A stretch of DNA of 64,000 bases. Origin: Natronomonas salina. Its GTDB lineage: Archaea > Halobacteriota > Halobacteria > Halobacteriales > Haloarculaceae. The notes below the pieces were generated by a model, which saw only the letters and a list, made by a program, of their open reading frames with translations, searched no databases and was not told the origin of the DNA. Positions 1 to 64,000 of this stretch are shown here, in pieces (position 1 is the stretch's first letter; each line of letters opens with the position of its first letter). A program made the position numbers and the translations under genes. The DNA lies in contig NZ_CP058335.1 of NCBI RefSeq assembly GCF_013391105.1, positions 3,162,001 through 3,226,000 of the forward strand, given 5' to 3'.

Positions 1-273
1 CTCGACGAGGTCGCGGTCGAAGGCCGCCGCGACGCCCTCCATCGTCAGGTCGTCCGGCGTCCGGCCGAGCCCGCCGGTGACGACGACGGCGTCGAAGGCG
101 TCGCTGTACTCGCGGACGGCGTCGGCGATGACGTCCTCGCTGTCCGGGACGGTCAGCACCCGCGTGACGGTCACCCCCCGGTCGGTGAGCTGTCTGGAGA
201 GCCACGTCGCGTTCGTGTTCTCGGTGTCGCCGTCCAGCAACTCGTCGCCGACGGTGACCAGAGCGACCTGCAT
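1..273 (-). CDS. CinA-like molybdopterin-binding domain protein (partial)
   Basis: The gene runs off the left edge, so only the first 91 codons are visible. The N-terminus reads MQVALVTVGDELLDGDTENT, followed later by VVTGGLGRTPDD. This GD-E-L-L-G start and GGLGxTxDD loop are typical of the MoCF/CinA fold, which binds a pterin-type or nucleotide ligand. In archaea such proteins are usually stand-alone CinA N-terminal domains of about 170-250 residues with no settled role. The start is the ATG at 273. Recognition of the family is firm; the function is not. Confidence 0.8.
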   Translation of the reverse strand, partial: MQVALVTVGDELLDGDTENTNATWLSRQLTDRGVTVTRVLTVPDSEDVIADAVREYSDAFDAVVVTGGLGRTPDDLTMEGVAAAFDRDLVE

Positions 274-345
274 GGTGGGAGCGACGGCGCGGTGGCTCAA
301 TAGCCCTTCGGCGGAGCGGGCATTCGAACCGGGAGCCACCCGACG

Positions 346-1137
346 CTATACCGCGTCTTCCAGGCGCTCTCGAGAGACGTAGCCGAACTCCGCCTTCCGG
401 TGACAGTCGATGCACAGCGAGACGAGGTTCTCGAGGTAGTGTGCGTCGCGCTCGGTCGTCACCGGGTGTTCGACGAAGGCCCGGACCGGGACGATGTGGT
501 GGACGTCAGGGTTCCGGCCGAGTTCCTCCCTAGACGAGCCACAGATGGCACACTGGTAATCGTCCCGTTCGAGCGCTCGCTCGCGGACGCGGCGCCACCC
601 CCGACCGTAGTTGGCGTCCGTGCCCCCGTCCCAGTTCGGGTGCCCGTCGCCGGTGAAGGCCTCGGAGAGCCACTCGTACTGGCAGGTATCGCTACAGAAG
701 ACGCGTTCGCCCTCGACGCGGTACCGACTGAACGACGCTCCGCACCAGTCGCATTCGAGTTCCGCCGGACCGCCGGACCACCGAGGATTCTTCGACCCGT
801 CGATGTCCCGGACGTGTCGCCACTGTTCGGACTCGACGCAGGAACTGCAGTAACGACCCGGTTTAGCAGACGGGTAGTACTCGAACCCGGAGCCGCAGAT
901 CTCGCAGGTGGTGGAGTGCTTCCCGCCGCGGTAGTTCGGGTTGTCCGCTCCGGTCAACGAAACCGCAGACTCTCGACACTCATCCGAACAGTACTTCTTC
1001 TCGTGTTCGCAATGGAACGACTCGCCGCAGTGAGCGCACTCGCGGTTGGGAAGGCGTTCCCCGTGAGCAGCACTGTGGTGGACGCCGAGCCCTCTGCGTG
1101 TATCGAACCTCGCGCCGCAGGTCGGACACTCCGGCAT
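346..1137 (-). CDS. HNH endonuclease with four extra zinc-finger modules
   Basis: 263 residues from the ATG at 1137. An in-frame extension upstream to 1185 exists, but the MPECPTCG start places the first finger at the N-terminus. In order: a C2H2-like finger (about residues 4-25, CPTC...HH..H), three CxxC...C(S)xxC ribbons (about 34-54, 78-100 and 129-152), then a C-terminal HNH nuclease domain (about 196-248) with CAIC, the DVHH metal/catalytic motif and a closing CIDCH pair. HNH proteins cut DNA using one metal ion; the ribbons presumably bind DNA. The gene lies just downstream of tRNA-His on the same strand. It could be a homing-type or restriction-type nuclease; the target is unknown. Confidence 0.85.
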   Translation of the reverse strand: MPECPTCGARFDTRRGLGVHHSAAHGERLPNRECAHCGESFHCEHEKKYCSDECRESAVSLTGADNPNYRGGKHSTTCEICGSGFEYYPSAKPGRYCSSCVESEQWRHVRDIDGSKNPRWSGGPAELECDWCGASFSRYRVEGERVFCSDTCQYEWLSEAFTGDGHPNWDGGTDANYGRGWRRVRERALERDDYQCAICGSSREELGRNPDVHHIVPVRAFVEHPVTTERDAHYLENLVSLCIDCHRKAEFGYVSRERLEDAV

Positions 1138-1222
1138 GGAACCCGTTCCATCGGCTTCGTACAAGAATCCTGGCTGGCCGACCAAAGTCGGGGACTGCTG
1201 GACAGTGGTAGAAATCGAGGAG

Positions 1223-1294
1223 GTCCGGGTGCGGAAATCGAATCCGCCTCACAGCCACCACAAGGCTGTAGGATGCCACTACCCCAACCCGGAC
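1223..1294 (-). tRNA. tRNA-His (anticodon GTG)
   Basis: Read on the minus strand this folds as a complete tRNA. The acceptor stem TCCGGGT pairs with ACCCGGA. An extra G at position -1 faces C73, the hallmark of histidine tRNA. The anticodon stem CAGCC/GGCTG holds loop TTGTGGT with anticodon GTG. The T arm GCGGA-TTCGATT-TCCGC is intact. CCA is not encoded, and no intron is seen. It decodes CAC and CAT. Confidence 0.94.
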
Positions 1295-1413
1295 ACGCAC
1301 TTGGTGGTAGCCCAGTCAGATTCAAATACGTTTCGGCTTTCCCGGTCGTGTGCAAGCCCGCCGCACGGCGGTCAGCAGCCTTTTGAGCGCCGACCGCCTA
1401 CCGACTGCCAACA

Positions 1414-1869
1414 GTGGCGATCACGGACAAGATCTACGTCAAGAACCACCGCCAGCTGGCCTCGCAGCTGGAGACGTCGTTCCCGAAGAGCGCCTTCTCG
1501 GGGGCGACGCTGGACATCCTCTTCACCGGCGACGGCCTCGCGAAGCTCGACGACGCCTCCCGCGACCGCGCCCTGGAGTTCGCCGAGGACTTCCTGGACT
1601 GCGACTGCCAGTCGAACCCCCACTGCGGCTGCGCCGAGCGGAAGTTCGTCGCCTACCTGCTGGACCTGCGGGCCCAGGGGCTGGGCCCCGACGCCATCGT
1701 CGACGTGATGGGCGACGACTACATGCTGTACGCCTACCCGGGCGACGTCCTGTCGTTCCTCGACAGCGGCGTCCGGACGCTGGAGGCGGCCGAGCGGCTG
1801 GCCGACGTCGACGGGCGCGACGAGATGGAGAAGGAGATCAGTAGGAAGCGACGGGAGCTGTCGGGATAA
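1414..1869 (+). CDS. haloarchaeal conserved protein, probably DUF5814
   Basis: 151 residues from a GTG start at 1414, just before which sequence outside the frame ends. It is soluble, with a central cysteine cluster, DCDCQSNPHCGC (about residues 62-73), that could bind a metal or an Fe-S cluster. It then has a mostly helical C-terminus ending in a charged KEISRKRREL tail. The N-terminus MAITDKIYVKNHRQLASQL is one I associate with the haloarchaeal DUF5814 family, which has been linked to helicase-like proteins in annotations. No helicase motif is present here. Function unknown. Confidence 0.75.
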   Translation: MAITDKIYVKNHRQLASQLETSFPKSAFSGATLDILFTGDGLAKLDDASRDRALEFAEDFLDCDCQSNPHCGCAERKFVAYLLDLRAQGLGPDAIVDVMGDDYMLYAYPGDVLSFLDSGVRTLEAAERLADVDGRDEMEKEISRKRRELSG

Positions 1870-1902
1870 CGACGAGAGCGGTGAGAACGACAGAACGGGC
1901 CT

Positions 1903-2328
1903 TCAGCCCAGGCGGAACGGCTCCTCTTCGGACTCCTCGCCGTCGAGGTCCTCGAGCTGGATGACGTCCTCGTCGTCCTGCTCCTCGACCTTCTGGCTGA
2001 GCTTCGTGACGTACTGCTTGTACTCGTCGAGCTGCTCGCGGAGGTGCTCGGCCTCGAGTTCGAGTCGCTCGTGTTCGCGGACGAAGCTCTTGGGCACCTC
2101 GACCTTCGGCGGGAAGCTCTCCGTCGGCGAGGAGGCCTCCGTGGCGCTGCCCCCCTTCAGCTCGTGTTCGGGGACGACCCGGACCTGGCCGTCGTGGGCG
2201 ACGAGGGTGTCCACGTAGTCGCGGAACACCGCCGACAGCGAGATGTCGCGCTCCTCGGCGATCTCCCGCAGGGTCTCGAAGGCGTCCTCGTTGACCCGGA
2301 AGGAGATGGTCTTGTTCTTGTTGCCCAT
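1903..2328 (-). CDS. ribbon-helix-helix regulator with coiled-coil tail (copy 1)
   Basis: 141 residues from the ATG at 2328. A start six codons upstream is possible, but MGNKNKT matches the paralogue at 19883-20296. The first 45 residues (KTISFRVNEDAFETLREIAEERDISLSAVFRDYVD) fit a CopG/Arc-type ribbon-helix-helix DNA-binding domain. Next come a short linker with VVPEH and the shared block VPKSFVREHERLELE, a coiled coil of about 40 residues, and a very acidic tail. RHH proteins bind as dimers, so the coiled coil may set oligomerisation. Both paralogues share the same upstream element, which suggests co-regulation or self-control; targets are unknown. Confidence 0.82.
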   Translation of the reverse strand: MGNKNKTISFRVNEDAFETLREIAEERDISLSAVFRDYVDTLVAHDGQVRVVPEHELKGGSATEASSPTESFPPKVEVPKSFVREHERLELEAEHLREQLDEYKQYVTKLSQKVEEQDDEDVIQLEDLDGEESEEEPFRLG

Positions 2329-2353
2329 ATCGGTCCTAGGTGCCACGTCCAGT

Positions 2354-2375
2354 CACATAAGGGTTTGTCAGACGT
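2354..2375 (-). promoter_or_regulatory. promoter of RHH copy 1: ACGTCTGAC element plus TATA box
   Basis: Reading toward the gene, ACGTCTGAC (2375-2367) is followed by AAACCC and a TATA-like TTATGTG (2360-2354). The TATA box lies 26-32 bases before the ATG, so the mRNA is probably leaderless. The same element at the same spacing (39 bases to the start) occurs before three other genes in the window. Confidence 0.6.
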
Positions 2376-2496
2376 CCGCAGCCGAAGGTTCCGCGGCGCT
2401 GCCGGCCGTCCCGCCGACCGCTCCGCCGGCCGCGAGGCGACCCCTTCGACGGGCTAACGAAAAGGCCTATCCCCGCGAGACGCCCAGTTCACGGCG

Positions 2497-2862
2497 ATGA
2501 CCGTCGACCTCGCCTTCGACGAGCAGGAGTTGCTCCCCGCGGTCGCCCAGGACGCCGACTCCGGCGACGTGCTGATGCTGGCGTACGTGAACCGCGAGGC
2601 CCTCGAGGCGACGCGGGAGACCGGCTACGCCCACTACTACTCCCGGAGCCGCGAGGAGCTCTGGAAGAAGGGCGCATCCAGCGGCCACCTCCAGGAAGTC
2701 GAGGAGGTCCGCGTCGACTGCGACGGCGACGCGCTGCTGTACGTCGTCGACCAGGCGGGGGGCGCCTGCCACACCGGTTACGACACCTGCTTCCACCGGA
2801 CCATCGACGGCGAGGTGGTCGGCGACCAGGTCTTCGACCCCGACGATGTCTACGACGACTGA
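2497..2862 (+). CDS. hisI: phosphoribosyl-AMP cyclohydrolase HisI
   Basis: 121 residues, the normal length for the single-domain archaeal enzyme (no HisE fusion). It opens the purine ring of phosphoribosyl-AMP in the third step of histidine synthesis, in the cytoplasm. The metal site is clear: CDGD (Cys75, Asp76, Asp78) and the two later cysteines Cys91 and Cys98 in [13 protein letters not shown]. The conserved substrate-binding block [18 protein letters not shown] is also present. The start ATG at 2497 follows an AT-richer stretch. The next gene overlaps its end by 17 bases, suggesting co-transcription. hisA and hisB lie about 51 kb away. Confidence 0.96.
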
Positions 2863-3976
2863 CCAGGACGCGGCGGACCGGCTGGCGGCGGCCCACGACC
2901 GGCTGGAGCGGCTGGAGTCGGACCTGGAGCTCGACCGCGAGCAGCTGGACGCCGTCGTCGACGCCTGCCGCTCCGTCGAGCGGGTGCTGGACCGATGGGA
3001 GGAGCGGGCGACCGACTGGGACGACTTCCAGGGGTACGTCGAGTTCCGCAACGACCTCTCGGAGACGCTGGCGGCCGTCCCGGAGGACGTCCCCGAGAGC
3101 GAGGCGTTCGTCGAGGCCGACGCCCACGTCAAGACCGGCAGCGCCACGCAGGCGCTGAAACAGCGGGACTTCGACGCCGCCCGGGAGGCGCTGGCGCCCG
3201 CCCGAGACCACGTCGAGCGCCGCGAGGAGCTGGAGGATGCCAGGCGGGAGTACCGGGAGGCCCGCCGGGCGGCGAAGCGCCGGGACGACGAGCTGGCCGA
3301 GCGCATCGATGACCTCGAGCGGCTCGTCGAGTTGAGCGAGGCGGACCTCGAGGCGCCGGTCGAGGAACTCCGGGAGCCGATCGAGACCTACGACGACAGG
3401 GTCCGTGCGGCCTTCGCGACGCTCCGCAGCGAGGAGCCGGCCCGCGAGCTGCTGGCGTTCGCCGAGACCGCCAGCGGCTACCCGCTCGTCGAGTTCGAGG
3501 CGCCACCCGAAGGGCTGCTGACCTACGTCCGCGACCACCCCGCGGGACGGCACTCGGTCGACGAACTGCTGGAGTACGCCGGCTACTCGGCCTCGAAGCT
3601 CGACCACTACGTCGAGGATGCCGACCTGCTCAAGCGCCGCGTCGCGACGAACCGGACGTACCTGGAGGGGCTGTCGGCCGACCCGCTCACGGTCGGGTGG
3701 CCGCCGGAAGAACGCGCGACGCTGCTGTTCCGGACGCGGGAGCTGGTCTCGCTGGTGAACCGCTTCGCCGACGAAGAGACCGTCGCCGCCCTCCGGTCGG
3801 TCCGCGACCTCGCACGCCGCGACGACTACGACCGGCTCCGGACGGCCGCCGTTGCCCGCGCGGACCTCACCGAGGCGGAGCGGCGGCGCGTCGAGAGCGG
3901 CGCGGTCGAGGAGGACCTGGCCGCCGCACGCGAGGAACGAGAGCGACTCCGTGCGGCCCTGGAGAAGTACGGCTGA
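2846..3976 (+). CDS. helical coiled-coil protein, haloarchaeal, function unknown
   Basis: 376 residues, starting [24 protein letters not shown] and overlapping the end of hisI by 17 bases. Nearly the whole protein is predicted helical. There are coiled-coil segments at about residues 10-50, 115-175 and 340-375, and a central section (about 205-320) with a winged-helix-like stretch, [31 protein letters not shown]. It has no membrane segment or catalytic motif. It belongs to a conserved haloarchaea-specific family that I cannot assign a role. Coupling to hisI may be purely positional. Confidence 0.8.
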
Positions 3977-4070
3977 AACGGTTGGCAGAAGCCGGTTCCT
4001 TCGGTCGTTTCGCCGACCGTACCCGGCCGGTAGTCGGACGCATCCGCGACGGTGCCGGCGCCCCGCCGCC

Positions 4071-4529
4071 CTACTGCGCCGGGGGCAGCTGGACGCGCTT
4101 GAACCAGAAGTCCTCGAGGGACTCGACCAGCGAGACGAACTCGTCGTGGCCGGTCGGCTTCGTGAGGTACGCGTTGGCGTTGTTCTGATAGCAGTTCACG
4201 ACGTCGTCGCGGTCCGACGAGCTGGTCAGGATGACGACGGGGAGGTGCTGGAGCTTCGAGTCCGACCGGATCTCCTCGAGGAGTTCCGTCCCGTGGGTCC
4301 GGGGGAGGTTCAGATCGAGGAGGACGAGGTCGGGGAACGGGGCGGACGCGTAGTCGCCCTGCTGGTGGAGGAACTCGAGCATCTCGTCCCCGTCGGGGAC
4401 GGTGTGGAGGGTGGCGTCGATGGGCGCGTCTGCGAACGCCTCCTCGATGAGCCGGGTGTCGCCGGGGTTGTCCTCGACGAGGAGGACGTCCCCCGGCTCC
4501 GATCGGCGCGTTCTGTCTGAGTAGGTCAT
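4071..4529 (-). CDS. stand-alone response regulator receiver protein (copy 1)
   Basis: 152 residues from the ATG at 4529 (MTYSDRTRRSEPG). It is a single CheY/Rcp1-type receiver domain: the acidic pair in LLVEDNPGD, the phospho-acceptor Asp in LVLLDLNLP, Thr/Ser in VVILTSSSD and the conserved Lys in YLTKP. There is no output domain, so it passes a signal by protein contact. The PGD insertion after VEDN and the FPDLVLLDLNLPR block mark the Rcp1-like group, often paired with PAS or phytochrome-type kinases. No kinase gene is adjacent. A close paralogue sits at 32469-32918. Confidence 0.92.
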   Translation of the reverse strand: MTYSDRTRRSEPGDVLLVEDNPGDTRLIEEAFADAPIDATLHTVPDGDEMLEFLHQQGDYASAPFPDLVLLDLNLPRTHGTELLEEIRSDSKLQHLPVVILTSSSDRDDVVNCYQNNANAYLTKPTGHDEFVSLVESLEDFWFKRVQLPPAQ

Positions 4530-4760
4530 TTGGTGGGAGATCGCTGGACGGGCGGCCCGTGGACCCCGGGTCCGGAGTCCGTGCTTCCGTATCGGTGCTT
4601 GGACGCGGAGTCTCATAAACACCGGGAACGGTTCAGTTGTCTGAGGTGTCCCTACCCGTCTGCGGGGGGTAGTAGCCGGACCCTTTCCCGTCGTCTTTAA
4701 AAGCGAACGTGTCGGGGGACGGCGTGGTACGCGGTCGCCGACCCCCGGCCGTCGGGGCCC

Positions 4761-4922
4761 TCACCACCGGTTCATGACCAGTTCGAGCGCCCGGCGATAC
4801 TCCCCGTCGTCGTAGAGGTCGACGATCTCCTCTCGTACTTCCTCGGGGACCTGGTCGTGGACGAGGTAGTACTCGAGGGAGTCCTTCATCTCGCTGCCTC
4901 CCTGAGTGTGAGTCTCTGACAT
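4761..4922 (-). CDS. small acidic protein, unknown function
   Basis: 53 residues from the ATG at 4922 (MSETHTQGGSEMKDSLEYYL); a second ATG at 4889 would give 42 residues. It contains one helical segment, VPEEVREEIVDLYDDGEYRRALELVMNRW, with no cysteines and no membrane segment. Codon use matches its neighbours and there is a stop on each side, so it is probably real. No family recognised. Confidence 0.55.
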   Translation of the reverse strand: MSETHTQGGSEMKDSLEYYLVHDQVPEEVREEIVDLYDDGEYRRALELVMNRW

Positions 4923-5011
4923 TCCCCTGTCCCGGGTGACGGCTGGCGGAGCACCCAATTAGGGATATCCCCGGACATTATCGGGGGTATAAGCGCCCGG
5001 CCTCGCGTCGG

Positions 5012-5680
5012 TCAGGACGTGTGCGGCAGCACGTTGTCGGCGACGAACTCGGCGAAGCCGGCCGCCGCCATCTCGCGGGGCTGGTACAGCTCCAGGTAGC
5101 CGGACTCCGTGATCAGGAACTTGTACTCCCGGTCGCGGATATCGACCCGGAGGCCGAGCTGGTTCTTCCGGAGGTCGGCTATGGCCCGACCGAACACGCC
5201 GTCGTCCAGGACGCCCTCGCCGTGGACGACCCCGTTCTCGACGGGGCCGTCGTGGCCGTAGAAGCCGACCTTCCAGGGCGTCGGGTCCTCGAGGTCGAGC
5301 CAGAAGGAGTCGAGGTCGACCGCCGCCCGGGAGACGTCCGCGCCGAAGCGGTCGCCGAGGAGGTCGAAGGCGAACGTCCCGTCACTGCTGCCGACGGCGG
5401 CGAACTCGTCGCCGACGGTGAGGAACTCCGTGTGAGCCGTCTCGACGGCCGCGTCCCGAGAGACCGTGATGCCGCCGGTCGAGAGCGACACCGACTCCGT
5501 CTCGGCCACGTCCTCCCTGGCGGCCCGTCCCATCGTGATGTCGAGGCCGTTCGGCGTGCGCTTCACCCGCTGGACGTCCACCATCGCATCCAGTTCGACC
5601 CCCTCCTCCTCGCGCGTCAGCGAGAACGAGTCGATGCGTCCCAGCCCACCGTCGATCCGCCCGATCACACCACGCTTCAT
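5012..5680 (-). CDS. conserved haloarchaeal protein, unknown function
   Basis: 222 residues from the ATG at 5680 (MKRGVIGRIDGGLGRIDSFSL). It is a mixed alpha/beta soluble protein with no cysteines, signal peptide or membrane segment. The C-terminal half contains a DLEDPTPWKVGFYGHDGPVEN stretch and a closing IRDREYKFLITESGYLELYQPREM. I recognise it as a haloarchaea-type conserved protein but know no function. It stands alone between the small gene at 4761 and orc1, all on the minus strand. Confidence 0.75.
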   Translation of the reverse strand: MKRGVIGRIDGGLGRIDSFSLTREEEGVELDAMVDVQRVKRTPNGLDITMGRAAREDVAETESVSLSTGGITVSRDAAVETAHTEFLTVGDEFAAVGSSDGTFAFDLLGDRFGADVSRAAVDLDSFWLDLEDPTPWKVGFYGHDGPVENGVVHGEGVLDDGVFGRAIADLRKNQLGLRVDIRDREYKFLITESGYLELYQPREMAAAGFAEFVADNVLPHTS

Positions 5681-5789
5681 GCCGCCGGCTACCGCAACCC
5701 ACCAAATAAACGTCTCGGAACCCGCCGACCGTGGTCGAATCCGGTGGGTGAACTACCCGTCGGCGACCGACTCGACCGAGGGCTCGGGG

Positions 5790-7325
5790 TCAGGAGTCCT
5801 CGTACTCGGCGAGCCGCGAGTCGGAGGTGAGCACCGCCTTCGTCTCGTCCATCGGCACCGAGAGGCTGATCTCCTTGGTGCGGCCGTAGCGGCCCTTCGA
5901 GACGACGACGGCGTTGACGATGCCGAGCATGTCGAGTTCGCTGATGAGGTCGGTTACCCGCCGCTGGGTGAGCACGTCGGCGTCGACCTCCTCGCAGATG
6001 CGCTTGTAGACGTTGAAGACCTCGCCGGTGTTGATGTTCTCCTCGCCCTCCTCCTCGAGGGTGATGATCGACAGCAGGATGAGCTTCGACTGCTGGGGGA
6101 GCGTCCGGACGGCCTCGACGATGCGGTTCAGTTCGATCTTCTCCTGGGCCTCCCGGACGTGGTGTTCGTAGACCAGTTCGTCCTGGGAGCGCTCGGCGAG
6201 TTCGCCGGCGGTCCGGAGCAGGTCGAGGGCGCGGCGGGCGTCGCCGTGCTCCTGGGCGGCGAACGCCGAGCACAGCGGGATGACCTCCTCGGAGAGCACC
6301 TCGTCCTTGAAGGCGATGTCGGCGCGCTGCCGCAGGATGTCGGTGAGCTGCTCGGCGTCGTACGGCGGGAAGACGATCTCCTCCTCGCCGAGGCTCGACT
6401 TGACCCGGGGGTCGAGGAACTCGGTGAACTTCAGGTCGTTCGAGATGCCGATGATCGAGACCCGGGAGTTCTCCAGGTCGGAGTTCATCCGCGAGAGGTT
6501 GTAGAGGGTGTCGTCGCCGGACTTCTCGACGAGCTTGTCGATCTCGTCGAGCATGATGACCACGACGCGCTGGTAGAAGTCGACGGCCTCGAAGAACTCG
6601 CTGTAGACGCGGTCGGTCGGCCACCCCGTCATCGGGACGGTCTCCTGGGACTCCCGATAGGACTCCAGTTCCCGAATCCGCTCTCTCGCTGCCTGCGGCG
6701 ACTCGTAGCCGCGCTCCGAGAGTTCCTCGCTGGCTTCCGATTCGAGGAGTTCTTCGAGCGTCTCGATCTCCGACTCGAGCCGCTGGAGGTTGTCCTCGAT
6801 GAACTGGTTGGCCAGCTGGGCGAGCACCCGGTACTGCGTGTCGGTGACCTCGCAGTTGATGTACTCGACCTCGCAGGGGACCGGGTAGTCCTTCGAGGTC
6901 TGCTTGAGCTCCTGGCTGACGAACCGGGCGCTGGCGGTCTTGCCGGTCCCCGTCTTCCCGTAGACGAGGATGTTCGAGGGCGTGTCGCCGCGGAGGGCGG
7001 AGACGAGGATGGTCGCGATGTCGTTGATCTGGTCGTTCCGGTGGGGGAGCTGATTGGGCGTGTAGGAGGGCCGCAGGACCTCCTTCTGGTCGAAGATGGG
7101 CTCGCCGCTCAGCAACTCGTCGAAGAGGCCGGAGTCGTCGGTCCCCTCGAGGTCGACCTCGTCCGGGTCGCCACCGGCGTCGAGGTCCTCGAAGAGCCCC
7201 CGGTCGAGGTCGGCGTCGACGTCCGCCGACGCACTCGTCTCCTCGGCGCCGGCGGCCCGGTCCTGGGACTCGCCGTCGCCGTCGACGGAGTCGATGTTGG
7301 GTCGCGGTTCCTGGTTGTCGTCCAT
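5790..7325 (-). CDS. orc1: Orc1/Cdc6 family replication initiator
   Basis: 511 residues. An acidic N-terminal extension of about 65 residues precedes the AAA+ domain, as in other haloarchaeal Orc1 proteins. Walker A is YGKTGTGKTA (about 122-131), Walker B is VVVIMLDEID (about 254-263), and sensor 1 lies around IIGISNDL. A C-terminal winged helix (about 400-505) carries the DNA-recognition segment. The protein binds origin repeats and loads the MCM helicase. The block SGEPIF..KEVLRPSYTPNQLPHR resembles the initiator coded beside oriC1 in Haloferax and Haloarcula. It is transcribed away from an AT-rich gap at about 8.1-8.4 kb that could be its origin. Confidence 0.95.
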   Translation of the reverse strand: MDDNQEPRPNIDSVDGDGESQDRAAGAEETSASADVDADLDRGLFEDLDAGGDPDEVDLEGTDDSGLFDELLSGEPIFDQKEVLRPSYTPNQLPHRNDQINDIATILVSALRGDTPSNILVYGKTGTGKTASARFVSQELKQTSKDYPVPCEVEYINCEVTDTQYRVLAQLANQFIEDNLQRLESEIETLEELLESEASEELSERGYESPQAARERIRELESYRESQETVPMTGWPTDRVYSEFFEAVDFYQRVVVIMLDEIDKLVEKSGDDTLYNLSRMNSDLENSRVSIIGISNDLKFTEFLDPRVKSSLGEEEIVFPPYDAEQLTDILRQRADIAFKDEVLSEEVIPLCSAFAAQEHGDARRALDLLRTAGELAERSQDELVYEHHVREAQEKIELNRIVEAVRTLPQQSKLILLSIITLEEEGEENINTGEVFNVYKRICEEVDADVLTQRRVTDLISELDMLGIVNAVVVSKGRYGRTKEISLSVPMDETKAVLTSDSRLAEYEDS

Positions 7326-7681
7326 GTATCACCTTCGCCTGCGGGAGGTCGTTCGTCCAGCGCGGCCCCTCGTCGCACCTGTACCGCCCCATCAGCGGTA
7401 TTCTACGTAGTCACGACGCATGCAATGGAGTGTGATAAAGCCTTCCGTAGATTATCTGAGAAAAGACCCGCCTACCCCGTCCTGGCCTCCAGCGGCCGGA
7501 ATCTGCGGTCGACCGTCGAGTCACCGCAGGTGAGTCCGGCGGTACGTTTATCTTGCCTACCCGGACTGTTTCACGACGTGTCGGGACCACAGCGACGGGG
7601 GATCGAATCGGCGGACTCGCCGGACGGCAGTCGGTCGATCCAGCCGGCAGAACGCGTCACGACGGACAGGACTCACACCCG
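7326..7681. other. gene-free gap upstream of orc1
   Basis: 356 bases between the divergent orc1 and the small gene at 7682. On the minus strand a CTTTATCACA box at 7440-7431 could serve orc1 with a leader of about 80 bases. A forward TTTATC box lies near 7550. No clear origin-recognition repeat was found by eye. Confidence 0.4.
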
Positions 7682-7882
7682 ATGACCGACGGACCGACGA
7701 CCGCGGACAACGGGGTGTCATCCGTGGCAGAATCCGAGGACCCACTCGACCTCTACGGCCACCGCATCGTCCCCGACGCCAAGCGGGCGGGCTCGGTGCG
7801 CCGGTGGCGGTGTCTCGACTGCGAGGCGGCCGCCGCCGACGCCGAGGCGTACCTCGAGGTCGACTGCGAGGCCGACCGGTGA
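7682..7882 (+). CDS. small CxxC protein, probable zinc-binding microprotein
   Basis: 66 residues from the ATG at 7682 (MTDGPTTADNGVSSVAESED). The C-terminal half is RRWRCLDCEAAAADAEAYLEVDC, giving one CxxC pair and a third Cys. That could form half of a zinc site in a dimer. The DLYGHRIVPD and WRCLDC patterns are typical of small haloarchaeal proteins of unknown role. It is divergent from orc1. Confidence 0.6.
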   Translation: MTDGPTTADNGVSSVAESEDPLDLYGHRIVPDAKRAGSVRRWRCLDCEAAAADAEAYLEVDCEADR

Positions 7883-8461
7883 CCGACTCCGGTGCCGCCG
7901 CTGGGGACGATCGTTCGAAGGGGAAGGAGCGGCTGGTTCGCGTATAGCGCGACGTCGCTCGGTGGAGCGTCCACCCAGTCACCCAGCCGGCTCTTCCGTC
8001 GACTCCCGGGACGCTGATAAAGTCGCGGCAACCGGAGTGAAAGTGTCTCCGCTCTCGAACCGCGCCACACAGTTGCAGCGCGACTTCCTCACTGCCAGTC
8101 GAGATTAGCTGCGCGATACGGAGGTCGGTTTCGCGACTATTGGCCGAGCATCGGAACCTATTCACCAAATATATTATATTATCGGGATTGTAGATAGTTA
8201 CCAACTGGTTCCCCACATCCGAGACACAACCATCCGGTAATTTGGTGCTACCTCAGAAAAGCGATCTGACATAGATGCCAATATATAATATTCATTATCT
8301 ATTTTCCCAGTGCTGTGACACGCCGTAAAACCACTTCAACAGGCCTCTCACCACTGGTAAGGTTTCTGGTGGTAACGGAACGGTAACTCCGGAGATAGAA
8401 TTATATCCCCCCACTCGCAATACTGGAGTCCCACGAGACGGACGCCGACGGGGGAGGACCT
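7883..8461. other. AT-rich intergenic region, candidate replication origin
   Basis: 579 bases with no credible gene. The part from about 8150 to 8410 is strikingly AT-rich for this genome (for example AATATATTATATTATC at 8168-8183 and ATATATAATATTCATTATC at 8281-8299). It includes several imperfect CCAGTGG/CCACTGG-like motifs (near 8202, 8306, 8350 and 8366) that faintly resemble archaeal origin-recognition boxes. An AT-rich unwinding element near an orc gene is what haloarchaeal origins look like, but the boxes are too degenerate to call by eye. The 3' end also carries the promoter for the gene at 8462 (TTATATC at 8401-8407). Confidence 0.35.
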
Positions 8462-8800
8462 ATGGAATGTATCAGCTGCGGTAGCTCGGACGTGCTGAAC
8501 CGGGTCGTCGTGAACCAGCTCACGCGGCACGAACACGGACTGTTCTGTACCGACTGCGAACGCTCGCAGTTCGGAGAGCTGCTCTCGAATTCGGCCTGGC
8601 ACCAGGAGCACGGCTGTGCGTTCTGCGACCGGGACGGCCGGTTCGCCCTCCCCGAACTTGACTGCCTCATCGAGCGCGACGACGGGTCGGCGCGGCTCGT
8701 CGAGCACGGGCGACTCGAAGAGGCCGTCCGGCTCTGCGAACGGCACGTCGAGGAGCTCCTCCCGCCCGAGACGTCCATCACGCGCACCATCGAGGCGTGA
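8462..8800 (+). CDS. zinc-ribbon protein, unknown function
   Basis: 112 residues, starting MECISCGSSDVLNRVVV. Two CxxC pairs (CISC and CTDC) form a probable zinc ribbon in the first 35 residues. A further CAFC pair near residue 52 and single cysteines near 71 and 91 follow. A helical segment, RLEEAVRLCERHVEELL, ends the protein. It lacks an enzyme motif. The next gene starts one base after its stop codon, so the two are co-transcribed. It flanks the AT-rich region beside orc1. Confidence 0.7.
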   Translation: MECISCGSSDVLNRVVVNQLTRHEHGLFCTDCERSQFGELLSNSAWHQEHGCAFCDRDGRFALPELDCLIERDDGSARLVEHGRLEEAVRLCERHVEELLPPETSITRTIEA

Positions 8801-8801
8801 C

Positions 8802-9014
8802 ATGTTCGAGGGGCTGGACGGCGAGCGAGCGTCGAGCTTCGTCGTCCTGCTCGTCGCGGTCGTCCTCGTCGCCGGGCTCCTCCTCGAGTACGCGCGGATC
8901 GCCCCGAACGCCGCCCGCATCGGCGCGAGCGTCGCCGGGTCGATCTTCGTCGGCTACGCCGTCTGCGCGACCGTCTACCTCCTGTTCAGGACCGACGCCG
9001 GAACTCCGGAGTAG
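8802..9014 (+). CDS. small two-helix membrane protein
   Basis: 70 residues from the ATG at 8802, directly after the preceding stop. Two membrane helices are visible: SSFVVLLVAVVLVAGLLLEY and IGASVAGSIFVGYAVCATVYLL, joined by a short loop, with a polar tail. No family recognised. Probably translated with the zinc-ribbon protein upstream. Confidence 0.6.
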   Translation: MFEGLDGERASSFVVLLVAVVLVAGLLLEYARIAPNAARIGASVAGSIFVGYAVCATVYLLFRTDAGTPE

Positions 9015-9017
9015 TCC

Positions 9018-9854
9018 TCACTCGGCGAGCGACCGGACCTTCTCGACGTTCCAGGCGTAGCCATTCTCGTCCGCCGGCGTCTCGACCACCATCGGGCGGT
9101 CCGCGAACGCCTCGTGGGTCACGAAGTGATCGAAGCCGCCCTCGCCGATCTCGCCTTCGCCGACGTGCTCGTGTTCGTCCTTCTCCGAGCCGAGCGGGTG
9201 CTTCGAGTCGTTGAGGTGGAGGTACTCGACGTGCTCGAGGCCGATCGCCTCGTCGACCGCGGCGACGAGCTCGTCCATCCCTTCGGCCGTCCGGAAGTCG
9301 TAGCCCGCCGCGTGGAGGTGGCAGGTGTCCAGACAGACGCCGATATCGTCGTAGGTCTGGGTGGACTGGGCGACCATATCGTCGAGTTGCTCGAAGGTCT
9401 TCCCGACGGTCGTGCCCTTGCCCGCGGTGTTCTCCAGCAGGAGCGTCACGTCGTCCGGGACGTCGAGTTCGGAGAGCCGGTCGGCGACGTTCGCCACGCC
9501 CGTCTCCTCGCCGGCGCCGGTGTGGGCGCCCGGGTGGAAGACGTAGTAGGGGATACCCAGCGTCGAGCAGGCGTCCAGTTCGCCCTGGACGCACCGGACC
9601 GACTTCTCGGCGAGGTCCTCCTTCGGCGTCGCGAAGTTGATCAGGTAGGTCCCGTGGACGATCCAGGGTCCCATGTCGTGCTCCGCGGCGGCCTCCCTGA
9701 ACGCCGCCCCGTCGCTCTCGTCGACGTCCTTCACCGCCCACCCGCGCGGGGAGCCGACGAACACCTGGCCGACCGTGCCGCCGAGGTCCCGCTGTCTTGC
9801 CACCGCTTCGTCGAAACCGCCACTGATCGAGACGTGTGCACCGACGGTAACCAT
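9018..9854 (-). CDS. nfo: deoxyribonuclease IV (endonuclease IV, AP endonuclease)
   Basis: 278 residues from the ATG at 9854 (MVTVGAHVSISGGFDEAV), the usual start and length. It cuts DNA 5' to abasic sites in base-excision repair. Zinc-ligand motifs of the family are present: GAHVSISGG, the HPGAHTG region, LLENTAGKG, CLDTCHLHAAGYD, HLNDSKHPLGSEKDEHEHVGEG and a closing VVETP. The TIM-barrel order is intact. It converges tail to tail with the small membrane protein, with three bases between them. Confidence 0.95.
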   Translation of the reverse strand: MVTVGAHVSISGGFDEAVARQRDLGGTVGQVFVGSPRGWAVKDVDESDGAAFREAAAEHDMGPWIVHGTYLINFATPKEDLAEKSVRCVQGELDACSTLGIPYYVFHPGAHTGAGEETGVANVADRLSELDVPDDVTLLLENTAGKGTTVGKTFEQLDDMVAQSTQTYDDIGVCLDTCHLHAAGYDFRTAEGMDELVAAVDEAIGLEHVEYLHLNDSKHPLGSEKDEHEHVGEGEIGEGGFDHFVTHEAFADRPMVVETPADENGYAWNVEKVRSLAE

Positions 9855-9990
9855 GCGGCAGCCACTACGCAACAATCCGAAATAAGGACTCGGCTTCGCG
9901 CGACCGGGCCCGATCGCTGAGTCCGGCGGTGGACATATACCAGTTAGTTCCGTATCCCGCCCATCCACCGGCAGCGGGGCCGGACCATCC

Positions 9991-10659
9991 ATGACGACCG
10001 ACGACGCCACGAGATCGCGGGATTACCTCGCCACGCCGGAGCTCGGGCGAGGCCCGGCCGTGCTCGTCTTCCACTCCGGGCGAGGACTCACCCAGTTCGT
10101 CCGGCAGCTCTGTCACCGGCTGGCCCGGGAGGGGTTCGTCGCGCTCGCGCCGGACGTCTTCGACGGCGAGACGCCGACGACCGTCGACGCGGCCGAGGCC
10201 GCCAAGGAGGAACTCGACGCGCGCCAGGTGACGCGCCGGCTCGAGGACGCCGCGGAGTTCCTCCGCCAGCACGAGGCTGTGAGCCGCCGGGCGGTCGGCG
10301 TCGTCGGGCTCGGCTACGGCGCCGAGTGGGCCTGTCGGATCGCCAGCAGCCTGGAGTCCGACTGCGGCGCCCTCGTCGTCTTCTACGGGATGGGCGACCC
10401 GGACTGGGCCAGCGTCTCGGCGCCGGTCCTCGGTCACTTCGCACAGCTTGACCACGAGTTCCCGCAGTCCCGCGTGAACGAACTCCGCGAGACGTTCCGA
10501 GACCACGGCGTCGACCACGACCTGTTCGTCTACCAGAACACCGAGCCGTCGTTCTTCGAGACCGACGAGACCGCGAGGTACGACGACGAGGCGGCGGCGC
10601 TGGCCTGGGAGCGGACCCTCCACTTCCTCCGGGCGGCGCTCCAGGACGGCGGGCCCTGA
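9991..10659 (+). CDS. dienelactone hydrolase-like protein lacking the catalytic nucleophile
   Basis: 222 residues with the alpha/beta-hydrolase layout of dienelactone hydrolases: GPAVLVFHSGRGL at the oxyanion strand, LAREGFVALAPDVFDG, then VGVVGLGYGAEWA at the nucleophile elbow. In active members the elbow is G-x-C-x-G-G; here the Cys position (about 108) is Gly. An Asp is retained in GHFAQLDHEFP, but the usual His segment reads VYQNTEPSFFE. The fold looks intact, with two of three catalytic residues missing, so it may bind rather than hydrolyse. The start is the ATG at 9991, with a TATA-like box (catatacc) near 9935. Confidence 0.8.
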   Translation: MTTDDATRSRDYLATPELGRGPAVLVFHSGRGLTQFVRQLCHRLAREGFVALAPDVFDGETPTTVDAAEAAKEELDARQVTRRLEDAAEFLRQHEAVSRRAVGVVGLGYGAEWACRIASSLESDCGALVVFYGMGDPDWASVSAPVLGHFAQLDHEFPQSRVNELRETFRDHGVDHDLFVYQNTEPSFFETDETARYDDEAAALAWERTLHFLRAALQDGGP

Positions 10660-10717
10660 CGGTCGCCGGCCAGCCGACGACGGGCACTTGGGTCTCGACG
10701 GACTACGGGTCGGTACT

Positions 10718-11695
10718 GTGGACGTCCGGCTGCGCGACGGCGTCGACATCGACCTGGCGACCGGCGAGCGGTTCGTCGCCGACGCGTCGACGCCCGACGG
10801 CGACGTCAACTTCCTGAGCCACGCCCACGGCGACCACCTCTACGACTCGCCGCCCGGCGACGTCGTCTGTTCGGCGCTGACCGCGCGGCTCGCGGCGCTA
10901 CGGCGCGACGGCCCCCTGGACTTCCGGACCGAGCACCCGGGAATCGAACTCCTCCCGTCGGGGCACGTCCCCGGCTCCCGTGCCGCGCTGATCGACGACG
11001 GCGAACGTCGGGTCCTCTACACCGGCGACGTCTCCACCCGCGACCGGTTCTTCCTCCAGGGATTCGAACCAGTCGACGCCGACGTGCTGGTCGTCGAGTC
11101 GACCTACGGGACACCGGCCTACGAGTTCCCCGGACAGGACGTCCTCGAGGACCGCATCGTCTCGTGGTTCGAGGAGATGCGGGGGACGCCGCTGCTCTGT
11201 TTCGGCTACACGCTGGGGCGGGCCCAGGAGGTCCAGCTGCTCGCGAACCGGGCCGACCGCAGGCGGCTGTTCGTCACGCCGGCCGTCCGGGACGTCAACG
11301 AGATCGTCGAGGACGCCTGCGACGTCTCCTTCGACGCGACGCTGTACGGGCGCGACCACGAACTCGGCGACGACGACGTCCTCGTATTGCCCAGCCAGAC
11401 CAGCCGCCTCGGGTTCGCCTCGGACCTCGCCGACGAGACGGGCGCCGTCACGGCCGGGTTCTCCGGGTGGGCGATCGACGACAGCTACCGGTTCCGCGCG
11501 GACGTCGACGCCGCGTTCGCCCTCTCGGACCACTGCGACTACCCGGAGCTGCTGGCCCTCGTCGATGCCGTCGACCCGGAGGTCGTCTACACCCAGCACG
11601 GGTTCGCCGACGAGCTGGCGACGCGTGTCCGGTCGGAGCTGGGAATCCGCGCGCAGGCGCTGAAGCGGAACCAGTCGACGCTCGGCGACTTCTGA
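10718..11695 (+). CDS. metallo-beta-lactamase fold exonuclease-like protein
   Basis: 325 residues from the GTG at 10718; a TTG ten codons upstream is a weaker alternative. The HAHGDHL zinc motif, the LPSGHVPGSR and VLYTGD metal ligands, the VVESTYG block and the late DHCDYPELL His place it in the beta-CASP-like/SNM1-type group. This group is annotated as mRNA 3'-end processing or DNA exonucleases. The substrate (RNA or DNA) cannot be told from sequence. It follows the dienelactone hydrolase-like gene on the same strand, with a gap of about 60 bases. Confidence 0.85.
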   Translation: MDVRLRDGVDIDLATGERFVADASTPDGDVNFLSHAHGDHLYDSPPGDVVCSALTARLAALRRDGPLDFRTEHPGIELLPSGHVPGSRAALIDDGERRVLYTGDVSTRDRFFLQGFEPVDADVLVVESTYGTPAYEFPGQDVLEDRIVSWFEEMRGTPLLCFGYTLGRAQEVQLLANRADRRRLFVTPAVRDVNEIVEDACDVSFDATLYGRDHELGDDDVLVLPSQTSRLGFASDLADETGAVTAGFSGWAIDDSYRFRADVDAAFALSDHCDYPELLALVDAVDPEVVYTQHGFADELATRVRSELGIRAQALKRNQSTLGDF

Positions 11696-11800
11696 CGGGC
11701 GGGCTGGGGTACGACGGCCCGTCCGTCCGGCGAGGATTGCCCATCGGAATTCCGGAAACAGCACGCCAGCGGTTATTCGCTCTCTGGCCCGAAACTCGGT

Positions 11801-11974
11801 ATGCAATCCACCCCGCACTATCGATACGAGTGCAGTAGCTGTGGCGTCGGGCTGACCGAGGAACTGGTCCGCCGCGAGCGGGACGAACCCCTCTGTCCGC
11901 ACTGTCACGCCGCGCGGACGGGTGGGCCGGTGACGGCCGAGCGGTGGCTGGACGTCGGGCTCCCGGCCCCGTAG
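11801..11974 (+). CDS. small zinc-ribbon microprotein
   Basis: 57 residues from the ATG at 11801. Two zinc knuckles, YECSSCGVGL and EPLCPHCHA, are separated by about 20 residues. That is a compact single-zinc ribbon like the many small haloarchaeal CxxC proteins. The tail, GPVTAERWLDVGLPAP, is unremarkable. Many such proteins are expressed and needed for growth changes or swarming in Haloferax, but this one is not characterised. Confidence 0.65.
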   Translation: MQSTPHYRYECSSCGVGLTEELVRRERDEPLCPHCHAARTGGPVTAERWLDVGLPAP

Positions 11975-12010
11975 TCCGCCGAGAAGAGCGCGACCAGCGT
12001 TCCGTCGTCG

Positions 12011-12190
12011 TTACTCCGTGAGGAGGAACGCGTCCTGACCGCGGCGCTGGATGCTGACCTCGCCCTCGAGTCCCCGACTCGACCCGACGAAGCGCCGGAG
12101 TTCGTCGACGGTCATCTCCGAGACGTCGACGATCCCGGTGGCCGTCTTCGGCGCGGCGGAACGGTCACTGCTGTGAGCTGTCGACGACAT
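12011..12190 (-). CDS. small haloarchaeal protein, unknown function
   Basis: 59 residues from the ATG at 12190 (MSSTAHSSDRSAAPKTATG). After a flexible Ser/Thr-rich start comes a folded-looking segment, VDVSEMTVDELRRFVGSSRGLEGEVSIQRRGQDAFLL, with a helix then two strands. No cysteines and no membrane segment. It is divergent from the zinc-ribbon gene at 12364. Confidence 0.55.
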   Translation of the reverse strand: MSSTAHSSDRSAAPKTATGIVDVSEMTVDELRRFVGSSRGLEGEVSIQRRGQDAFLLTE

Positions 12191-12363
12191 AGATCCTACG
12201 TGGGACAGAGGCGGTATGAACGCCGGCCTAGGGGAGTGAAAGTGGAAGTGCGGTACGTGACGCGAGTGGGTTCGACAGGTGGTGCGGCCGGCGAGAGGCA
12301 CCCGACTCAGTTCGCCAGCCGGTGGGAGGCTTGATAACGGCTCGCGGTGTCGCCCAGGACGAG

Positions 12364-12858
12364 ATGAAGTTCTGCCGGAAGTGCCGGAGCGTCCTGACGG
12401 AGGGCGAGGACGGCTGGGTCTGCGACGGCTGCGGGTGGGAACTGGAGCGGGCGAGCGACGAGCCGACGGAGCCCTCGCAGGAGGCGTCGGGGCGTTCGAG
12501 CCGGGGGTCGGGGACGGCCCTGGAGTCGCTGCCCACGACCGACAGCGGCTCGATCCGGAAGGCGAAGGCCCTCGAGTGGCTGCACGGACTCGAACCGCCC
12601 ACCGACGAGGAGCTCCGGCGGTCGGTGACGGCGAAGCCCAAGGGGTTCACCGGGAGCACGTTCGCCTCGGACGTCTCGAACGTCAGGGTGACCGGCGACG
12701 CCGAGTTCGTCGAGGCGTTCGCCGGGCTGCTCGAACCGCTGCTCGACCTCGAGGGCGAGCGGACCCGCCTCGAGCTGAACCTCCAGCGGACCGAGGACCG
12801 CGACTCCGGGGAGTTCACGGACAACTACGCGCTGTACCTCTCGGTCGCGGAGCGATGA
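12364..12858 (+). CDS. TFS/RPB9-like zinc-ribbon protein with acidic C-terminal domain
   Basis: 164 residues from the ATG at 12364. The first 30 residues, MKFCRKCRSVLTEGEDGWVC followed by DGCG, are the N-terminal zinc ribbon found in transcription factor TFS and RPB9. The catalytic C-terminal DE ribbon of TFS is absent. After a Ser/Glu linker there is a haloarchaeal domain (about 75-160). It is likely a nucleic-acid-associated regulator, but not a TFIIS-type cleavage factor. Confidence 0.7.
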   Translation: MKFCRKCRSVLTEGEDGWVCDGCGWELERASDEPTEPSQEASGRSSRGSGTALESLPTTDSGSIRKAKALEWLHGLEPPTDEELRRSVTAKPKGFTGSTFASDVSNVRVTGDAEFVEAFAGLLEPLLDLEGERTRLELNLQRTEDRDSGEFTDNYALYLSVAER

Positions 12859-13231
12859 CGGGCGGGGCCGGGCAGACGCGCCAAGCGATGACGGCCTGCG
12901 TCCGGCCGCGGAGTGGTCGGCACTCGGCTGTACCAGAGACGGCGGAACCTGATCGGTGAGCGGTGGCCGTGCGGTGGCCACCGCGGCGCGCTCCTTCCCA
13001 TAGGTGGGCGTCGAGTGGATCTCTCGGCGGCCGGCGGCGATCGGTGGTCGTTCCGGTGGCGCTGGCCGACGGCCGTTCGACGCCCACTCCTAGATACCGT
13101 GCGTTCCCCAATAGTTTGTCGGTCGTTCTGACACTTAACGAACCCTGTATATCCGGCTCTGGGCGGTCTCTCGCCCGATACGGGGATGGGCGCCGGGGTT
13201 CGGAACGGGTCGCGACAGAGGCGGTCCGGCG
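12859..13231. other. gene-free gap
   Basis: 373 bases between two converging genes. It holds GC-rich sequence with an AT-richer patch near 13105-13155 (AATAGTTTGTCGG, ACACTTAACG). No credible gene, tRNA or strong hairpin was found. Confidence 0.4.
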
Positions 13232-13738
13232 TCAGGTCAGCGACTGCACGAAGTTGAGGAAGGCGTCGCGGACGCCGGGCGCGCCGAGCAGGTCCGTGTA
13301 GCCGGCGTCGATCGCCAGGGCGACCGCGGCGAGTTCGATCGCCGTCACGGCGAGGGTGACGACGGTCGCCTTCTTGCTGTCGACGGTGACCCCGACCGGG
13401 ATGTCGAACAGCTCCGGGTACGGGTAGAGCAGCGCCATCCCGCCCCGCGTGCCGAACAGGTCGAGGACGTAGTGGGTGGCGACGCCGACCCAGACGTAGT
13501 AGAGGTTGCCGAACAGCAGCGGGAAGGCGACGAAGCCGGCGAGGACCGGGAGGTTGTGGAACGTCTTCCGGTGGACGCCGAACGCGGTGTCGATGTCGGG
13601 GAACAGCGCCCCGAGGGCGACCGGGACGCCGATTCGGAAGACGTTCTCGAGGGTCGCGGCGGACAGCGTCGGGTCCATCAGGACGGCGATCCCGACCCCG
13701 AGGAGGACCGCGTTGAGGACGTGATCTTCCTTGTTCAT
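13232..13738 (-). CDS. YdjM-like membrane-bound metal-dependent hydrolase (DUF457)
   Basis: 168 residues from the ATG at 13738. The N-terminal MNKEDHVLNAVLLG and the GALFPDIDTAFGVHRKTFHN segment carry the His/Asp pattern (FPDID..HR..HN) of this family. A THYVLDLFGTRGG segment with a further His/Asp follows. Four hydrophobic helices span about residues 9-28, 36-50, 64-85 and 125-145. The family is annotated as LexA-regulated inner-membrane hydrolases in bacteria; the reaction is unknown. Confidence 0.85.
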   Translation of the reverse strand: MNKEDHVLNAVLLGVGIAVLMDPTLSAATLENVFRIGVPVALGALFPDIDTAFGVHRKTFHNLPVLAGFVAFPLLFGNLYYVWVGVATHYVLDLFGTRGGMALLYPYPELFDIPVGVTVDSKKATVVTLAVTAIELAAVALAIDAGYTDLLGAPGVRDAFLNFVQSLT

Positions 13739-13782
13739 CTACGGGAGCGGTCGCCCTGGGGGGTAACGATTGTTGCGGCCGG

Positions 13783-13802
13783 CGTCTGACGCGTGTCAGA
13801 CG
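13783..13802. promoter_or_regulatory. perfect palindrome CGTCTGAC-GCGT-GTCAGACG
   Basis: Two perfect 8-base half-sites separated by 4 bases, in the gap between the divergent DUF457 and nucS genes. It ends 45 bases before the DUF457 start. The half-site is the same octamer found singly before four other genes. It is a probable binding site for a dimeric regulator. Confidence 0.5.
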
Positions 13803-13898
13803 GCCGGGCCGACCGGGACGCATCTTCCGTGTCACCAGGTCGCACATCCGGCTGCGTCCCGCGTACATTCTTACCGGACGGGGTGCTGGTCGGAGGTG

Positions 13899-14654
13899 AT
13901 GGTGACAGACGCGTTCAGCGAGCCGGGGGACGAGGCGGTCGCGGAGACCGTCGAGGAGGCGGTGGGGAGCGGCGACACCGTCGTGGTGTTCGCGACCTGC
14001 GAGGTCGACTACGACGGGCGCGCCTCCGGCTACCTCGGGCCGGGCGACCGGGTCGTGATCGCCAAGCCCGACGGCACGCTGCTCGTCCACCGCCCGACCG
14101 GGAACGACCCGGTGAACTGGCAGCCGCCGGGCAGTACGATCACCGCAGACTGCGACGAGGACGGCTGTACGATCACGGCCCGTCGCTCCAGTCCCGACGA
14201 GGTCGTCCGCGTCCACTGCCGCGAGATCCACCACGTCACCCGCTACGCGGCCGACGACACCGCGCCGCTGAAGCTGTCGGGGACGGAGCGGGACATGCAC
14301 GAGTACATCCTCGAGAACCCCGAGGAGATCGACGACGGGCTCCGGGCCGTCGAGCACGAGCGCGAGACGCCCTACGGGATCGTCGACGTCTTCGGGACCG
14401 ACCCCGAGGGCCGCCCCGTCGTCGTCGAGGTGAAGCGCCGGCAGGCGACGCTGACCCACGTCGACCAGCTGAAGCGCTACATGGCGCAGTACCGCGAGTC
14501 GAACCCCGACGCCCGCGGCATCCTCGTCGCCCCGGCCGCCAGCGACCGGGTGAAGCGGACGCTCCGGGACGCCGACCTCGAGTTCGTCGCCCTCGACGAG
14601 TTCGCGACGAACCGCGGCGACATCGCGTCGACGACGTTCGACGACTTCGCCTGA
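13899..14654 (+). CDS. nucS: endonuclease NucS
   Basis: 251 residues from the ATG at 13899 (VMVTDAF context), the usual length. NucS/EndoMS is a RecB-like nuclease that cuts branched or mismatched DNA and works with the sliding clamp PCNA. The N-terminal DNA-binding beta domain (FATCEVDYDGRASGYLGPGDRVVIAKPDGTLLVH) is followed by the catalytic core GIVDVFGTDPEGRPVVVEVKRR (the D...E-V-K motif) and a QLKRYM helix. A PIP-like tail is not obvious at the end (ASTTFDDFA). TATA-like CATTCTTACC lies about 30 bases upstream. Confidence 0.94.
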   Translation: MVTDAFSEPGDEAVAETVEEAVGSGDTVVVFATCEVDYDGRASGYLGPGDRVVIAKPDGTLLVHRPTGNDPVNWQPPGSTITADCDEDGCTITARRSSPDEVVRVHCREIHHVTRYAADDTAPLKLSGTERDMHEYILENPEEIDDGLRAVEHERETPYGIVDVFGTDPEGRPVVVEVKRRQATLTHVDQLKRYMAQYRESNPDARGILVAPAASDRVKRTLRDADLEFVALDEFATNRGDIASTTFDDFA

Positions 14655-14729
14655 CCCGGGGAGTCGCCGCGTTCCGGAAACCGGAAACCGCTCGCACTGA
14701 TTTATCTCCCGCCTCCACCACGAGCGGGT

Positions 14730-15053
14730 GTGGCGAAATCGACGCAATCGGATCCGGGACGGCCGAGCGGAGAGGTACTGAGCGCGACGATCGACCTCGC
14801 GTCGCTGGACACCATCGCGCGGCCCCACGACGGGACCGCGTACGTGCTGCTCGAACTCCGGGAGTCGCTGCTGTCGGAGGTACGGCTCTGGATCGAGGAC
14901 GTGCAGTTCGAGTTCGCGGTCGTCGACCCGGTATACGGCACCGTCGAGCCGATGGGCGGGTCGGTGACCGGACGCGGCTGGCCGCTCCCGCTGGTCAGGG
15001 CGGTGCTGGACCGGGTCGGGGTCGGGTTGCTTGAGGCGGCCGACCCGCGCTGA
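14730..15053 (+). CDS. conserved haloarchaeal protein, unknown function
   Basis: 107 residues from a GTG start at 14730. It is a compact alpha/beta protein with no cysteines: ATIDLASLDTIARPHDGTAY, then a VLLELRESLLSEVRLWIEDVQFEFAVVDP helix-strand and a C-terminal WPLPLVRAVLDRVGVGLLEA helix. TTTATC at 14701-14706 is a TATA box 24-29 bases upstream, so the mRNA is probably leaderless, which supports this start. Function unknown. Confidence 0.7.
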   Translation: MAKSTQSDPGRPSGEVLSATIDLASLDTIARPHDGTAYVLLELRESLLSEVRLWIEDVQFEFAVVDPVYGTVEPMGGSVTGRGWPLPLVRAVLDRVGVGLLEAADPR

Positions 15054-15093
15054 ACCGACCCCGAATCCCCCGACGGCCCCCGTTTCAGCGACT

Positions 15094-15117
15094 ACGTCTG
15101 ACGGTGGCGTTTTATAG
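15094..15117 (+). promoter_or_regulatory. promoter of the SF1 helicase: ACGTCTGAC element plus TATA box
   Basis: ACGTCTGAC (15094-15102) lies 39 bases before the ATG, and TTTATAG (15111-15117) lies 24-30 bases before it. The arrangement matches the promoters of both RHH genes and of the 47-residue gene at 53964-54107. Confidence 0.6.
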
Positions 15118-15140
15118 CGCGTCGACGTACCACGGGCCAA

Positions 15141-17399
15141 ATGGAGGGGGCTCTCGACGCGGTTCACTCGGCGTTCCTCGGGCTGAACCGCCGGCCGGCC
15201 GTGTTCGACCGCGAGATCCGCGAGCACGTCGGCGAGTGGACGCTCGCCGAACCGGTCCCGGTCGAGGACATCATCGGCCGGTTCAAGCAGCACCCCGCGT
15301 TCATCCTCGAGGACTCGAAGGTCATCCTCCCGGTGCACGAGCCCGGCTCTGCGGACCTCACCGGCGAGTTCCTGCTGTACTACCCCGACCACGTCGTCCC
15401 CTGCGTCGTCTACTACGACTACGCGAAGGACGACCTCGCGCGCATCCCCATCGAGGAGTTCGAGCGCAGCTACCCGGCCTGGCGGCTCCGGTTCTGGCAC
15501 GGCGCCTTCGACCCGCCGGCCGAGCCGGAGTACCTCGTCAGCGGCGGCAACTACGACGACGTCGGCGGGTCGGCTTCCAGCGAGCCCGTCTCCAGCGCCG
15601 CGCCGCTGGCCAACGACGGCGAGGACCTCATCGAGGACCTCCGGTCGATGATCACCGACCAGGAGATCGCCGCCCGCGACGACGCCCGCAACCGCTGTGA
15701 GCGCCTCCCGCCCGCGCAGTTCCTCCAGGACCGCGGCGGCGTCGAGGGGCTGGTCACCGCCGGCATCGACGTCGACGAGTACGGCCAGCAGGTCGTCCGG
15801 CTCCGCATCCCGAAGGAGGACCTCGACGGCCCGGTCGACATCACCGACGACTACGGCGTCTACCCGGGGTCGGAGGTCCTCGTCGACTCGCTGGACGGTC
15901 ACGAGGGCTTCCCGGCGGAGGCAGAGGTCCTCGGGACCGAGGGCCGGGAGCTCCGGCTGTCCTTCTACTGGGACCGAGGCGCCGACAACCCCGACATCTC
16001 GGTGTTCGAACTCGACTCCGACGCGCGATTCCTCGCCGGCGAACTCCTCAACCCAGTCCCGTTCGACCGGAAGCGCGAGGCCGTCGACCTCGTCGGCGCG
16101 AACGACCGCAAGCGCGGCTGGCTCAGCGGCTCGGCGACGATGTCGTTCGACGACGGCTTCGACGTCTCCGTCTCGAAGGCCCGGCTGAACAAGTTCCAGT
16201 ACCAGGCCGCCCACAGCGCCCTGTCCGCCTCGGACGTCTTCTGCATCCACGGGCCGCCAGGGACGGGGAAGACCCGGACCCTGGTCGAGATCATCAGAGC
16301 CGCCTGCGAGGACGGCCAGCGCGTCCTCGCGGTCTCGCACTCCAACCAGGCCGTCGACAACCTCCTCGTCGGCGACAGCACCGAGGACCGGATCGACCGC
16401 TCGTCGATCCACGCCGCCGTCGAGGACGGCGACCTCACCGCCGCCCGCGCCGGGGGCAACACTTCCAACGACCTCGTCGACGAGGCGTACGTCGGCAACG
16501 ACCTCTACCAGTCCGACGTGGTCTGCGCGACGATGAGCGGCTCCCACCGCTTCGGCGAGGACATCTTCGACCTCGTCGTCGTCGACGAGGCGACCCAGGC
16601 CACAATCCCGTCGACGCTCATCCCGCTGGCCCGCGGGAAGCGGGTCGTCCTCGCCGGCGACCACAAGCAGCTGCCGCCGTACCACTCCGGCGAGCACGAC
16701 GAGTACGAGGACGTCTCGGTGTCGATGTTCGAGCACCTCTACGACCTCTACGGCGAGGCCATCGTCGGTCGGCTCCGCACCCAGTACCGGATGAACGAGG
16801 AGATCGCCGCGTTCCCGAACGAGGCCTTCTACGACGGCGAGCTGATGCACGGCCAGCGGAACCGGTCGTGGACGATCAGCCCGCTGGCGCCGCTGGAGGC
16901 CTACCACGTCGAGGGCGAGGAGGAGCAGGCGCCCTCGCGGTCCTACTACAACGAGCGCGAGGCCGAGGTCGTCGGCGAGGAACTCGAGCGGCTCCTCCAG
17001 CACGGCGTCGCGCCGGAGGACGTCGGCGTCATCACGCCCTACTCCGGCCAGATCGGGAAGATCCGGGCGGAGCTGTCCCGGATCGACGGCCTCGACACCG
17101 GCCCCGTGAAGATCGCGACGGTCGACTCCTTCCAGGGCAGCGAGCGCGAGGTGATCGTCGTCTCGTTCGTCCGGAGCAACCCGGAGGGGTTCAGCGGCTT
17201 CCTCACGTTCCCCACGGAGGGCCCGCGCCGGCTCAACGTGTCGCTGACGCGCGCCAGGCGCCGGTGCGTACTCGTCGGGAACTTCGATACCCTCCGCACG
17301 CGCGCACCCACGAAGGACCCCGAGGAGAGCTCCGCCGACGTCTACCAGGACCTCTACGACCACCTGTCCGAGCGCGACCTGCTGTCGAACCGGGGGTAG
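15141..17399 (+). CDS. SF1 DNA/RNA helicase, Upf1/Dna2-like
   Basis: 752 residues from the ATG at 15141. A long N-terminal region (about 1-350) includes an acidic linker. The helicase core starts at Walker A, HGPPGTGKTR (about 370-379), then motif II VVVDEATQA (about 478), motif III LAGDHKQLPP, motif IV RLRTQYRMN, motif V VDSFQGSEREVIVVS and motif VI VSLTRARRR. This order and DEAT(Q) in motif II identify the Upf1/SMUBP-2/Dna2-like branch of superfamily 1. It probably unwinds DNA in repair or replication; no nuclease domain is fused. NucS lies two genes upstream and a HerA-like ATPase just downstream on the other strand. Confidence 0.93.
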   Translation: MEGALDAVHSAFLGLNRRPAVFDREIREHVGEWTLAEPVPVEDIIGRFKQHPAFILEDSKVILPVHEPGSADLTGEFLLYYPDHVVPCVVYYDYAKDDLARIPIEEFERSYPAWRLRFWHGAFDPPAEPEYLVSGGNYDDVGGSASSEPVSSAAPLANDGEDLIEDLRSMITDQEIAARDDARNRCERLPPAQFLQDRGGVEGLVTAGIDVDEYGQQVVRLRIPKEDLDGPVDITDDYGVYPGSEVLVDSLDGHEGFPAEAEVLGTEGRELRLSFYWDRGADNPDISVFELDSDARFLAGELLNPVPFDRKREAVDLVGANDRKRGWLSGSATMSFDDGFDVSVSKARLNKFQYQAAHSALSASDVFCIHGPPGTGKTRTLVEIIRAACEDGQRVLAVSHSNQAVDNLLVGDSTEDRIDRSSIHAAVEDGDLTAARAGGNTSNDLVDEAYVGNDLYQSDVVCATMSGSHRFGEDIFDLVVVDEATQATIPSTLIPLARGKRVVLAGDHKQLPPYHSGEHDEYEDVSVSMFEHLYDLYGEAIVGRLRTQYRMNEEIAAFPNEAFYDGELMHGQRNRSWTISPLAPLEAYHVEGEEEQAPSRSYYNEREAEVVGEELERLLQHGVAPEDVGVITPYSGQIGKIRAELSRIDGLDTGPVKIATVDSFQGSEREVIVVSFVRSNPEGFSGFLTFPTEGPRRLNVSLTRARRRCVLVGNFDTLRTRAPTKDPEESSADVYQDLYDHLSERDLLSNRG

Positions 17400-17497
17400 T
17401 CGACCCCGGCGCGGGCCGCCGGTTCTCGACCGGAACTCCCCGACTCCGGACGGGAAACACCCGACACCCTTTTGCGATACGGGTCTGAGAATCGGCC

Positions 17498-17935
17498 ATG
17501 GAGCTCGACGGGACCCAGCAGGTCATCCTGCGGATCGGCGCCCTCATCGTATCTTGCACGCTGTTGCTGACGGCCGCGTTCGTCGGATTCATCGCCGCGC
17601 TCTCGGGGGAGGTCCACGGCTTCGAGTCCCGGCTGCCCTGGTACCTCGTCGGCGCCGCCATCGTCTTCGTCGGGACGCTCATCCTCCTCGAACTGAACGA
17701 GGCGACTGGCCGGACGATCATCGTCTCGTCGATGGTCGTCGGCGGACTCGCCTTCGTGCTGCTGTTCCTCAGCGTCGAGGGCGTCGTCTTCACGATCGAC
17801 CACCCGTCGACGGTCATCTACGACAGCCGGCTCATCCTCTACTTCTTCGCCGCCGCGCTCGTCGCGACGGGCGTCGGCTACTGGGGCCTCCGCCACTGGC
17901 GGGAGTTCACCGACGCTCAGCGGGAGTCGTTGTAG
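17498..17935 (+). CDS. four-helix integral membrane protein, unknown function
   Basis: 145 residues from the ATG at 17498. Four hydrophobic helices are visible at about residues 10-33, 48-66, 74-96 and 111-132, with short charged loops and the tail RHWREFTDAQRESL. No cysteine, histidine cluster or catalytic motif. It overlaps the end of the convergent HerA-like gene by 19 bases. Family not recognised. Confidence 0.7.
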   Translation: MELDGTQQVILRIGALIVSCTLLLTAAFVGFIAALSGEVHGFESRLPWYLVGAAIVFVGTLILLELNEATGRTIIVSSMVVGGLAFVLLFLSVEGVVFTIDHPSTVIYDSRLILYFFAAALVATGVGYWGLRHWREFTDAQRESL

Positions 17936-19641
17936 TTCGTCCCGACGTTCTCCTCGCCGTCGTCCCGGTAGGCCAGCAGCCGGACGCGGTAGGCGATCGA
18001 CCGGGAGACGTAGCCCAGCATCGCGACGAACTCGAGGACGTTCCCCGCCACGCCGGAGCGCTCCTCCGGCGGCTCCGGCGGGACGGGCTTCGAGACGGTC
18101 GGCGGCCCGCTCTTCGGGGCGCCGGCGTTGCCCTGCGTGGTGGGTAACCCCTGGTCGGCCCGGTTCGACTGCCGCCCGCCTCCCCGCTGGGACCGACCCT
18201 GCTGCGTCTGCGCCTGCTGGGTCCGCGCGGGCTGTCCGGTCGGCGCCGACTGCTTGGCCGGCGCGGTCTGCGTCGTCGGCGCCGACCCCTCCGAGCCGGG
18301 CGACTCCACGCTCTGCAGGACGGAGCGCAGCTCCGAGACCTCGTCCTCGAGGATCTGGTTGCGGCGCTCGAGCGACTTGGCGTGGTCGCGGAGCTCCGAC
18401 TCGTCCATGGACGCCAGATCGGCGTCCGAGGCGGTGTCCACCTCCGTGGTCTCGATGTCGTCCCGGGAGACCGCGTCGTCGACGGGACCGTCGACCGACG
18501 TGTCGGGCCGGTCCCCCGTTCCGTCGTCGCCGTCCGCCTCGGCGTCTCCGTCGCCGGGCTGGTTCAACAGCGACTGCTGGTCGGTCGACGACTCCGCGGG
18601 TGGCGACCCGGCCGCGTCGTCGGTCTCCTGATCCGCCGGCGGCGAGTCCGGCACGACGCCCTGGGCCTCCGTGATGGCGTCGCCCTCGGCCTCGACGGTC
18701 TCGACGGCGTCGTTGAGTTCCGCCTGGTCGAGTTCGTCCAGGCCGGCCGCGCCGCCGTCGGCGTCGGGGGCGTCGGTGACCGTCCCGCCCTGGATCTCTC
18801 TGACGAGGTCCTGGCTGACGGACTTGAGGTCCGGCCGCTCGTAGCTCTCGAGGCCGGGCGTCGCGCCGGCGTCGTGGGTGCGCTTGCGCTTGAACTTCAC
18901 GCGCTCGACGGACTCGTCCCAGTCGGTCATGAGGAACCCCTCGCCGGTGTCGAGGTCCTCGACCTCGTCGGCGAGCTCCGAGCCCAGCACCTTCCGGACG
19001 ACGTCGATGTCGTTCTGCCAGGTCAGGCGGTGCCAGACCATCCAGTCGCACTGCGTGATGAAGTCCTTGTCCACGGAGGACGGCCGCTGGGACATCCCGA
19101 GCATCCCGAGGCCGCGCTTCCGGCCGCGCTTGGCGACCCGCTCGAGGAGCTCGCTCAGCTCGCCGTTGCCGCCCTGCTGGGGGAGGTACTCCTGCATCTC
19201 CTCGATCATCAGCAGGAACGGCTTCCGGACGTCCTTCTCCTTCTGGAACAGCTCCCGGACGACGTTCGCGATGAGATCGGCGGCCTCGTCGCCGTCGAGG
19301 TAGTCGGAGACGTCCAGGATGATCGGCATGTTCCGCTCGAGGGCGATCTCGGCGAGCTGTTCGGCGTGGTCCGGCGTCACCTGGACGTCGCAGAGGTCGT
19401 CGTTGCCGACGTGGAGGATCTCGTAGGACTCCTTGAGGCCGTAGTACTCCCCCTCCGGGTCGACGACGAGCAGGTTGTAGTTGTTGTCGAGGAGCTCCTC
19501 CGCGATGACGCCCCCCGTGTTGGACTTCCCGCTCCCCGACTTCCCCGTGACGAACCCCCGTCCGGTGAGGATCTCGACGGCGGGCAGCGTCTTCGCGCCC
19601 GTCGTGGGAACGAGCCACTCCGCTTGCTCGTCGTGCGACAT
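17917..19641 (-). CDS. HerA-like ATPase (FtsK-HerA superfamily) with long acidic tail
   Basis: 574 residues from the ATG at 19641. The core occupies about residues 1-290: Walker A VTGKSGSGKSN (about 31-41), LLVVDPEGEYYGL, Walker B FLLMIEEMQEYLPQ, the GMSQRP motif, then MTDWDESVERVKFKRKRTH. HerA proteins are hexameric DNA pumps that normally act with the nuclease NurA in end resection. The N-terminal HAS barrel is missing, so this is a HerA-like rather than classical HerA. The C-terminal half is a low-complexity Asp/Glu/Gln-rich linker with a short coiled coil (about 405-430). It ends in an amphipathic segment, NVLEFVAMLGYVSRSIAYRV, that could contact membrane or partner protein. No nurA is adjacent. 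Confidence 0.88.
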   Translation of the reverse strand: MSHDEQAEWLVPTTGAKTLPAVEILTGRGFVTGKSGSGKSNTGGVIAEELLDNNYNLLVVDPEGEYYGLKESYEILHVGNDDLCDVQVTPDHAEQLAEIALERNMPIILDVSDYLDGDEAADLIANVVRELFQKEKDVRKPFLLMIEEMQEYLPQQGGNGELSELLERVAKRGRKRGLGMLGMSQRPSSVDKDFITQCDWMVWHRLTWQNDIDVVRKVLGSELADEVEDLDTGEGFLMTDWDESVERVKFKRKRTHDAGATPGLESYERPDLKSVSQDLVREIQGGTVTDAPDADGGAAGLDELDQAELNDAVETVEAEGDAITEAQGVVPDSPPADQETDDAAGSPPAESSTDQQSLLNQPGDGDAEADGDDGTGDRPDTSVDGPVDDAVSRDDIETTEVDTASDADLASMDESELRDHAKSLERRNQILEDEVSELRSVLQSVESPGSEGSAPTTQTAPAKQSAPTGQPARTQQAQTQQGRSQRGGGRQSNRADQGLPTTQGNAGAPKSGPPTVSKPVPPEPPEERSGVAGNVLEFVAMLGYVSRSIAYRVRLLAYRDDGEENVGTNYNDSR

Positions 19642-19882
19642 CTGATTGCGGAACCTTGGACGGCGACCGGTATATGCCTTGTTGGCGATACTGCGTCGGA
19701 GGGCGCCGCGGGGTTTTTGTATCGGGTATCGGCGTGGTCCGCCCGCCGGTCTCGATCGCCCGATCCGCTCGCCCTCGTGCGGAACCGGCGCCGCTCGTCG
19801 GCCGACCTGGACCGGGAGCTGTCGACCGTGACGGAACCGGGAACGGGCGAGAAGTGGGGGAGGGGTGGAGAACCGTCCGGCG

Positions 19883-20296
19883 TTACTCGAGGCGCAGCGA
19901 CGTCCCGGTCTCGAGGTCGAGGTCCTCGAGGCGGACCATCTCCGCCTCCTGTGCCTCCGCGGATTCGAGCTCGGACTCGAGGTGGGCGGCGTACTGCTTG
20001 TACTCGTCGAGCTGCTCGCGGAGGTGCTCGGACTCGAGTTCGAGCCGCTCGTGCTCGCGGACGAAGCTCTTCGGGACCTCGACGGTCAGCGGGAACTCCG
20101 AGGACGGCGCCGAGGCCTCCTCGCGGACGCCGTGCTCCGGAACGATCTCGACGCGGCCGTCGTGGGCGACGATCTGGTCGACGTAGTCGCGGAACATCGA
20201 CGACAGCGAGAGGTCCCGCTGGTCCGCCATCGCGCGGAGCGTCTCGAACTTCTCGCCCCCGATCCGGAACGAGACGGTCTTGTTCTTCTCCCCCAT
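19883..20296 (-). CDS. ribbon-helix-helix regulator with coiled-coil tail (copy 2)
   Basis: 137 residues from the ATG at 20296. It is a clear paralogue of the gene at 1903-2328: MGEKNKTVSFRIGGEKFETL, then DLSLSSMFRDYVDQIVAHDGR, the shared VPKSFVREHERLELESEHLREQLDEYKQY block, and an acidic end with LEDLDLE. The RHH domain covers about residues 4-45 and the coiled coil about 75-115. Its promoter carries the same ACGTCTGACAAA element as copy 1. Differences in the linker and tail suggest separate roles or a heteromeric pair. Confidence 0.82.
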   Translation of the reverse strand: MGEKNKTVSFRIGGEKFETLRAMADQRDLSLSSMFRDYVDQIVAHDGRVEIVPEHGVREEASAPSSEFPLTVEVPKSFVREHERLELESEHLREQLDEYKQYAAHLESELESAEAQEAEMVRLEDLDLETGTSLRLE

Positions 20297-20322
20297 GTCG
20301 GGACGAGGATACCGTTAGCCAT

Positions 20323-20344
20323 CACTTAATACTTTGTCAGACGT
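20323..20344 (-). promoter_or_regulatory. promoter of RHH copy 2: ACGTCTGAC element plus TATA box
   Basis: Reading toward the gene, ACGTCTGACAAA (20344-20333) is followed by TATTAAGTG (20331-20323). The TATA box is 27-35 bases and the element 40 bases before the ATG. It shares 12 identical bases with the copy 1 promoter. Confidence 0.6.
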
Positions 20345-20735
20345 TTACATCTGTGTTGGTTGTGCGACCGCCGGACGGGAGGGGGGTCCGGCCGATTGCA
20401 TGCCCGAACGCGAGCAGTCCGACGCCGCCGGTTTCCTACCCACCTGACTTGTCGATAGCAGATATTATTGCTTCAGAGGTTACCCGATAATTACCAGACG
20501 GAACGGCCGTCCCCCTGAACTGAGGGAGAAAACTCTTGGGCGCTTGCTTCGACGTATCGATTGACGCCGGTGGCCTAGCCCGCCGGTGTCGTTACGACCG
20601 TCGAGGGTGGGAGCTAGGGGTACATCCCACCCTCCTCTCGAACGACCGCCAGCGGCGCGACCGCCGGTCGCTCGACGGCGGTCGGTCGTCGACCCGGCAC
20701 GAAATGATTTGTCGGTGCGTTTCGAGGGGGGTCGC
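20345..20735. other. gene-free gap with a candidate structured RNA
   Basis: 391 bases with no credible gene. Within it, GAGGGTGGGA (20603-20612) and TCCCACCCTC (20625-20634) form a perfect 10-base stem with a 12-base loop. The loop sequence GCTAGG (20613-20618) is complementary to CCTAGC at 20574-20579, which would allow a pseudoknot. An upstream AT-rich patch (near 20455-20495, ATATTATTGC, GATAATTACC) could hold a promoter. This may be an uncharacterised non-coding RNA or a 5' leader element for the gene at 20736. Confidence 0.35.
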
Positions 20736-21098
20736 ATGGACGTCATCAGCGGCCGCGTGATCCTGTTCGTCGGGAGCCTGATAATCGGCGCGTTCGGCGT
20801 GCACGTCGGCGCGCTCGTCGTCACGCGGACGGACGACTTCGGCAAGGCGCTGATCACCGCTCTCGTCGGCGCCGTGGTCTGGTCGCTCGCCAGCTACTTC
20901 TTCATGGGCGTCCCCTACCTCGGACCGGCGCTGACGCTGGCGGCCTACCTGCTCGTCGTCAAGTGGCAGTACAGCACCACGTGGCCGAAGAGCGGCGGCA
21001 TCGCGCTGCTCGCCTGGATCGTCGGCCTCGGGGTCCTCTCGGTGCTCTCCACCCTCGGGCTCGGCTCCCTCGACGCCGTCGGCATCCCGCGGCTCTGA
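20736..21098 (+). CDS. small four-helix membrane protein, unknown function
   Basis: 120 residues from the ATG at 20736 (MDVISGRVILFVGSLIIGAF). Four hydrophobic segments span about residues 6-28, 36-56, 60-76 and 88-110, with few charges (KWQYSTTWPKSG loop). No motif recognised. It converges with the CPBP protease gene, with 9 bases between them. Confidence 0.7.
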   Translation: MDVISGRVILFVGSLIIGAFGVHVGALVVTRTDDFGKALITALVGAVVWSLASYFFMGVPYLGPALTLAAYLLVVKWQYSTTWPKSGGIALLAWIVGLGVLSVLSTLGLGSLDAVGIPRL

Positions 21099-21107
21099 CC
21101 CGTCGGG

Positions 21108-21830
21108 CTAGGCGGCCGTCATCGAGAGGTAGCTCGCCAGCGTGAGGACGGCGTTGTAGCAGCCGTGGACGAGGACCGGGACGGCGAGGTTGTCGCTCAG
21201 TTCGTAGACCGCACCGAAGATCGAGCCGACGGCGGCGATCAGCAGCGCCCCCGCCACGACGCTCCCGACGGAGCCGGAGTAGTTCGTCAGGTGCAGCGAC
21301 CCGAACAGGAGGCTCGCCGCCGCGACCGCGGTGACGGGACCGAACCGCTCGCGCAGGCGTCCCTGGACCGCACCCCTGAACAGTAGCTCCTCGGCGGGCG
21401 CGACGAGGACCAGCGAGAGCACCGCCAGCGCGAGCAGGAAGGTCGGGTCCGCCGTCGCCGCCTCGCCGATCACCGACTCCGGGACGAGGTCGAGCACCAC
21501 GAGCGCGTACGAGAGTCCGGTCGCCGCGACCAGCGCCGCGACGACCCCGGCGACGAGGTAGCCCGCGTCGGACAGCGAGGGGACCGAGACGGGGACGGCG
21601 ACGCCCCTGCGCCGGACGAAGCCGTAGGCGACGGCGAGGAACCCGACCTGGCCGGCCGCGGTCCCGCCGACGAGCACCCACGTCGTCTCCAGGCCGTAGC
21701 CGAGCGAGATGGTCGGGACGAGGAAGGCGACGCCGGCGACGACGGAGATCACGAACGCCAGGAGCGTCAGACCGGCTGCTTCGAGGAGCGAGCGGATCGG
21801 GGACCGCGATCGGCTGGAGGGCGCACTCAT
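21108..21830 (-). CDS. CPBP family intramembrane metalloprotease
   Basis: 240 residues from the ATG at 21830 (MSAPSSRSRSPIRSLLEAAG). About seven membrane helices. The signature is complete: motif 1 EELLFRGAVQGRL (EExxxR), motif 2 FGSLHL (FxxxH) and motif 3 VLVHGCYNAVL (HxxxN). CPBP/Rce1-type proteases cleave within or near membranes; bacterial members also act in bacteriocin immunity. The archaeal substrate is unknown. The gene stands alone. Confidence 0.9.
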   Translation of the reverse strand: MSAPSSRSRSPIRSLLEAAGLTLLAFVISVVAGVAFLVPTISLGYGLETTWVLVGGTAAGQVGFLAVAYGFVRRRGVAVPVSVPSLSDAGYLVAGVVAALVAATGLSYALVVLDLVPESVIGEAATADPTFLLALAVLSLVLVAPAEELLFRGAVQGRLRERFGPVTAVAAASLLFGSLHLTNYSGSVGSVVAGALLIAAVGSIFGAVYELSDNLAVPVLVHGCYNAVLTLASYLSMTAA

Positions 21831-22039
21831 ACGGGTCCCACGAGGAGGGGCCAATTAACCGTTCGTCCCCGCGTCGGACGCTGACCCCCGGGCTGGCGCA
21901 GGAGGGCGACGGTCGGAGGAGGGGTCGAGGACGGACGTCGAGCGCCGGGTTCCTGGTATTCGATTGTCATCTGGACATAAACACTGGTGTATGCTAGCCA
22001 GATTGTTCATACCGGCCGAGCCCTGTTGGGCGGTACAGT

Positions 22040-22372
22040 ATGACACACCCATCCGTCGACGCGTCTCTCCGGGTGCTCGCGGACGCCCAGCGGCGGCGCG
22101 TCATCGAGTACCTGCGGGGACAGGGACCGCGAGAGGCCACTCTGGAGGACCTGGCGGCGCACCTCCGGTCGTACCCCGACGCGCCGACGGACCGGATCCG
22201 GGGCCAGGACCGGATCCGGGTCGCCCTGGTCCAGAAGCACCTCCCGAAGCTGTCGGACCAGGGGGTCGTCGAGTGGGACCGACAGCGGGAGCGGGCCCGG
22301 TACCGTCAGAACGACGTCGTCGAGTCGGTGCTGGACGCGCTCGGCGAGGAGTCGGTTCCCGCCGAGGCCTGA
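22040..22372 (+). CDS. winged-helix DNA-binding protein (haloarchaeal HTH family)
   Basis: 110 residues starting MTHPSVDASLRVLADAQRRRVIEYL. The pattern LADAQRRRVIEYL...EATLEDLAAHL...RIRVALVQKHLPKLSDQGVVEWDRQRERARY is a full winged helix with recognition helix and wing. It resembles the short stand-alone HTH proteins (DUF7344-type) common in Halobacteria. An SD-like sequence is not evident. Target unknown. Confidence 0.8.
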   Translation: MTHPSVDASLRVLADAQRRRVIEYLRGQGPREATLEDLAAHLRSYPDAPTDRIRGQDRIRVALVQKHLPKLSDQGVVEWDRQRERARYRQNDVVESVLDALGEESVPAEA

Positions 22373-22427
22373 ACCCGCGGCTGGTCGGCGGTGACGGGGC
22401 GGCCGTCGGAACCGGGCGTCGGCCGTC

Positions 22428-22748
22428 CTACGAGACGCCCTGGAGGTGCTCGTCCATCTCGTACTGGGTGCAGGACTTCAGCTCCAGCAGCGGGTCGTCG
22501 GGGCTGTCCTCGTCGAGGGTCCGCGCGTAGAAGTGGACGTCCTCCTCGCGGTCGGCCTGCAGCGGCACGCGCTCGCCGTCGACGACGACGTGGAAGTCGC
22601 TGTGGCCCTGGTGGATGCGGGCGCCGACGACGTCGGAGTCCTTCTTCCGGAGCGACGGCGCGCGGTACCCCAGGGTCGTGATGGCCCGACAGTCGTCGTA
22701 GTCGCTGTCCTCGTCGACCTCGATGCAGACGATCTCCCACGAGTGCAT
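22428..22748 (-). CDS. conserved protein, possibly DUF3892-like
   Basis: 106 residues from the ATG at 22748 (MHSWEIVCIEVDEDSDYDDC). Alternating strands, GYRAPSLRKKDSDVVGARIH and DFHVVVDGERVPLQADREEDVHFYARTLD, suggest a small beta-rich fold. The pattern DDCRAITTLGY followed by a short field-type domain recalls DUF3892, but that is a tentative match. The end SCTQYEMDEHLQGVS is polar. Confidence 0.6.
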   Translation of the reverse strand: MHSWEIVCIEVDEDSDYDDCRAITTLGYRAPSLRKKDSDVVGARIHQGHSDFHVVVDGERVPLQADREEDVHFYARTLDEDSPDDPLLELKSCTQYEMDEHLQGVS

Positions 22749-22796
22749 ACGGGCTCCCACGGGGGCCCCCGTGAAGTAAGTGTAGCTCTCCGGCCG

Positions 22797-23156
22797 TCAC
22801 CCCAGCCCCGTCTCGAGGTAGCCGAGGAGCCGCCCGACGAACAGCCCCGTCCGGGGGGCGACGTCCGCCTCGCCGACCGGGTCGGCCGGCAGCGTCGCCA
22901 GCGCGTCCACGAACCCCTCCTCGAGGACCATCGCGTTCACGACGTCGACGACGTCGACGACGAGGCCCTCGTCCGAGGTGTCGAGGTCCGGGTGACGGCG
23001 ACGCTGGCGGTCGGTGTAGGTGACCTCCCAGGCCGGGCCGCCGACGAGGGCGACGACGTCGGCGAGGGCCCCGACCCGGAGCCGCCCCTCGGCGGTCCGG
23101 ACGTAGACCTCGCCGTCGTCGACCACCGTCTCGGTGTGGCCAGCGGTTCGGGACAT
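22797..23156 (-). CDS. conserved haloarchaeal protein, unknown function
   Basis: 119 residues from the ATG at 23156 (MSRTAGHTETVVDDGEVYVR). It begins with a beta hairpin (VYVRTAEGRLRVGALADVVAL), then a WEVTYTDRQRRRHPDLDTSDEG loop and two helices. No cysteine, signal or membrane segment. TATA-like AAGTAGTGTGAC lies close upstream (about 23180). It is co-oriented with the gene at 22428, with a gap of 48 bases, so the two may form an operon. Confidence 0.65.
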   Translation of the reverse strand: MSRTAGHTETVVDDGEVYVRTAEGRLRVGALADVVALVGGPAWEVTYTDRQRRRHPDLDTSDEGLVVDVVDVVNAMVLEEGFVDALATLPADPVGEADVAPRTGLFVGRLLGYLETGLG

Positions 23157-23274
23157 CGGTCTTTGCTATACGTTGTCACACTACTTAGCAGCACCGTCGG
23201 TCGCGCGGCGACACTCGACGGGTCGCGGGCGGTCGTTGACGCGTGCCGCGGCGCGATGAAACCGCCGGAGAGCG

Positions 23275-23292
23275 GTCAGACGGGCGTCTGAC
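23275..23292. promoter_or_regulatory. perfect palindrome GTCAGAC-GGGC-GTCTGAC
   Basis: Two perfect 7-base half-sites with a 4-base spacer, between the divergent genes at 22797-23156 and 23373-23555. A TATA box, CTTATATCC, follows at about 23309-23317. The half-site is the recurring (C)GTCTGAC element seen at other promoters in this window. Confidence 0.45.
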
Positions 23293-23372
23293 GCCCCGCT
23301 GCGCGAACTTATATCCCCGGAGTCACCTGGGGTCAATTTGAAGCGGGGAAGGGCCGAACGACGCGACCGACC

Positions 23373-23555
23373 ATGGGGTGCAATCACACGGGTCGGGCGT
23401 GGAGCGAGGTGGCGCGGGTCGCCGAGGAGTACGTCGACCGGGGGCTGCTCGACGACGACGTCGAACGCGAGGTCGAGGCCCTCCTCGGCGAGGACGAACC
23501 GCGGGAGACACTCGAGACCGCCCTCGATCACTACCGCAGCACGCGCCGACCCTGA
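23373..23555 (+). CDS. small acidic helical protein, unknown function
   Basis: 60 residues from the ATG at 23373 (MGCNHTGRAWSEVARVAEEY). Mostly helix, with VEREVEALLGEDEPRETLETALDHYRSTRRP at the C-terminus. A TATA box at about 23309-23317 suggests a transcript start near 23338 and a leader of about 35 bases. One cysteine only. No family recognised. Confidence 0.55.
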   Translation: MGCNHTGRAWSEVARVAEEYVDRGLLDDDVEREVEALLGEDEPRETLETALDHYRSTRRP

Positions 23556-23589
23556 CGGCCTCGAAGCGCCACCCGCCGCTTCGGCGTTC

Positions 23590-24972
23590 CTACGGCTGGA
23601 CGTCGGCGAGCGCGTCCGTCATGGCGTCGCGCATCTCCTCGACGAGCGTCTCCGCCCGGCTGCGGTCCCGCGCCTCGGCGTAGAGTCGGACCAGCGGCTC
23701 CGTGCCGCTGGGGCGGGCGAGCACCCACCCGTCGCCGAAGTCCATCCGGTAGCCGTCGATGGTCGAGACCTCGGCGTCGGCGTGGTCGGCGTGGACCTCC
23801 GCGGCCGCGAGCATCGCCTCCCGTTCCTCCGGGTCGTCGTACGTGAGGTTCCGGCGGACGTTGGCGTAGCCGCTGTGGGCCGCGGAGATCCGGCTCGCCG
23901 GCCGGTCGGCCAGAAGCGAGAGGAACCGCGCGGCGGTGTAGGCGCCGTCGCGGGTGATCCGGTACTTCGGGAACAGGATGCCGCCGTTGCCCTCCCCCGA
24001 GATGGGGACCGTCTGGCCCTGGCGGCGCAGTTCGCGGATGCGCGAGACGATGTACGTGCTGCCGATGGGCGTCAGCTCCAGGCGGGCGTCGGCGGCCTGG
24101 GCCACGTCGACGAGCCGCTGGGAGACGTTGACCGCCGAGACGACGACGTCGTCGGGGTCGAGTTCCGCCTCGGCCAGCGCCGCCAGCGCGACGTCGCCCT
24201 CGACGTGGTCGCCGGTCTCGTCGACGAAGATGGCGCGGTCGGCGTCGCCGTCGTGGGCGATCCCGACGTCGGCGTCGGTGTTGCGGACGAGCCGCCGGAG
24301 GTCCACGAGGTTGCCGGCGACGGGTTCGGGGTCCCGGCCCGGGAAGTGGCCGTCCGGCTGGGCGTTGACCGTGACGACGCGGCAGCCGAGCCGCCGGAAG
24401 AACCCGGGGCTGGTGAGACAGCCCGCCCCGTGGCCCGGGTCCAGGGCCACCGTGAGGTCGGCGTCGGCCACCCGTGCGCGGACGCCCTCTGCCTCGAGCC
24501 GCTCGAGGAGTTCGTCGACGTAGGTCCCGTTGGCGGTCTCGACGGTACGGGAGTCGCCGACGGCGTCGTACCTGACGAACTCGAACTCCTCCGCGAGCAG
24601 GCGGTCCTCGACGCGTTCGATCGTCGCCCGCGGCAGTTCGACGCCGTCGTCGCCGACGAGTTTCACGCCGTTGTACTCCGGCGGGTTGTGACTCGCCGTG
24701 ATGACCACGACCGGGACGCCGTGGCGTTCGGCGTACGCCTGGGCGGCGGGCGTGGGCGTGACGCCGAGCCGGTGGACGTCGCAGCCGATCCCGGCGAGGG
24801 TGCTGGCGGCAGCGTCGGCGAAGATCCGGCCCGTCGTCCGCGTGTCGCGGCCGACCGCGACGGCGTCGGCGTCGAGGACCGTCCCGGCGGCCGCGGCGAC
24901 GCGGCCGACGAACTGGGGGGTGAGCTCTTCGCCGGCGACGGCGCGCACGCCGCTCGACCCGAACACTTCCAT
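23590..24972 (-). CDS. glmM: phosphohexomutase (phosphoglucosamine/phosphomannomutase type)
   Basis: 460 residues from the ATG at 24972 (MEVFGSSGVRAVAGEE). An in-frame extension of 37 codons exists, but the standard start is MEVFGSSGVRG-like. All four signature loops are present: the phosphoserine loop TASHNP (Ser94), the metal loop DGDADR (241-246), the sugar loop GEGNGG (about 333) and the phosphate loop RPSGTEPLVR (about 425). It moves phosphate between C6 and C1 of hexoses for nucleotide-sugar and glycan synthesis. Haloarchaea have several copies. The glmM symbol reflects the archaeal GlmM-like start; glucose or mannose specificity cannot be excluded. Confidence 0.88.
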   Translation of the reverse strand: MEVFGSSGVRAVAGEELTPQFVGRVAAAAGTVLDADAVAVGRDTRTTGRIFADAAASTLAGIGCDVHRLGVTPTPAAQAYAERHGVPVVVITASHNPPEYNGVKLVGDDGVELPRATIERVEDRLLAEEFEFVRYDAVGDSRTVETANGTYVDELLERLEAEGVRARVADADLTVALDPGHGAGCLTSPGFFRRLGCRVVTVNAQPDGHFPGRDPEPVAGNLVDLRRLVRNTDADVGIAHDGDADRAIFVDETGDHVEGDVALAALAEAELDPDDVVVSAVNVSQRLVDVAQAADARLELTPIGSTYIVSRIRELRRQGQTVPISGEGNGGILFPKYRITRDGAYTAARFLSLLADRPASRISAAHSGYANVRRNLTYDDPEEREAMLAAAEVHADHADAEVSTIDGYRMDFGDGWVLARPSGTEPLVRLYAEARDRSRAETLVEEMRDAMTDALADVQP

Positions 24973-25225
24973 GCGAGGCCGTTGGCCCGCAGATGCCAAA
25001 GGAATTCCGACACGGGTCCGGCGGCGGGTCCGGTCGACCCGCCTGGAGGGCTGCGTCAGCGGGACCCGGATGTCGGTGGGCATGCACGGGGCTTTACGTT
25101 ACGCCCCCGGTATCGTTTCGCCCCCTCGGACTCGTTTCGAGAGGCTGGACGCGTCTCGACGGTCGAACGACTTCTCGCGGGCGAAACGTTCACGTCCGGG
25201 CGGGGTCCAGTAGCGGGTGATAGGG

Positions 25226-25996
25226 ATGGCTCCGTCGACGGACGACCGCGAGTGCGACGTCGCCTCGCTCGCGGACACGCTGCGCAAGCGCGCGCCGCTG
25301 CTGGCCCGGCTGGCCGACGGCCCCCGCGACCAGCGGGACCTCCGCGACGAGCTGGGGGTCTCCCGGTCGACGGTGTACAAGTCGGTCTCGGAGCTCGAGG
25401 AGGCGGGGCTCGTGGTCGAGTGCGAGGCGGGCTACGCGCTGACGGAGTTCGGCCGCCTCGCCTGGCAGCGCCACGACGCGTACCTGGCGCGGCTCCGGCG
25501 GCTCGACGAGGCCCGCCCGCTGCTGGAAGCGATCCCGGAGGACCGGCAGCTCCCGCCGTCGCTGTTCGAGCACGGCCGCATCATCGTCCCCGGACGCCAC
25601 GCCCCCGAGCGACCGCTGGTCCGCCTCGAGGAACTGGGCGCCGACGCCGACCACCTCCGCGTCGCCTCGCCGGCCGGCATGCCGCGCTACCTCGAGGTGC
25701 TCCACGAGAACGTGGCCGACGGGGCGCAGACGGTGACGATGATCGTCGAGGGCGACGCGCTCGGCCGACTGGAGTCCGGTTACGACCGCTTCGAGGCGGC
25801 CGTCGACACCGACGGCCTCGACCTCCGCACGGTCGCCGACGAACTCCCGTTCGCGGTCGCCCTCTTCGACGACGCCCTCGGGCTGTTCGCCTACGAGGAC
25901 GTCATGGTCGGCGCCGCGTTCACCGGCGACGAGGACGCCCTCCGGTGGGGCCGGCGGGTCTTCGACCGCATCCGGGACCGCTCGGAGCCGGTGTAA
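25226..25996 (+). CDS. winged-helix regulator with FilR1/DUF1724-type sensor domain
   Basis: 256 residues from the ATG at 25226; a GTG at 25217 is possible. The N-terminal winged helix (about 20-75) reads LLARLADGPRDQRDLRDELGVSRSTVYKSVSELEEAGLVVE. The C-terminal domain (about 115-245) resembles the FilR1 middle domain of methanogen regulators: RPLVRLEELGADADHLRVAS, VTMIVEGDALGRLES, PFAVALFDDALGLFAYEDVMVGAAFTGD. The gene is divergent from the phosphohexomutase and sits 32 bases before the propeller gene. Likely a transcription regulator; ligand unknown. Confidence 0.85.
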   Translation: MAPSTDDRECDVASLADTLRKRAPLLARLADGPRDQRDLRDELGVSRSTVYKSVSELEEAGLVVECEAGYALTEFGRLAWQRHDAYLARLRRLDEARPLLEAIPEDRQLPPSLFEHGRIIVPGRHAPERPLVRLEELGADADHLRVASPAGMPRYLEVLHENVADGAQTVTMIVEGDALGRLESGYDRFEAAVDTDGLDLRTVADELPFAVALFDDALGLFAYEDVMVGAAFTGDEDALRWGRRVFDRIRDRSEPV

Positions 25997-26028
25997 ACGC
26001 TTTCGGGGGTCCGCCCCGGACGGAGGGT

Positions 26029-26817
26029 ATGAGCGACGAGGACATCAGCATCGACGAGAAGCGGGTCTACGCCGACAAGGCCGAAACCACGACGGCGTTC
26101 GTCGCGACGGGCGTAGGCGTCGCGCGCGTCGAGGTCTCCGACGACATCGTCGGCGAGTTCGCCCTGGAGCACCGCGGCGCCGCGACAGACCTCGCGGCCG
26201 CCGACGGCCGCCTCGCCGTGGCCACGCCCGAGGACGTCCTGGTCAGCGACGGCGAATCCTTCGCGGAGACCGGCTTCGGTCCCGCGGACGCCGTCGGGTT
26301 CCACGACGGATTCGTCGCGGCAGGCGACGGCACGGTCGCTCGACTGTCAGATGGCGAGTGGACGACGCTCGGACAGGTCGAGGACGTCCGGTCGATCGAC
26401 GGCGACATGGTCGCGGCCGCGTCGGGCGTCCACCGACTCGACGGCACCCACGTCGGGCTCGACGGCGCCAACGACGTCTCGACGGTCGCCGACCCGCTGG
26501 CGGCGACCGACGGCGGGCTCTACTACCTCGCCAACGGCTGGATGGCGGCCGCCGACGGCGCCTTCGAGGTCGTCGCCGGACGCGCGGACGGCCGCGCGCA
26601 CGCGGCGACAGCCGAGTCGCTGTACGAACGCGCCGCGGAGGGTGAGGCGTGGACGCCCGTCGACCTCCCCGCCGGCGGACCGGTGGCCGACGTGGCCTAC
26701 GGCGACGCGACCTACGCCGTCACCCGCGACGGCACGTTCCTCGCGGACGCCGGCGACGGCTGGCGACACCGTTCGCTTGGGCTCCCGGACGTCTCGGCGG
26801 TGGCCGTCGTGTACTGA
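26029..26817 (+). CDS. beta-propeller-like protein (HVO_0234 family)
   Basis: 262 residues from the ATG at 26029 (MSDEDISIDEKRVYADKAET). Repeated short strands of the type ATDLAAADGRLAVATPEDVLV, AVGFHDGFVAAGDGTVARL and STVADPLAATDGGLYYLANGWM point to a WD-like propeller with about six blades. It is soluble, with no signal peptide. I associate it with the HVO_0234 family, which has no known function. It is co-oriented with and close to the FilR1-type regulator. Confidence 0.78.
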   Translation: MSDEDISIDEKRVYADKAETTTAFVATGVGVARVEVSDDIVGEFALEHRGAATDLAAADGRLAVATPEDVLVSDGESFAETGFGPADAVGFHDGFVAAGDGTVARLSDGEWTTLGQVEDVRSIDGDMVAAASGVHRLDGTHVGLDGANDVSTVADPLAATDGGLYYLANGWMAAADGAFEVVAGRADGRAHAATAESLYERAAEGEAWTPVDLPAGGPVADVAYGDATYAVTRDGTFLADAGDGWRHRSLGLPDVSAVAVVY

Positions 26818-26918
26818 CCGGCGGGATTCCCGATGAATCCATCTCGTTGAGTGTGGTCACCAACCGCGCAGCCGACCGAGAAGCAGTTCTCGCGGACGCT
26901 CGACCGCTTCCGGGTCGA

Positions 26919-28007
26919 CTAGCCGACGACCTCGGAGTCGCGGTCGGGCGAGTAGTGCTGTTCGACGACGGCGAAGGCGAGGGTGCTCGCCAGCCCCAGG
27001 AGGGTCCCGGCCGTCAGCGTGATCGCCAGGTAGGACAGCCCCGCCTCGGGCCGCGTGAGGAAGAACGCGCTCAGGCCGTGGAGGACGACGGCGATGGCGA
27101 GGACGTAGAACGGCGCGTTGAGGTAGCGCCACCGGAAGCTCCCGGCGAGGTACTCGTCGGTGATGCGGCCGAGCGCGGCGACGATGCCGGCGGCGGCGAC
27201 CCACTGGACGGCGCCGTAGACGAACGCCGTGGTGGCCGTCAGCGCCTCCGGGTCGGCCAGCAGGTCGTCGACGGTCTCCATCCCGGCGGCGACCCCGACG
27301 GCCGACAGCGCCGCGGCGACGACCCAGGTGATGAGTTGGACGCGGCCGCCGAAGAGCCCGACGCGGAGCCGCTCGATCGTGTCGTCGATGGCGTCCTCCA
27401 ACCCGAGCCCCCGGAAGAGGACGTAGAGGCCGAGCAGCGCCGAGATGACGCCGAAGGTCGACCCCGGCAACCCCACGTAGTCGGCGACGATGGCGACCGG
27501 GTAGATGAGCAGCAGGATGCCCAGCGGGATGAGGATGGTCCCCCGGGTCTCGGGGTCGTCGAGCACCTGCTTGAACGTGTAGTACATCGACTCGAGGTCC
27601 TGGGCCTGCCGGACGACGACGCGCCGGACGCCGTCGATGGGCACCCGCGAGCGGATGACGGGCAGGACGGACTCGTCCTGGGCGCCGTCGGTGACGACGA
27701 GCGCGCGGACGTCCTCGCCGGTCGACAGCGACGCGAGGACGGTGTCGACCTCGTCGCCGACCTTCCGGTTGGCGGAGACATCGGCCTTCGCGGTGCCGGT
27801 GACGACCGCCACCTCGACGGACTCGTCGTCGATGCGGTCGTGGAGGTGGACGCCCTCGAAGCAGACGTTGACGTCGGAGTCCTCGGGGTCGGCGGTCGCG
27901 AGGGCGACGGCGGCGTCCTCGACGGCGTCGCGGCCGACGACCGGCGTCTCGAAGCCGGTCTTCCGGCCGAGGTCGTCGTCGAGGTCGACACACAGGATGA
28001 GCAGCAT
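26919..28007 (-). CDS. DUF373 family membrane protein
   Basis: 362 residues from the ATG at 28007. It starts MLLILCVDLDDDLGRKTGFETPVVGR, the conserved DUF373 opening. A soluble domain of about 145 residues contains VVTGTAKADVSANRKVGDEVD. About seven membrane helices follow (about residues 152-350), beginning after RGTILIPLGILLLIYP. The family is archaeal and universal enough to look housekeeping, but its role is unknown. Confidence 0.92.
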   Translation of the reverse strand: MLLILCVDLDDDLGRKTGFETPVVGRDAVEDAAVALATADPEDSDVNVCFEGVHLHDRIDDESVEVAVVTGTAKADVSANRKVGDEVDTVLASLSTGEDVRALVVTDGAQDESVLPVIRSRVPIDGVRRVVVRQAQDLESMYYTFKQVLDDPETRGTILIPLGILLLIYPVAIVADYVGLPGSTFGVISALLGLYVLFRGLGLEDAIDDTIERLRVGLFGGRVQLITWVVAAALSAVGVAAGMETVDDLLADPEALTATTAFVYGAVQWVAAAGIVAALGRITDEYLAGSFRWRYLNAPFYVLAIAVVLHGLSAFFLTRPEAGLSYLAITLTAGTLLGLASTLAFAVVEQHYSPDRDSEVVG

Positions 28008-28082
28008 CGCTGGTCGTGAGACACTATCGCGCGGTGGGTTAAGTCCCTTCTCCCTGCGTGCCGGATCGAGTCGCGCGCTACG

Positions 28083-28739
28083 CTATCCGTGGTCGATACC
28101 ACCGAGCAGCGCCTCGACGGTGTCCCGCTCCTCGCCGAAGGCCCGGGGGTGGGCCGCGAGCCCGACCACGAAGTCCCCGCCGAGTTCGACGGCTTCGCTG
28201 ACGTAGAGGTAGATGTCGACGCTCACGCCCAGCTCGACGAGCGTCGCCGCCGCGGTGAAGCGCGTGACGGTGGCCGTCTCACCGGCGACGGTCGACTCGA
28301 AGCTGGTGTCCTCGCGGACGTCGTTCACGTTCTCGTAGTGCTCCTGGAGCATGCCCGCGATCTCGCGGGTCGACATCTCCGCCACCGGGTTGAACGACTT
28401 CCCGAGGATGTCGACCTGCGGGGTCGACAGCGTCGCGAAGATCGCCGCCTGGACCCGCTGGCCCAGCAGCGAGAGGTCGACGGCCTTGTCGTACTCGGCC
28501 ACGGAGTTCGTCACCTCAACGCTCCGGCTGAAGCCGAACCGGCTGAACTCCCGGGTGACGGTCAGGTCCTCCGTGCGGTAGTGGCTGTAGCCAGTCTCGC
28601 TCTGGACGCTCGCGGCCAGGGAGACCTCGGCGGCGTCGAAGGCCGCCCCCTCGGCGGTCAGTTGGCCGGAACAGCCGGCCAGCCCCGTCGCCAGTCCGGC
28701 GCCCGCGCCCGCCAGCAGTTGTCGTCGAGTCGGTTGCAT
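28083..28739 (-). CDS. DUF6517 family lipoprotein
   Basis: 218 residues from the ATG at 28739. The N-terminus MQPTRRQLLAGAGAGLATGL followed by AGC is a twin-arginine signal with a lipobox Cys near residue 23, so the protein is probably exported by Tat and anchored through a lipid. The rest is a beta-rich domain with TEDLTVTREFSRFGFSRSVEVTN and GETATVTRFTAAATLVELGVSVDIYLYVS. The family is haloarchaeal and uncharacterised. It is divergent from the radical SAM gene. Confidence 0.85.
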   Translation of the reverse strand: MQPTRRQLLAGAGAGLATGLAGCSGQLTAEGAAFDAAEVSLAASVQSETGYSHYRTEDLTVTREFSRFGFSRSVEVTNSVAEYDKAVDLSLLGQRVQAAIFATLSTPQVDILGKSFNPVAEMSTREIAGMLQEHYENVNDVREDTSFESTVAGETATVTRFTAAATLVELGVSVDIYLYVSEAVELGGDFVVGLAAHPRAFGEERDTVEALLGGIDHG

Positions 28740-28893
28740 GTTACCTGCAGATGTGATAGCGGTTCTTGAGTCCGTCGGCACAGGTGTGAACACGGCACAA
28801 GAGGGGGAGCACGGCCCGCTCCGAGGGAGCGAGGAGAGAACCGGAGGCACAACGCACGACTTTTCCCGTTCGACCGAGTACGGATAGTAACGA

Positions 28894-29934
28894 ATGATCT
28901 CGAAGGGCTGCGAACAGTGCGCCGTGGGGGGCAAGATGGTGCTCTTCGTCTACGGCTACTGCGACCAGCGAGACTGCTTCTACTGTCCGCTCGGCGAGAA
29001 CCGCAAGAACGTCGAGCAGGTCTACGCCAACGAGCGGCCCGTCGAGTCGGACGAGGACGTCATCCAGGAGGCCAAACGGATGGACGCGCTGGGCTCCTCC
29101 ATCACGGGCGGGGAGCCCCAGGAGGTCCTCGAGCGCACCTGCCACTACCTCGAACTGCTCAAGGACGAGTTCGGCGAGGACCACCACACGCACCTCTACA
29201 CCGGCATCACGGGCGGCCGCGAGAACATGCGCCGGCTCTCGGAGGCCGGTCTCGACGAGATCCGGTTCCACCCGCCCCTGGAGCTGTGGGGCGACCTGCA
29301 CGGCACCGAGTGGGAGGAGATCCTCTATATCGCCCGCGAGGAGGGACTGACGCCGGCGTTCGAGATCCCCGGCGTCCGCGCGGAGACCGAGTTCCTGGAG
29401 TTCCTCGACGAGGGCGCCGCCGACTTCTGCAACATCAACGAGTTCGAGATGTCCGACGGCAACTACCGCAGGATGCAGGAGGAGGGCTTCGAACTCGAGG
29501 AGGGCCACATGTCCGCCGTCGAGGGGTCGAAGGACGACGCCATCCTCGAGGAGATGGCCTCCCACGAGAAGGTGTACTTCTGTACGAGCGTCTTCAAGGA
29601 CGCAGCCCAGCACCGCTCGCGGCTGAAGCGGATGGCCCGGAACGTCCGCCGGGAGTTCGACGAGATCACCGACGACGGCACCATCGTCTACGGGAAGACC
29701 TGGGTGACCGAGCAGCGCCTGCAGCAGCTCGGCGTCCCGGAGGAGTTCTACGCCGTCAAGTCCGACCACGTCGAGCTGGCGTGGTGGCTGCTCGAGGAGA
29801 TGGTCGACGACGGCGACGTCGACGACGGCGAGATCGTCGAGCAGTACCCCACCTACGACGGTACCGTCGTCGAGCGGACGCCGCTGTCGGCGGACCGGAC
29901 GGCCGCCGGCGACCGGTCGGCAGCAGGGGACTGA
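28894..29934 (+). CDS. radical SAM enzyme, unknown substrate
   Basis: 346 residues from the ATG at 28894. The cluster motif is CDQRDCFYC (Cys23, Cys28, Cys31), a CxxxxCxxC spacing rather than the commoner CxxxCxxC. Two more cysteines, CEQC, precede it. Following motifs are SITGGEP (GGE, SAM binding) and HLYTGITGG. The protein generates a 5'-deoxyadenosyl radical, but no partner identifies the substrate. The C-terminus beyond about residue 320 is an Asp/Ala-rich tail. TATA-like sequence lies close to the start, in the 150-base gap shared with the DUF6517 gene. Confidence 0.88.
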   Translation: MISKGCEQCAVGGKMVLFVYGYCDQRDCFYCPLGENRKNVEQVYANERPVESDEDVIQEAKRMDALGSSITGGEPQEVLERTCHYLELLKDEFGEDHHTHLYTGITGGRENMRRLSEAGLDEIRFHPPLELWGDLHGTEWEEILYIAREEGLTPAFEIPGVRAETEFLEFLDEGAADFCNINEFEMSDGNYRRMQEEGFELEEGHMSAVEGSKDDAILEEMASHEKVYFCTSVFKDAAQHRSRLKRMARNVRREFDEITDDGTIVYGKTWVTEQRLQQLGVPEEFYAVKSDHVELAWWLLEEMVDDGDVDDGEIVEQYPTYDGTVVERTPLSADRTAAGDRSAAGD

Positions 29935-29975
29935 CGGCCACGAACGTTGATTCGGGTCCGGTCCGTCCACCGGGT

Positions 29976-30368
29976 ATGGGCTACCACCTCGTCGACCCCG
30001 ACGAACTCGACCAGTGGGACGACCGGCCGGCCGACGTCCGGTCGCTGAGCGCCGCCGCGGGCTACGACTACCAGGACTCGAAGCTCGGCCTGCGCGTCTA
30101 CGACCTGGCGCCCGGCGAGCAGGCACCGCTGACCTACCACTACCACGACGAGCAGGTCGAGGCGTTCTACGTCCTCGACGGGACGCTCCACGTCGAGACG
30201 CCGGAGGAGGAGCTGGCCGTCGAGACCGACCAGGCCCTCGTCGTCGACCCCGGCAGTCCCCAGCGAGCGTTCAATCCCCCCGGCGCCGACGCCCACGTCC
30301 GAGTCCTCGCCGTCGGGGCCCCGTCGGCCGACGACGCCCACCCCTTCGACCCCGACGACGGCGACTGA
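29976..30368 (+). CDS. cupin domain protein
   Basis: 130 residues from the ATG at 29976. It is a single cupin barrel: motif 1 PLTYHYHDEQVEAFYVLDGTLHVE carries the HxH...E metal ligands, and motif 2 LVVDPGSPQRAFNPPGADAHVRVLAVG lacks the usual final His but keeps PGxxH-like spacing. Cupins bind a metal and small ligands; many are isomerases, dioxygenases or sensors. It follows the radical SAM gene by 41 bases and may belong to the same transcript. Confidence 0.87.
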   Translation: MGYHLVDPDELDQWDDRPADVRSLSAAAGYDYQDSKLGLRVYDLAPGEQAPLTYHYHDEQVEAFYVLDGTLHVETPEEELAVETDQALVVDPGSPQRAFNPPGADAHVRVLAVGAPSADDAHPFDPDDGD

Positions 30369-30437
30369 GCAGGTGACACGACGGTTCCGGGGGACTCCTC
30401 CAGTAGAACTTTGTCACGAGTCGGAGTAGCGTCGCCC

Positions 30438-30704
30438 ATGAGTGACAGCGGCCCGCCGCTCCTCGGCTTCCTCGGGCTCGGCGAGGACAACCGGGTGCCG
30501 GCCCGCGTCGACCTCGAGGAGGACCTGGAACTCGAGGCGGTCGTCGACCGCCTGGAACTCGGCGCCGGCCTCCTGTTCGTCCAGTTGCTCCTCCTCGGCC
30601 TGTTCACGGACCTCGCGGCGACGGCGCAGGTCGGGATCGCCGGGCTGGTCGTCGTCCTCCTGGACGTCCTCGACCGGAAACTAGTGGGCCACGACGCCGA
30701 CTGA
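30438..30704 (+). CDS. small membrane protein, unknown function
   Basis: 88 residues from the ATG at 30438 (MSDSGPPLLGFLGLGEDNRV). One long hydrophobic segment, LELGAGLLFVQLLLLGLFTDLAATAQVGIAGLVVVLLDVL (about residues 38-78), gives two close helices. An acidic stretch precedes it. No family recognised. It converges with the membrane protein at 30714. Confidence 0.6.
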   Translation: MSDSGPPLLGFLGLGEDNRVPARVDLEEDLELEAVVDRLELGAGLLFVQLLLLGLFTDLAATAQVGIAGLVVVLLDVLDRKLVGHDAD

Positions 30705-30713
30705 GCCGCGTCC

Positions 30714-31367
30714 TCACCGCGACTCGGCGCCGAGGGCGAGGAACGCGCCGATGGCGACGAGGACGCTCCCGGCGGCGAGGGCCTCCGTCGGTCGCCCGGT
30801 CGCGGTGAGGTAGCCGAAGGCGGCCAGCCCGCCGCCGAGACAGCAGACGAGCGCGACGGTCCTGGTCCGGCGCTCGATGCGCCCGCCGCGGTGGCGGCGG
30901 TAGTCGACCGCCGAGAGCCCGACGAGAGCGGCCGTCAGCGCGCCGACGAGGAGGTCCGAGGTCGCGCCGTAGGTCAGGGCGGCGCCGGCCGCGAGCAGCC
31001 CGACGGCGAGCGTCCCGTCGGGCGACAGCGGGTTGACGGGGTCGCCGTAGCGGGCGTGGAACAGCGCCGGCGGGAGGAAGACGACGGCGGCGACGAGCGC
31101 GCCGAAGAGCGCCTGGTCGGCGACGAGCCCGTACAGCGCGACCAGGCCGCCGCCGAGGAAGCCCGCCGCGAGCACGGGGTCGGGACGGAAGACCGACTCG
31201 GGGGTCTCCGAGCGGACGACGCCGAAGGCGACGAACGGGTAGAGGAGGACGACGCTGCCGAGCACCGTCGCGAGGTGGTTCGTCGAGACGAGGAAGCCGA
31301 ACAGCGCGAAGGCGAACGCGAGGACGAGGCCGACGAGCGGGGCGGCTTCCGGCACCGGGCGGCTCAT
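30714..31367 (-). CDS. polytopic membrane protein, unknown function
   Basis: 217 residues from the ATG at 31367. Seven or eight hydrophobic helices cover most of the chain. The only soluble breaks are VVRSETPESVFRPDPVL, HARYGDPVNPLSPDG and YRRHRGGRIERRTRT. No transporter signature is visible. It is conserved-looking, but I cannot assign it to a family. Confidence 0.7.
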   Translation of the reverse strand: MSRPVPEAAPLVGLVLAFAFALFGFLVSTNHLATVLGSVVLLYPFVAFGVVRSETPESVFRPDPVLAAGFLGGGLVALYGLVADQALFGALVAAVVFLPPALFHARYGDPVNPLSPDGTLAVGLLAAGAALTYGATSDLLVGALTAALVGLSAVDYRRHRGGRIERRTRTVALVCCLGGGLAAFGYLTATGRPTEALAAGSVLVAIGAFLALGAESR

Positions 31368-31471
31368 CGCCTCGGGGTTGGACCGGGGCCGTCAAAGCGC
31401 TGGCGCTCCCCCGCCAGCGCGGCCGTCTGCGACCCACAAGCGTTTAATCGGCTCCCGAACTACCCGTCTGT

Positions 31472-31954
31472 ATGCCGGACTGCCCACTCGCGGACGAGTG
31501 CCCCAGTTTCTCCGAGCGGATCGAGGGGATGGGGTGTCAACACTACGGCGACCGCGGCGGCGCCGAGTGGTGCAATCACTACAGCCAGCCCATCAAGGAC
31601 CTGAAACAGCAGCCCGTCCAGATCGGCGAGGAGGTCGTCGTCGACGTCGAGGACATCCACGAGTCCGGGGCCGGCGTCGGCCGCACCGAGGACGGCTTCA
31701 TCGTGATGGTCGACGGCGTGCTGCCGGAGGCCCGCGCGAAGGTCCGCATCACCGAGGTCCGTTCGAACCACGCCCGCGCCGACGAGGTCGAGCGCCTCCC
31801 GATGGACGAGGATGAGGAGGAGGAGGACGACGACGCGGACGAAGCCGAGGCGGGCGACGAGGACGAGAGCGAGGAATCGGACAAGAAGAGCCAGCGCGAG
31901 CGTGCACTGGACCGCGAGCGGCTGGGCAGCCGCGAGAACTTCTGGGGCAACTGA
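31472..31954 (+). CDS. TRAM domain protein with N-terminal cysteine motif
   Basis: 160 residues from the ATG at 31472. The N-terminus has MPDCPLADECPSF and GMGCQHYGDRGGAEWCNHY, four cysteines plus His that could bind zinc. A TRAM RNA-binding domain (about 50-105) follows: VQIGEEVVVDVEDIHESGAGVGRTEDGFIVMVDGVLPEARAKVRITEV. The C-terminus is a highly acidic disordered tail. TRAM proteins in archaea act on RNA, and some behave as cold-shock-like RNA chaperones. The next gene, tfx-like, starts 10 bases later. Confidence 0.9.
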   Translation: MPDCPLADECPSFSERIEGMGCQHYGDRGGAEWCNHYSQPIKDLKQQPVQIGEEVVVDVEDIHESGAGVGRTEDGFIVMVDGVLPEARAKVRITEVRSNHARADEVERLPMDEDEEEEDDDADEAEAGDEDESEESDKKSQRERALDRERLGSRENFWGN

Positions 31955-31964
31955 CTCCGCCGCG

Positions 31965-32420
31965 ATGAGTCTCCCCGACGTCGACGAACTGCTCGAGCGA
32001 GCGGGCTTCGATGCCGACGAGAGCGTCCTGACGCGCCGGCAAGCGGAGGTGCTCGCGCTGCGCGAACGCGACGTCGCGCAGGCCGACATCGCCGAGTCGC
32101 TGGGCACCTCGCGGGCGAACGTCTCCAGCATCGAGTCCAGCGCCCGCGGGAACGTGGCGAAGGCCCGCGAGACCGTCGCCTTCGCCGAGGCGCTGACGGC
32201 GCCGGTCCAGCTGACCGTCGAGGCCGGCACCGACCTCTACGACGTGCCGAACATGGTCTACTCCGCCTGCGACGAGGCGGGCCTGAAGGTCAACCGGACG
32301 GCCCCGGAGCTGATGAAGCTCGTCGGCGACGCCGCCGGCGACGCCGTCCACGGGCGGGAGGTCCGCCGGGAGATCACCGTCACCGTCACGAGCGACGGGA
32401 CGGTCCGCGTGCGGGAGTGA
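31965..32420 (+). CDS. Tfx family DNA-binding protein
   Basis: 151 residues from the ATG at 31965. The helix-turn-helix reads LTRRQAEVLALRERDVAQADIAESLGTSRANVSSIESSARGNVAKARETV, the standard Tfx opening. A C-terminal domain contains APVQLTVEAGTDLYDVPNMVYSACDEAGLKVNRTAPELMKLV. Tfx was first seen as a regulator of a molybdenum formylmethanofuran dehydrogenase operon in a methanogen. Haloarchaea lack that operon, so the role here must differ. It is coupled to the TRAM gene upstream. Confidence 0.9.
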   Translation: MSLPDVDELLERAGFDADESVLTRRQAEVLALRERDVAQADIAESLGTSRANVSSIESSARGNVAKARETVAFAEALTAPVQLTVEAGTDLYDVPNMVYSACDEAGLKVNRTAPELMKLVGDAAGDAVHGREVRREITVTVTSDGTVRVRE

Positions 32421-32468
32421 GTCTTCGGCGGAGAAGCACCTCGAAGAGACCGTACGCCGGTTCCGTGC

Positions 32469-32918
32469 TCAGTCGGTACGGACGACGGACAGCCGGAAGT
32501 TCTCGAACTCGCGGATCACGTCGACGAACTCCCCGGGGTCGACCGGCTTCTTGAGGACCGCGTCCTCGTCGGCGTCGTGGTCGAGGTCGCGGGACTCGAT
32601 GAGGTCCTCGTCGAGCCCGGTCAGGACGATGACGGGGACGTCCTCCAGTTCCGGGTGGTGCTTGATGTCGTGGAGGACGTCCTCGCCGTCCACGCGGGGG
32701 AGGTTCAGGTCCAGCAGGACGACGTCCGGCCGGGGCGCGTCCTCGTAGTCGCCCTCCCGGTTGATGAAGTCCAGCGCGTCCTTTCCGTCGGTGATGGTGT
32801 GGATGTTGTTGTTGATGTGTCCGTCGTGGAACGCCTCCTCGATGAGACGGACGTCCCCGGGATTGTCCTCGACCAGCAGTATCTGGGCCTCCCGGGGCGG
32901 GGCGGGGCAGCTATCCAT
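32469..32918 (-). CDS. stand-alone response regulator receiver protein (copy 2)
   Basis: 149 residues from the ATG at 32918 (MDSCPAPPREAQILLVEDNP). It is a single receiver domain with the same VEDNPGDVRLIEEAF opening as the copy at 4071-4529, the acceptor Asp in VVLLDLNLP, Thr in VIVLTGLD and Lys in VLKKP. It lacks an output domain. Rcp1-like, and probably phosphorylated by a PAS kinase coded elsewhere; the nearest kinase genes in the window are at 36947 and 59080. Confidence 0.92.
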   Translation of the reverse strand: MDSCPAPPREAQILLVEDNPGDVRLIEEAFHDGHINNNIHTITDGKDALDFINREGDYEDAPRPDVVLLDLNLPRVDGEDVLHDIKHHPELEDVPVIVLTGLDEDLIESRDLDHDADEDAVLKKPVDPGEFVDVIREFENFRLSVVRTD

Positions 32919-33130
32919 ACGCCAACCTGCTGGTGACGCGTCATAAGTCACTCGGCCAACGGCCGTCGTACTACAGTAAAAGCGCACGCAGACGGACGCT
33001 TTCGCAGGTATCTGGGTAGCTACCGGTCGATAGCAGAAAATCGATAGGACGCTCGTCTACACGGGATCGAGTGCTCGCCTCGTCTCCGCCATCTCCAGCG
33101 AACGGCGGGGACGGCGGAACCCCGCTCTGA

Positions 33131-33391
33131 TCACCGTTCGATCGGCCCTGCTCGGACCGGGTCGTCGGTCCGTTCGACCTCGATTATCGGCGTCTCGTCG
33201 GGGAGTTCGAGGACGATCAGCGTGTAGACCTCGTCGAGCGGATCGTCCGGTTCGCCCGGGCCGGCGTCGGCCTTGATCCGCTCGAGACCGCGGGAGACCT
33301 CCTCCTCCCACTGACCCTCGTAGTCGACCTCGAGCGATTCCGATATCCGTCCTGTCCGACCGTGCGGATCCGTGAAGCGGAGTTCTACCAT
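33131..33391 (-). CDS. small haloarchaeal protein, unknown function
   Basis: 86 residues from the ATG at 33391 (MVELRFTDPHGRTGRISESL). A short strand-rich start is followed by an acidic helical part (QWEEEVSRGLERIKADAG) and a strand, VYTLIVLELPDETPIIEVERTDD. No cysteines, signal or membrane segment. The start is clear because upstream codons are atypical. Confidence 0.6.
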   Translation of the reverse strand: MVELRFTDPHGRTGRISESLEVDYEGQWEEEVSRGLERIKADAGPGEPDDPLDEVYTLIVLELPDETPIIEVERTDDPVRAGPIER

Positions 33392-33616
33392 GGTTTGGGC
33401 TGAGGGGCGCGGCTCTCGGTGGACGCAACGGACCGGAGGCGGGGACGACGGACACGTCGTTCGAGGCGACCGAACACACGTCGCGCCCTCATGCAAGTCA
33501 ATTCACACTTCCAACGGAAAAAACCCGGGCCCGATTACAGGGCAGACGGGACGAAAACTCGATTCGTTGCTATATTCGCACATTATCTTGATGTGTTTAT
33601 GGATGTCTAACTGGAA

Positions 33617-34093
33617 TCACCCGTCGTCCGCCACCTCCTTCCCGAAGTGGTCGAACGGCTGGAGCGCCTCCTCCTCCAGGACCTCCGAGCGGACGATCTC
33701 CAGGCCGCACTCCTGGAGGGTCTGGGCGATCTGGGAGACGTCGTCGGTGCTGGTGCCGACGGCCTCGACGTGGAGGTTCTGGTCGCCGGCCAGGAGTTTC
33801 CGGACGGAGACGATGCCGTGCTGGTCGAGGATCTCGCGGACGAACTCGTCGGTGGGCTGCTTCGACGCCGTGCAGGTGAAGAGGATCCGGAGTTCGAAGC
33901 CCGCCTTCTCGTAGTCGATCACGGGGACGTAGCCCTTGATGACGCCGCGGTCCACCAGGTCGTCGATGCGGTTCCGGACGGTGCTCGGGGAGACGTCGAC
34001 CTCCTGTGCGATATCGGTCGTCGTCGTCTCGCGGGCGTTCTGCTGGAGCATGTACAGGACGCCTCGGTCCGTCGCGTCCAAACTGTCGCTCAT
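33617..34093 (-). CDS. Lrp/AsnC family transcriptional regulator
   Basis: 158 residues from the ATG at 34093. The winged helix, LDATDRGVLYMLQQNARETTTTDIAQEVDVSPSTVRNRIDDLVDRGVIKGY (about 4-55), is textbook Lrp. An RAM-like ligand domain (about 65-140) follows, with LRILFTCTASKQPTDEFVREILDQHGIVSVRKLLAGDQNLHVEAVG. The tail beyond 140 is acidic. Haloarchaeal Lrp proteins sense amino acids or act as global regulators. No target gene is adjacent. Confidence 0.92.
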   Translation of the reverse strand: MSDSLDATDRGVLYMLQQNARETTTTDIAQEVDVSPSTVRNRIDDLVDRGVIKGYVPVIDYEKAGFELRILFTCTASKQPTDEFVREILDQHGIVSVRKLLAGDQNLHVEAVGTSTDDVSQIAQTLQECGLEIVRSEVLEEEALQPFDHFGKEVADDG

Positions 34094-34529
34094 AGGCGAG
34101 GAATAGCTGCTCCAGCGTTAAATCGCCCGGTGTACAGGCGCGACTGCCCGCTGTCGGTCCGGCCGGCGAAACGGCGAGTGCGCCCCGGTCCCCTGGTGCC
34201 GGGGCGCGGACCCGCCGACGGTACCGGCCCCCGTAGCGATCGGTCCCTGGTGGTTCCCCCTCGTCCGGCCGCTGACAGCGGCGGTGCCGCGCCGCGACGG
34301 GTGCGGTCGACTCCCCAGACCGCACCGTATCTTGTCCTCGACCCCTGAAATGGGTTCTTACCACCTGTACTAGGGAGTGTAAAGAAGCGGGTGAATCAGT
34401 GCGTCCGCGTCGTCGGGCAGGAGTGCCGCTACCCGGGAATCCAGCTCGCGGCGATACCGCGCCGGAGAACCGGTAACGGCTGTGGATCTCTGAAGAACCG
34501 TCCGGGACGTCCCGGACGAACCAGGCTAG
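34094..34529. other. gene-free gap with a perfect palindrome
   Basis: 436 bases of GC-rich sequence between two minus-strand genes. An AT-richer patch (about 34340-34385, TTCTTACC, GTAAAG) may hold a promoter. The perfect 18-base palindrome GTCCGGGACGTCCCGGAC lies at 34500-34517, 12 bases past the stop of the next gene, where it could act as a transcription-end hairpin. Confidence 0.4.
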
Positions 34530-34688
34530 CTACTCCAGGACGCGCTCGAAGTCCCCGTCGCCGCAGGTACAGTCCGGCGAGATACCGATGGGCCGGATGG
34601 ACCCGTCCGGTCGGATCGCTGCCGTGACCGTCGCACCGCAGGATCGGCAGCGCGCGAAGCACCTCGACTTCGTCTCCGACTTGCTCAT
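34530..34688 (-). CDS. small cysteine-rich zinc microprotein
   Basis: 52 residues from the ATG at 34688 (MSKSETKSRCFARCRSCGAT). Cysteines at about 10, 14, 17, 40 and 42 form CxxxCxxC and CxC pairs, enough for one zinc. Between them lies VTAAIRPDGSIRPIG. It is similar in style to other tiny haloarchaeal zinc proteins. It is followed by the palindrome at 34500-34517. Confidence 0.62.
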   Translation of the reverse strand: MSKSETKSRCFARCRSCGATVTAAIRPDGSIRPIGISPDCTCGDGDFERVLE

Positions 34689-34886
34689 ACTACATCTGTG
34701 GGACGGCGGGGGTATCGTACTGGTGCCAATGATGTTAGGAGGACTCCGCGACACCCCGTCGAGCACCCGGACCGTAGCGGTGAGCAGCGCCGTCAGCACG
34801 CCGAAGGCGACGCAAACGAGTCGCGGTAGGCGCCTCTGGGCTCGGCGCCGCCACTGATTTATTGCGCTGGCGGCCGACCCGCCGAC

Positions 34887-35675
34887 ATGGACCTCGGAAT
34901 CGACGGGAACGCGGCGATAGTGACGGCAGGAACCGCCGGCCTGGGGCTGGCCAGCGCAGAGGCGCTGGCGGAGGCCGGGTGCGACGTCGCCATCTGCGGG
35001 CGGGACGAGGACAGGCTCTCGCGGGCCGAGTCGCGGGTCGACGAGGCGGGCCCCGGCGACGTCCTCGCCCTCCGGGCGGACATCACCGAGAAGGACGACG
35101 TCGAGTCGTTCGTCGGCAGTGCAGTCGACGAGTTCGGGCGCCTCGACCACGTCGTCACGAGCGCGGGCGGTCCGCCCTCGGGGTCGTTCCTCGACACCGA
35201 CGACGAGGACTGGTACGACGCCTACGACCTGCTGGTGATGAGCGTCGTCCGGACGGTGCGGACGGCCCATCCGCCGCTCGTCGAGGACGGCGGCGGCACC
35301 ATCGTCAACATCACCTCGCGGTCGGTCCAGGAGGTCATCGACGACCTCGTGCTGTCGAACTCCGTCCGCCGGGGGGTCATCGGGCTGATGAAGTCCCTGT
35401 CCCACGACCTCGCGCCCGAGGTGCGCGCCAACGCGGTGCTCCCGGGCGCCCACGAGACGAGCCGCATCGAGGAGCTCGTCGAGGACGCCGTCGAGCGCGG
35501 CGACTACGAGGACTACGAGGCCGGGCTCGCCGACTGGTCGGAGGGCGTCCCGCTGGAGCGGGTCGGCGACCCCCGGGAGCTCGGGGAGACGGTGGCGTGG
35601 CTCTCCAGCGACCGGTCGTCGTACGTCAACGGCGCCGCGGTCCCCGTCGACGGGGGGTCTACCCGGAGCGTCTGA
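34887..35675 (+). CDS. SDR-like protein with atypical active site
   Basis: 262 residues from the ATG at 34887. Rossmann fold: the nucleotide loop is TAGTAGLG in place of TGxxxGxG, and the NAG-like motif is TSAGG. The usual YxxxK catalytic pair is missing; the matching segment reads VLSNSVRRGVIGLMKSL. This pattern fits the SDR subgroup annotated as BKR-like (3-oxoacyl reductase-like) proteins that depart from the classical catalytic tetrad. It could be a reductase using other residues or a non-catalytic binder. A TTTATTGCG box at 34857-34865 suits a leaderless start. Confidence 0.86.
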   Translation: MDLGIDGNAAIVTAGTAGLGLASAEALAEAGCDVAICGRDEDRLSRAESRVDEAGPGDVLALRADITEKDDVESFVGSAVDEFGRLDHVVTSAGGPPSGSFLDTDDEDWYDAYDLLVMSVVRTVRTAHPPLVEDGGGTIVNITSRSVQEVIDDLVLSNSVRRGVIGLMKSLSHDLAPEVRANAVLPGAHETSRIEELVEDAVERGDYEDYEAGLADWSEGVPLERVGDPRELGETVAWLSSDRSSYVNGAAVPVDGGSTRSV

Positions 35676-35715
35676 AGCGGTCGCTCCCGGTCGGCGTCGA
35701 GTAACACCGACGTAG

Positions 35716-36189
35716 TCAAGCCGAACGGACGACGAAGACGTCGAACCCGTCGTTCTCGTCGTTCTCGTCGCGCTCGTCGCTCCCCGCGTCGACCCTCGAG
35801 AGCCGCTGGACGACGCGACCGGCGTCGTCGCCGCCGACGAAGACCACCTCGGCGTCCGCCTCGCCGGCGACCCGCGAGAGGACCTTCGCGATCCGCCGCC
35901 GGCCGGCGTAGGCGTCGACGCGCTCGGCGCGGAAGTCGGCCCCGGGCGCGACATCGGCGGCGGCCGCCCGGAGCCGTTCGGCGGCCGCGTCGGGGTCGTA
36001 CGCCCCGTCGTCGGTGAGGTCGTACGTCTCCGCGAGGGACGCGTCGGTCGGCAGGACGCTCGCGACGACGAGCCGCGCGCCCGTCCGGTCGGCGAACGCC
36101 GTGGCGCGCCGGAGCGCCCGCTCGGAGCTCTCGCCGCCGTCGTAGGCGACGAGGTAGGTCGCGGGGTCGCCCTCGCCGGTCCGGCTCAT
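35716..36189 (-). CDS. universal stress protein family (UspA-like)
   Basis: 157 residues from the ATG at 36189. It opens TYLVAYDGGESSERALRRATAFADRTGARLVVASVLPTD, with the adenine-binding fold of UspA. The ATP-loop region reads ADAEVVFVGGDDAGRVVQRLS, where G-x2-G-x9-GS would be expected; it is degenerate. An acidic DERDENDENDG insertion precedes the last strand. Its ATG overlaps the end of the upstream membrane-protein gene by 4 bases (ATGA), so they are translated together. Confidence 0.88.
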   Translation of the reverse strand: MSRTGEGDPATYLVAYDGGESSERALRRATAFADRTGARLVVASVLPTDASLAETYDLTDDGAYDPDAAAERLRAAAADVAPGADFRAERVDAYAGRRRIAKVLSRVAGEADAEVVFVGGDDAGRVVQRLSRVDAGSDERDENDENDGFDVFVVRSA

Positions 36190-36494
36190 AGTTTCCCTCC
36201 GTCGCGCTCTTCGTCCGACGTCGACGGGGCCTCGACCTGGGTCGCGAGCAGGTACGACGGGACGCCGATGTAGAGGGCGAAGACGAGGATCGCCAGGAGG
36301 CTCGAGGTGCTCCGCGATCCGGTGTACGGCTGCGAGAGCTGGATCGTCGCCTGGATGAGCAGGGCGCCGACGATCACGACGAGGCCGACCGCTAGGGTGA
36401 AGCAGATCGCGCCGACGGCGAACAGCATCGAGTCGATGAGGTACGACCCGGTCCGGGGGAGGGGGTTCACGGTCTCGGAGATTCGCGCCCGCAA
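36186..36494 (-). CDS. small membrane protein coupled to the universal stress protein
   Basis: 102 residues from the ATG at 36494. Two hydrophobic helices (about 19-47 and 66-84), with a polar C-terminus EAPSTSDEERDGGKL facing one side. It overlaps the downstream Usp start. Such USP-linked small membrane proteins often accompany transporters, but no transporter is adjacent. Function unknown. Confidence 0.72.
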   Translation of the reverse strand: MRARISETVNPLPRTGSYLIDSMLFAVGAICFTLAVGLVVIVGALLIQATIQLSQPYTGSRSTSSLLAILVFALYIGVPSYLLATQVEAPSTSDEERDGGKL

Positions 36495-36542
36495 GAAGAG
36501 TATTTCCCACCTAGTCGCACACCGGTGGAGGCCCTCTCCAGG

Positions 36543-36896
36543 TCACCAGGTCTCGATGCGGCGCTCGCGGATGTCCTCGACGCAGCCGCGGCAGTCGCGG
36601 TGGTCGGGGTCGTAGCAGGCCGGGCGGGCCTGCTCGTCGAGCGAGACGGCGCGCTTCTCGGCGTAGCGGCGGCAGACGATCCGCGCCCGCCCCTCGTCGT
36701 CGGTCGGGAGGTCGGCGAGGGTGGCGGTCTTCGCGTCGCTGTAGGCGCGCCTGGCCTCCTCGAACTGCTTGCCCGCGGAGTGCAGCTTCGTCCGGACGAG
36801 CCGCTCGAGACGACGACGGTTGCTCACGGTGGGGGGTTCGGGCGCCGGCCCCAAAGAGCCGTCGGCCGGGGCGGACGACGGGTCCGCACGACTCAT
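36543..36896 (-). CDS. haloarchaeal protein with C-terminal cysteine cluster
   Basis: 117 residues from the ATG at 36896 (MSRADPSSAPADGSLGPAPE). The helical middle, RRLERLVRTKLHSAGKQFEEARRAYSDAKTATLADLP, is followed by IVCRRYAEKR and the cluster CYDPDHRDCRGCVEDI, three cysteines plus His. That might bind zinc. The gene is divergent from the hybrid kinase, with about 50 bases between them. No family known to me. Confidence 0.68.
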   Translation of the reverse strand: MSRADPSSAPADGSLGPAPEPPTVSNRRRLERLVRTKLHSAGKQFEEARRAYSDAKTATLADLPTDDEGRARIVCRRYAEKRAVSLDEQARPACYDPDHRDCRGCVEDIRERRIETW

Positions 36897-36946
36897 CGCC
36901 CGCAAGCCCCGCAACGGTTTTCCCCCGAGACGCCGACCTCGTTGCA

Positions 36947-39089
36947 ATGAGCCGACAGACCCGGGTGCTGCACGTCGACGACGACGCCGGGTTCGCGTCC
37001 CTGACGGCCTCGACGCTCGAGGGGACCGGCGACGGGTTCGAGGTGGTCGTCGAGAACGCCGCCGGCGACGCTCTCGAGCGGCTCGCCGACGACGCCGGCG
37101 ACATCGACTGCATCGTCAGCGACTACGAGATGCCGGGGACCGACGGCCTCGAGTTCCTGCAGGCCGTCCGGACCGACCACCCCGACCTCCCGTTCGTGCT
37201 GTTCACGGGGAAGGGCAGCGAGGAGGTCGCCAGCGACGCCTTCTCGGCCGGCGCCACCGACTACCTCCAGAAGGGCCCCGGCGTCGACCAGTTCGAACTG
37301 CTCGCCAAGCGGATCGAGAACGTCGTCTCGCGGTGGCGGGCCCGCACCGACTACCGGCACATCTTCGAGGACGCGACCGACGGGATCACCGTCCACGACC
37401 CCGACACGGGCGAGATCCTCGACGCGAACCGGCGGTTCTGCGAGATGGTCGGGTACGACCGCGAGGACCTGCTCTCGGCGTCCTTCGGCGAGTTCAGCGC
37501 CACCGACCGCGGCTACACCCAGCGGCGGGCCGACGAGCACGTCGCCCGCGTCCTGGACGACGGCGAGCAGGTCTTCGAGTGGGTCGTGGAGACGGCGGGC
37601 GGCGACGACCTGCCGGTGGAGATCCGCCTGAAGGAGACGACGCTCCGCGGGCGGAACTGCGTCCTCGCGATCGCGCGGGATATCTCCGACCGGAAGGCCA
37701 GGGAGCGGGAGCTCCGCCGCGAGCAGGCGTTCGTCGAGGGCCTCTTCGACGCCATCCCGGACCTCGTCTACGCCCTCGACGAGACGGGGACCATCGTCCG
37801 GTGGAACGACCACGCCGTCGAGGTGACGGGCTACTCGGGCGAGGAGATCGGGGCGATGGACGCCACCGAGATGGTCGGCGGCGAGGACGTCGAGCGGGTC
37901 GCCGACGCGGTCGGCACCGTGGTCTCGGAGCGGCGGTCGGTGACCCTCGAGGTGGACGTGGTGACCAGGGACGGCACGTCGATCCCGTACGAACTGGTCG
38001 GCGCGCCGCTGATCGACGACGCGGGCGACCTTCGCGGGATCGTCGGCGCGGGGCGGGACGTCTCCGAACGGCTGGCCAGGGAGCGCGAACTCGAGCGCTA
38101 CGAGCAGATCGTCGACGCGGTCGGCGACGCGGTGTTCGAACTCGACCACCGGGGCGCGTTCACCGAGGTGAACGACTACATGGCCGAGATGCTCGGGTAC
38201 GATGTCGAGGACCTCCTCGGCGAGCACCTCGCGGCGGTCGTCTCGCCGGCGGACCTCGAGACCGCGAAGGAGAGGCAGCGGGCGCTGCTGGCCGGGGAGG
38301 CCGACTACGTGACCTTCGAGTTGACGGCGGTGACCGCCGACGGCGGGCCGATCCCCTGCGAGGTCCGGATCGCGCTCGCCCCCGAGCGCGCGGGCACCGA
38401 CCGCCGGGGGACCGTCGGCGTCGTCCGCGACGTCTCCGACCGCAAGGAGCGAGAGCGGGAGCTCGAGCGGCAGAACCAGCGGCTCGAGGAGTTCGCGAGT
38501 ATCGTCTCCCACGACCTAAAGAACCCGCTGACCGTCGCCAAGGGCCGGATCGGGCTCGCCCGGGCCGACCGCGACAGCGAGGACCTCGAGATCGCCGCCT
38601 CGACCCTCGACCGGATGGAGACGCTCGTCGACCGGACGCTGACCCTGGCCCGGGAGGGCCGAACCGTCGGCGAGACCCAGCCCGTCGACCTGTCGGGGGT
38701 CGCCGAGGCCGCGTGGTCGACCGGCGGCGACCCCGGGGCCACCCTCCGGCTGGGGGACCTCCCCCGAGATCGAGGCCGACCCCGACCGCCTCCGGCACCT
38801 CTTCGAGAACCTCTACGGGAACGCCGTCGAGCACGGCGCCGCCGACGCGACGGTCACCGTCGACCCCCTCGACGGCGGGTTCTTCGTCGCCGACGACGGA
38901 CCCGGCATCCCCGAGGACGAACGCGACGCCGTCCTCGAGGCGGGCTACACGACCGCCCGGTCGGGCACCGGTCTCGGACTGGCCATCGTCCGCCGGATCG
39001 CGGAGGCGCACGGATGGACCGTCGACGTACGCGAGGGGGCCGACGGCGGGGCGCGCTTCGAGTTCACCGACGTCGACCGCGTCGCGTGA
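36947..39089 (+). pseudogene. hybrid receiver-PAS histidine kinase, frameshifted as sequenced (probable sequence error)
   Basis: Frame 1 runs from the ATG at 36947 to the H-box region; frame 2 then carries the ATPase domain to the stop at 39089. Order: receiver domain (VLHVDDDAGF, SDYEMPGTDG, phospho-Asp; no output Lys anomaly, KG), three PAS domains with RDISDRK/RDVSERL/RDVSDRK linkers, HisKA with SHDLKNPL, then an ATPase reading [17 protein letters not shown] and GTGLGLAI. A single extra C in the run CCCCC at 38761-38765 shifts the frame after [10 protein letters not shown]. Removing it restores [18 protein letters not shown] and a 714-codon gene. Soluble multi-PAS sensors of this type probably sense redox, light or oxygen. 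Partners unknown. Confidence 0.88.
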
Positions 39090-39163
39090 CCGGCTTCAGT
39101 TCCCGGGAGGCACTGCCCGCCGGCGGACCCTACCGTTAAGCCCCGCGGCGACCTTTCACCGCC

Positions 39164-40000
39164 ATGCGACGAGACGAGTTCCGTACCCTCGACGGCGTCG
39201 AGATCCACTACAGCGAGTGGGGCAACACGGACGCGCCGCCGGGTCGTCTGCGTCCACGGCCTCTCGCGGGTCGGCCGCGACTTCGACCCGCTGGCGCGCG
39301 AACTCGCCGACGACTACCGGGTGCTGTGTCCCGACATGCCCGGCCGCGGGCTGAGCGAGTGGGCGCCGACCCACTACTCGCCCGAGGCGATGGTCGACCT
39401 CCTGGTCGCCTTCTACGACGAACTGGGCCTCGAGTCGACCCGCTACGTCGGGACGTCGATGGGCGGGACGCTCGGCATCCGGCTGGCGGCCGACGACCTC
39501 GCCGACCGCATCGACGCGCTGGTGCTCAACGACGTCGGCCCAGAGCCCTCGGAGGACGAGGGCGCCGAGGGGGGTATCCAGCGGATCATCGACTACCTGA
39601 CGAACCCGCCGACGTACGACCGGTTCACCGAGATGGAGGCGTACTTCCGGGAGGCCTACGCGACGTTCAACGAGCAGAGCGACGCGGAGTGGCGGCGGCT
39701 GACCCGGACCTCATCGCGCCGCACCGACGACGGGCAGTTCACGCCGAACTACGACACCGGTATCGTCGAACCCGTCGTGACCGCCGAGTCCGAACGGGAC
39801 CCCTGGGCGCTGTGGGAGGCCGTCGACGCCCCGACGCTCGTCCTCCGCGGGGAGGACTCCGATATCCTCGGCGAGGGGACGTTCGAGGAGATGCAGACCC
39901 GCCGCCCCGAGGTGGAGACGCTGGTCGTGGACTGCGGGCACGCGCCGCGCTCAACACCGACGAGCAACGCTCCGCCATCCGGTCGATTCTCCCCGAGTGA
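39164..40000 (+). pseudogene. alpha/beta hydrolase, twice frameshifted as sequenced (probable sequence error)
   Basis: It starts MRRDEFRTLDGVEIHYSEWG at 39164. After DAPP an extra G (GGG at 39241-39243) moves the frame; the rest reads VVCVHGLSRVGRDFDPLARELADDYRVLCPDMPGRG. The nucleophile elbow GTSMGG, the acid in LVLRGEDSD and the expected His in DCGHAP follow. Near 39945 a base is missing, and the true end, ALNTDEQRSAIRSILPE, stops at 40000. The two errors cancel, giving about 278 residues, normal for the family. With both corrected, all three catalytic residues of an esterase/hydrolase are in place. Substrate unknown. Confidence 0.85.
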
Positions 40001-40100
40001 GGGCCGCTGTCCACTTTCACTCCGCCACCGACGGTTTTTATACCATCGGGCGCCAACCGACGTACGTCTCCCATTGAAAACACGTGGAGACGGATACGCC

Positions 40101-41031
40101 ATGACAGACCTGCGACAGCACGCAGCCGAGATACACGAACAGTTCTCAGACTCGCTCGACGTGAGCGAGGAAGAAATCGAGGAACGCCTGGAGACGCTCG
40201 TCTCCGAGTACCGCGTTCCCGTCGACGAGGCCCGCCGCAGCGTGGTCTCGACGTACCTCGACGAGGCCGACATGGACCGCGACCAGCTGGCCGGCGGCTC
40301 CAGCGAGGCCGCTAACGTCGAGGACATCGACGCCCCCGAGGAGTGGCTCGACCTGACCGTCAAGGTCGTCGACCTCTGGGGAGCCCCGCGCCGACTCCAT
40401 CGCGCAGGTCGGCCTGCTGGGCGACGAGACCGGCACCGTGAAGTTCACCAAGTGGGCCAAGAGCGACCTCCCCGAACTCGAGGAGGGGTCGGTCTACCGG
40501 CTCGGCAACCTCGTCACCGACGAGTACGAGGGCCGCTACTCGGTGAAGCTCAACAAGACCACGACCATCGAGGAGCTCGACGAGGACATCGAGGTCGGCG
40601 ACGACTCCACGGAGGTCCAGGGCGCGCTGGTCGACATCCAGTCCGGCTCCGGCCTCATCAAACGCTGCCCCGAGGAGGACTGCACGCGCGTCCTCCAGAA
40701 CGGCCGCTGCTCGGAGCACGGCGACGTCGAGGGCGAGTTCGACCTCCGCATCAAGGGCGTCCTCGACGACGGCGACCAGGTCCACGAGGTCATCTTCGAC
40801 CAGGAGGCCACCGAGGAGCTGACCGGCATCACCCTCGACGAGGCCCAGGAGATGGCGATGGACGCCCTCGACACCGAGGTCGTCGTCGAGGAGATGGCCG
40901 ACACCGTCCTCGGCCTCTACTACCGGGTCGCCGGACCCACGTTCGGCCGGTACGTCCTGGCCGACGAGATCGAGACCCTCACCGGGCCGGTCGACGCGGA
41001 GAGCGTGCTGATCAAAGCGAGGTCCCTGTAA
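40101..41031 (+). pseudogene. rpa3: replication protein A (RPA3-like), frameshifted as sequenced (probable sequence error)
   Basis: It starts MTDLRQHAAEIHEQFSDSLD at 40101. About 95 residues in, an extra G in GGGG (40378-40381) breaks the frame; removing it joins KVVDLW to EPRADSIAQVGLLGDETGTV. The OB fold (about 95-180) and the zinc finger CPEEDCTRVLQNGRCSEHG (about 190-208) follow, then a C-terminal domain ending SVLIKARSL. A single OB fold, about 309 residues and pairing with an RPA-associated protein match RPA3 of Haloferax. It coats single-stranded DNA. TATA box GTTTTTATACC at about 40033-40043. Confidence 0.85.
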
Positions 41032-41627
41032 TGAGTGCATCCGTTCCCACCCGCGAGGTCGCCCGGCGCGCCTTCGCGGCCGAGTTCAACGACGCATCGT
41101 ACACGTTCAAGGAGTCCGACGACGACCGCGCGCCGGTCTACTCGCTGCTGCCGACCGGCGAGTCCGCCAACCGCGTCTTCGTCGTCGGCACGCTGACCGA
41201 GACGGAGGACGTCGGCGAGGACTCCGAGTACTGGCGCGGTCGAATCGTCGACCCTACGGGTACGTTCTTCACGTACGCGGGCCAGTACCAGCCCGAGGCC
41301 GCCTCGGCGCTCCGCGAGGCCGAGACCCCCGCCTACGTCTCCGTGGTCGGCAAGCCCCGCACCTACGAGACCGACGAGGGCGACGTGAACGTCTCGCTGC
41401 GACCCGAGTCCATCACCGTCGTCGACGCCGACACCCGCGACCGCTGGGTCGTCGAGACGGCCGAGCGGACCGTCGAGCGCATCGAATCGTTCGACACGGC
41501 CGACGAGTACGACGCGATGGCCGAGACCCAGTACGGACCGGATCTCGACCTCTCCGTCTACCGCGACCAGGTCGTGACGGCCCTCGAGGACCTCGAGGAG
41601 GACGTCGAGGTCGCCGCCGAAGCGTAG
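41031..41627 (+). CDS. rpap3: RPA-associated protein (RPAP3-like, COG3390)
   Basis: 198 residues; its ATG shares a base with the rpa3 stop (TAATG), so the two are translated together. The sequence TREVARRAFAAEFNDASYTF, YSLLPTGESANRVFVVGTLTETEDVGE, WRGRIVDPTGTFFTYAGQYQPEA is the OB-like domain of haloarchaeal RPA-associated proteins. In Haloferax RPAP3 binds its cognate RPA and the pair bind single-stranded DNA. A short T-run (41644-41650) after the stop may end the transcript. Confidence 0.88.
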   Translation: MSASVPTREVARRAFAAEFNDASYTFKESDDDRAPVYSLLPTGESANRVFVVGTLTETEDVGEDSEYWRGRIVDPTGTFFTYAGQYQPEAASALREAETPAYVSVVGKPRTYETDEGDVNVSLRPESITVVDADTRDRWVVETAERTVERIESFDTADEYDAMAETQYGPDLDLSVYRDQVVTALEDLEEDVEVAAEA

Positions 41628-41699
41628 TACGGTCAACAGACTTCGTTTTTCTTCGCGATACTGGCCGGATAGCGCGGGCTCCGTGCTGCTCCAGCCGAC

Positions 41700-42839
41700 T
41701 CAGGCCAGTCCCAGGAACGTCAGCAGCGCGAACAGCAGGTCGCCGTAGGTCAGCGCGAACAGCAGCCCGGCGAACATCGGGAGGATGAACGGGATACCGG
41801 GCGTCAGCCAGACGCGCTCCCGGTCGGACTCGGTGAGGACCTCCAGGCCCTCGCGGAGTTCGGTCGGGGTGGTGCCGTAGGCCGAGTGCGCGGAGAGGAA
41901 GCGCTCGGCGCCCCAGGTGTCGAGGGGCCGGATCGCGGCCTGGAGTTCGTCCTCCGCGGCGTCGGAGTCACTGTCATCCGCACTCTCGGACTCGGTGACG
42001 ACGCCGCCGTCGGTCAGCGCGCGTTCGTCGGCGGCGATGGAGCCGTCGCCCGGGTCGTTCCGGGCCGCGGGGAGGGGATGTCGATACCGGTCCGGGTTCG
42101 CACGGATTTGTTCGAACGTGACGCCTCGCCAGCGGAGGTACATCCGGAGGGCGTCGACGTCGAGGCCGCGGCGGCTGAACCCGTCCGGCCCCTCCAGCAG
42201 GCGCCCGTACTCGACGAGGACGTCGGCGACGGCGACCGGCCGGCCGACGAACATCGCGGGCGTGACCTCGCCGCGCGGGAGGTTCCGCAGCGCCAGCAGC
42301 AGCGGGTAGGCGAGGCCGACGATGACGGTGTTCGAGAGGATGGTCAGCGAGAAGACGCCGAGGGTGGCCCGGTTGAGCGGGAGCGCCCCGAGTTCGAGGT
42401 AGAAGCTGGGGTACACCGGGAACAGCACCGCAAGCGAGATGACCGCCTTGGCGTCGGCTCCCCCGAACCCGCCGAGCCGCCAGAAGACGTAGCCGAGCGG
42501 GGCGACGAGCCCCAGCGAGAGGACGACGCGGACGGCGAAGAGCCGCTGGGAGAAGGCCCCCTGGTCGAGGACGAGCCACCCGTCCCAGGCGAGCGCGACG
42601 ACCCCCGCGACGAGCAGGGGGAGCCACGTCCGGTTCGGCACCCGCCGCGTCTCGATGTCGCGGTAGGCCGCCCACGCGAACACGGGGACGGCGACGAGGC
42701 GGAGCAGGTCCGGGCCCCGGGCGACGCCGAGGAACACCGACGAGAGGACGTCGCCGCCGACGAGCCCGAGGGCCGTCAGAGCGGCGAGCGGTACGGACGG
42801 GTCGGGACTCGAAGCGAGCCCGGCGAACAGCGACGACAC
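41700..42839 (-). CDS. archaeal prepilin peptidase (PibD type, A24 family)
   Basis: 379 residues from the ATG at 42839. Catalytic aspartates of the aspartic type: [13 protein letters not shown] (Asp61) and FGGADAKA (Asp129, the GxGD-like motif). About eight membrane helices, with a large soluble acidic insertion (about 210-340) before the last two. PibD removes the class III signal peptide from archaellins and pilins. The insertion makes it longer than the common 200-350 residue size. A TTTATAAGG box (about 42869-42861) lies 22-30 bases upstream of the ATG, so the mRNA is probably leaderless. Confidence 0.88.
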
Positions 42840-43015
42840 ACAGTGGGGTGTGTCCAGGTTCCTTATAAACTCACGCTATGGCTCAGTGCGCTCGTCGGGT
42901 GCGTAGATTCGGCCAGGCGACGGGAGAGAGATTGGACATTCGTGATTTTGAATCGGTAATACTGCCGCAATAGTCCGGTATATCCCGCAACCGGTTGTGA
43001 ACTCGGTACGACCAC

Positions 43016-43603
43016 ATGCCGTTCAGGGACTACGAGACGCTCGACCTCGACGGCGTCGCCCTCGTACCGATCGACGTCCAGCAGGGGTTCGACCACGACC
43101 GCTGGGGCGAGCGGAACAACCCCGACGCCGAGCGCCACGTCGCGGAACTGCTCGCGGCGTTCCGCGAGGCCGACCTGCCGGTCGTGCACGTCCGCCACGA
43201 CTCCACCGAACTCGACTCGCCGCTGCGCCCCGACCGGGCGGGCAACGCTTTCAAGCCCGAGGCCGAGCCGACCCGCGAGGAACCCGTCGTCGCCAGGGAC
43301 GTCGACGGTGCCTTCGTCGGGACCGACCTCGAGAGCCGGCTCCGGGAGGCCGGCGTGCAGCGACCCGTCTTCGTCGGGTTCACGACCGACCGCGGCGTCT
43401 CGACGACCGCGCGGATGGCGGCGAACTTCGGGTTCGAACCGTACGTCGTCGCCGACGCCGCGGTGACCTTCGAGCGAGAGTTCGACGGCACGCGGTACGC
43501 CGCCGAGCAGAACCACCGGCTGGCGCTCGCACAGCTCGACGGCGAGTTCGCGACCGTCGTCGAGACGGCGACGCTACTGGCCGCCCTTGAGGCGAGAGAA
43601 TGA
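43016..43603 (+). CDS. isochorismatase-fold protein lacking the catalytic cysteine
   Basis: 195 residues from the ATG at 43016. The fold of isochorismatase/nicotinamidase-type cysteine hydrolases is clear: LVPIDVQQGF (Asp20), AFKPEAEPTREEPVV and GFTTDRGVSTTARMAANFGFEPYVVADA. Active members have Cys where this protein has Gly127 (TTDxCVSTTAR), and the second catalytic residue, usually Lys, aligns with Arg94. The cis-peptide region is otherwise well kept, so the gene is not decaying. It may bind a ligand rather than hydrolyse. It lies next to the gas-vesicle locus. Confidence 0.85.
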   Translation: MPFRDYETLDLDGVALVPIDVQQGFDHDRWGERNNPDAERHVAELLAAFREADLPVVHVRHDSTELDSPLRPDRAGNAFKPEAEPTREEPVVARDVDGAFVGTDLESRLREAGVQRPVFVGFTTDRGVSTTARMAANFGFEPYVVADAAVTFEREFDGTRYAAEQNHRLALAQLDGEFATVVETATLLAALEARE

Positions 43604-43621
43604 GCCCGCCGCGGAAGCGTC

Positions 43622-44662
43622 CTACGCCTCCATGCTGAGCGCGTCCGAGAGCTCGTCGACAAGCTCCTCCTGGCTGAGGTTCGCCTGGATGTCGTGTTCC
43701 TTCGCGAGCGACTGCAGCTCGCGGTACGACAGGTCCTCGAGGTCGTCCTCGCTCGAGGGCTGCGGCGTGTCGTCGTCGCCTTCCGACTCGTCGCCCGACT
43801 CCGAATTGGCTTCCTGCTCGTCGCCCTCGGCTTCTTCGTCCTCCGCTTCGGCTTCCTCGTCGCCCCCCTCGGACTCCGCTTCGCTCTCGTCCTCCGACGC
43901 CTCGGAATCCGACTCGTCCTCGCTTTCGGCCTCGATCTCCTCTTCGTCGGATTCGGACTCGGCGTCGTCCGTCTCCTCGCCTTCGTCCTCGGCGTCCGCT
44001 TCGGACGCCTCGTCCTCCCCCTCGGACTCCTCGCCTTCGTCCTCGGCCTGCTGGTCGTCCGACGCCGCTTCGTCGCCGTCCTCGCTCTCGTCCGTAGCTT
44101 CCTCGGACTGACCGTCCTCGGCCTCGGCGTCTTCGGACCCCTCGTCGCCGTCCTCGGACGTCATCGCCTGCTCGACGGCGGAGGCGATCTTGTCGGTCAC
44201 GTCGTCGCTGTCCGAGTCACCGCCCGAGTCATCGGAGAGGGCGGCCTCGACCGACTCCGTGATGGTGCTGGCGAGGTCGGACTGGTCGCCGTCGTCGCTC
44301 GCCTCCTCACCTCCGTCCTCGGCACCCTCCTCCGATTCGCCTTCGGCTTCCGTTTCGCCGTCCCCCTCGGACTCTTCGTCGCTATCTTCGGCGGACTCCT
44401 CGTCGCCGTCCTCGGCGGACTCCTCGTCCTCGTCGTCGCTGAGGCTCTCCCGGATGGCCTCCTCGATCCAGGCGCCGAGCTTCTCGCCGATCCGGCGGCC
44501 GACGAGCGCGCCGACGGCGCCGCCCAGGTCCTCGCTGGTGGGCTGTCCGCTCTCGCTGTCGATGGCTCCTTCCAGCTCCGTGCCCTCGAACAGTTCCTCG
44601 TAGTCGATCTTCTCGAGCAGCTCCTCGGTGTCCATGCGGTCGACGAGAGATGTATCACTCAT
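43622..44662 (-). CDS. very acidic protein with C-terminal SAP-like domain, gas-vesicle locus
   Basis: 346 residues from the ATG at 44662 (MSDTSLVDRMDTEELLEKID). N-terminal amphipathic helices contain LGGAVGALVGRRIGEKLGAWIEEAI. Two similar helical segments (DLASTITESVEAALSD, DVTDKIASAVEQAM) sit in a long Asp/Glu/Ser-rich disordered stretch (about 200-305). A C-terminal domain of about 35 residues, LSYRELQSLAKEHDIQANLSQEELVDEL, resembles a SAP/Rho-N helix-extended-helix. It is the last gene of the gvpA-gvpO arm. It is not a known gvp gene and could be a scaffold or surface protein in the GvpC manner. Confidence 0.72.
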   Translation of the reverse strand: MSDTSLVDRMDTEELLEKIDYEELFEGTELEGAIDSESGQPTSEDLGGAVGALVGRRIGEKLGAWIEEAIRESLSDDEDEESAEDGDEESAEDSDEESEGDGETEAEGESEEGAEDGGEEASDDGDQSDLASTITESVEAALSDDSGGDSDSDDVTDKIASAVEQAMTSEDGDEGSEDAEAEDGQSEEATDESEDGDEAASDDQQAEDEGEESEGEDEASEADAEDEGEETDDAESESDEEEIEAESEDESDSEASEDESEAESEGGDEEAEAEDEEAEGDEQEANSESGDESEGDDDTPQPSSEDDLEDLSYRELQSLAKEHDIQANLSQEELVDELSDALSMEA

Positions 44663-44687
44663 TGGTTGTGGAGATCGGAAACGGGAG

Positions 44688-45626
44688 TCACGCGCTCGCG
44701 GCCGCCTCTTCGGCGTCGGACTCGCCACCGTCGTCGGAGGTGTCGAGGAGCTGGTTGACGATCTCCTGGAGGAACTGCGCGAGCAGCTCCTCCAGCGGCA
44801 GCGCGGAGATGATCGACGACCCGGCGTCGTCGATGGCGCTGCGGATGCCGTCGGCGATGTAGCCGGCCAGCTCCTTCGCGCGCTCCATCGGGTGCACGTC
44901 GGGGAGCAGGCCCGAGCTCTCGCCTTCCTCACCTTCCTCGCCTTCCTCGTCACCCTCGCGGCCGCCGAGCAGCCCGCTGAGCGGGTTGTCCGGCATCTCG
45001 GGTATCAAGCTCGACAGCGGGTCGCCGCCCAGCAGGCCGCTGACCGCCGACAGCAGGTTGCCGAGCAGCTTCGACTCGCCCTCGACCGCGGTGAGGTCGA
45101 GCGTGACCGTATCGAGGTCGACCTCCAGGCCGAGCAGGTCGAGGAAGAGGCCGTCGATGTTCAGGTGGAGCAGGCGCGCGCCCTCGTCCGAGACGGCCTG
45201 CTCGCGCTCGGACTCCTCCTCTTCGGCTTCTTCACCTTCACCCTCGGCTTCTTCGCCGTCGCCTTCCGCTTCGGCGTCCTCCTCTGCCTCCTCGTCCTCA
45301 CCCTCGTCCGCTTCGGCCTCCTCTTCGTCTTCAGATTCGGCCTCGTCTTCGGCGGCCTCTTCCTCGTCTTCGCCCTCCGCTTGCTCCTCGTCGGACTCGT
45401 CGTCCTCCCCTTCCGCCTCCTGCTCGTCGCCCTCGGCGGATTCGCTCTCCTCGCTCTCTTCGCTCTCAGCGTCCGCCTCCTCGGCGTCCGTCTGCTCCTC
45501 GGAGGCTTCCTGGTCGTCCGCCGATTCGTCCTCCTCTTCCGGCTCCTCCATCTGACCGCCGTCCGGGAGCAACACTCTGACGCCGACGCCGCCGGTGCTC
45601 GACTCCGGAGCATCTCGAGAATCCAT
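44688..45626 (-). CDS. very acidic protein with hydrophobic C-terminal domain, gas-vesicle locus
   Basis: 312 residues from the ATG at 45626 (MDSRDAPESSTGGVGVRVLL). Residues about 25-150 are an almost pure Glu/Asp/Ala/Ser repeat. A folded domain follows: LLHLNIDGLFLDLLGLEVDL, then DTVTLDLTAVEGESKLLGNLLSAVSGLL (about 155-200). This is a pattern seen in bacterial and haloarchaeal extracellular or structural proteins. The C-terminus carries amphipathic helices, YIADGIRSAIDDAGSSIISALPLEELLAQFLQEI. It lies 66 bases after the zinc protein and 25 before the other acidic gene, all on one strand with gvpA. Possibly a gas-vesicle surface or storage protein; unproven. Confidence 0.72.
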   Translation of the reverse strand: MDSRDAPESSTGGVGVRVLLPDGGQMEEPEEEDESADDQEASEEQTDAEEADAESEESEESESAEGDEQEAEGEDDESDEEQAEGEDEEEAAEDEAESEDEEEAEADEGEDEEAEEDAEAEGDGEEAEGEGEEAEEEESEREQAVSDEGARLLHLNIDGLFLDLLGLEVDLDTVTLDLTAVEGESKLLGNLLSAVSGLLGGDPLSSLIPEMPDNPLSGLLGGREGDEEGEEGEEGESSGLLPDVHPMERAKELAGYIADGIRSAIDDAGSSIISALPLEELLAQFLQEIVNQLLDTSDDGGESDAEEAAASA

Positions 45627-45692
45627 ATCTCATACGACGCGGGAAAAACGGTTAGTCGGGATGCCTGCACCTGCAGGTTCCCGGGGGCGGCC

Positions 45693-46028
45693 TCAGTCGG
45701 GTGACGGGGTGAACGACTCCCGGCAGTCGAGGCAGACGTGGGACTCGCGGTTCAGCGCCGTCGCGTTCTTCTCGCTGAGCGCGCCCTTGCTCGCGAGCTT
45801 CGCGGCGCCGATCCCAGACTTGTAGACGTCGTCGGCGCTGCCGCAGGACGGGCACTCGGCGTCGCTGCCGTCCTCCAGTCGCTCGATGCGCCGCTGCAGC
45901 TTGTCGACCCGGGCCGAGACGTCCTCGATGACGTCCTCGTCTTCCTCGTCGGCGCGGGCGATCATCTCGACGGCCTCGGCCAGCTCCACCGGCTCGTCCA
46001 CCCAGGGGAGATCGACTGTCTCGCTCAT
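45693..46028 (-). CDS. zinc-ribbon coiled-coil protein, gas-vesicle locus
   Basis: 111 residues from the ATG at 46028 (MSETVDLPWVDEPVELAEAV). A short coiled coil, DVIEDVSARVDKLQRRIERLE (about 32-52), is followed by a zinc ribbon with CPSCG (about 59) and HVCLDCRESF (about 97). The gap between pairs is about 35 residues. It starts 5 bases after the gvpO stop, so it is part of the gvpA-O operon. It is not a standard gvp gene; it could be a regulator or assembly factor. Confidence 0.72.
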   Translation of the reverse strand: MSETVDLPWVDEPVELAEAVEMIARADEEDEDVIEDVSARVDKLQRRIERLEDGSDAECPSCGSADDVYKSGIGAAKLASKGALSEKNATALNRESHVCLDCRESFTPSPD

Positions 46029-46033
46029 GGGCC

Positions 46034-46591
46034 CTAGATGTCGTGGTTCATGTCGTCGCGGCGGTACCGGTGGGTCCGCTGGTAGCCGGTGACCGACAGG
46101 TCGTCGGTGAGCTCGATCTCGTAGCGGCCGAGGATGTCCTGGGTGTCCGGGACCGACTTCCGCTCGACCACCTCGACGGCGACCCGCCAGCCGCTGTCCG
46201 TGCTGTCGATGCTCGTTATCCCGTCGAGGGGATGGCCGACGACACCCTCGGCGGTCTCCTGTACGGTCTGGCGAACCTCCCCGATCTCGGTCTCCGCCGT
46301 CTGTGAATCACTGGATGACATTTGGGTATCCTGGTCGTCCGTCTCGCCCGTCGATTCGTCGCCCCCTTCGTCCCCGTCGGCGTCCCCGGCTCCGTCGACG
46401 GTCTCCTCGCGGTTTTCGTTCTCGTCGGGGTCACCATCGTCGCCGCCGTCTCCGTCCTCGGCGTCGTCGATAGTCTCGTCCGACGAATCGTGCTGGTGAC
46501 AGAAGCCGTCGTCCTGCGCGGGGCGCGAACAGCGGTCACCGTCGCCGGTGACCGCCTTGCACTGTTCTTCGTCCGAATCAGTCGTCGACAT
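46034..46591 (-). CDS. gvpO: gas vesicle protein GvpO with N-terminal zinc-knuckle module
   Basis: 185 residues from the ATG at 46591. The C-terminal 95 residues are GvpO: VRQTVQETAEGVVGHPLDGI, GWRVAVEVVERKSVPDTQDILGRYEIELTDDLSVTGYQRTHRYRRDDM. Before it lie an acidic linker and an N-terminal module with Cys11, Cys21, Cys31 and His34 (CKAVTGDGDRCSRPAQDDGFCHQH). The module resembles the small zinc-binding motif found in some secreted and nuclease proteins. GvpO is required for gas-vesicle formation in haloarchaea. The fusion is not part of the usual GvpO. It lies 21 bases after gvpA. Confidence 0.88.
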   Translation of the reverse strand: MSTTDSDEEQCKAVTGDGDRCSRPAQDDGFCHQHDSSDETIDDAEDGDGGDDGDPDENENREETVDGAGDADGDEGGDESTGETDDQDTQMSSSDSQTAETEIGEVRQTVQETAEGVVGHPLDGITSIDSTDSGWRVAVEVVERKSVPDTQDILGRYEIELTDDLSVTGYQRTHRYRRDDMNHDI

Positions 46592-46612
46592 CGGTCAGAG
46601 AGCCCGTTCAGG

Positions 46613-46906
46613 TCACTCCGCCTGCGCTTCCGGGTTCGGGGACTCCGACTGCTCGATGTCGATGTCCTGGAGGTTGTCCAGATCACCCCCGTCCTCGACC
46701 TCCGCCTCCGCGGCTTCGATCTTGGATATCTCCTTGGCGTAGTGCAGGAAGGTGTCGACCGAGGCGACCACGACCCGGGCCTCGACCGTCAGGATCTCGA
46801 TACCGACGAGCGAGACCCTGGCCCAGACGTCGATGACGACGCCCTTGTCGAGGATGCGGTCGAGGACCTCCACGAGGCTGGAACTGCCTGGTCTGGCTGA
46901 ACTCAT
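46613..46906 (-). CDS. gvpA: major gas vesicle structural protein GvpA
   Basis: 97 residues from the ATG at 46906. The core, [56 protein letters not shown], is the canonical GvpA helix-strand-strand-helix, which assembles into the hollow shell wall. Haloarchaeal GvpA proteins are commonly about 76 residues. Here an acidic tail of about 25 extra residues ([20 protein letters not shown]) is attached. It is the first gene of the left-arm operon and is divergent from gvpF. Confidence 0.95.
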
Positions 46907-46996
46907 GTGTCATACAATCGAGCCGACAGGTGGGTAGGTGTTCGGCTTGCATACTCAGGCACCGTACTGTTGAGAGTGCGAGACCTCGTACTAGCC
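46907..46996. promoter_or_regulatory. divergent gvpA/gvpF promoter region
   Basis: Only 90 bases separate the two start codons, so both operons share this region. A GAGTATGC box (46957-46950, read toward gvpA) lies about 44-51 bases before gvpA, which would leave a leader of about 20 bases, as gvpA genes often have. For gvpF, a start close to the ATG is likely, but no strong TATA box is visible. No clear GvpE-type activator site was seen by eye. Confidence 0.5.
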
Positions 46997-47626
46997 ATGG
47001 CAGACAACGCCCTCTACGCCTACGGCGTCATCGAGCAGGAGGACCTCGAGTTCGACACCGACGGGGTCGAAGGGGCGGAGCGGGCGTACACGGTCGACCA
47101 CCGGACCCTGTCGGCGCTCGTGACCGACATCGACACCGTCGAGCCGGAGGCGACCGACGAGAACGCCCAGCGACACAACGAGGTGCTGCAGACCCTCCTC
47201 GAGCACGACGGCGGCCGCACCGTCGTCCCGATGCAGTTCGGGATGGCGTTCAAGAACAAGCGGACGCTCAAGAGCGTCCTCCGGGAGACCCGCCCGGCGT
47301 TCCGGCGGGCCCTCCGGGAGGTCGACGACAAGGTCGAACTCGGCCTGAAGGTCCTCGTCGACGAGGACGCCGACGTCGACCGGGCGGCCGTCGAGGCGGA
47401 GGTCTCCGAGCGCTTCGAGGACATCGCCGAGGGGTCGACCGACGACGACCTCTTCAGCGACCGGCTGGTCGTCAACCGCTCGTTCCTCGTCGACCGCGAG
47501 AACCGCGACGCCTTCGACGACGCCGTCGGCGCCTTCGAGGACGACCACGACGACCTCCTCGTCCAGTACACGGGGCCGTGGGCGCCGTACAACTTCGTCG
47601 AGATCGAGATCGGGGCGAAGCGATGA
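46997..47626 (+). CDS. gvpF: gas vesicle protein GvpF
   Basis: 209 residues from the ATG at 46997 (MADNALYAYGVIEQEDLEFD). The GvpF/GvpL family fold shows in LYAYGVIEQ, HNEVLQTLLEHDGGRTVVPMQFGMAFKNK and the closing VQYTGPWAPYNFVEIEIG. GvpF is an accessory protein that binds GvpA during early assembly. It is the first gene of the right arm, and its stop overlaps the gvpG ATG (ATGA). Confidence 0.94.
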   Translation: MADNALYAYGVIEQEDLEFDTDGVEGAERAYTVDHRTLSALVTDIDTVEPEATDENAQRHNEVLQTLLEHDGGRTVVPMQFGMAFKNKRTLKSVLRETRPAFRRALREVDDKVELGLKVLVDEDADVDRAAVEAEVSERFEDIAEGSTDDDLFSDRLVVNRSFLVDRENRDAFDDAVGAFEDDHDDLLVQYTGPWAPYNFVEIEIGAKR

Positions 47627-47880
47627 CCATCATCGTCGACGACCTCCTGGTGCGGCCGTTCTTCCAGGTGCTCGAATCGCTGCAGGCCATCGCCATGAAC
47701 GAACTCTACGACATCGAGGACATCAGGGACCGCATGAAAGAGAACCAGCTACTCTACGAGATGGGCGAGCGCGACGAGGAGGAGTACCAACAACGCCGCC
47801 GCGAACTCGAGGCCGAACTCGAGGTCGCCGAGCAGGCCCACGAACAGCTGAGCGACAAGTCCATCGAGGTGCGCGGATGA
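47623..47880 (+). CDS. gvpG: gas vesicle protein GvpG
   Basis: 85 residues from the ATG at 47623, overlapping the gvpF stop. It starts MTIIVDDLLVRPFFQVLESL and continues as a long charged helix, MKENQLLYEMGERDEEEYQQRRRELEAELEVAEQA, the usual GvpG pattern. GvpG is an essential accessory protein acting with GvpF and GvpL. Its end overlaps the gvpH start by 4 bases. Confidence 0.93.
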   Translation: MTIIVDDLLVRPFFQVLESLQAIAMNELYDIEDIRDRMKENQLLYEMGERDEEEYQQRRRELEAELEVAEQAHEQLSDKSIEVRG

Positions 47881-48380
47881 GCGACGAACGAGACGGAGCC
47901 GACGACGACGACGAGACCGAGCGACAGGGCGGGCTCCTCGGCGGCATCCGGAGCGTGCTGGAGGCGCTGGCCGACGCCGAGCGGGACGGGAAGTCCCGCA
48001 TCAGCCGCAGACGTCGCTCGTCGAAGGGACGGTTCTCGACCGAGTCGGGCTTCTCGGTCCGGGTCGGTCGCCCGTCCTCGGGGTCAGACGCGAACTCGAT
48101 CAACGACCGCAGCTCCGCGAGCGACCAGCGGGACGTCGACCACCACGTCGACGTCCGGCACGACGACGACGGCCGGCTCGTGGTCGTCGCCGACCTGCCG
48201 AACGTCGACCCCGACGACCTCACCGTCGGCCTCGACGAGGAGACCAACGAACTCGTGGTCGGCGTCGAGGACCGGGCCGTCGAGCGGCTGGCGCTGCCCT
48301 GGCCCGTCGACGACGTCGAGGGGCGGTTCAACCACGGCGTCCTCGAACTGCGCATCACGGCGACGGAGGACGCGTCATGA
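47877..48380 (+). CDS. gvpH: gas vesicle protein GvpH (Hsp20-like)
   Basis: 167 residues from the ATG at 47877. An acidic then basic N-terminus (GLLGGIRSVLEALADAERDG) precedes an alpha-crystallin-type domain (about 85-165): HVDVRHDDDGRLVVVADLPNVDPDDLTVGLDEETNELVVGVEDR and FNHGVLELRIT. This is the Hsp20-like layout of haloarchaeal GvpH, thought to act as a chaperone for other Gvp proteins. Junctions on both sides are ATGA. Confidence 0.92.
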   Translation: MSDERDGADDDDETERQGGLLGGIRSVLEALADAERDGKSRISRRRRSSKGRFSTESGFSVRVGRPSSGSDANSINDRSSASDQRDVDHHVDVRHDDDGRLVVVADLPNVDPDDLTVGLDEETNELVVGVEDRAVERLALPWPVDDVEGRFNHGVLELRITATEDAS

Positions 48381-49363
48381 GCGACGCCGAAGCCGAGGGG
48401 GAGACCGAGGACGAGGTCTTCGACCCGGAGCGGCTGGCCGACCTCGTCGGCCAGATCGGCGAGTACGTCACCGAGATCAAGCGGGCGATCGTCGACGACG
48501 AGGACGGCGGCGACATCGTCGAACTGGCGGAGGACCTCTGGGAGGTCCTCGAGGAGCTGGAGGAGCTCCTGGAGACCCTGGACTTCGAGGAGCTGCCCGA
48601 GGCCATCGACGTCGAGGACATCCCCGAGGCCGTCGACGTCGAGGACATCCCCGAGGGGCTGTTCGACGAGGACGAGTCGGCGATCGACCTCGGGGACGTC
48701 ACCGAGGCGGTCAACCTCCGGGAGCTGTGGGACGCCGTCGACCTCACGCAGTTCCTCCAGGAGAAACGCGAGTTCGAGGCGGCCGTCGACGACGTCACCG
48801 ACGACGAGGACGGCGACGGCGACGGCGAGGAGGACGACGGGATGTTCGAGAACGTCGTCGACATGGACGGCGCGGACGCCTCCTTCGAGCAGAGCGCCCG
48901 CCAGCAGTTCATCGAGGAGAAGATCCTGGCCGCCGTCGAGAAGTTCCGGTCGGCGCTGCTGTCGACCCACGACGGCCTCCGGAAGATCTACCGGGAGAAC
49001 CAGAAGAAGCTCGGCCAGGAGGGCAACCAGCCCGACTCGCTGAACCCGACGGCCCGGTCGACGATGCCGCCGGGGCCGCTCCCGGACTCCATCTCGACGC
49101 GCACCTCGACGGTGCCGTCGCAGGTGAAGTACTCCCGGGCGGACAACCCGCGGCGCATCTTCGGGCGGCGGTTCAAGGAACGGCACGACGACGAGGACTC
49201 GCGGACGACCAGCGCCGACGCCGACGCCGAGGAGTCGACCGACGCCGACAGCGAGGGCGCCGACACGGACGGTGCGACCGCCGACGCCGAAAGCGAGAGC
49301 GAGAGCGAGAGCGAGAGCGACGACGACGCGCCGGAGATCGAGGTGTTCGAGGAGAATGAGTAG
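48377..49363 (+). CDS. long acidic protein in the gvpI position
   Basis: 328 residues from the ATG at 48377. In haloarchaeal loci gvpI lies here, between gvpH and gvpJ, but usual GvpI is about 110-145 residues and basic. This protein has an acidic N-terminal helical part (VGQIGEYVTEIKRAIV, LEELEELLETLDFEELPE) with two copies of a nine-residue repeat EAI/VDVEDIP. It then has a middle segment with helix QQFIEEKILAAVEKFRSALL. A more basic part follows (about 205-280: LNPTARSTMPPGPLPDSIST, RADNPRRIFGRRFKERH), and this may be the GvpI-equivalent. A Ser-Glu repeat ends it. Homology to GvpI is positional only. Confidence 0.75.
   Translation: MSDAEAEGETEDEVFDPERLADLVGQIGEYVTEIKRAIVDDEDGGDIVELAEDLWEVLEELEELLETLDFEELPEAIDVEDIPEAVDVEDIPEGLFDEDESAIDLGDVTEAVNLRELWDAVDLTQFLQEKREFEAAVDDVTDDEDGDGDGEEDDGMFENVVDMDGADASFEQSARQQFIEEKILAAVEKFRSALLSTHDGLRKIYRENQKKLGQEGNQPDSLNPTARSTMPPGPLPDSISTRTSTVPSQVKYSRADNPRRIFGRRFKERHDDEDSRTTSADADAEESTDADSEGADTDGATADAESESESESESDDDAPEIEVFEENE
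48599..48652 (+). repeat. two tandem 27-base repeats in the gvpI-position gene
   Basis: Units 48599-48625 and 48626-48652 differ by one base and code for EAIDVEDIP and EAVDVEDIP. Confidence 0.85.
49292..49320 (+). repeat. AGCGAG hexamer repeat
   Basis: About five copies of a six-base unit code for a Ser-Glu run near the C-terminus of the gvpI-position protein. Such a run could vary in length by slippage in whole codons. Confidence 0.85.
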
Positions 49364-49940
49364 TGGAAAACCTACACGCGACCAGGCGGACCTGGCGGAG
49401 GTCCTCGAGCTGGTCCTCGACAAGGGCATCGTCATCAACGCGGACATCGCGGTCACGGTCGGGGAGACGGAACTGCTCGGCATCGAGCTCCGGGCGGCCA
49501 TCGCCTCCTTCGAGACCGCCGCCAAGTACGGGCTGGCCTTCCCGAGCGGGACGGACATGCGCCGGGTCGAGCGGGCCTCCGGCCGCGAACCGCTCGAGGA
49601 CGACGACGAGCCGATCGACCTGGGGATCGACGCCAGTTCGGGCGGGAGCCGGGAGGACGACGAGAGCGACGGCGACGGCGGCAGCAGCCGAGCGGCGGCG
49701 GCGCCCGCGGCGCCCAGTCAGCGACCGACGCCCCAGGTCCCGACGGACGACGACGATGGGGGCGAAGGCAGCAGCGTCGACGACGCCGACCAGAGCGGGG
49801 ACGGCGACGGGGAGGGCCCGGACGCCGCTCCCGACGAGTCGGGGTCCGAAGACGGGAGTGACGACGACGGAGATGGCCAGGACGGCTCGGCGGCGGACTC
49901 GAGCGACGAGGAATCTGCGAGCGGCCAGGAGGACACATGA
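49356..49940 (+). CDS. gvpJ: gas vesicle protein GvpJ with long acidic tail
   Basis: 194 residues from the ATG at 49356, overlapping the previous gene by 8 bases. The first 70 residues are a GvpA-related domain: DLAEVLELVLDKGIVINADIAVTVGETELLGIELRAAIASFETAAKYGL. Beyond about residue 85 comes an unusual tail rich in Asp, Ser, Gly and Glu (about 110 residues); the family is normally near 110 in total. GvpJ is a minor wall or cap protein of the GvpA fold. The end overlaps gvpK by 4 bases. Confidence 0.92.
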   Translation: MSSGKPTRDQADLAEVLELVLDKGIVINADIAVTVGETELLGIELRAAIASFETAAKYGLAFPSGTDMRRVERASGREPLEDDDEPIDLGIDASSGGSREDDESDGDGGSSRAAAAPAAPSQRPTPQVPTDDDDGGEGSSVDDADQSGDGDGEGPDAAPDESGSEDGSDDDGDGQDGSAADSSDEESASGQEDT

Positions 49941-50257
49941 AGCACATCGAACTCGACGACGAGGAGGGCGACGGCGGCGCCTCGGGGCTGATGGCGCTCG
50001 TCGTCACGGTGATCGAACTGCTCATCGAGACGATGGAGCGGGAGGCCATCCGGCGCATGGAGTCCGGGCAGCTCGACCCCGAGGAGATCGAACGGCTCGG
50101 CGCGCAGCTCCAGGCGCTGGAGGAGGAGATGGAGGCCATCAAGGCCGACCAGGGCATCGACGAGAACGTCGAACAGCTCCGCGGCGACCTGGACTCGCTT
50201 GTCTCCGAGGCCGTCGAGCAGGTCCGCGACCAGGAGTTGGAGGGGATCGACGGATGA
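49937..50257 (+). CDS. gvpK: gas vesicle protein GvpK
   Basis: 106 residues from the ATG at 49937. The family core GLMALVVTVIELLIETMEREAIRRMESGQLDPEEIERLGAQLQALEEEME is complete, followed by a helical charged end. GvpK is an accessory protein required for gas vesicles in haloarchaea. Overlaps of 4 bases on both sides show translational coupling. Confidence 0.95.
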   Translation: MKHIELDDEEGDGGASGLMALVVTVIELLIETMEREAIRRMESGQLDPEEIERLGAQLQALEEEMEAIKADQGIDENVEQLRGDLDSLVSEAVEQVRDQELEGIDG

Positions 50258-51099
50258 GCGACACCGACGAGCCGAGCGGCGACGCCCAGACGTCCCTCGA
50301 GTTCGACGAGGGGCGGTACGTCTACTGCGCCGTCAACGCGGACGACGGCGCGACCTTCGCCGCGGAGGGCCTGGAGGGCGGCGACGTCTCCCTCGTCGTC
50401 CGGGACGGTATCGGCGCGGTCGTCCAGCCCGTCGACTCCGTCTTCGACTCCGACGACGTGACGCAGGTCCGCAGCTGGCTGCTCGACCACCAGGGGGTCG
50501 TCGACGACGCCGCCCAGCGGTTCGGCACGCCGATCCCCTTCCGCTTCGACACCATCCTGAAGGGCGGCGACGCGACCGTCCGCGAGTGGCTCGACGACCA
50601 CCGCTCGGAGCTCGAGGACGCCCTCGAGTGGCTCGACGGGCGCTGGGAGTACCGGGTCCGCGTCGAGTGGGACGAGGAGGCGATCGCCGACGAGATCCTC
50701 GAGGCCGACGGCGAACTCCGCGAACTGGCCGCACGCGCGGAGACCGCCGACGAGGGGACCGGCTTCCTGCTGCAGAAGCAGTACCAGCAGCAGCTCTCCG
50801 AGCGCCTCGAGCAGCACCGCGGAGCCGTCGAGGAGCAGCTCCACGAGGCGATCGAACCCCACGCCGTCGAACTGCAGCGCTCCGGCGGTGCGTCGGTGCT
50901 CTCCGAGGAGGACGACGACGCCGGCAGGGAGACGGTCGCCGACCTGTCGCTGCTGGCCGACGAAGCCGACGAGGAAGCGATCGGCGACGCGCTGGAGCCC
51001 TACGCGGACCACGGCGCCTACGAGGTCTCCTACACCGGGCCGTGGCCGCCGTACAGCTTCGCACCCGAGATCGGCGACGGGGGTGGCGAGGGCCCGTGA
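50254..51099 (+). CDS. gvpL: gas vesicle protein GvpL
   Basis: 281 residues from the ATG at 50254. It is a GvpF/GvpL family member: RYVYCAVNADDGATF, the FGTPIPFRFDTILKG segment, LLQKQYQQQLSERLEQHRGAVEEQLHE and the closing YEVSYTGPWPPYSFAPEIG. GvpL is thought to gather other accessory Gvp proteins at the start of assembly. Length is normal. It overlaps gvpK and gvpM by 4 bases each. Confidence 0.94.
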   Translation: MSDTDEPSGDAQTSLEFDEGRYVYCAVNADDGATFAAEGLEGGDVSLVVRDGIGAVVQPVDSVFDSDDVTQVRSWLLDHQGVVDDAAQRFGTPIPFRFDTILKGGDATVREWLDDHRSELEDALEWLDGRWEYRVRVEWDEEAIADEILEADGELRELAARAETADEGTGFLLQKQYQQQLSERLEQHRGAVEEQLHEAIEPHAVELQRSGGASVLSEEDDDAGRETVADLSLLADEADEEAIGDALEPYADHGAYEVSYTGPWPPYSFAPEIGDGGGEGP

Positions 51100-51368
51100 A
51101 GCCGACCAGAGACGACGGCCACGCCATCGTGGACGTCCTCGACGTCCTCCTGCGGGAGGGCGCGATGGTCCAGGCCGACGTGCTGATCACGGTCGCCGAC
51201 ATCCCGCTGGTGGGGATCAACCTCCGGGCGGCCGTCGCGGGGATGACGACGATGCGGGAGTACGGCTTCTTCGAGAACTGGGACCTCGAGACGCGGCGGA
51301 TGGGCAAGGAGCGCCGCGCGAGCGGTCACGGGCGGCCGGACCCCGAAATACCGGGGTCCGACGAGTGA
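51096..51368 (+). CDS. gvpM: gas vesicle protein GvpM
   Basis: 90 residues from the GTG at 51096, overlapping the gvpL stop (GTGA). It is GvpA-related: HAIVDVLDVLLREGAMVQADVLITVADIPLVGINLRAAVAGMTTMREYGFF. GvpM is an accessory wall-type protein kept at low amount and is needed for assembly. It is the last gene of the right arm; no gvpN follows within the window. Confidence 0.92.
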   Translation: MKPTRDDGHAIVDVLDVLLREGAMVQADVLITVADIPLVGINLRAAVAGMTTMREYGFFENWDLETRRMGKERRASGHGRPDPEIPGSDE

Positions 51369-51502
51369 CGAGCGGGAGGATCAGCGAGTAACGGTCGGAG
51401 GCGAAGACTCGGAAGCGCCGTCACACCTGCGGTCGACTCGCCGGAACGGGCAGGGCGCGGTCGGAGAACGGGGAGGATGAAACGAACGTCGAACGATACC
51501 GC

Positions 51503-51892
51503 TCAGATGACGCGGTTCTGCAGGTAGTCGAGGTGCTTGGCGTTGTAGACGATCTTGACCTCCTCGTCGGCGGGGCTGCCGATGCAGGTCAGGCGGACGC
51601 CCTTCTCCTCGACCTCCTCGTCGGAGAGGATCTGCTGCATGTCCATGTCGATGTCGCCCTTCTTGATGATGGCGGCGCAGTTCGCACACGCGCCGGCGCG
51701 GCACGAGAAGGGCCAGTCGTAGCCCTGCGCCTCGGCCGCCTCGAGGATGTACTCGCCCTCGGCGACGTCGAGCGTGCCGTAGTCCTCGTCGTCGAGACCG
51801 GCGTCGGCGGCCTGCTCGAAGAGGTCGTCGTCGTCCATGTCCCAGCCCTGGTCGTCCAGCACTTCGTAGTTGAGGTATTCTACCGTGGGCAT
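51503..51892 (-). CDS. halophilic-type [2Fe-2S] ferredoxin
   Basis: 129 residues from the ATG at 51892 ([20 protein letters not shown]). The cluster ligands are Cys64, Cys69, Cys72 (CRAGACANC) and Cys103 (LTCIG), the plant-type pattern. The acidic N-terminal insertion ([22 protein letters not shown]) is the hallmark of haloarchaeal ferredoxins, which accept electrons from 2-oxoacid oxidoreductases. It stands alone on the strand opposite gvpM. Confidence 0.95.
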
Positions 51893-51997
51893 CACCTCGT
51901 AGATTCACGCGCCTCTGTGTTGAAGGTTGCTGTTAGGAACGGGTCTCTCGCGGTACACGGACGATTGTCCACCTTTCCGGCCTCCGAGTGGGCGGGG

Positions 51998-53149
51998 CTA
52001 CACGACGGGGACGAACCGGAAGACGAGGAAGGCCCCGATGGTGGCGACCGCCGGGACGAAGTTCTGCATCAGGATGACGCGACCGGTCGTCTCCGGGTCG
52101 AAGAGGTCCGAGGCCGCGGGGATGTCGCCGGGCTCCTCCTCGCCGATGGGCGGGGCGTTCTCGCCCCGCCGCTCGGTGTCGCCGACGGTCGCCCCCTCGT
52201 CGGCCGCCAGGGCGCCGACGGAGACGTTCGTCCCCTCGCCGCGGACCGCGTCGCGGGCGGTCGCGGTCCGGGTGGCGCGACCCCAGCCCAGCCCGACGAT
52301 GCTCATCGTCGCGATGATGACGAAGCTCGCGGGGATGCCGATCGCGGCCAGCGCCGCCGTCGCCGTCGCCGAGACGATCGCGACGACGATGGCCGCCGTC
52401 AGCGGCAGTTCCGTCAGGTCGTTGCCCATCGTGTCGAGGGTCTTCCGGGCGATGGTGAACGCGCCGAGGCCGACCGCGACGGTCGCCAGGATGATGCCGA
52501 CGTTCATCGACAGCTCGCCGCTGCCGACCAGCGGTGCGACGGCGTTGGCGGCGTTCGACGCCCCCGCCGAGAAGGCCATCAGACAGCCGATGACGATGAC
52601 CAGCAGGGCGCCGGCGGTCTCCCGGCGGGAGGCGTCGGCGCCGAAGGGGCTTCCCTCGGTCTGCGGGATGGCGATCCAGGCGTTGATCGTGGGGTAGAAG
52701 TAGCGACCGATGACGCCGCTGATCCAGAAGGCGACGATCGGCGCGACGATCCACCACGAGACGATTCGGCCCATCGTCTCCCAGTCGAGGGTGCCGGTCG
52801 CCAGCCCGAGGCCGGCGATGGAGCCGACGGCGGTCATCGACGTCGAGGCGGGGACGCCGGCGAAGTTCGAGATGAACAGCGCGAACCCGATGAAGAAGAG
52901 GACGACGATGCTGGCCGGGAGCGTGAACAGCTCGCCGGGGACGATGCCGTCGCCGAGCGTGTCGACGACCTGGCGGCCGAGCGTCCAGCCGCCCGCGAAG
53001 AAGAAGACGGTCATGAGACCGGCCGCCAGGAGCTTCCCGAGGACGCCGGCGCCGACCGCCGGCCCGAAGGCGGGCGCGGTGTTGGCGCCGCCGATGTTGT
53101 ACCCGACGAACACGGCGACGGCGATGCCGACCACGAGCAGCACTTCCAT
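51998..53149 (-). CDS. PiT family inorganic phosphate transporter
   Basis: 383 residues from the ATG at 53149. Ten or so membrane helices with both PiT signatures: GYNIGGANTAPAFGPAVGA near the start and MAFSAGASNAANAVAPLVGSG in the middle. A soluble loop of about 60 residues (about 290-350) precedes the last helix. It imports phosphate with a coupling ion. No pstSCAB or PhoU is adjacent. Confidence 0.93.
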   Translation of the reverse strand: MEVLLVVGIAVAVFVGYNIGGANTAPAFGPAVGAGVLGKLLAAGLMTVFFFAGGWTLGRQVVDTLGDGIVPGELFTLPASIVVLFFIGFALFISNFAGVPASTSMTAVGSIAGLGLATGTLDWETMGRIVSWWIVAPIVAFWISGVIGRYFYPTINAWIAIPQTEGSPFGADASRRETAGALLVIVIGCLMAFSAGASNAANAVAPLVGSGELSMNVGIILATVAVGLGAFTIARKTLDTMGNDLTELPLTAAIVVAIVSATATAALAAIGIPASFVIIATMSIVGLGWGRATRTATARDAVRGEGTNVSVGALAADEGATVGDTERRGENAPPIGEEEPGDIPAASDLFDPETTGRVILMQNFVPAVATIGAFLVFRFVPVV

Positions 53150-53250
53150 GCCCGGAGCAACGAGGGGGCGTCGGATAAGCGCCCTGTTTGGCCGGTGGTC
53201 GCCCGCCGTCGACGGGTACGCTTTTCTCCCGTCGCGCCGACCGGTCGGGC

Positions 53251-53967
53251 ATGTTCCCCTCCTTCGAGGTCATCCCGGCGGTCGACGTCCAGGACGGCCA
53301 GGTCGTCCAGCTGGTCGGCGGCGAGCGCGGCACGGGCAAGACGTACGGCGACCCCGTCGAGGCGGCCCGGACGTGGGTCGACGAGGGCGCCGAGACGCTC
53401 CACCTCGTCGACCTCGACGGCGCCTTCGAAGGCGAGCGTGAGAACGCCCCGGCGTTCGAGGCCGTCCTGGAGGCCGTCGACGCGGACGTCCAGCTCGGCG
53501 GCGGCATCCGGACGGCGCGGGACGCCTGCGAGCTGCTGGAACTCGGCGTCGACCGCGTCATCCTCGGCACCGCGGCCGTCGAGAACCCGAACATCGTCGG
53601 CGCCGTCAGCGAGGACTTCCCCGGGAGCGTGATGGTGAGCCTCGACGCGAAGGACGGCGAGGTCGTCGTCTCCGGGTGGACCGAGGGTACCGGCCTCGAT
53701 CCGGCCGAGGCCGCCGCTCGCTACGAGGAGGAAGGTGCCGGAGCGATCCTGTTCACGGACGTCGACGTGGAGGGGCAACTGGAGGGGATCCGCCGCGAGC
53801 CGGTCGCGCGGGTCGTCGAGGCCGTCGACGTCCCCGTGGTCGCCAGCGGGGGCGTCTCGACCCTCGAGGACGTGCGCGCGCTGAAGGACGTCGGGGCCGC
53901 CGCGGTCGTCGTGGGGACGGCCCTCTACGAGGGACGGTTCACGCTCGAGGAAGCCAACGAGGTCTAG
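53251..53967 (+). CDS. hisA: phosphoribosylformimino-5-aminoimidazole carboxamide ribotide isomerase HisA
   Basis: 238 residues from the ATG at 53251. It has the TIM-barrel start FPSFEVIPAVDVQDGQVVQLVGGERG, the catalytic Asp in VIPAVDVQ, then HLVDLDGAF, QLGGGIRT, the second Asp near LFTDVDVEG and VVASGGVSTLEDV. It isomerises the fourth intermediate of histidine synthesis. TATA-like CGCTTTTCTCC lies about 30 bases upstream. Its stop overlaps a convergent 47-residue gene by 4 bases. Confidence 0.96.
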   Translation: MFPSFEVIPAVDVQDGQVVQLVGGERGTGKTYGDPVEAARTWVDEGAETLHLVDLDGAFEGERENAPAFEAVLEAVDADVQLGGGIRTARDACELLELGVDRVILGTAAVENPNIVGAVSEDFPGSVMVSLDAKDGEVVVSGWTEGTGLDPAEAAARYEEEGAGAILFTDVDVEGQLEGIRREPVARVVEAVDVPVVASGGVSTLEDVRALKDVGAAAVVVGTALYEGRFTLEEANEV

Positions 53968-54107
53968 TCACGGGCGAACCGCGCTCTGGCACGCCGGTAC
54001 AGCAGCGCGATCCGGGCGTAAAGACCCTCCCTGGTCGTCGGCGGTACCTTCGGGGCCACGGGTTCGGCCAGCGCCGCCGCGACCGGGATCAGGTTTCGCG
54101 CACTCAT
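53964..54107 (-). CDS. small basic protein of 47 residues
   Basis: It reads [20 protein letters not shown] then [27 protein letters not shown], a basic helical end. Although tiny, it is supported by its promoter: a CCGTCTGAC element 40 bases before the ATG and GTTTTGGTA 26-34 bases before it, the same layout as both RHH genes and the helicase. Function unknown; it may bind nucleic acid or acidic protein. Confidence 0.6.
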
Positions 54108-54132
54108 GCGTCTCTCGACCTACGACGCGGGG

Positions 54133-54155
54133 TACCAAAACGTTCAGTCAGACGG
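54133..54155 (-). promoter_or_regulatory. promoter of the 47-residue gene: CCGTCTGAC element plus TATA box
   Basis: CCGTCTGAC (54155-54147) and GTTTTGGTA (54141-54133), read toward the gene. Spacing to the ATG at 54107 is 40 and 26-34 bases. Confidence 0.55.
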
Positions 54156-54177
54156 CCGTCACGCGGTCGTCGGACTG

Positions 54178-54351
54178 CTACAGCGCGGCGTCGAGCTGCT
54201 CTTCCGCCTCCGGGTGCTCCCGGCGGAGGTACTGCTTGAGGTAGCCGACCGCGACCACCGCCAGCCCGGCGACGGCGAGCGAGCCGATGGTGCCGAACCG
54301 TCGGGAGGCGACCCTGTACGCCGTCACCGCGATGCTGATCTTCTGGAACAC
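54178..54351 (-). CDS. small membrane protein
   Basis: 57 residues from a GTG start at 54351 ([20 protein letters not shown]). One membrane helix, [18 protein letters not shown], is followed by a charged end, [19 protein letters not shown]. It lies between hisA and hisB on the opposite strand. No family recognised; the GTG start is the only one in frame that keeps the helix. Confidence 0.58.
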
Positions 54352-54462
54352 ACTTCCAGTACGGCCGCCGGACGGAAAAGGCGAGCGGCGACCGACGACC
54401 CGCGCCCGTTCCCGGCGCCGAACCGCCGCAACCACCATAAGGGAGCGCTCGAAGTGGGGGAT

Positions 54463-55050
54463 ATGACACAGCGGCAGGCGGCCGTCACCCGTGAGACGGC
54501 CGAAACGGACATCGAGGTGACGCTGGCCCTCGACGGCGACGGCGACAGCACGGTCGACACCGGCGTCGGGTTCTTCGACCACATGCTCGAGTCGCTGGCG
54601 AAGCACGGCCTGTTCGACCTGACGGTCGGCTGCGACGGCGACCTCGAGATCGACGACCACCACACCGTCGAGGACGTCGGCATCGCACTCGGCGAGGCGC
54701 TCGCCGAGGCGCTGGGCGACAAGCGCGGCATCGTCCGTTACGCCGACCGCCGGGTGCCGCTGGACGAGGCCGTCGCCGGCGTCGTCGTCGACGTCTCCGG
54801 CCGCCCGCGGTTCTACTTCGACGGCGCGTTCTCCCAGGACGCCGTCGGCGACTTCACCAGCGACATGGCCCGGCACTTCGCCGAGTCGCTGGCGCTCAAC
54901 GCCGGCCTGACCCTGCATGCGGACGTCTCGGGCGAGAACGCCCACCACGAGGTCGAGGCGCTGTTCAAGGCGCTCGCGCGGGCGCTCGACGACGCCACCC
55001 GGATCGACGACCGCCGCAGCGACACCCCGAGCACGAAGGGCGAACTGTAG
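54463..55050 (+). CDS. hisB: imidazoleglycerol-phosphate dehydratase HisB
   Basis: 195 residues from the ATG at 54463, the normal archaeal single-domain length. The metal-binding motifs are complete: [35 protein letters not shown], and the C-terminal [20 protein letters not shown] with [18 protein letters not shown]. It removes water from imidazole glycerol phosphate in histidine synthesis. It is separated from hisA by about 500 bases and two small reverse genes. Confidence 0.96.
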
Positions 55051-55062
55051 CCGAAAATCGTT

Positions 55063-55281
55063 CTACAGCGGCTCCCGCTCGTCGATCTCCCGGTAGATGA
55101 CCATCGCGGCGAAGTAGACGCTCATGAACAGCAGGAAGCCCGCGCTGAACGTCGCGACGGTGCCGCTGGCGAGTTCGATCTCGGTCCGGGTGACGAGCAC
55201 CGCGATGGCGGCGGCGAAGACGAGGATGGCGAACGCCCCCGAGGCGACGTAGACCGCCAGGTCGCTCTCCAGGACGCGCAT
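55063..55281 (-). CDS. small two-helix membrane protein
   Basis: 72 residues from the ATG at 55281 (MRVLESDLAVYVASGAFAIL). Two hydrophobic helices (about 10-30 and 41-62) and a short charged end, REIDEREPL. It converges with hisB, 12 bases from its stop. Probably expressed, with no family known to me. Confidence 0.6.
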   Translation of the reverse strand: MRVLESDLAVYVASGAFAILVFAAAIAVLVTRTEIELASGTVATFSAGFLLFMSVYFAAMVIYREIDEREPL

Positions 55282-55407
55282 GGTGGGTGGGGTGGGGCGA
55301 CTGCGTGAAAACACTGCCGCCGAGTTCGGCCGCCAGGACGTCGGCTCGGACGACAGTCGTCACTACCCGATGCGACGACCAGAAATGGAAGAGAGCAGCG
55401 ACGTCGT

Positions 55408-56562
55408 TCAGTCGACCTTGAACTCGATGGCGGCGCCCTGACCGAAGCCGACGCACTCCGTGGCGATGCCGCGCTGGGCGTCGTCGCGCTTGTTCATCTC
55501 GTGGATGAGCGTGACGGGTAGGCGGGCGCCGGTGGCACCCAGGGGGTGGCCGATGGCGATGGCGCCGCCGTTGACGTTGTAGCGCTCGTTGTCGAAGCCG
55601 AGCTGGTCGCGGCAGTAGACGCACTGGGAGGCGAAGGCCTCGTTGAGCTCGATGAGGTCGTAGTCGTCGGCAGAGGTGTCGGAGCGCTCGAAGAGCGTCT
55701 CGCAGGCCGGGATCGGGCCGATGCCCATGACCTCGGGCTCGACGCCGGCGATGGCGTTGTTGCCGATCTCGGCGAGCTCCTCGAAGCCGTTCTCCTCGGC
55801 GAACTCGCGGGAGGTGATCATCAGCGCCGCGGCGCCGTCGGTCGTCTGGGAGGCGTTCCCGGGCGTGACACTGCCGTCGGCCTTGAAGACGGTCGGCAGG
55901 TCGGCGAGCTTCTCGGCGGTGGTGCCGGGGCGGAGGCCCTCGTCCTCCTCGACGGTGATCTCCTCGCCGTCGTCGTCGTGGCCCTCGATGGGGACGATCT
56001 CGTCGTCGAAGCGGCCCTCCTCGGTGGCCTCGACGGCGCGCTGCTGGGACTGGGCGGCGTACTCGTCCTGGGTTTCCCGGGAGATGTCGTAGCGCTCGGC
56101 GACCTCCTCGGCGGTGATGCCCATCTGCAGGGCGGCGATGTTGTGGTGGTCGTTGAGGCCCGGGTGGATGGCGTTGTTCTGGCCCATCTTCACGCGGGAC
56201 ATCGACTCGACGCCGCCGGCGATGATGCAGTTCCGCTGGCCGGCGCGGACGGCGTCGGCGGCGGAGATGACGGCCTCCGCGGAGGAGGCACACCAGCGGT
56301 TGATGGTCGTCGCCGGCGTGTCCTCGCCGAGGTCGGACATCAGCGCGATGACGCGAGCCATGTTGTTGCCCTGCTCGTCGCGCTGCTGGGCGCAGCCCCA
56401 CTTCAGGTCGTCGACGTCCTCGCCGGTGAGCCCGGTCTCGTCGAGGATCTTGTTGATGAGGGGGATCGAGAGGTCCTCGGAACGAACGTCCGCGAAGACG
56501 CCGTCCTCCTTGCCGAACGGCGTCCGGTACGCCTTCACCACGACGGGAGTATTGTCACTCAT
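55408..56562 (-). CDS. acetyl-CoA C-acetyltransferase (thiolase)
   Basis: 384 residues from the ATG at 56562. The nucleophile is Cys91 in [10 protein letters not shown], and the other catalytic residues are His in [16 protein letters not shown] and Cys in [12 protein letters not shown]. The length and NWCASS-type motif suit the degradative or condensing thiolases. They join or split acetyl-CoA units in fatty acid, butanoate or polyhydroxyalkanoate routes. No beta-oxidation partner is adjacent, so direction cannot be told. Confidence 0.93.
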
Positions 56563-56928
56563 ACACCCACTCTAGCGGTCGGTCCCACGTTAAACCTGCT
56601 ATGCTGGCGTATTTTTCACGTTAAGGGCACCACCGGTTTCGACTTCTACTGTTAACCGCACAGAGGAGGGTTTTTATGTCGGCACGTGAGCATCCGCGAG
56701 GGAGCGCAGCGACCGAGCGGTTCGCGGCGACGAGGCCGGAGGCCGAGTCGCCGTAGCGAGCGCCGACTAACGCGAGCCGACCGCAGGGAGGCTCGTGGCT
56801 GGAGGCGCTCGCGCATATTTTCCCCAAGTTTTTGCCGCGGAGGCGTGTCCGCTCCCGGCGGACCGCCGGAGCGTGCAAAAAGTGGCTTTCGAATGGCTTA
56901 TACACCTACCGCGGTAACGTTCCCGGGA
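56563..56928. other. gene-free gap with low-complexity GAGCG/CCGAG-rich tract and a promoter
   Basis: 366 bases. From about 56690 to 56800 the sequence is built from short GAGCG, CGAGC and AGGCCG-like units. At the right, GCTTATACACC (about 56896-56906) is a TATA box placed 24-34 bases before the AAA gene's ATG at 56929. Near 56610 an AT-rich patch (TATTTTTCACGTTAAGG) sits upstream of the thiolase. No gene found. Confidence 0.5.
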
Positions 56929-58254
56929 ATGAGCAGCCCCGAGCTCGACGTCGTGGAGTTTCTGTTGACTGCGTCCATCTACACGGAGAACCGAGACCTC
57001 GACGAACGCGACCTGCCGCCCCGCTACCGGCGGGTGTTCTGGGAGGACGGGGAGGTCGAGCGGCCGCTGACGACGACGACGAACACCGCGGCGGCGGCGA
57101 CCGGCGTCGAGCGCCCCTGGGAGGCGGTCTCGGGGCTGATGTTCACGGACCGCGACGACTTCTCCGGGAAGATCGAGTTCACGGACCGCGAGATGGCCGA
57201 GTCGTGGCTGCTCGACCGCATCACCGCCGAGCAGCTGACCAGCAACCCGACGCTGGCGTACGCCTTCGGCGACGACCTCGGCGTCGACTACGAGGACGCC
57301 CGTGAGCAGAACCGGCCGATCCACGCCGACCGGGTCTGGATCGACTCGCTGCTCGAGGAGATGTTCGACGAGGACGAGGAGGAGATGCTCGACCTCGTGG
57401 AGATTCGCGCCCCAGAGGAGATCGAGATGACCCTCGAGGACCTCGTCCTCACCGAGGACCAGGAGAACGAGATCCACAAGGTCGTCAAGGCCATCGAGCA
57501 CCGCGACTACCTCGCGGAGATCGGCCTCCGCGAGATCGGGAAGCTGCTGTTCGTCGGCCCGCCGGGCACCGGGAAGACGTCGGTCGCGCGGGCGCTCGCC
57601 CAGGACCTCGACCTGCCGTTCGTCGAGGTGAAGCTCTCGATGATCACGAGCCAGTACCTCGGCGAGACGGCCAAGAACGTCGACAAGACCTTCGAGATCG
57701 CAAAGCGGCTCTCGCCCTGCATCCTCTTCATGGACGAGTTCGACTTCGTCGCGAAGACCCGTTCGTCGGACGAGCACGCGGCCATCAAGCGCGCCGTCAA
57801 CACGCTCCTGAAGTCGATCGACGAGGTGAGCCTGATCCAGGACGACGTCCTCCTCATCGGCGCGACGAACCACCCGGACCAACTCGACGCCGCCGCCTGG
57901 CGCCGCTTCGACGAGATCGTCAACTTCCCGAAGCCGGACAGTCGCATGCGCGCGGACATCCTCCGCATCGTCACCCGCCGGATGGACGTCGACGACTTCG
58001 ACCCCGACGAACTCGCAGAGGCCACCGAGGGCCTGACCGGCAGCGACCTCCGGCTCGTCCTCCGGGAGGCCGTCCTCGACGCCCTCACCGAGAACCGGAC
58101 GACGCTGACCCAGGCGGACATGCTCGACGCCATCGAGGACTTCGAGGAGCGTGACAACCTGAAGAACATGGACATGATCGAGGGCGACGCCGACGCCCTC
58201 GTCGCGGGCGGCTCCGACGGCCACGACCACGACCACGACCACAGCCACGATTGA
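56929..58254 (+). CDS. AAA family ATPase with His/Asp-rich tail
   Basis: 441 residues from the ATG at 56929; an in-frame ATG at 56893 is excluded because the TATA box lies between the two. An N-terminal domain of about 175 residues, with ENRDLDERDLPPRYRRVFWE, precedes the AAA core. Walker A is GPPGTGKTS (about 210-217), Walker B is CILFMDEFDFV, sensor 1 is LLIGATNHP and the arginine finger is in AAWRRFDEIV. No protease motif is present. The tail ends GHDHDHDHSHD, which could bind metal. It is coupled to the MBL gene (TGATG). Confidence 0.87.
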   Translation: MSSPELDVVEFLLTASIYTENRDLDERDLPPRYRRVFWEDGEVERPLTTTTNTAAAATGVERPWEAVSGLMFTDRDDFSGKIEFTDREMAESWLLDRITAEQLTSNPTLAYAFGDDLGVDYEDAREQNRPIHADRVWIDSLLEEMFDEDEEEMLDLVEIRAPEEIEMTLEDLVLTEDQENEIHKVVKAIEHRDYLAEIGLREIGKLLFVGPPGTGKTSVARALAQDLDLPFVEVKLSMITSQYLGETAKNVDKTFEIAKRLSPCILFMDEFDFVAKTRSSDEHAAIKRAVNTLLKSIDEVSLIQDDVLLIGATNHPDQLDAAAWRRFDEIVNFPKPDSRMRADILRIVTRRMDVDDFDPDELAEATEGLTGSDLRLVLREAVLDALTENRTTLTQADMLDAIEDFEERDNLKNMDMIEGDADALVAGGSDGHDHDHDHSHD

Positions 58255-59078
58255 TGGAGGTCACGCTGCTCGGCACCGGCGACACCACCGGGACCCCGAC
58301 GCCGAACTGCGAGTGCGGCACCTGTCGAGCGGCCCGCGACCGCGGCGTCGAGCGCTCCCGGTTCTCCGTCCACGTCCACAACGAGCGCACGGGCGAGTCG
58401 CTGCTCGTCGACGCCAGCCCCGACTTCCGCCAGCAGTTCCTCGACCACGACGTCGACCTCCCCGACGCCGTCCTCGTCACGCACGTCCACTTCGACCACC
58501 TGGACGGTCTGGGTAACGCCTACCGCCTGCTCGACGACGTCCCGGTCTACGCCGCCGACGAGACCGACCCGGTCACCGACGAGAGCGTCGCCGAGACCGT
58601 CGACCGGAAGTACGACTACCTCGACGCCATCTCGGTTCGCCCGCGGACGCCGTACGAGCCCTTCGAGACCTGCGGGTTCGAGGTGACGCTCGTCCCGGTG
58701 GAACATCCGCCGCTGGTCTGCTACGGCGTCCGGATCGCCGACCCCGAGACCGGCGCGGTCCTCTCGCTCACCGGCGACACGAACTACGACCTCCCGGAGC
58801 GGTCCCGCGACGTCCTCCGGGGGGCCGACCTCCTGCTCGCCGACGGCATCGTCCCGGCCTCGAACTGCGAGTACCACCCCCTCGGCGGCGACCACCCCGA
58901 CGACGAGGGCGTCTTCCGCACCTTCGGGACCAAGCACATGACGATCGAGGGCGCCCGAGACCTCGCGGCGGAACTCGGGGCCGACGACTACCGGCTCGTC
59001 CACCTCTCCCACTACATCCCGGCCGAGCGGGCCTTCGACGACGACATGGCCGTCGACGGCGAGACGTTCGGCCTCTGA
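58254..59078 (+). CDS. metallo-beta-lactamase fold hydrolase (PhnP-like)
   Basis: 274 residues from the ATG at 58254, sharing its first base with the AAA gene stop. Zinc motif HVHFDHLDG, later ligands in VEHPPL, SLTGDTN and VHLSHYIP. The early CECGTCRAA and GTGDTTGTPTPNC segment matches the PhnP/RNase Z-like group, where a cysteine zinc site helps shape the active centre. It probably cleaves a phosphodiester. The link to the AAA protein is a strong operon hint, but no phosphonate genes are near. Confidence 0.9.
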   Translation: MEVTLLGTGDTTGTPTPNCECGTCRAARDRGVERSRFSVHVHNERTGESLLVDASPDFRQQFLDHDVDLPDAVLVTHVHFDHLDGLGNAYRLLDDVPVYAADETDPVTDESVAETVDRKYDYLDAISVRPRTPYEPFETCGFEVTLVPVEHPPLVCYGVRIADPETGAVLSLTGDTNYDLPERSRDVLRGADLLLADGIVPASNCEYHPLGGDHPDDEGVFRTFGTKHMTIEGARDLAAELGADDYRLVHLSHYIPAERAFDDDMAVDGETFGL

Positions 59079-59079
59079 C

Positions 59080-60768
59080 TCAGCCGTCCTCGGGGAACGT
59101 CACGCCGTCGAACTCGAAGCGCGCCCCGCCGTCGCCGCCCTCGGTCACCGACACCCGCCAGCCGTGGGCCTCGGCGATCTGCTGGACGATGCTCAGGCCG
59201 AACCCGGTGCCGTCGCCGCCCGAGAAGCCGCTCTCGAAGATCCGGTCGCTGATCTCCTCCGGGATGCCGACGCCGTCGTCGGCGACGTAGAAGCCGCCGT
59301 CGCAGCGGCCGACCGAAACGACGACCGACCGATCGGCCTCCGCCGGGTCGTCGGACGTTCCGTGCTCGGTCGCGTTCCGGAACAGGTTCTCGAGGAGCCG
59401 GGTGAGGCGGTCGCCGTCGGCCGAGATAGACACGTCGTCGACGTGCAGCTCTGCGCCGTCGGTGTCGACGTTCCGCCAGGCGCGCTCGGCGACGCCCCGG
59501 AGGTCGACGGGCTCCGGGTCCGTCACCACCTCGCCCTCCCGCGCGAGCGCGAGGACGTCCTCGATGATGCTGTCCATCCGGCGGTGGGCCTCCTCGACCT
59601 CCTTGAGGAGCTCGAGCTCGCCGGTCTCTTCGACGAGTTCGACGTACCCCTTCGCGATGCCGAGGGGGTTCCGGAGGTCGTGGGAGACGACGCTGGCGAA
59701 CTGGTCGAGCTGGTCGTTCCGCCGCCGGAGCTCCGCCTCGCGGCGCTTCCGCTCGGTGACGTCCCGGACGAGGAACAGCCACCCGACGTGGCGGCCCCGG
59801 CCGTCCTCGAGCGGGGAGGCGTTGACCGCGTAGTGTCTGCCCAGCACCGAGAGTTCGACCCCCTGGGCGGTCTCGCTCCCGACGATCTCCCGGTACCCCT
59901 CGAGGGCCTCCGGTACCGCGGTCAGCAGCGCCTGGACCGTGCTGCCGACGATGTCGGCGCTCCCCAGGACGCGCTCGGCGAACTCCTCGCCGGTCTCGTT
60001 GAGGTCGATGAGCCGGTGCTGGGCGTCGACGACGAACACCGCGTCGGTGATCTCGTCGAGCACCCGGTCGCGGGCGATCGGCGAGAGGTCGATGAGCTGG
60101 TACCGGACGATCGCCACGGCGAAGAGCGCGTTCGCGGCGACGAAGCCGACGGGCGTGGTGTCGAACGACACCAGACCGGAGAGGCTCACGAGATTGGCGA
60201 CCGTGGGCGCGGCCACAGCCCCCAGCAGCGCGACGACCTGCCCCCGGTAGAGCGCGCGCGACCGGTAGAGCATCCCGACGATGAAGACGGTCCCGACCAG
60301 GATCAGGACGTACGAGTACAGCGTGTGGACCCAGAACGCGGGGCCCCACTCGACGACGACGCCGGAGGGCGCCGACGGGTCGACGGTGGTGCCGGCGTAG
60401 AAGAGGTCACCGGGGTTCGTCACCGCGACGGCGTACACCGCGAGCGGGTGGACGGACAGCAACGCCACCGTCCACCGGTTCACTAGGTGCTCGCGGCCGG
60501 TGTACTCCAGCGAGAACAGGAAGATGGAGGCGACGACGACGCCGACGCCCAGAAAGATGGAGTGCGAGAGGTGGTCCGAGAGCGGGGAGGCCGGGACGGC
60601 GGTCGTGAGGAACGCCATCGTCGACCACCACCAGCCGCCGCAGATGCTGCCCAGCAGCGGGAGCGCGCCGGGCGTCCGCCGGTGCCGCCAGACGACGTAG
60701 CCGATCGGCAGCGCGGTGACCGACGAGAGCGCGTACACCGCCTGGACGGCGGTGGGGTCGACAGCCAT
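59080..60768 (-). CDS. membrane PAS histidine kinase with 7TM sensor domain
   Basis: 562 residues from the ATG at 60768. Seven membrane helices (about 1-220) form the N-terminal 7TM sensor region common in haloarchaeal kinases. A PAS domain (about 225-345) with DAVFVVDAQHRLIDLNETGEE leads to the H-box SVVSHDLRNPLG, then the ATPase N-box NLFRNATEHG, DDGVGIP and GTGFGLSIV. Complete and intact, unlike the kinase at 36947. No response regulator is adjacent; the two stand-alone receivers are possible partners. Signal unknown. Confidence 0.93.
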   Translation of the reverse strand: MAVDPTAVQAVYALSSVTALPIGYVVWRHRRTPGALPLLGSICGGWWWSTMAFLTTAVPASPLSDHLSHSIFLGVGVVVASIFLFSLEYTGREHLVNRWTVALLSVHPLAVYAVAVTNPGDLFYAGTTVDPSAPSGVVVEWGPAFWVHTLYSYVLILVGTVFIVGMLYRSRALYRGQVVALLGAVAAPTVANLVSLSGLVSFDTTPVGFVAANALFAVAIVRYQLIDLSPIARDRVLDEITDAVFVVDAQHRLIDLNETGEEFAERVLGSADIVGSTVQALLTAVPEALEGYREIVGSETAQGVELSVLGRHYAVNASPLEDGRGRHVGWLFLVRDVTERKRREAELRRRNDQLDQFASVVSHDLRNPLGIAKGYVELVEETGELELLKEVEEAHRRMDSIIEDVLALAREGEVVTDPEPVDLRGVAERAWRNVDTDGAELHVDDVSISADGDRLTRLLENLFRNATEHGTSDDPAEADRSVVVSVGRCDGGFYVADDGVGIPEEISDRIFESGFSGGDGTGFGLSIVQQIAEAHGWRVSVTEGGDGGARFEFDGVTFPEDG

Positions 60769-60813
60769 GGTAGGCCCTCTCCGGGACTCCGACGCTAAAA
60801 CCTTCAGACCGAG

Positions 60814-62016
60814 TTAGTCGCTGTGTTCGGACCGGCCGCGCCCGAATCGAACGACGACGACCAGGCCGGCGATGGCGGCCATCGCCACCCCGAAACCGGC
60901 GGCCGGCGGGCCGGTGTCGACGACGGCGACGGCCCGTTCGCTCCGGTTGGTCCCGAGCGCGAGCAGGCCGGCCTCGCAGGCCGCGAGTTCGTCGTAGGTG
61001 GCGTTCGCTGCGTCGACCGGCGCGCTCCCGGAGGCGTTCAGCGCCCCGGCCCCCGGGCGGTCTCCCTCGACCGACCGGGTGGCATCGACCGGCTCCCAGG
61101 GGGCGAAGGCGGTCCAGACGACGCGGCCGCCGGCCTCAACCTCGAGGACGCGGTGGGCGCGGCGGTCCGCGACGAGCGTCGTGCCGCCGGGGAGGCGCTC
61201 GGCGCTCCGCGGCCGGTCGAGGCCGGTCAGCGCCCAGGCGACGTCGCCGTCGCGTTCGACCTCGACGACGCGGTCGGCGCCCATCTCCGCGAGCAGCACC
61301 GTCTCGCCGAGCGACTGGGGGCTGTACGGCGCCCGGAGGCCGTCGACCCGCCAGCGGACGCCCCGGTCGCCGACCGACAGCAGGCTGCCGGTGCCGTTCC
61401 CGGCGACGGTGACGAGGTAGCCGTCCCCGACGGGCGTGACCCCCGAGACGTGGCTCTCGTCGTCGGCGAATGCGTCGTCGGGCAGTCGCCACTCGCGGGT
61501 AATCCGGTCGGCCTCGAGGTCGTAGCGGACGAGGCGCCGGTCGTCGGCGACGAGCAGGCCGGCCGGTTCGAGCAGCGCGTCGCGGGCGTCGACGTCGCCG
61601 CGGGGGCCGTCGCCGAGGCCGAACCGGAGCGCCCAGACCGGCCGGCGGTCGTCGTCGAGCAGTTCGACGACGCTGTGGTCGCGCTCGCGACTCACGACCA
61701 GCACGCCGGCCTCGGTCGCGTCCACGCTCCGGGCGACGAACCGGCCGCGCTCGCCGAGGTCGTGGCTCCAGACCGGCCTCGCCTCGCGGTCGTACGCCGA
61801 GACCGTCGCCGGCCGCTTCTCGTAGCGGTCGCCGACGACCTGCAGCCCCTGGGCGGCGATCACCGTCTCCGCCGCCGCCGGGCGCTCGACCGGGCCAGTG
61901 CAGTCGTCGGTTCCCGGCTGGGCCGACGCCGGCGACGGCGCGGCTCCCAGCGTCGCCCCGACGACGGCGAGGCTGCAGAGGACGGCGAGCAGCACGATAC
62001 CGGCTGGCCGACTCAC
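60814..62016 (-). CDS. secreted propeller protein, arylsulfotransferase-like (copy A)
   Basis: 400 residues from the ATG at 62016. A signal peptide (about 1-32, ending ASAQ) and a C-terminal membrane helix (about 370-390) place it outside, anchored. Repeated short strands such as DREARPVWSHDLGERGRFVA, GDVAWALTGLDRPRSAERLP and GGRVVWTAFAPWEPVD resemble the arylsulfotransferase/PQQ-type propeller. The catalytic His of true sulfotransferases was not located with confidence. It is a divergent tandem copy of the gene at 62048. Confidence 0.78.
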   Translation of the reverse strand: MSRPAGIVLLAVLCSLAVVGATLGAAPSPASAQPGTDDCTGPVERPAAAETVIAAQGLQVVGDRYEKRPATVSAYDREARPVWSHDLGERGRFVARSVDATEAGVLVVSRERDHSVVELLDDDRRPVWALRFGLGDGPRGDVDARDALLEPAGLLVADDRRLVRYDLEADRITREWRLPDDAFADDESHVSGVTPVGDGYLVTVAGNGTGSLLSVGDRGVRWRVDGLRAPYSPQSLGETVLLAEMGADRVVEVERDGDVAWALTGLDRPRSAERLPGGTTLVADRRAHRVLEVEAGGRVVWTAFAPWEPVDATRSVEGDRPGAGALNASGSAPVDAANATYDELAACEAGLLALGTNRSERAVAVVDTGPPAAGFGVAMAAIAGLVVVVRFGRGRSEHSD

Positions 62017-62047
62017 GGTCGATAGGTGGCGCCCGGGGACAAGAGGT

Positions 62048-63421
62048 TTACCCGGAGCGCCGGCGGTAGGCGATGGCGCCGACGGCGGCGACGAGCACGA
62101 GGAGCGCGCCGACCGCGATCGGGACGAGGGGGAGCGACTCGCCGCGGTGGACGTCCCGGCCGGTCAGGTCGCCCGCGAAGGTGTCGAACCGCGAGGGGGC
62201 GAAGGAGTAGAGGGCGTCGGCGCAGGCGTCGACCTCCGCCTCGGAGAAGTTCGCGTCGCCGTGAACCTCGTAGCGCCCCTCGACGCCCTGCTCGCGCATC
62301 GTCGGGCCCTCGGAGCCGGGGCCGCCGCGCTCGGCGTCGTACGTCTCGTAGGGGGTGTACATCTCCCAGACGACCTCGCCCTCCGGGGTCACCTCGACGA
62401 CCCGGTGGCCCATGCGGTCGGAGACGAGCGTGTTGCCGTTCGGGAGGCGGTCGGCGTCCCGCGGCTCGTTCAGCCCGGTGACCTGCCAGACGCGCTCCCA
62501 GGACCCCGAGTCGGCGTCGTAGGCGTACTCGACGACGCGGTCGTTGAGGCTATCGGCGACGAGGGCGGTGTGCTCGCCGTCCGGCCCCCAGAGGTGGTCG
62601 GGGTTGTGCTGGCGGTGGAGGACGTCGTGGTCGCCGTCCTCGCCGAGGGTCAGTTCGACCGCCTTCGAGGTGCGGTTGACGAAGACGACCTGGTCGAAGT
62701 TCCGGACCGACGCCATGAACCACTCGCCGGTGGCGTCGACGGCGTCGGACTCGCTGACGTTCACGCGGTCGATATCGTTGACGTGCGTCCAGTCGTCCGG
62801 CGGGCCGCCGCCGGACTCGGGGTAGTGGTCGGGGTGGTCCTCGAAGCGCCACTCCCAGGTCACCTCGCCCTGCGTGCGGTTGTAGACGAGCAGTCGCTCG
62901 TGGCCCTCGCCCTTGTCGGCGATCGCGAGCTCGTCGCCGTCGATCAGGTCGACGTCGTGGGCGTCGGTCACCTGCGGGTTCTCGGCGTCGTCCGGAGGTC
63001 CGTCGAAGCGCTTCTTCCACTCGTACTCGCCGGAGTCGGGGTTCAGCTCCCCGACGATGCTCGCGCCGCTCTCGGTGGTGACGAACAGGAGGTTGTCGTT
63101 CGGGAGCCGGTCGACGTCGTAGGCCCACCAGCGGCCGGCGGCGGAGGCGTTCCGGGCCCACTCGAAGGTCCCGTCGGGGGCGTAGGAGACGAGCAGCGCC
63201 GCCCGCTTCTCGTAGCCGTCGTCGGTGAGTTCCGTCCCCTGGATGCTCACAACCGTCGACTCGTCGGGCTGCTCTGTCATCGTCCCGACGCACTCGTCGC
63301 CCGGCCCCTCCGCCGCCGCGGCCGGGGTTCCGAACCCGGTCATCGCCGGCAGCGACAGCGCCAGGAGCGTCGCGAGGAGGAGGGCGGCGCCCGGCGCCAG
63401 GAGCGTGCGTGGTTCTGGCAT
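62048..63421 (-). CDS. secreted propeller protein, arylsulfotransferase-like (copy B)
   Basis: 457 residues from the ATG at 63421 (MPEPRTLLAPGAALLLATLL). Signal peptide to about residue 38; C-terminal membrane helix SLPLVPIAVGALLVLVAAVGAI then RRRSG. Repeats GTFEWARNASAAGRWWAYDVDRLPNDNLLFVT, WQVTGLNEPRDADRLPNGNTLVSD and GEVVWEMYTPYETYDAE belong to the arylsulfotransferase-like propeller group. Common features with copy A (YEKR after the signal, PRDADRLPNGNTL versus PRSAERLPGGTTL) show a tandem duplication. Substrate unknown. Confidence 0.82.
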   Translation of the reverse strand: MPEPRTLLAPGAALLLATLLALSLPAMTGFGTPAAAAEGPGDECVGTMTEQPDESTVVSIQGTELTDDGYEKRAALLVSYAPDGTFEWARNASAAGRWWAYDVDRLPNDNLLFVTTESGASIVGELNPDSGEYEWKKRFDGPPDDAENPQVTDAHDVDLIDGDELAIADKGEGHERLLVYNRTQGEVTWEWRFEDHPDHYPESGGGPPDDWTHVNDIDRVNVSESDAVDATGEWFMASVRNFDQVVFVNRTSKAVELTLGEDGDHDVLHRQHNPDHLWGPDGEHTALVADSLNDRVVEYAYDADSGSWERVWQVTGLNEPRDADRLPNGNTLVSDRMGHRVVEVTPEGEVVWEMYTPYETYDAERGGPGSEGPTMREQGVEGRYEVHGDANFSEAEVDACADALYSFAPSRFDTFAGDLTGRDVHRGESLPLVPIAVGALLVLVAAVGAIAYRRRSG

Positions 63422-63461
63422 GGTATCACTCCCGGCGGCCGGTCTAATCAGTCGTTCGGCA

Positions 63462-64000
63462 TCAGTCGCAGAACCGGTCGAGGCCGGCCTGCCGTCGCCG
63501 GGCGCCGTCGGGGTCGGGGTCCCAGGGGCTCCGCTCGGCGCGGACGGCCTCGGGGTCGGCGGCTGGCGGGGCCGCGGCCTCGTAGCCGTCGCAACCGTCG
63601 CCGCACTCCCGGGCTGGGTCGACGAACCGGCCCTTCCAGGTGCAGTAGGGGAGTTCGTCGCCGGGGGCGAAGCCCGGCCCGCGCGCCTCGCCCGAGGCAC
63701 AGGCCGGCAGCGCCGAGGGCCGCCAGCCCTTGCCGTAGGCGCGCTCGGCGACGCGGCGGCGGAGCCGCGCCTTCTCGTCCGCCGTCACCGGCTCGACGTC
63801 GACGCGGGCCGGGTGCTCGTCGAGCACCGCGATGCCCGGTTCGTCGGACGGCAGCGGCGTCGCCTCGCGGACGACCTCGAAGTCGCCGGTCTCGGCGTCG
63901 AACCGGCGGACGCCGACCTCCGGGGGGATGCGGTTCAGGTGAGCGCCGGTGACGTACGACTCGGTGACGAGGACGACCTCGTCGAACAGCGCCAGCGAGA
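63462..64000 (-). CDS. cysteine-containing haloarchaeal protein (partial, runs off the window)
   Basis: About 178 codons are visible; the start lies beyond the right edge. Readable C-terminal parts include FDEVVLVTESYVTGAHLNRI, VGVRRFDAETGDFEVVREAT, ERAYGKGWRPSALPACASGE, YCTWKGRFVDPARECGDGCD and LDRFCD. Six cysteines in the last 80 residues could bind zinc or form disulfides. It follows the two propeller genes on the same strand and may share their transcript. Family not recognised. Confidence 0.72.
   Translation of the reverse strand, partial: SLALFDEVVLVTESYVTGAHLNRIPPEVGVRRFDAETGDFEVVREATPLPSDEPGIAVLDEHPARVDVEPVTADEKARLRRRVAERAYGKGWRPSALPACASGEARGPGFAPGDELPYCTWKGRFVDPARECGDGCDGYEAAAPPAADPEAVRAERSPWDPDPDGARRRQAGLDRFCD

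Follow-up and report, generated by a model that had tools for sequence, protein, structure and literature searches.

Introduction

Gas vesicles are studied and engineered, as ultrasound reporters and for antigen display, from a few model clusters, and GvpC is the standard surface handle. It is located on the outer vesicle surface, is stripped by low salt and strengthens the shell. In Halobacterium, GvpC consists of helical repeats, an acidic stretch and a terminal zinc finger, the last of which binds GvpF, GvpH, GvpI and GvpL as well as GvpN and GvpO (PMC9372576). GvpI of Halobacterium affects the vesicle length and binds GvpC (PMC9501494, PMC9372576). Eight Gvp proteins, A, O, F, G, J, K, L and M, are reported as essential (PMC9372576).

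The clusters of Halopiger, Haladaptatus, Natrinema, Natrialba and Natronobacterium contain neither gvpC nor gvpDE, and the species of these five genera are reported as vesicle-negative, the cause being left unexplained there (PMC4390858). In the table of a 2022 review the same genera are given as gvpACNO (PMC9501494). The searches presented here agree with the former source and not with the review table.

The gas-vesicle locus of the window

The window is the whole stretch of 64,000 nucleotides analysed here (G000:C1:3162001-3226000), from a haloarchaeal genome of 3.75 Mb. Its relevant features are the following:

46613..46906, minus: gvpA, shell protein, 97 aa (PF00741 and NF046092 above cut-off)
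46034..46591, minus: gvpO, 185 aa (PF05800, PF19067 and NF045806 above cut-off)
45693..46028, minus: zinc-ribbon (CPSC...CLDC) coiled-coil protein, 111 aa (homologues in gvp loci)
44688..45626, minus: acid1, 312 aa (alignment of 10; core profile)
45012..45185, minus: acid1 core domain, aa ~148-205, about 50 residues (alignments A3 and A5)
43622..44662, minus: acid2, 346 aa (alignment of 15; profile; AF2)
44429..44536, minus: acid2 glycine-zipper helix, aa 43-78 (36 aligned homologues; AF2)
43640..43750, minus: acid2 SAP/Rho_N-like C-terminal domain, aa 305-341 (AF2, Foldseek)
48377..49363, plus: long acidic GvpI, 328 aa, between gvpH and gvpJ (matches Halobacterium GvpI)
46994..51368, plus: gvpF-G-H-(long I)-J-K-L-M, divergent from gvpA (Pfam/NCBIfam, position and tblastn)

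The genes gvpF, gvpH and gvpJ were identified by Pfam/NCBIfam, and gvpG, gvpK, gvpL and gvpM by position and by tblastn to homologous clusters. The cluster encodes every one of the eight essential Gvp (A, O, F, G, J, K, L and M), so that differences are confined to the non-essential set. No gvpC, gvpN, gvpD or gvpE lies between or beside the gvp genes of the window. In the whole window genome GvpN has no match, and the GvpC model (PF05465) finds nothing over cut-off.

The original prediction placed three genes outside the classical gvp set, following gvpA-gvpO on the same strand. Coordinates, strand and gaps were confirmed (5 bases between gvpO and the zinc-ribbon gene, 66 between the latter and acid1, 25 between acid1 and acid2), and none of the three proteins matches a Pfam or NCBIfam family above cut-off. 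The genes are real and no chance reading frames, since all three are conserved in the gvp loci of nine other genomes. The extreme acidity ascribed to two of the proteins is also borne out (Asp+Glu 37% and 44%, pI 4.05). The mechanical list of reading frames starts acid2 at a GTG at 44953 (443 aa), whereas the aligned homologues begin at the MSDTSL-type Met at 44662 (346 aa) that the prediction had assumed.

The product of gvpO (46034-46591) carries an N-terminal extension with a Cys/His motif (PF19067/NF045806, QCKAVTGDGDRCSRPAQDDGFCHQH), followed by an acidic linker and the GvpO domain. By E-value, the window GvpA (46613-46906) is closer to those of Halalkalicoccus-type genomes (81%) than to those of its congeners G037 and G049, which suggests that the cluster was horizontally moved. 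Halalkalicoccus-type genomes (L035, L036, L043-L047, L052) have, besides the main cluster, several additional gvpA copies elsewhere, of which some seem to be orphans and others come with a partial H-I-J-K-M set (L043, L045); G201 and G216 have six gvpA matches each.

The gene at 48377-49363 was considered as a fourth new family. This was ruled out by its match to Halobacterium GvpI and by hhalign, and the product is a long GvpI: it occupies the gvpI position and ends in a GvpI-type tail (NPTARSTMP..STVPSQVKYS..RIFGRRF). Its N-terminal helical part carries ELPEAIDVEDIPEAVDVEDIP-type repeats.

Sequence and predicted structure of the three proteins

In the alignment of 10, acid1 is organized as a VRVLLPDGG motif, an acidic disordered region, the LHLNIDGLFLDLLGLEVDL...LLGNLLSAV core, an acidic linker and C-terminal amphipathic helices; the core follows the pattern LHLNIDGLFLDLLGLEVDLDTVTLDLTA..LLGNLLSAV. 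The alignment of 15 for acid2 gives a glycine-zipper helix, a long acidic disordered middle and a SAP-like C-terminal domain. The two proteins had been described as combining disordered regions with different folded ends. This stands for acid2, with its SAP-like C-terminus in the AF2 model, but in acid1 the LLHLNIDGL segment (aa ~148-205) lies inside the protein and is succeeded by another acidic linker and then by conserved C-terminal helices. The acid1 core is modeled by AF2 with low confidence as a beta-hairpin plus helix, and the C-terminal helices with moderate confidence (pLDDT 75-87). Searches of 47 acid1 members against Pfam gave nothing solid. A GvpA-like origin of the core, considered for its LVGIEI/LLGLEV resemblance, was rejected (hhalign probability 0.1%), and neither acid1 nor acid2 shows similarity to GvpI.

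Homologues of the acid1 core form the C-terminal domain of certain Tat-exported proteins (GECPIL..IFLDLLGLQ..NLLGNLLCAVAGLLDP-stop); the window genome encodes one such protein (L202, G000:C1:923647-923808). The acid1 core being a cytoplasmic relative of this domain, the domain alone is not specific to gas vesicles. L202, L203-L207 and L209 are Tat-signal exported proteins ending in an acid1-core-like domain (NLLGNLLCAVAGLL). Such Tat-type second copies were seen, in this sample, only in genomes that also carry gvpA.

The acid2 zipper is a 36-residue segment in which G47-G51-G55-G59 are invariant among 36 aligned homologues, and which AF2 predicts as a single helix. The middle of the protein is modeled with low confidence and the tail as a confident three-helix fold (pLDDT 91-95). 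Many SAP/Rho_N folds are found among the Foldseek matches of the tail, with TMt 0.62-0.67 but non-significant E-values of 2.8-4.1. Against Pfam, 36 members gave nothing solid, the best being a weak Rho_N match (E=0.01) in 4 of the 36. Against PDB sequences, the acid2 profile gave chance acidic matches only.

The zinc-ribbon protein has homologues in 10 of 391 class genomes, and its four Cys are kept in the homologues translated. Its gene adjoins gvpO except in L048, where it lies ~2.6 kb downstream and the module is inverted. All ten loci also carry acid1 and acid2, the latter duplicated or triplicated in several of them (L034, L037, L038, L040, L048). The protein is a lineage-specific companion, a narrow add-on outside the core of the module.

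Distribution and linkage to gas-vesicle genes

The sample comprised 391 haloarchaeal genomes, one per species, searched for acid1 with a core profile (A3) and for acid2 with an N-terminus profile (A4). The co-occurrence with gvpA across haloarchaea that had been proposed as a check is found. A gvpA gene is present in 160 genomes, the acid1 profile matches 130 and the acid2 profile 142. Acid1 occurs in 129 of the 160 gvpA-positive genomes and in one of the 231 gvpA-negative ones (Fisher p=6e-72, uncorrected for relatedness). As this single genome, G137, has a GvpA-family gene over the Pfam cut-off, the association with a GvpA-family gene is 130/130; the zinc-ribbon homologues lie within a gvp locus in 10/10 cases. 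The refuting condition named with the prediction, a wide occurrence of the families where gas-vesicle genes are lacking, was not observed for acid1 and the zinc-ribbon protein. For acid2, the profile has matches in 11 genomes that lack a gvpA match; apart from G137, their best E-values range from 1.5e-5 to 7e-4, and they are taken as chance glycine-zipper matches. A tblastn against plasmids with the acid1 core gave no match, probably owing to masking by the low-complexity filter. Among 193 genomes from across the phylum, only haloarchaea had acid1, and the 53 named loci with acid1 in a GTDB scan are all haloarchaeal (Natrialba, Natrinema, Natronorubrum, Natronococcus, Haladaptatus, Halocatena, Halococcus, Halogeometricum and others).

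A purely phylogenetic or ecological co-occurrence, in aquatic haloarchaea with large genomes and with no functional tie to the vesicles, would agree with the many positives in one large family (f3) and with the presence of the acid1 core in Tat-exported proteins. Relatedness was handled via contrasts within families and within genera. In the family of the window genome (f1), acid1 is found in 9 of 12 gvpA-positive genomes and in none of the 20 gvpA-negative genomes listed. These contrasts, the 130/130 association, the position of the genes inside the gvp locus in several families and the GvpI homologue in the module make such a coincidence very improbable. The acid1/acid2 pair almost certainly belongs to gas vesicles.

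Modular organization and distant loci

The three genes had been regarded as one set at gvpA. They form such a set in the window, but the acidic pair is a module that can stand apart and in most cases lies at a great distance from gvpA. The relative place of acid1 and gvpA is known in 113 genomes: they lie within 15 kb in 24, are separated by 121 kb to 3 Mb on the same contig in 42 and are on different contigs in 47. In 89 of these genomes acid1 is thus on a different contig or more than 120 kb away from gvpA, and the link to gas vesicles nonetheless holds.

An acid2-type gene follows acid1 on the same strand in all 55 loci examined. In a control of the acid2-type pattern over 49 loci, it was found downstream in 49, upstream in 4 and on the opposite strand in 5. 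The usual order at distant loci is acid1, a short acid2a, acid2b with the SAP-like tail and a gene of ~280 aa with an STMP...STMP tail. By hhalign (98.4%, E 8e-15), this fourth gene, which distant modules often include, and the long GvpI are homologous. In Halocatena, the acid1/acid2 pair lies between gvpH and gvpI. PGAP labels the module genes as hypothetical proteins in Haladaptatus halobius and Halocatena salina, and no description of the module was found in the open-access papers searched.

Relation to GvpC, GvpN and GvpD

GvpC (PF05465) was tested in 80 gvpA-positive genomes. Multi-repeat GvpC is present in 13 of them, all acid1-negative; in another acid1-negative genome (L201, G239), inspection of the locus revealed a divergent GvpC that the model had not detected. 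Two genomes with single weak PF05465 repeats (G157 and G236, E about 5e-4) were left out of the count. GvpC thus occurs in 14 of the 31 acid1-negative genomes and in none of the 49 acid1-positive ones (p=2e-7). This exclusivity is partly phylogenetic, the GvpC-positive genomes being confined to families f1, f2 and f4, plus G239 in f3. Two genera hold both states: in g1 the window genome has acid1, and G037 and G049 have GvpC; in g18, G012 has acid1 and G018 has GvpC. About 17 of the tested genomes carry neither gene (11 acid1-negative loci were read), and hence neither is strictly needed. Two Halococcus loci of this kind contain an acid2-like zipper gene after gvpM. In L191 (2667-3257) and L193 (2265-2828), also without GvpC and acid1, a different acidic gene with a ERPVKEAVHEALDE-type motif lies just after gvpM, and is possibly a further accessory type.

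The module might alternatively replace the AAA-ATPase GvpN and not GvpC. The window genome, G012 and G184 all lack gvpN, yet GvpN is present in many acid1-positive genomes, often beside gvpA, and does not track acid1. This coexistence disfavors the replacement of GvpN; together with the lack of any ATPase family match in the module proteins, it leaves that reading with the slightest probability.

A regulatory role was also considered, in which the SAP-like tail would bind nucleic acid and acid1/acid2 would control gvp expression in the place of GvpD/GvpE. The SAP/Rho_N-like fold of the acid2 tail and the absence of true GvpD from the acid1-positive genomes tested are compatible with it. However, five GvpC-positive genomes lack both GvpD and acid1; the absence of acid1 therefore tracks GvpC and not GvpD, which contradicts a replacement of GvpD/E. 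Since, in addition, the proteins are extremely acidic outside the tail and gave no strong match to a DNA-binding family, a regulatory module is quite unlikely.

Proposed function

Acid1 and acid2 are probably an overlooked part of the gas vesicle that takes the place of GvpC, since they are found in most gvp-carrying haloarchaea, essentially only there, and never together with GvpC. The GvpC-like role first suggested as possible remains the best-supported guess given this exclusivity, but without the GvpC repeats in acid1. Acid1, acid2 and a GvpI-type partner could well form an accessory module used by most gas-vesicle haloarchaea instead of GvpC, with a role at the surface or in shape. That the module replaces GvpC in function while not being homologous to it is, in our judgment, an evenly balanced proposition. 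The reported vesicle-negative species with gvpC-less clusters (PMC4390858) count against this explanation.

The location on the vesicle, the docking and the mechanical effect that we infer would be as follows. Anchoring to the shell, or to the shell complex under assembly, would rely on the short beta/helix core and the C-terminal helices in acid1 and on the glycine-zipper helix in acid2. The long polyanionic regions would extend outwards and form a hydrated coat. As for the folded ends, the SAP-like acid2 tail and, in this lineage, the separate zinc ribbon may dock to GvpO, GvpI, GvpH or each other, in the manner of the GvpC zinc finger in Halobacterium. The outcome would be the control of vesicle shape, strength and dispersal.

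Acid1 and acid2 might instead be assembly factors or chaperones, which keep GvpA, GvpJ or GvpM in solution or serve to nucleate the shell, but form no part of the finished vesicle. The module contains a homologue of GvpI, GvpH and GvpI being accessory proteins; hydrophobic members of the GvpA family could be shielded by the glycine zipper; and in many genomes the module is apart from gvpA, as low-dose factors could be. Nevertheless, the main cluster already has all the essential assembly genes, the exclusivity with GvpC points to a structural or shape role, and in the window the genes stand behind gvpA-gvpO on one strand, separated by short gaps only. Assembly factors are, on this evidence, a possible but rather unlikely explanation.

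Returning to the replacement of GvpC, we tentatively suggest, as somewhat short of an even chance, that haloarchaeal vesicles have two alternative, non-homologous coats: a GvpC type and a "polyanion" type made of acid1, acid2 and the GvpI-like protein, usually encoded in trans, whose expression apart from the cluster may determine if a gvpC-less cluster yields vesicles at all. If most gas-vesicle haloarchaea do use an unrelated and often distant module, the parts list of the organelle is incomplete and heterologous expression of the cluster alone would miss components. The reason why species with gvpC-less clusters appear vesicle-negative would then become a testable question.

Comparison with known systems

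The Tat-exported haloarchaeal proteins with a NLLGNLLCAVAGLL end show clear homology to acid1 in the core. They differ in being exported, in having the domain at the very C-terminus and in the lack of gvp genes at the loci read, whereas the acid1 core is cytoplasmic; they also keep two Cys, both mostly lost in acid1 of the gas-vesicle type. The predicted fold of the acid2 tail resembles the small helical SAP, Rho_N and HeH domains; no significant sequence match to them was obtained in acid2, and nucleic-acid binding by the tail is putative. GvpI is homologous to the product of the fourth gene at the distant loci, and both have the STMP/STVP tail. The Halobacterium GvpI is short (144 aa) and basic, whereas that of the window has 328 aa and is acidic.

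The haloarchaeal GvpC (PF05465; Halobacterium salinarum pNRC100) is, like acid1 and acid2, a large, hydrophilic and acidic protein of a gvpA operon (a putative one in the window) that the minimal cluster does without, and it is phyletically complementary to acid1. The likeness between GvpC and the acid module is one of layout only: a helical part, an acidic stretch and a small folded (zinc) end. There is no sequence similarity, neither acid1 nor acid2 matches the 32-40-residue helical repeats of PF05465, and rib-spanning repeats are lacking. The acid1 and acid2 genes lie after gvpO or elsewhere, and not between gvpA and gvpN/gvpO as gvpC does. In contrast to GvpC, the function would be shared by at least two proteins, whose genes are often distant from gvpA.
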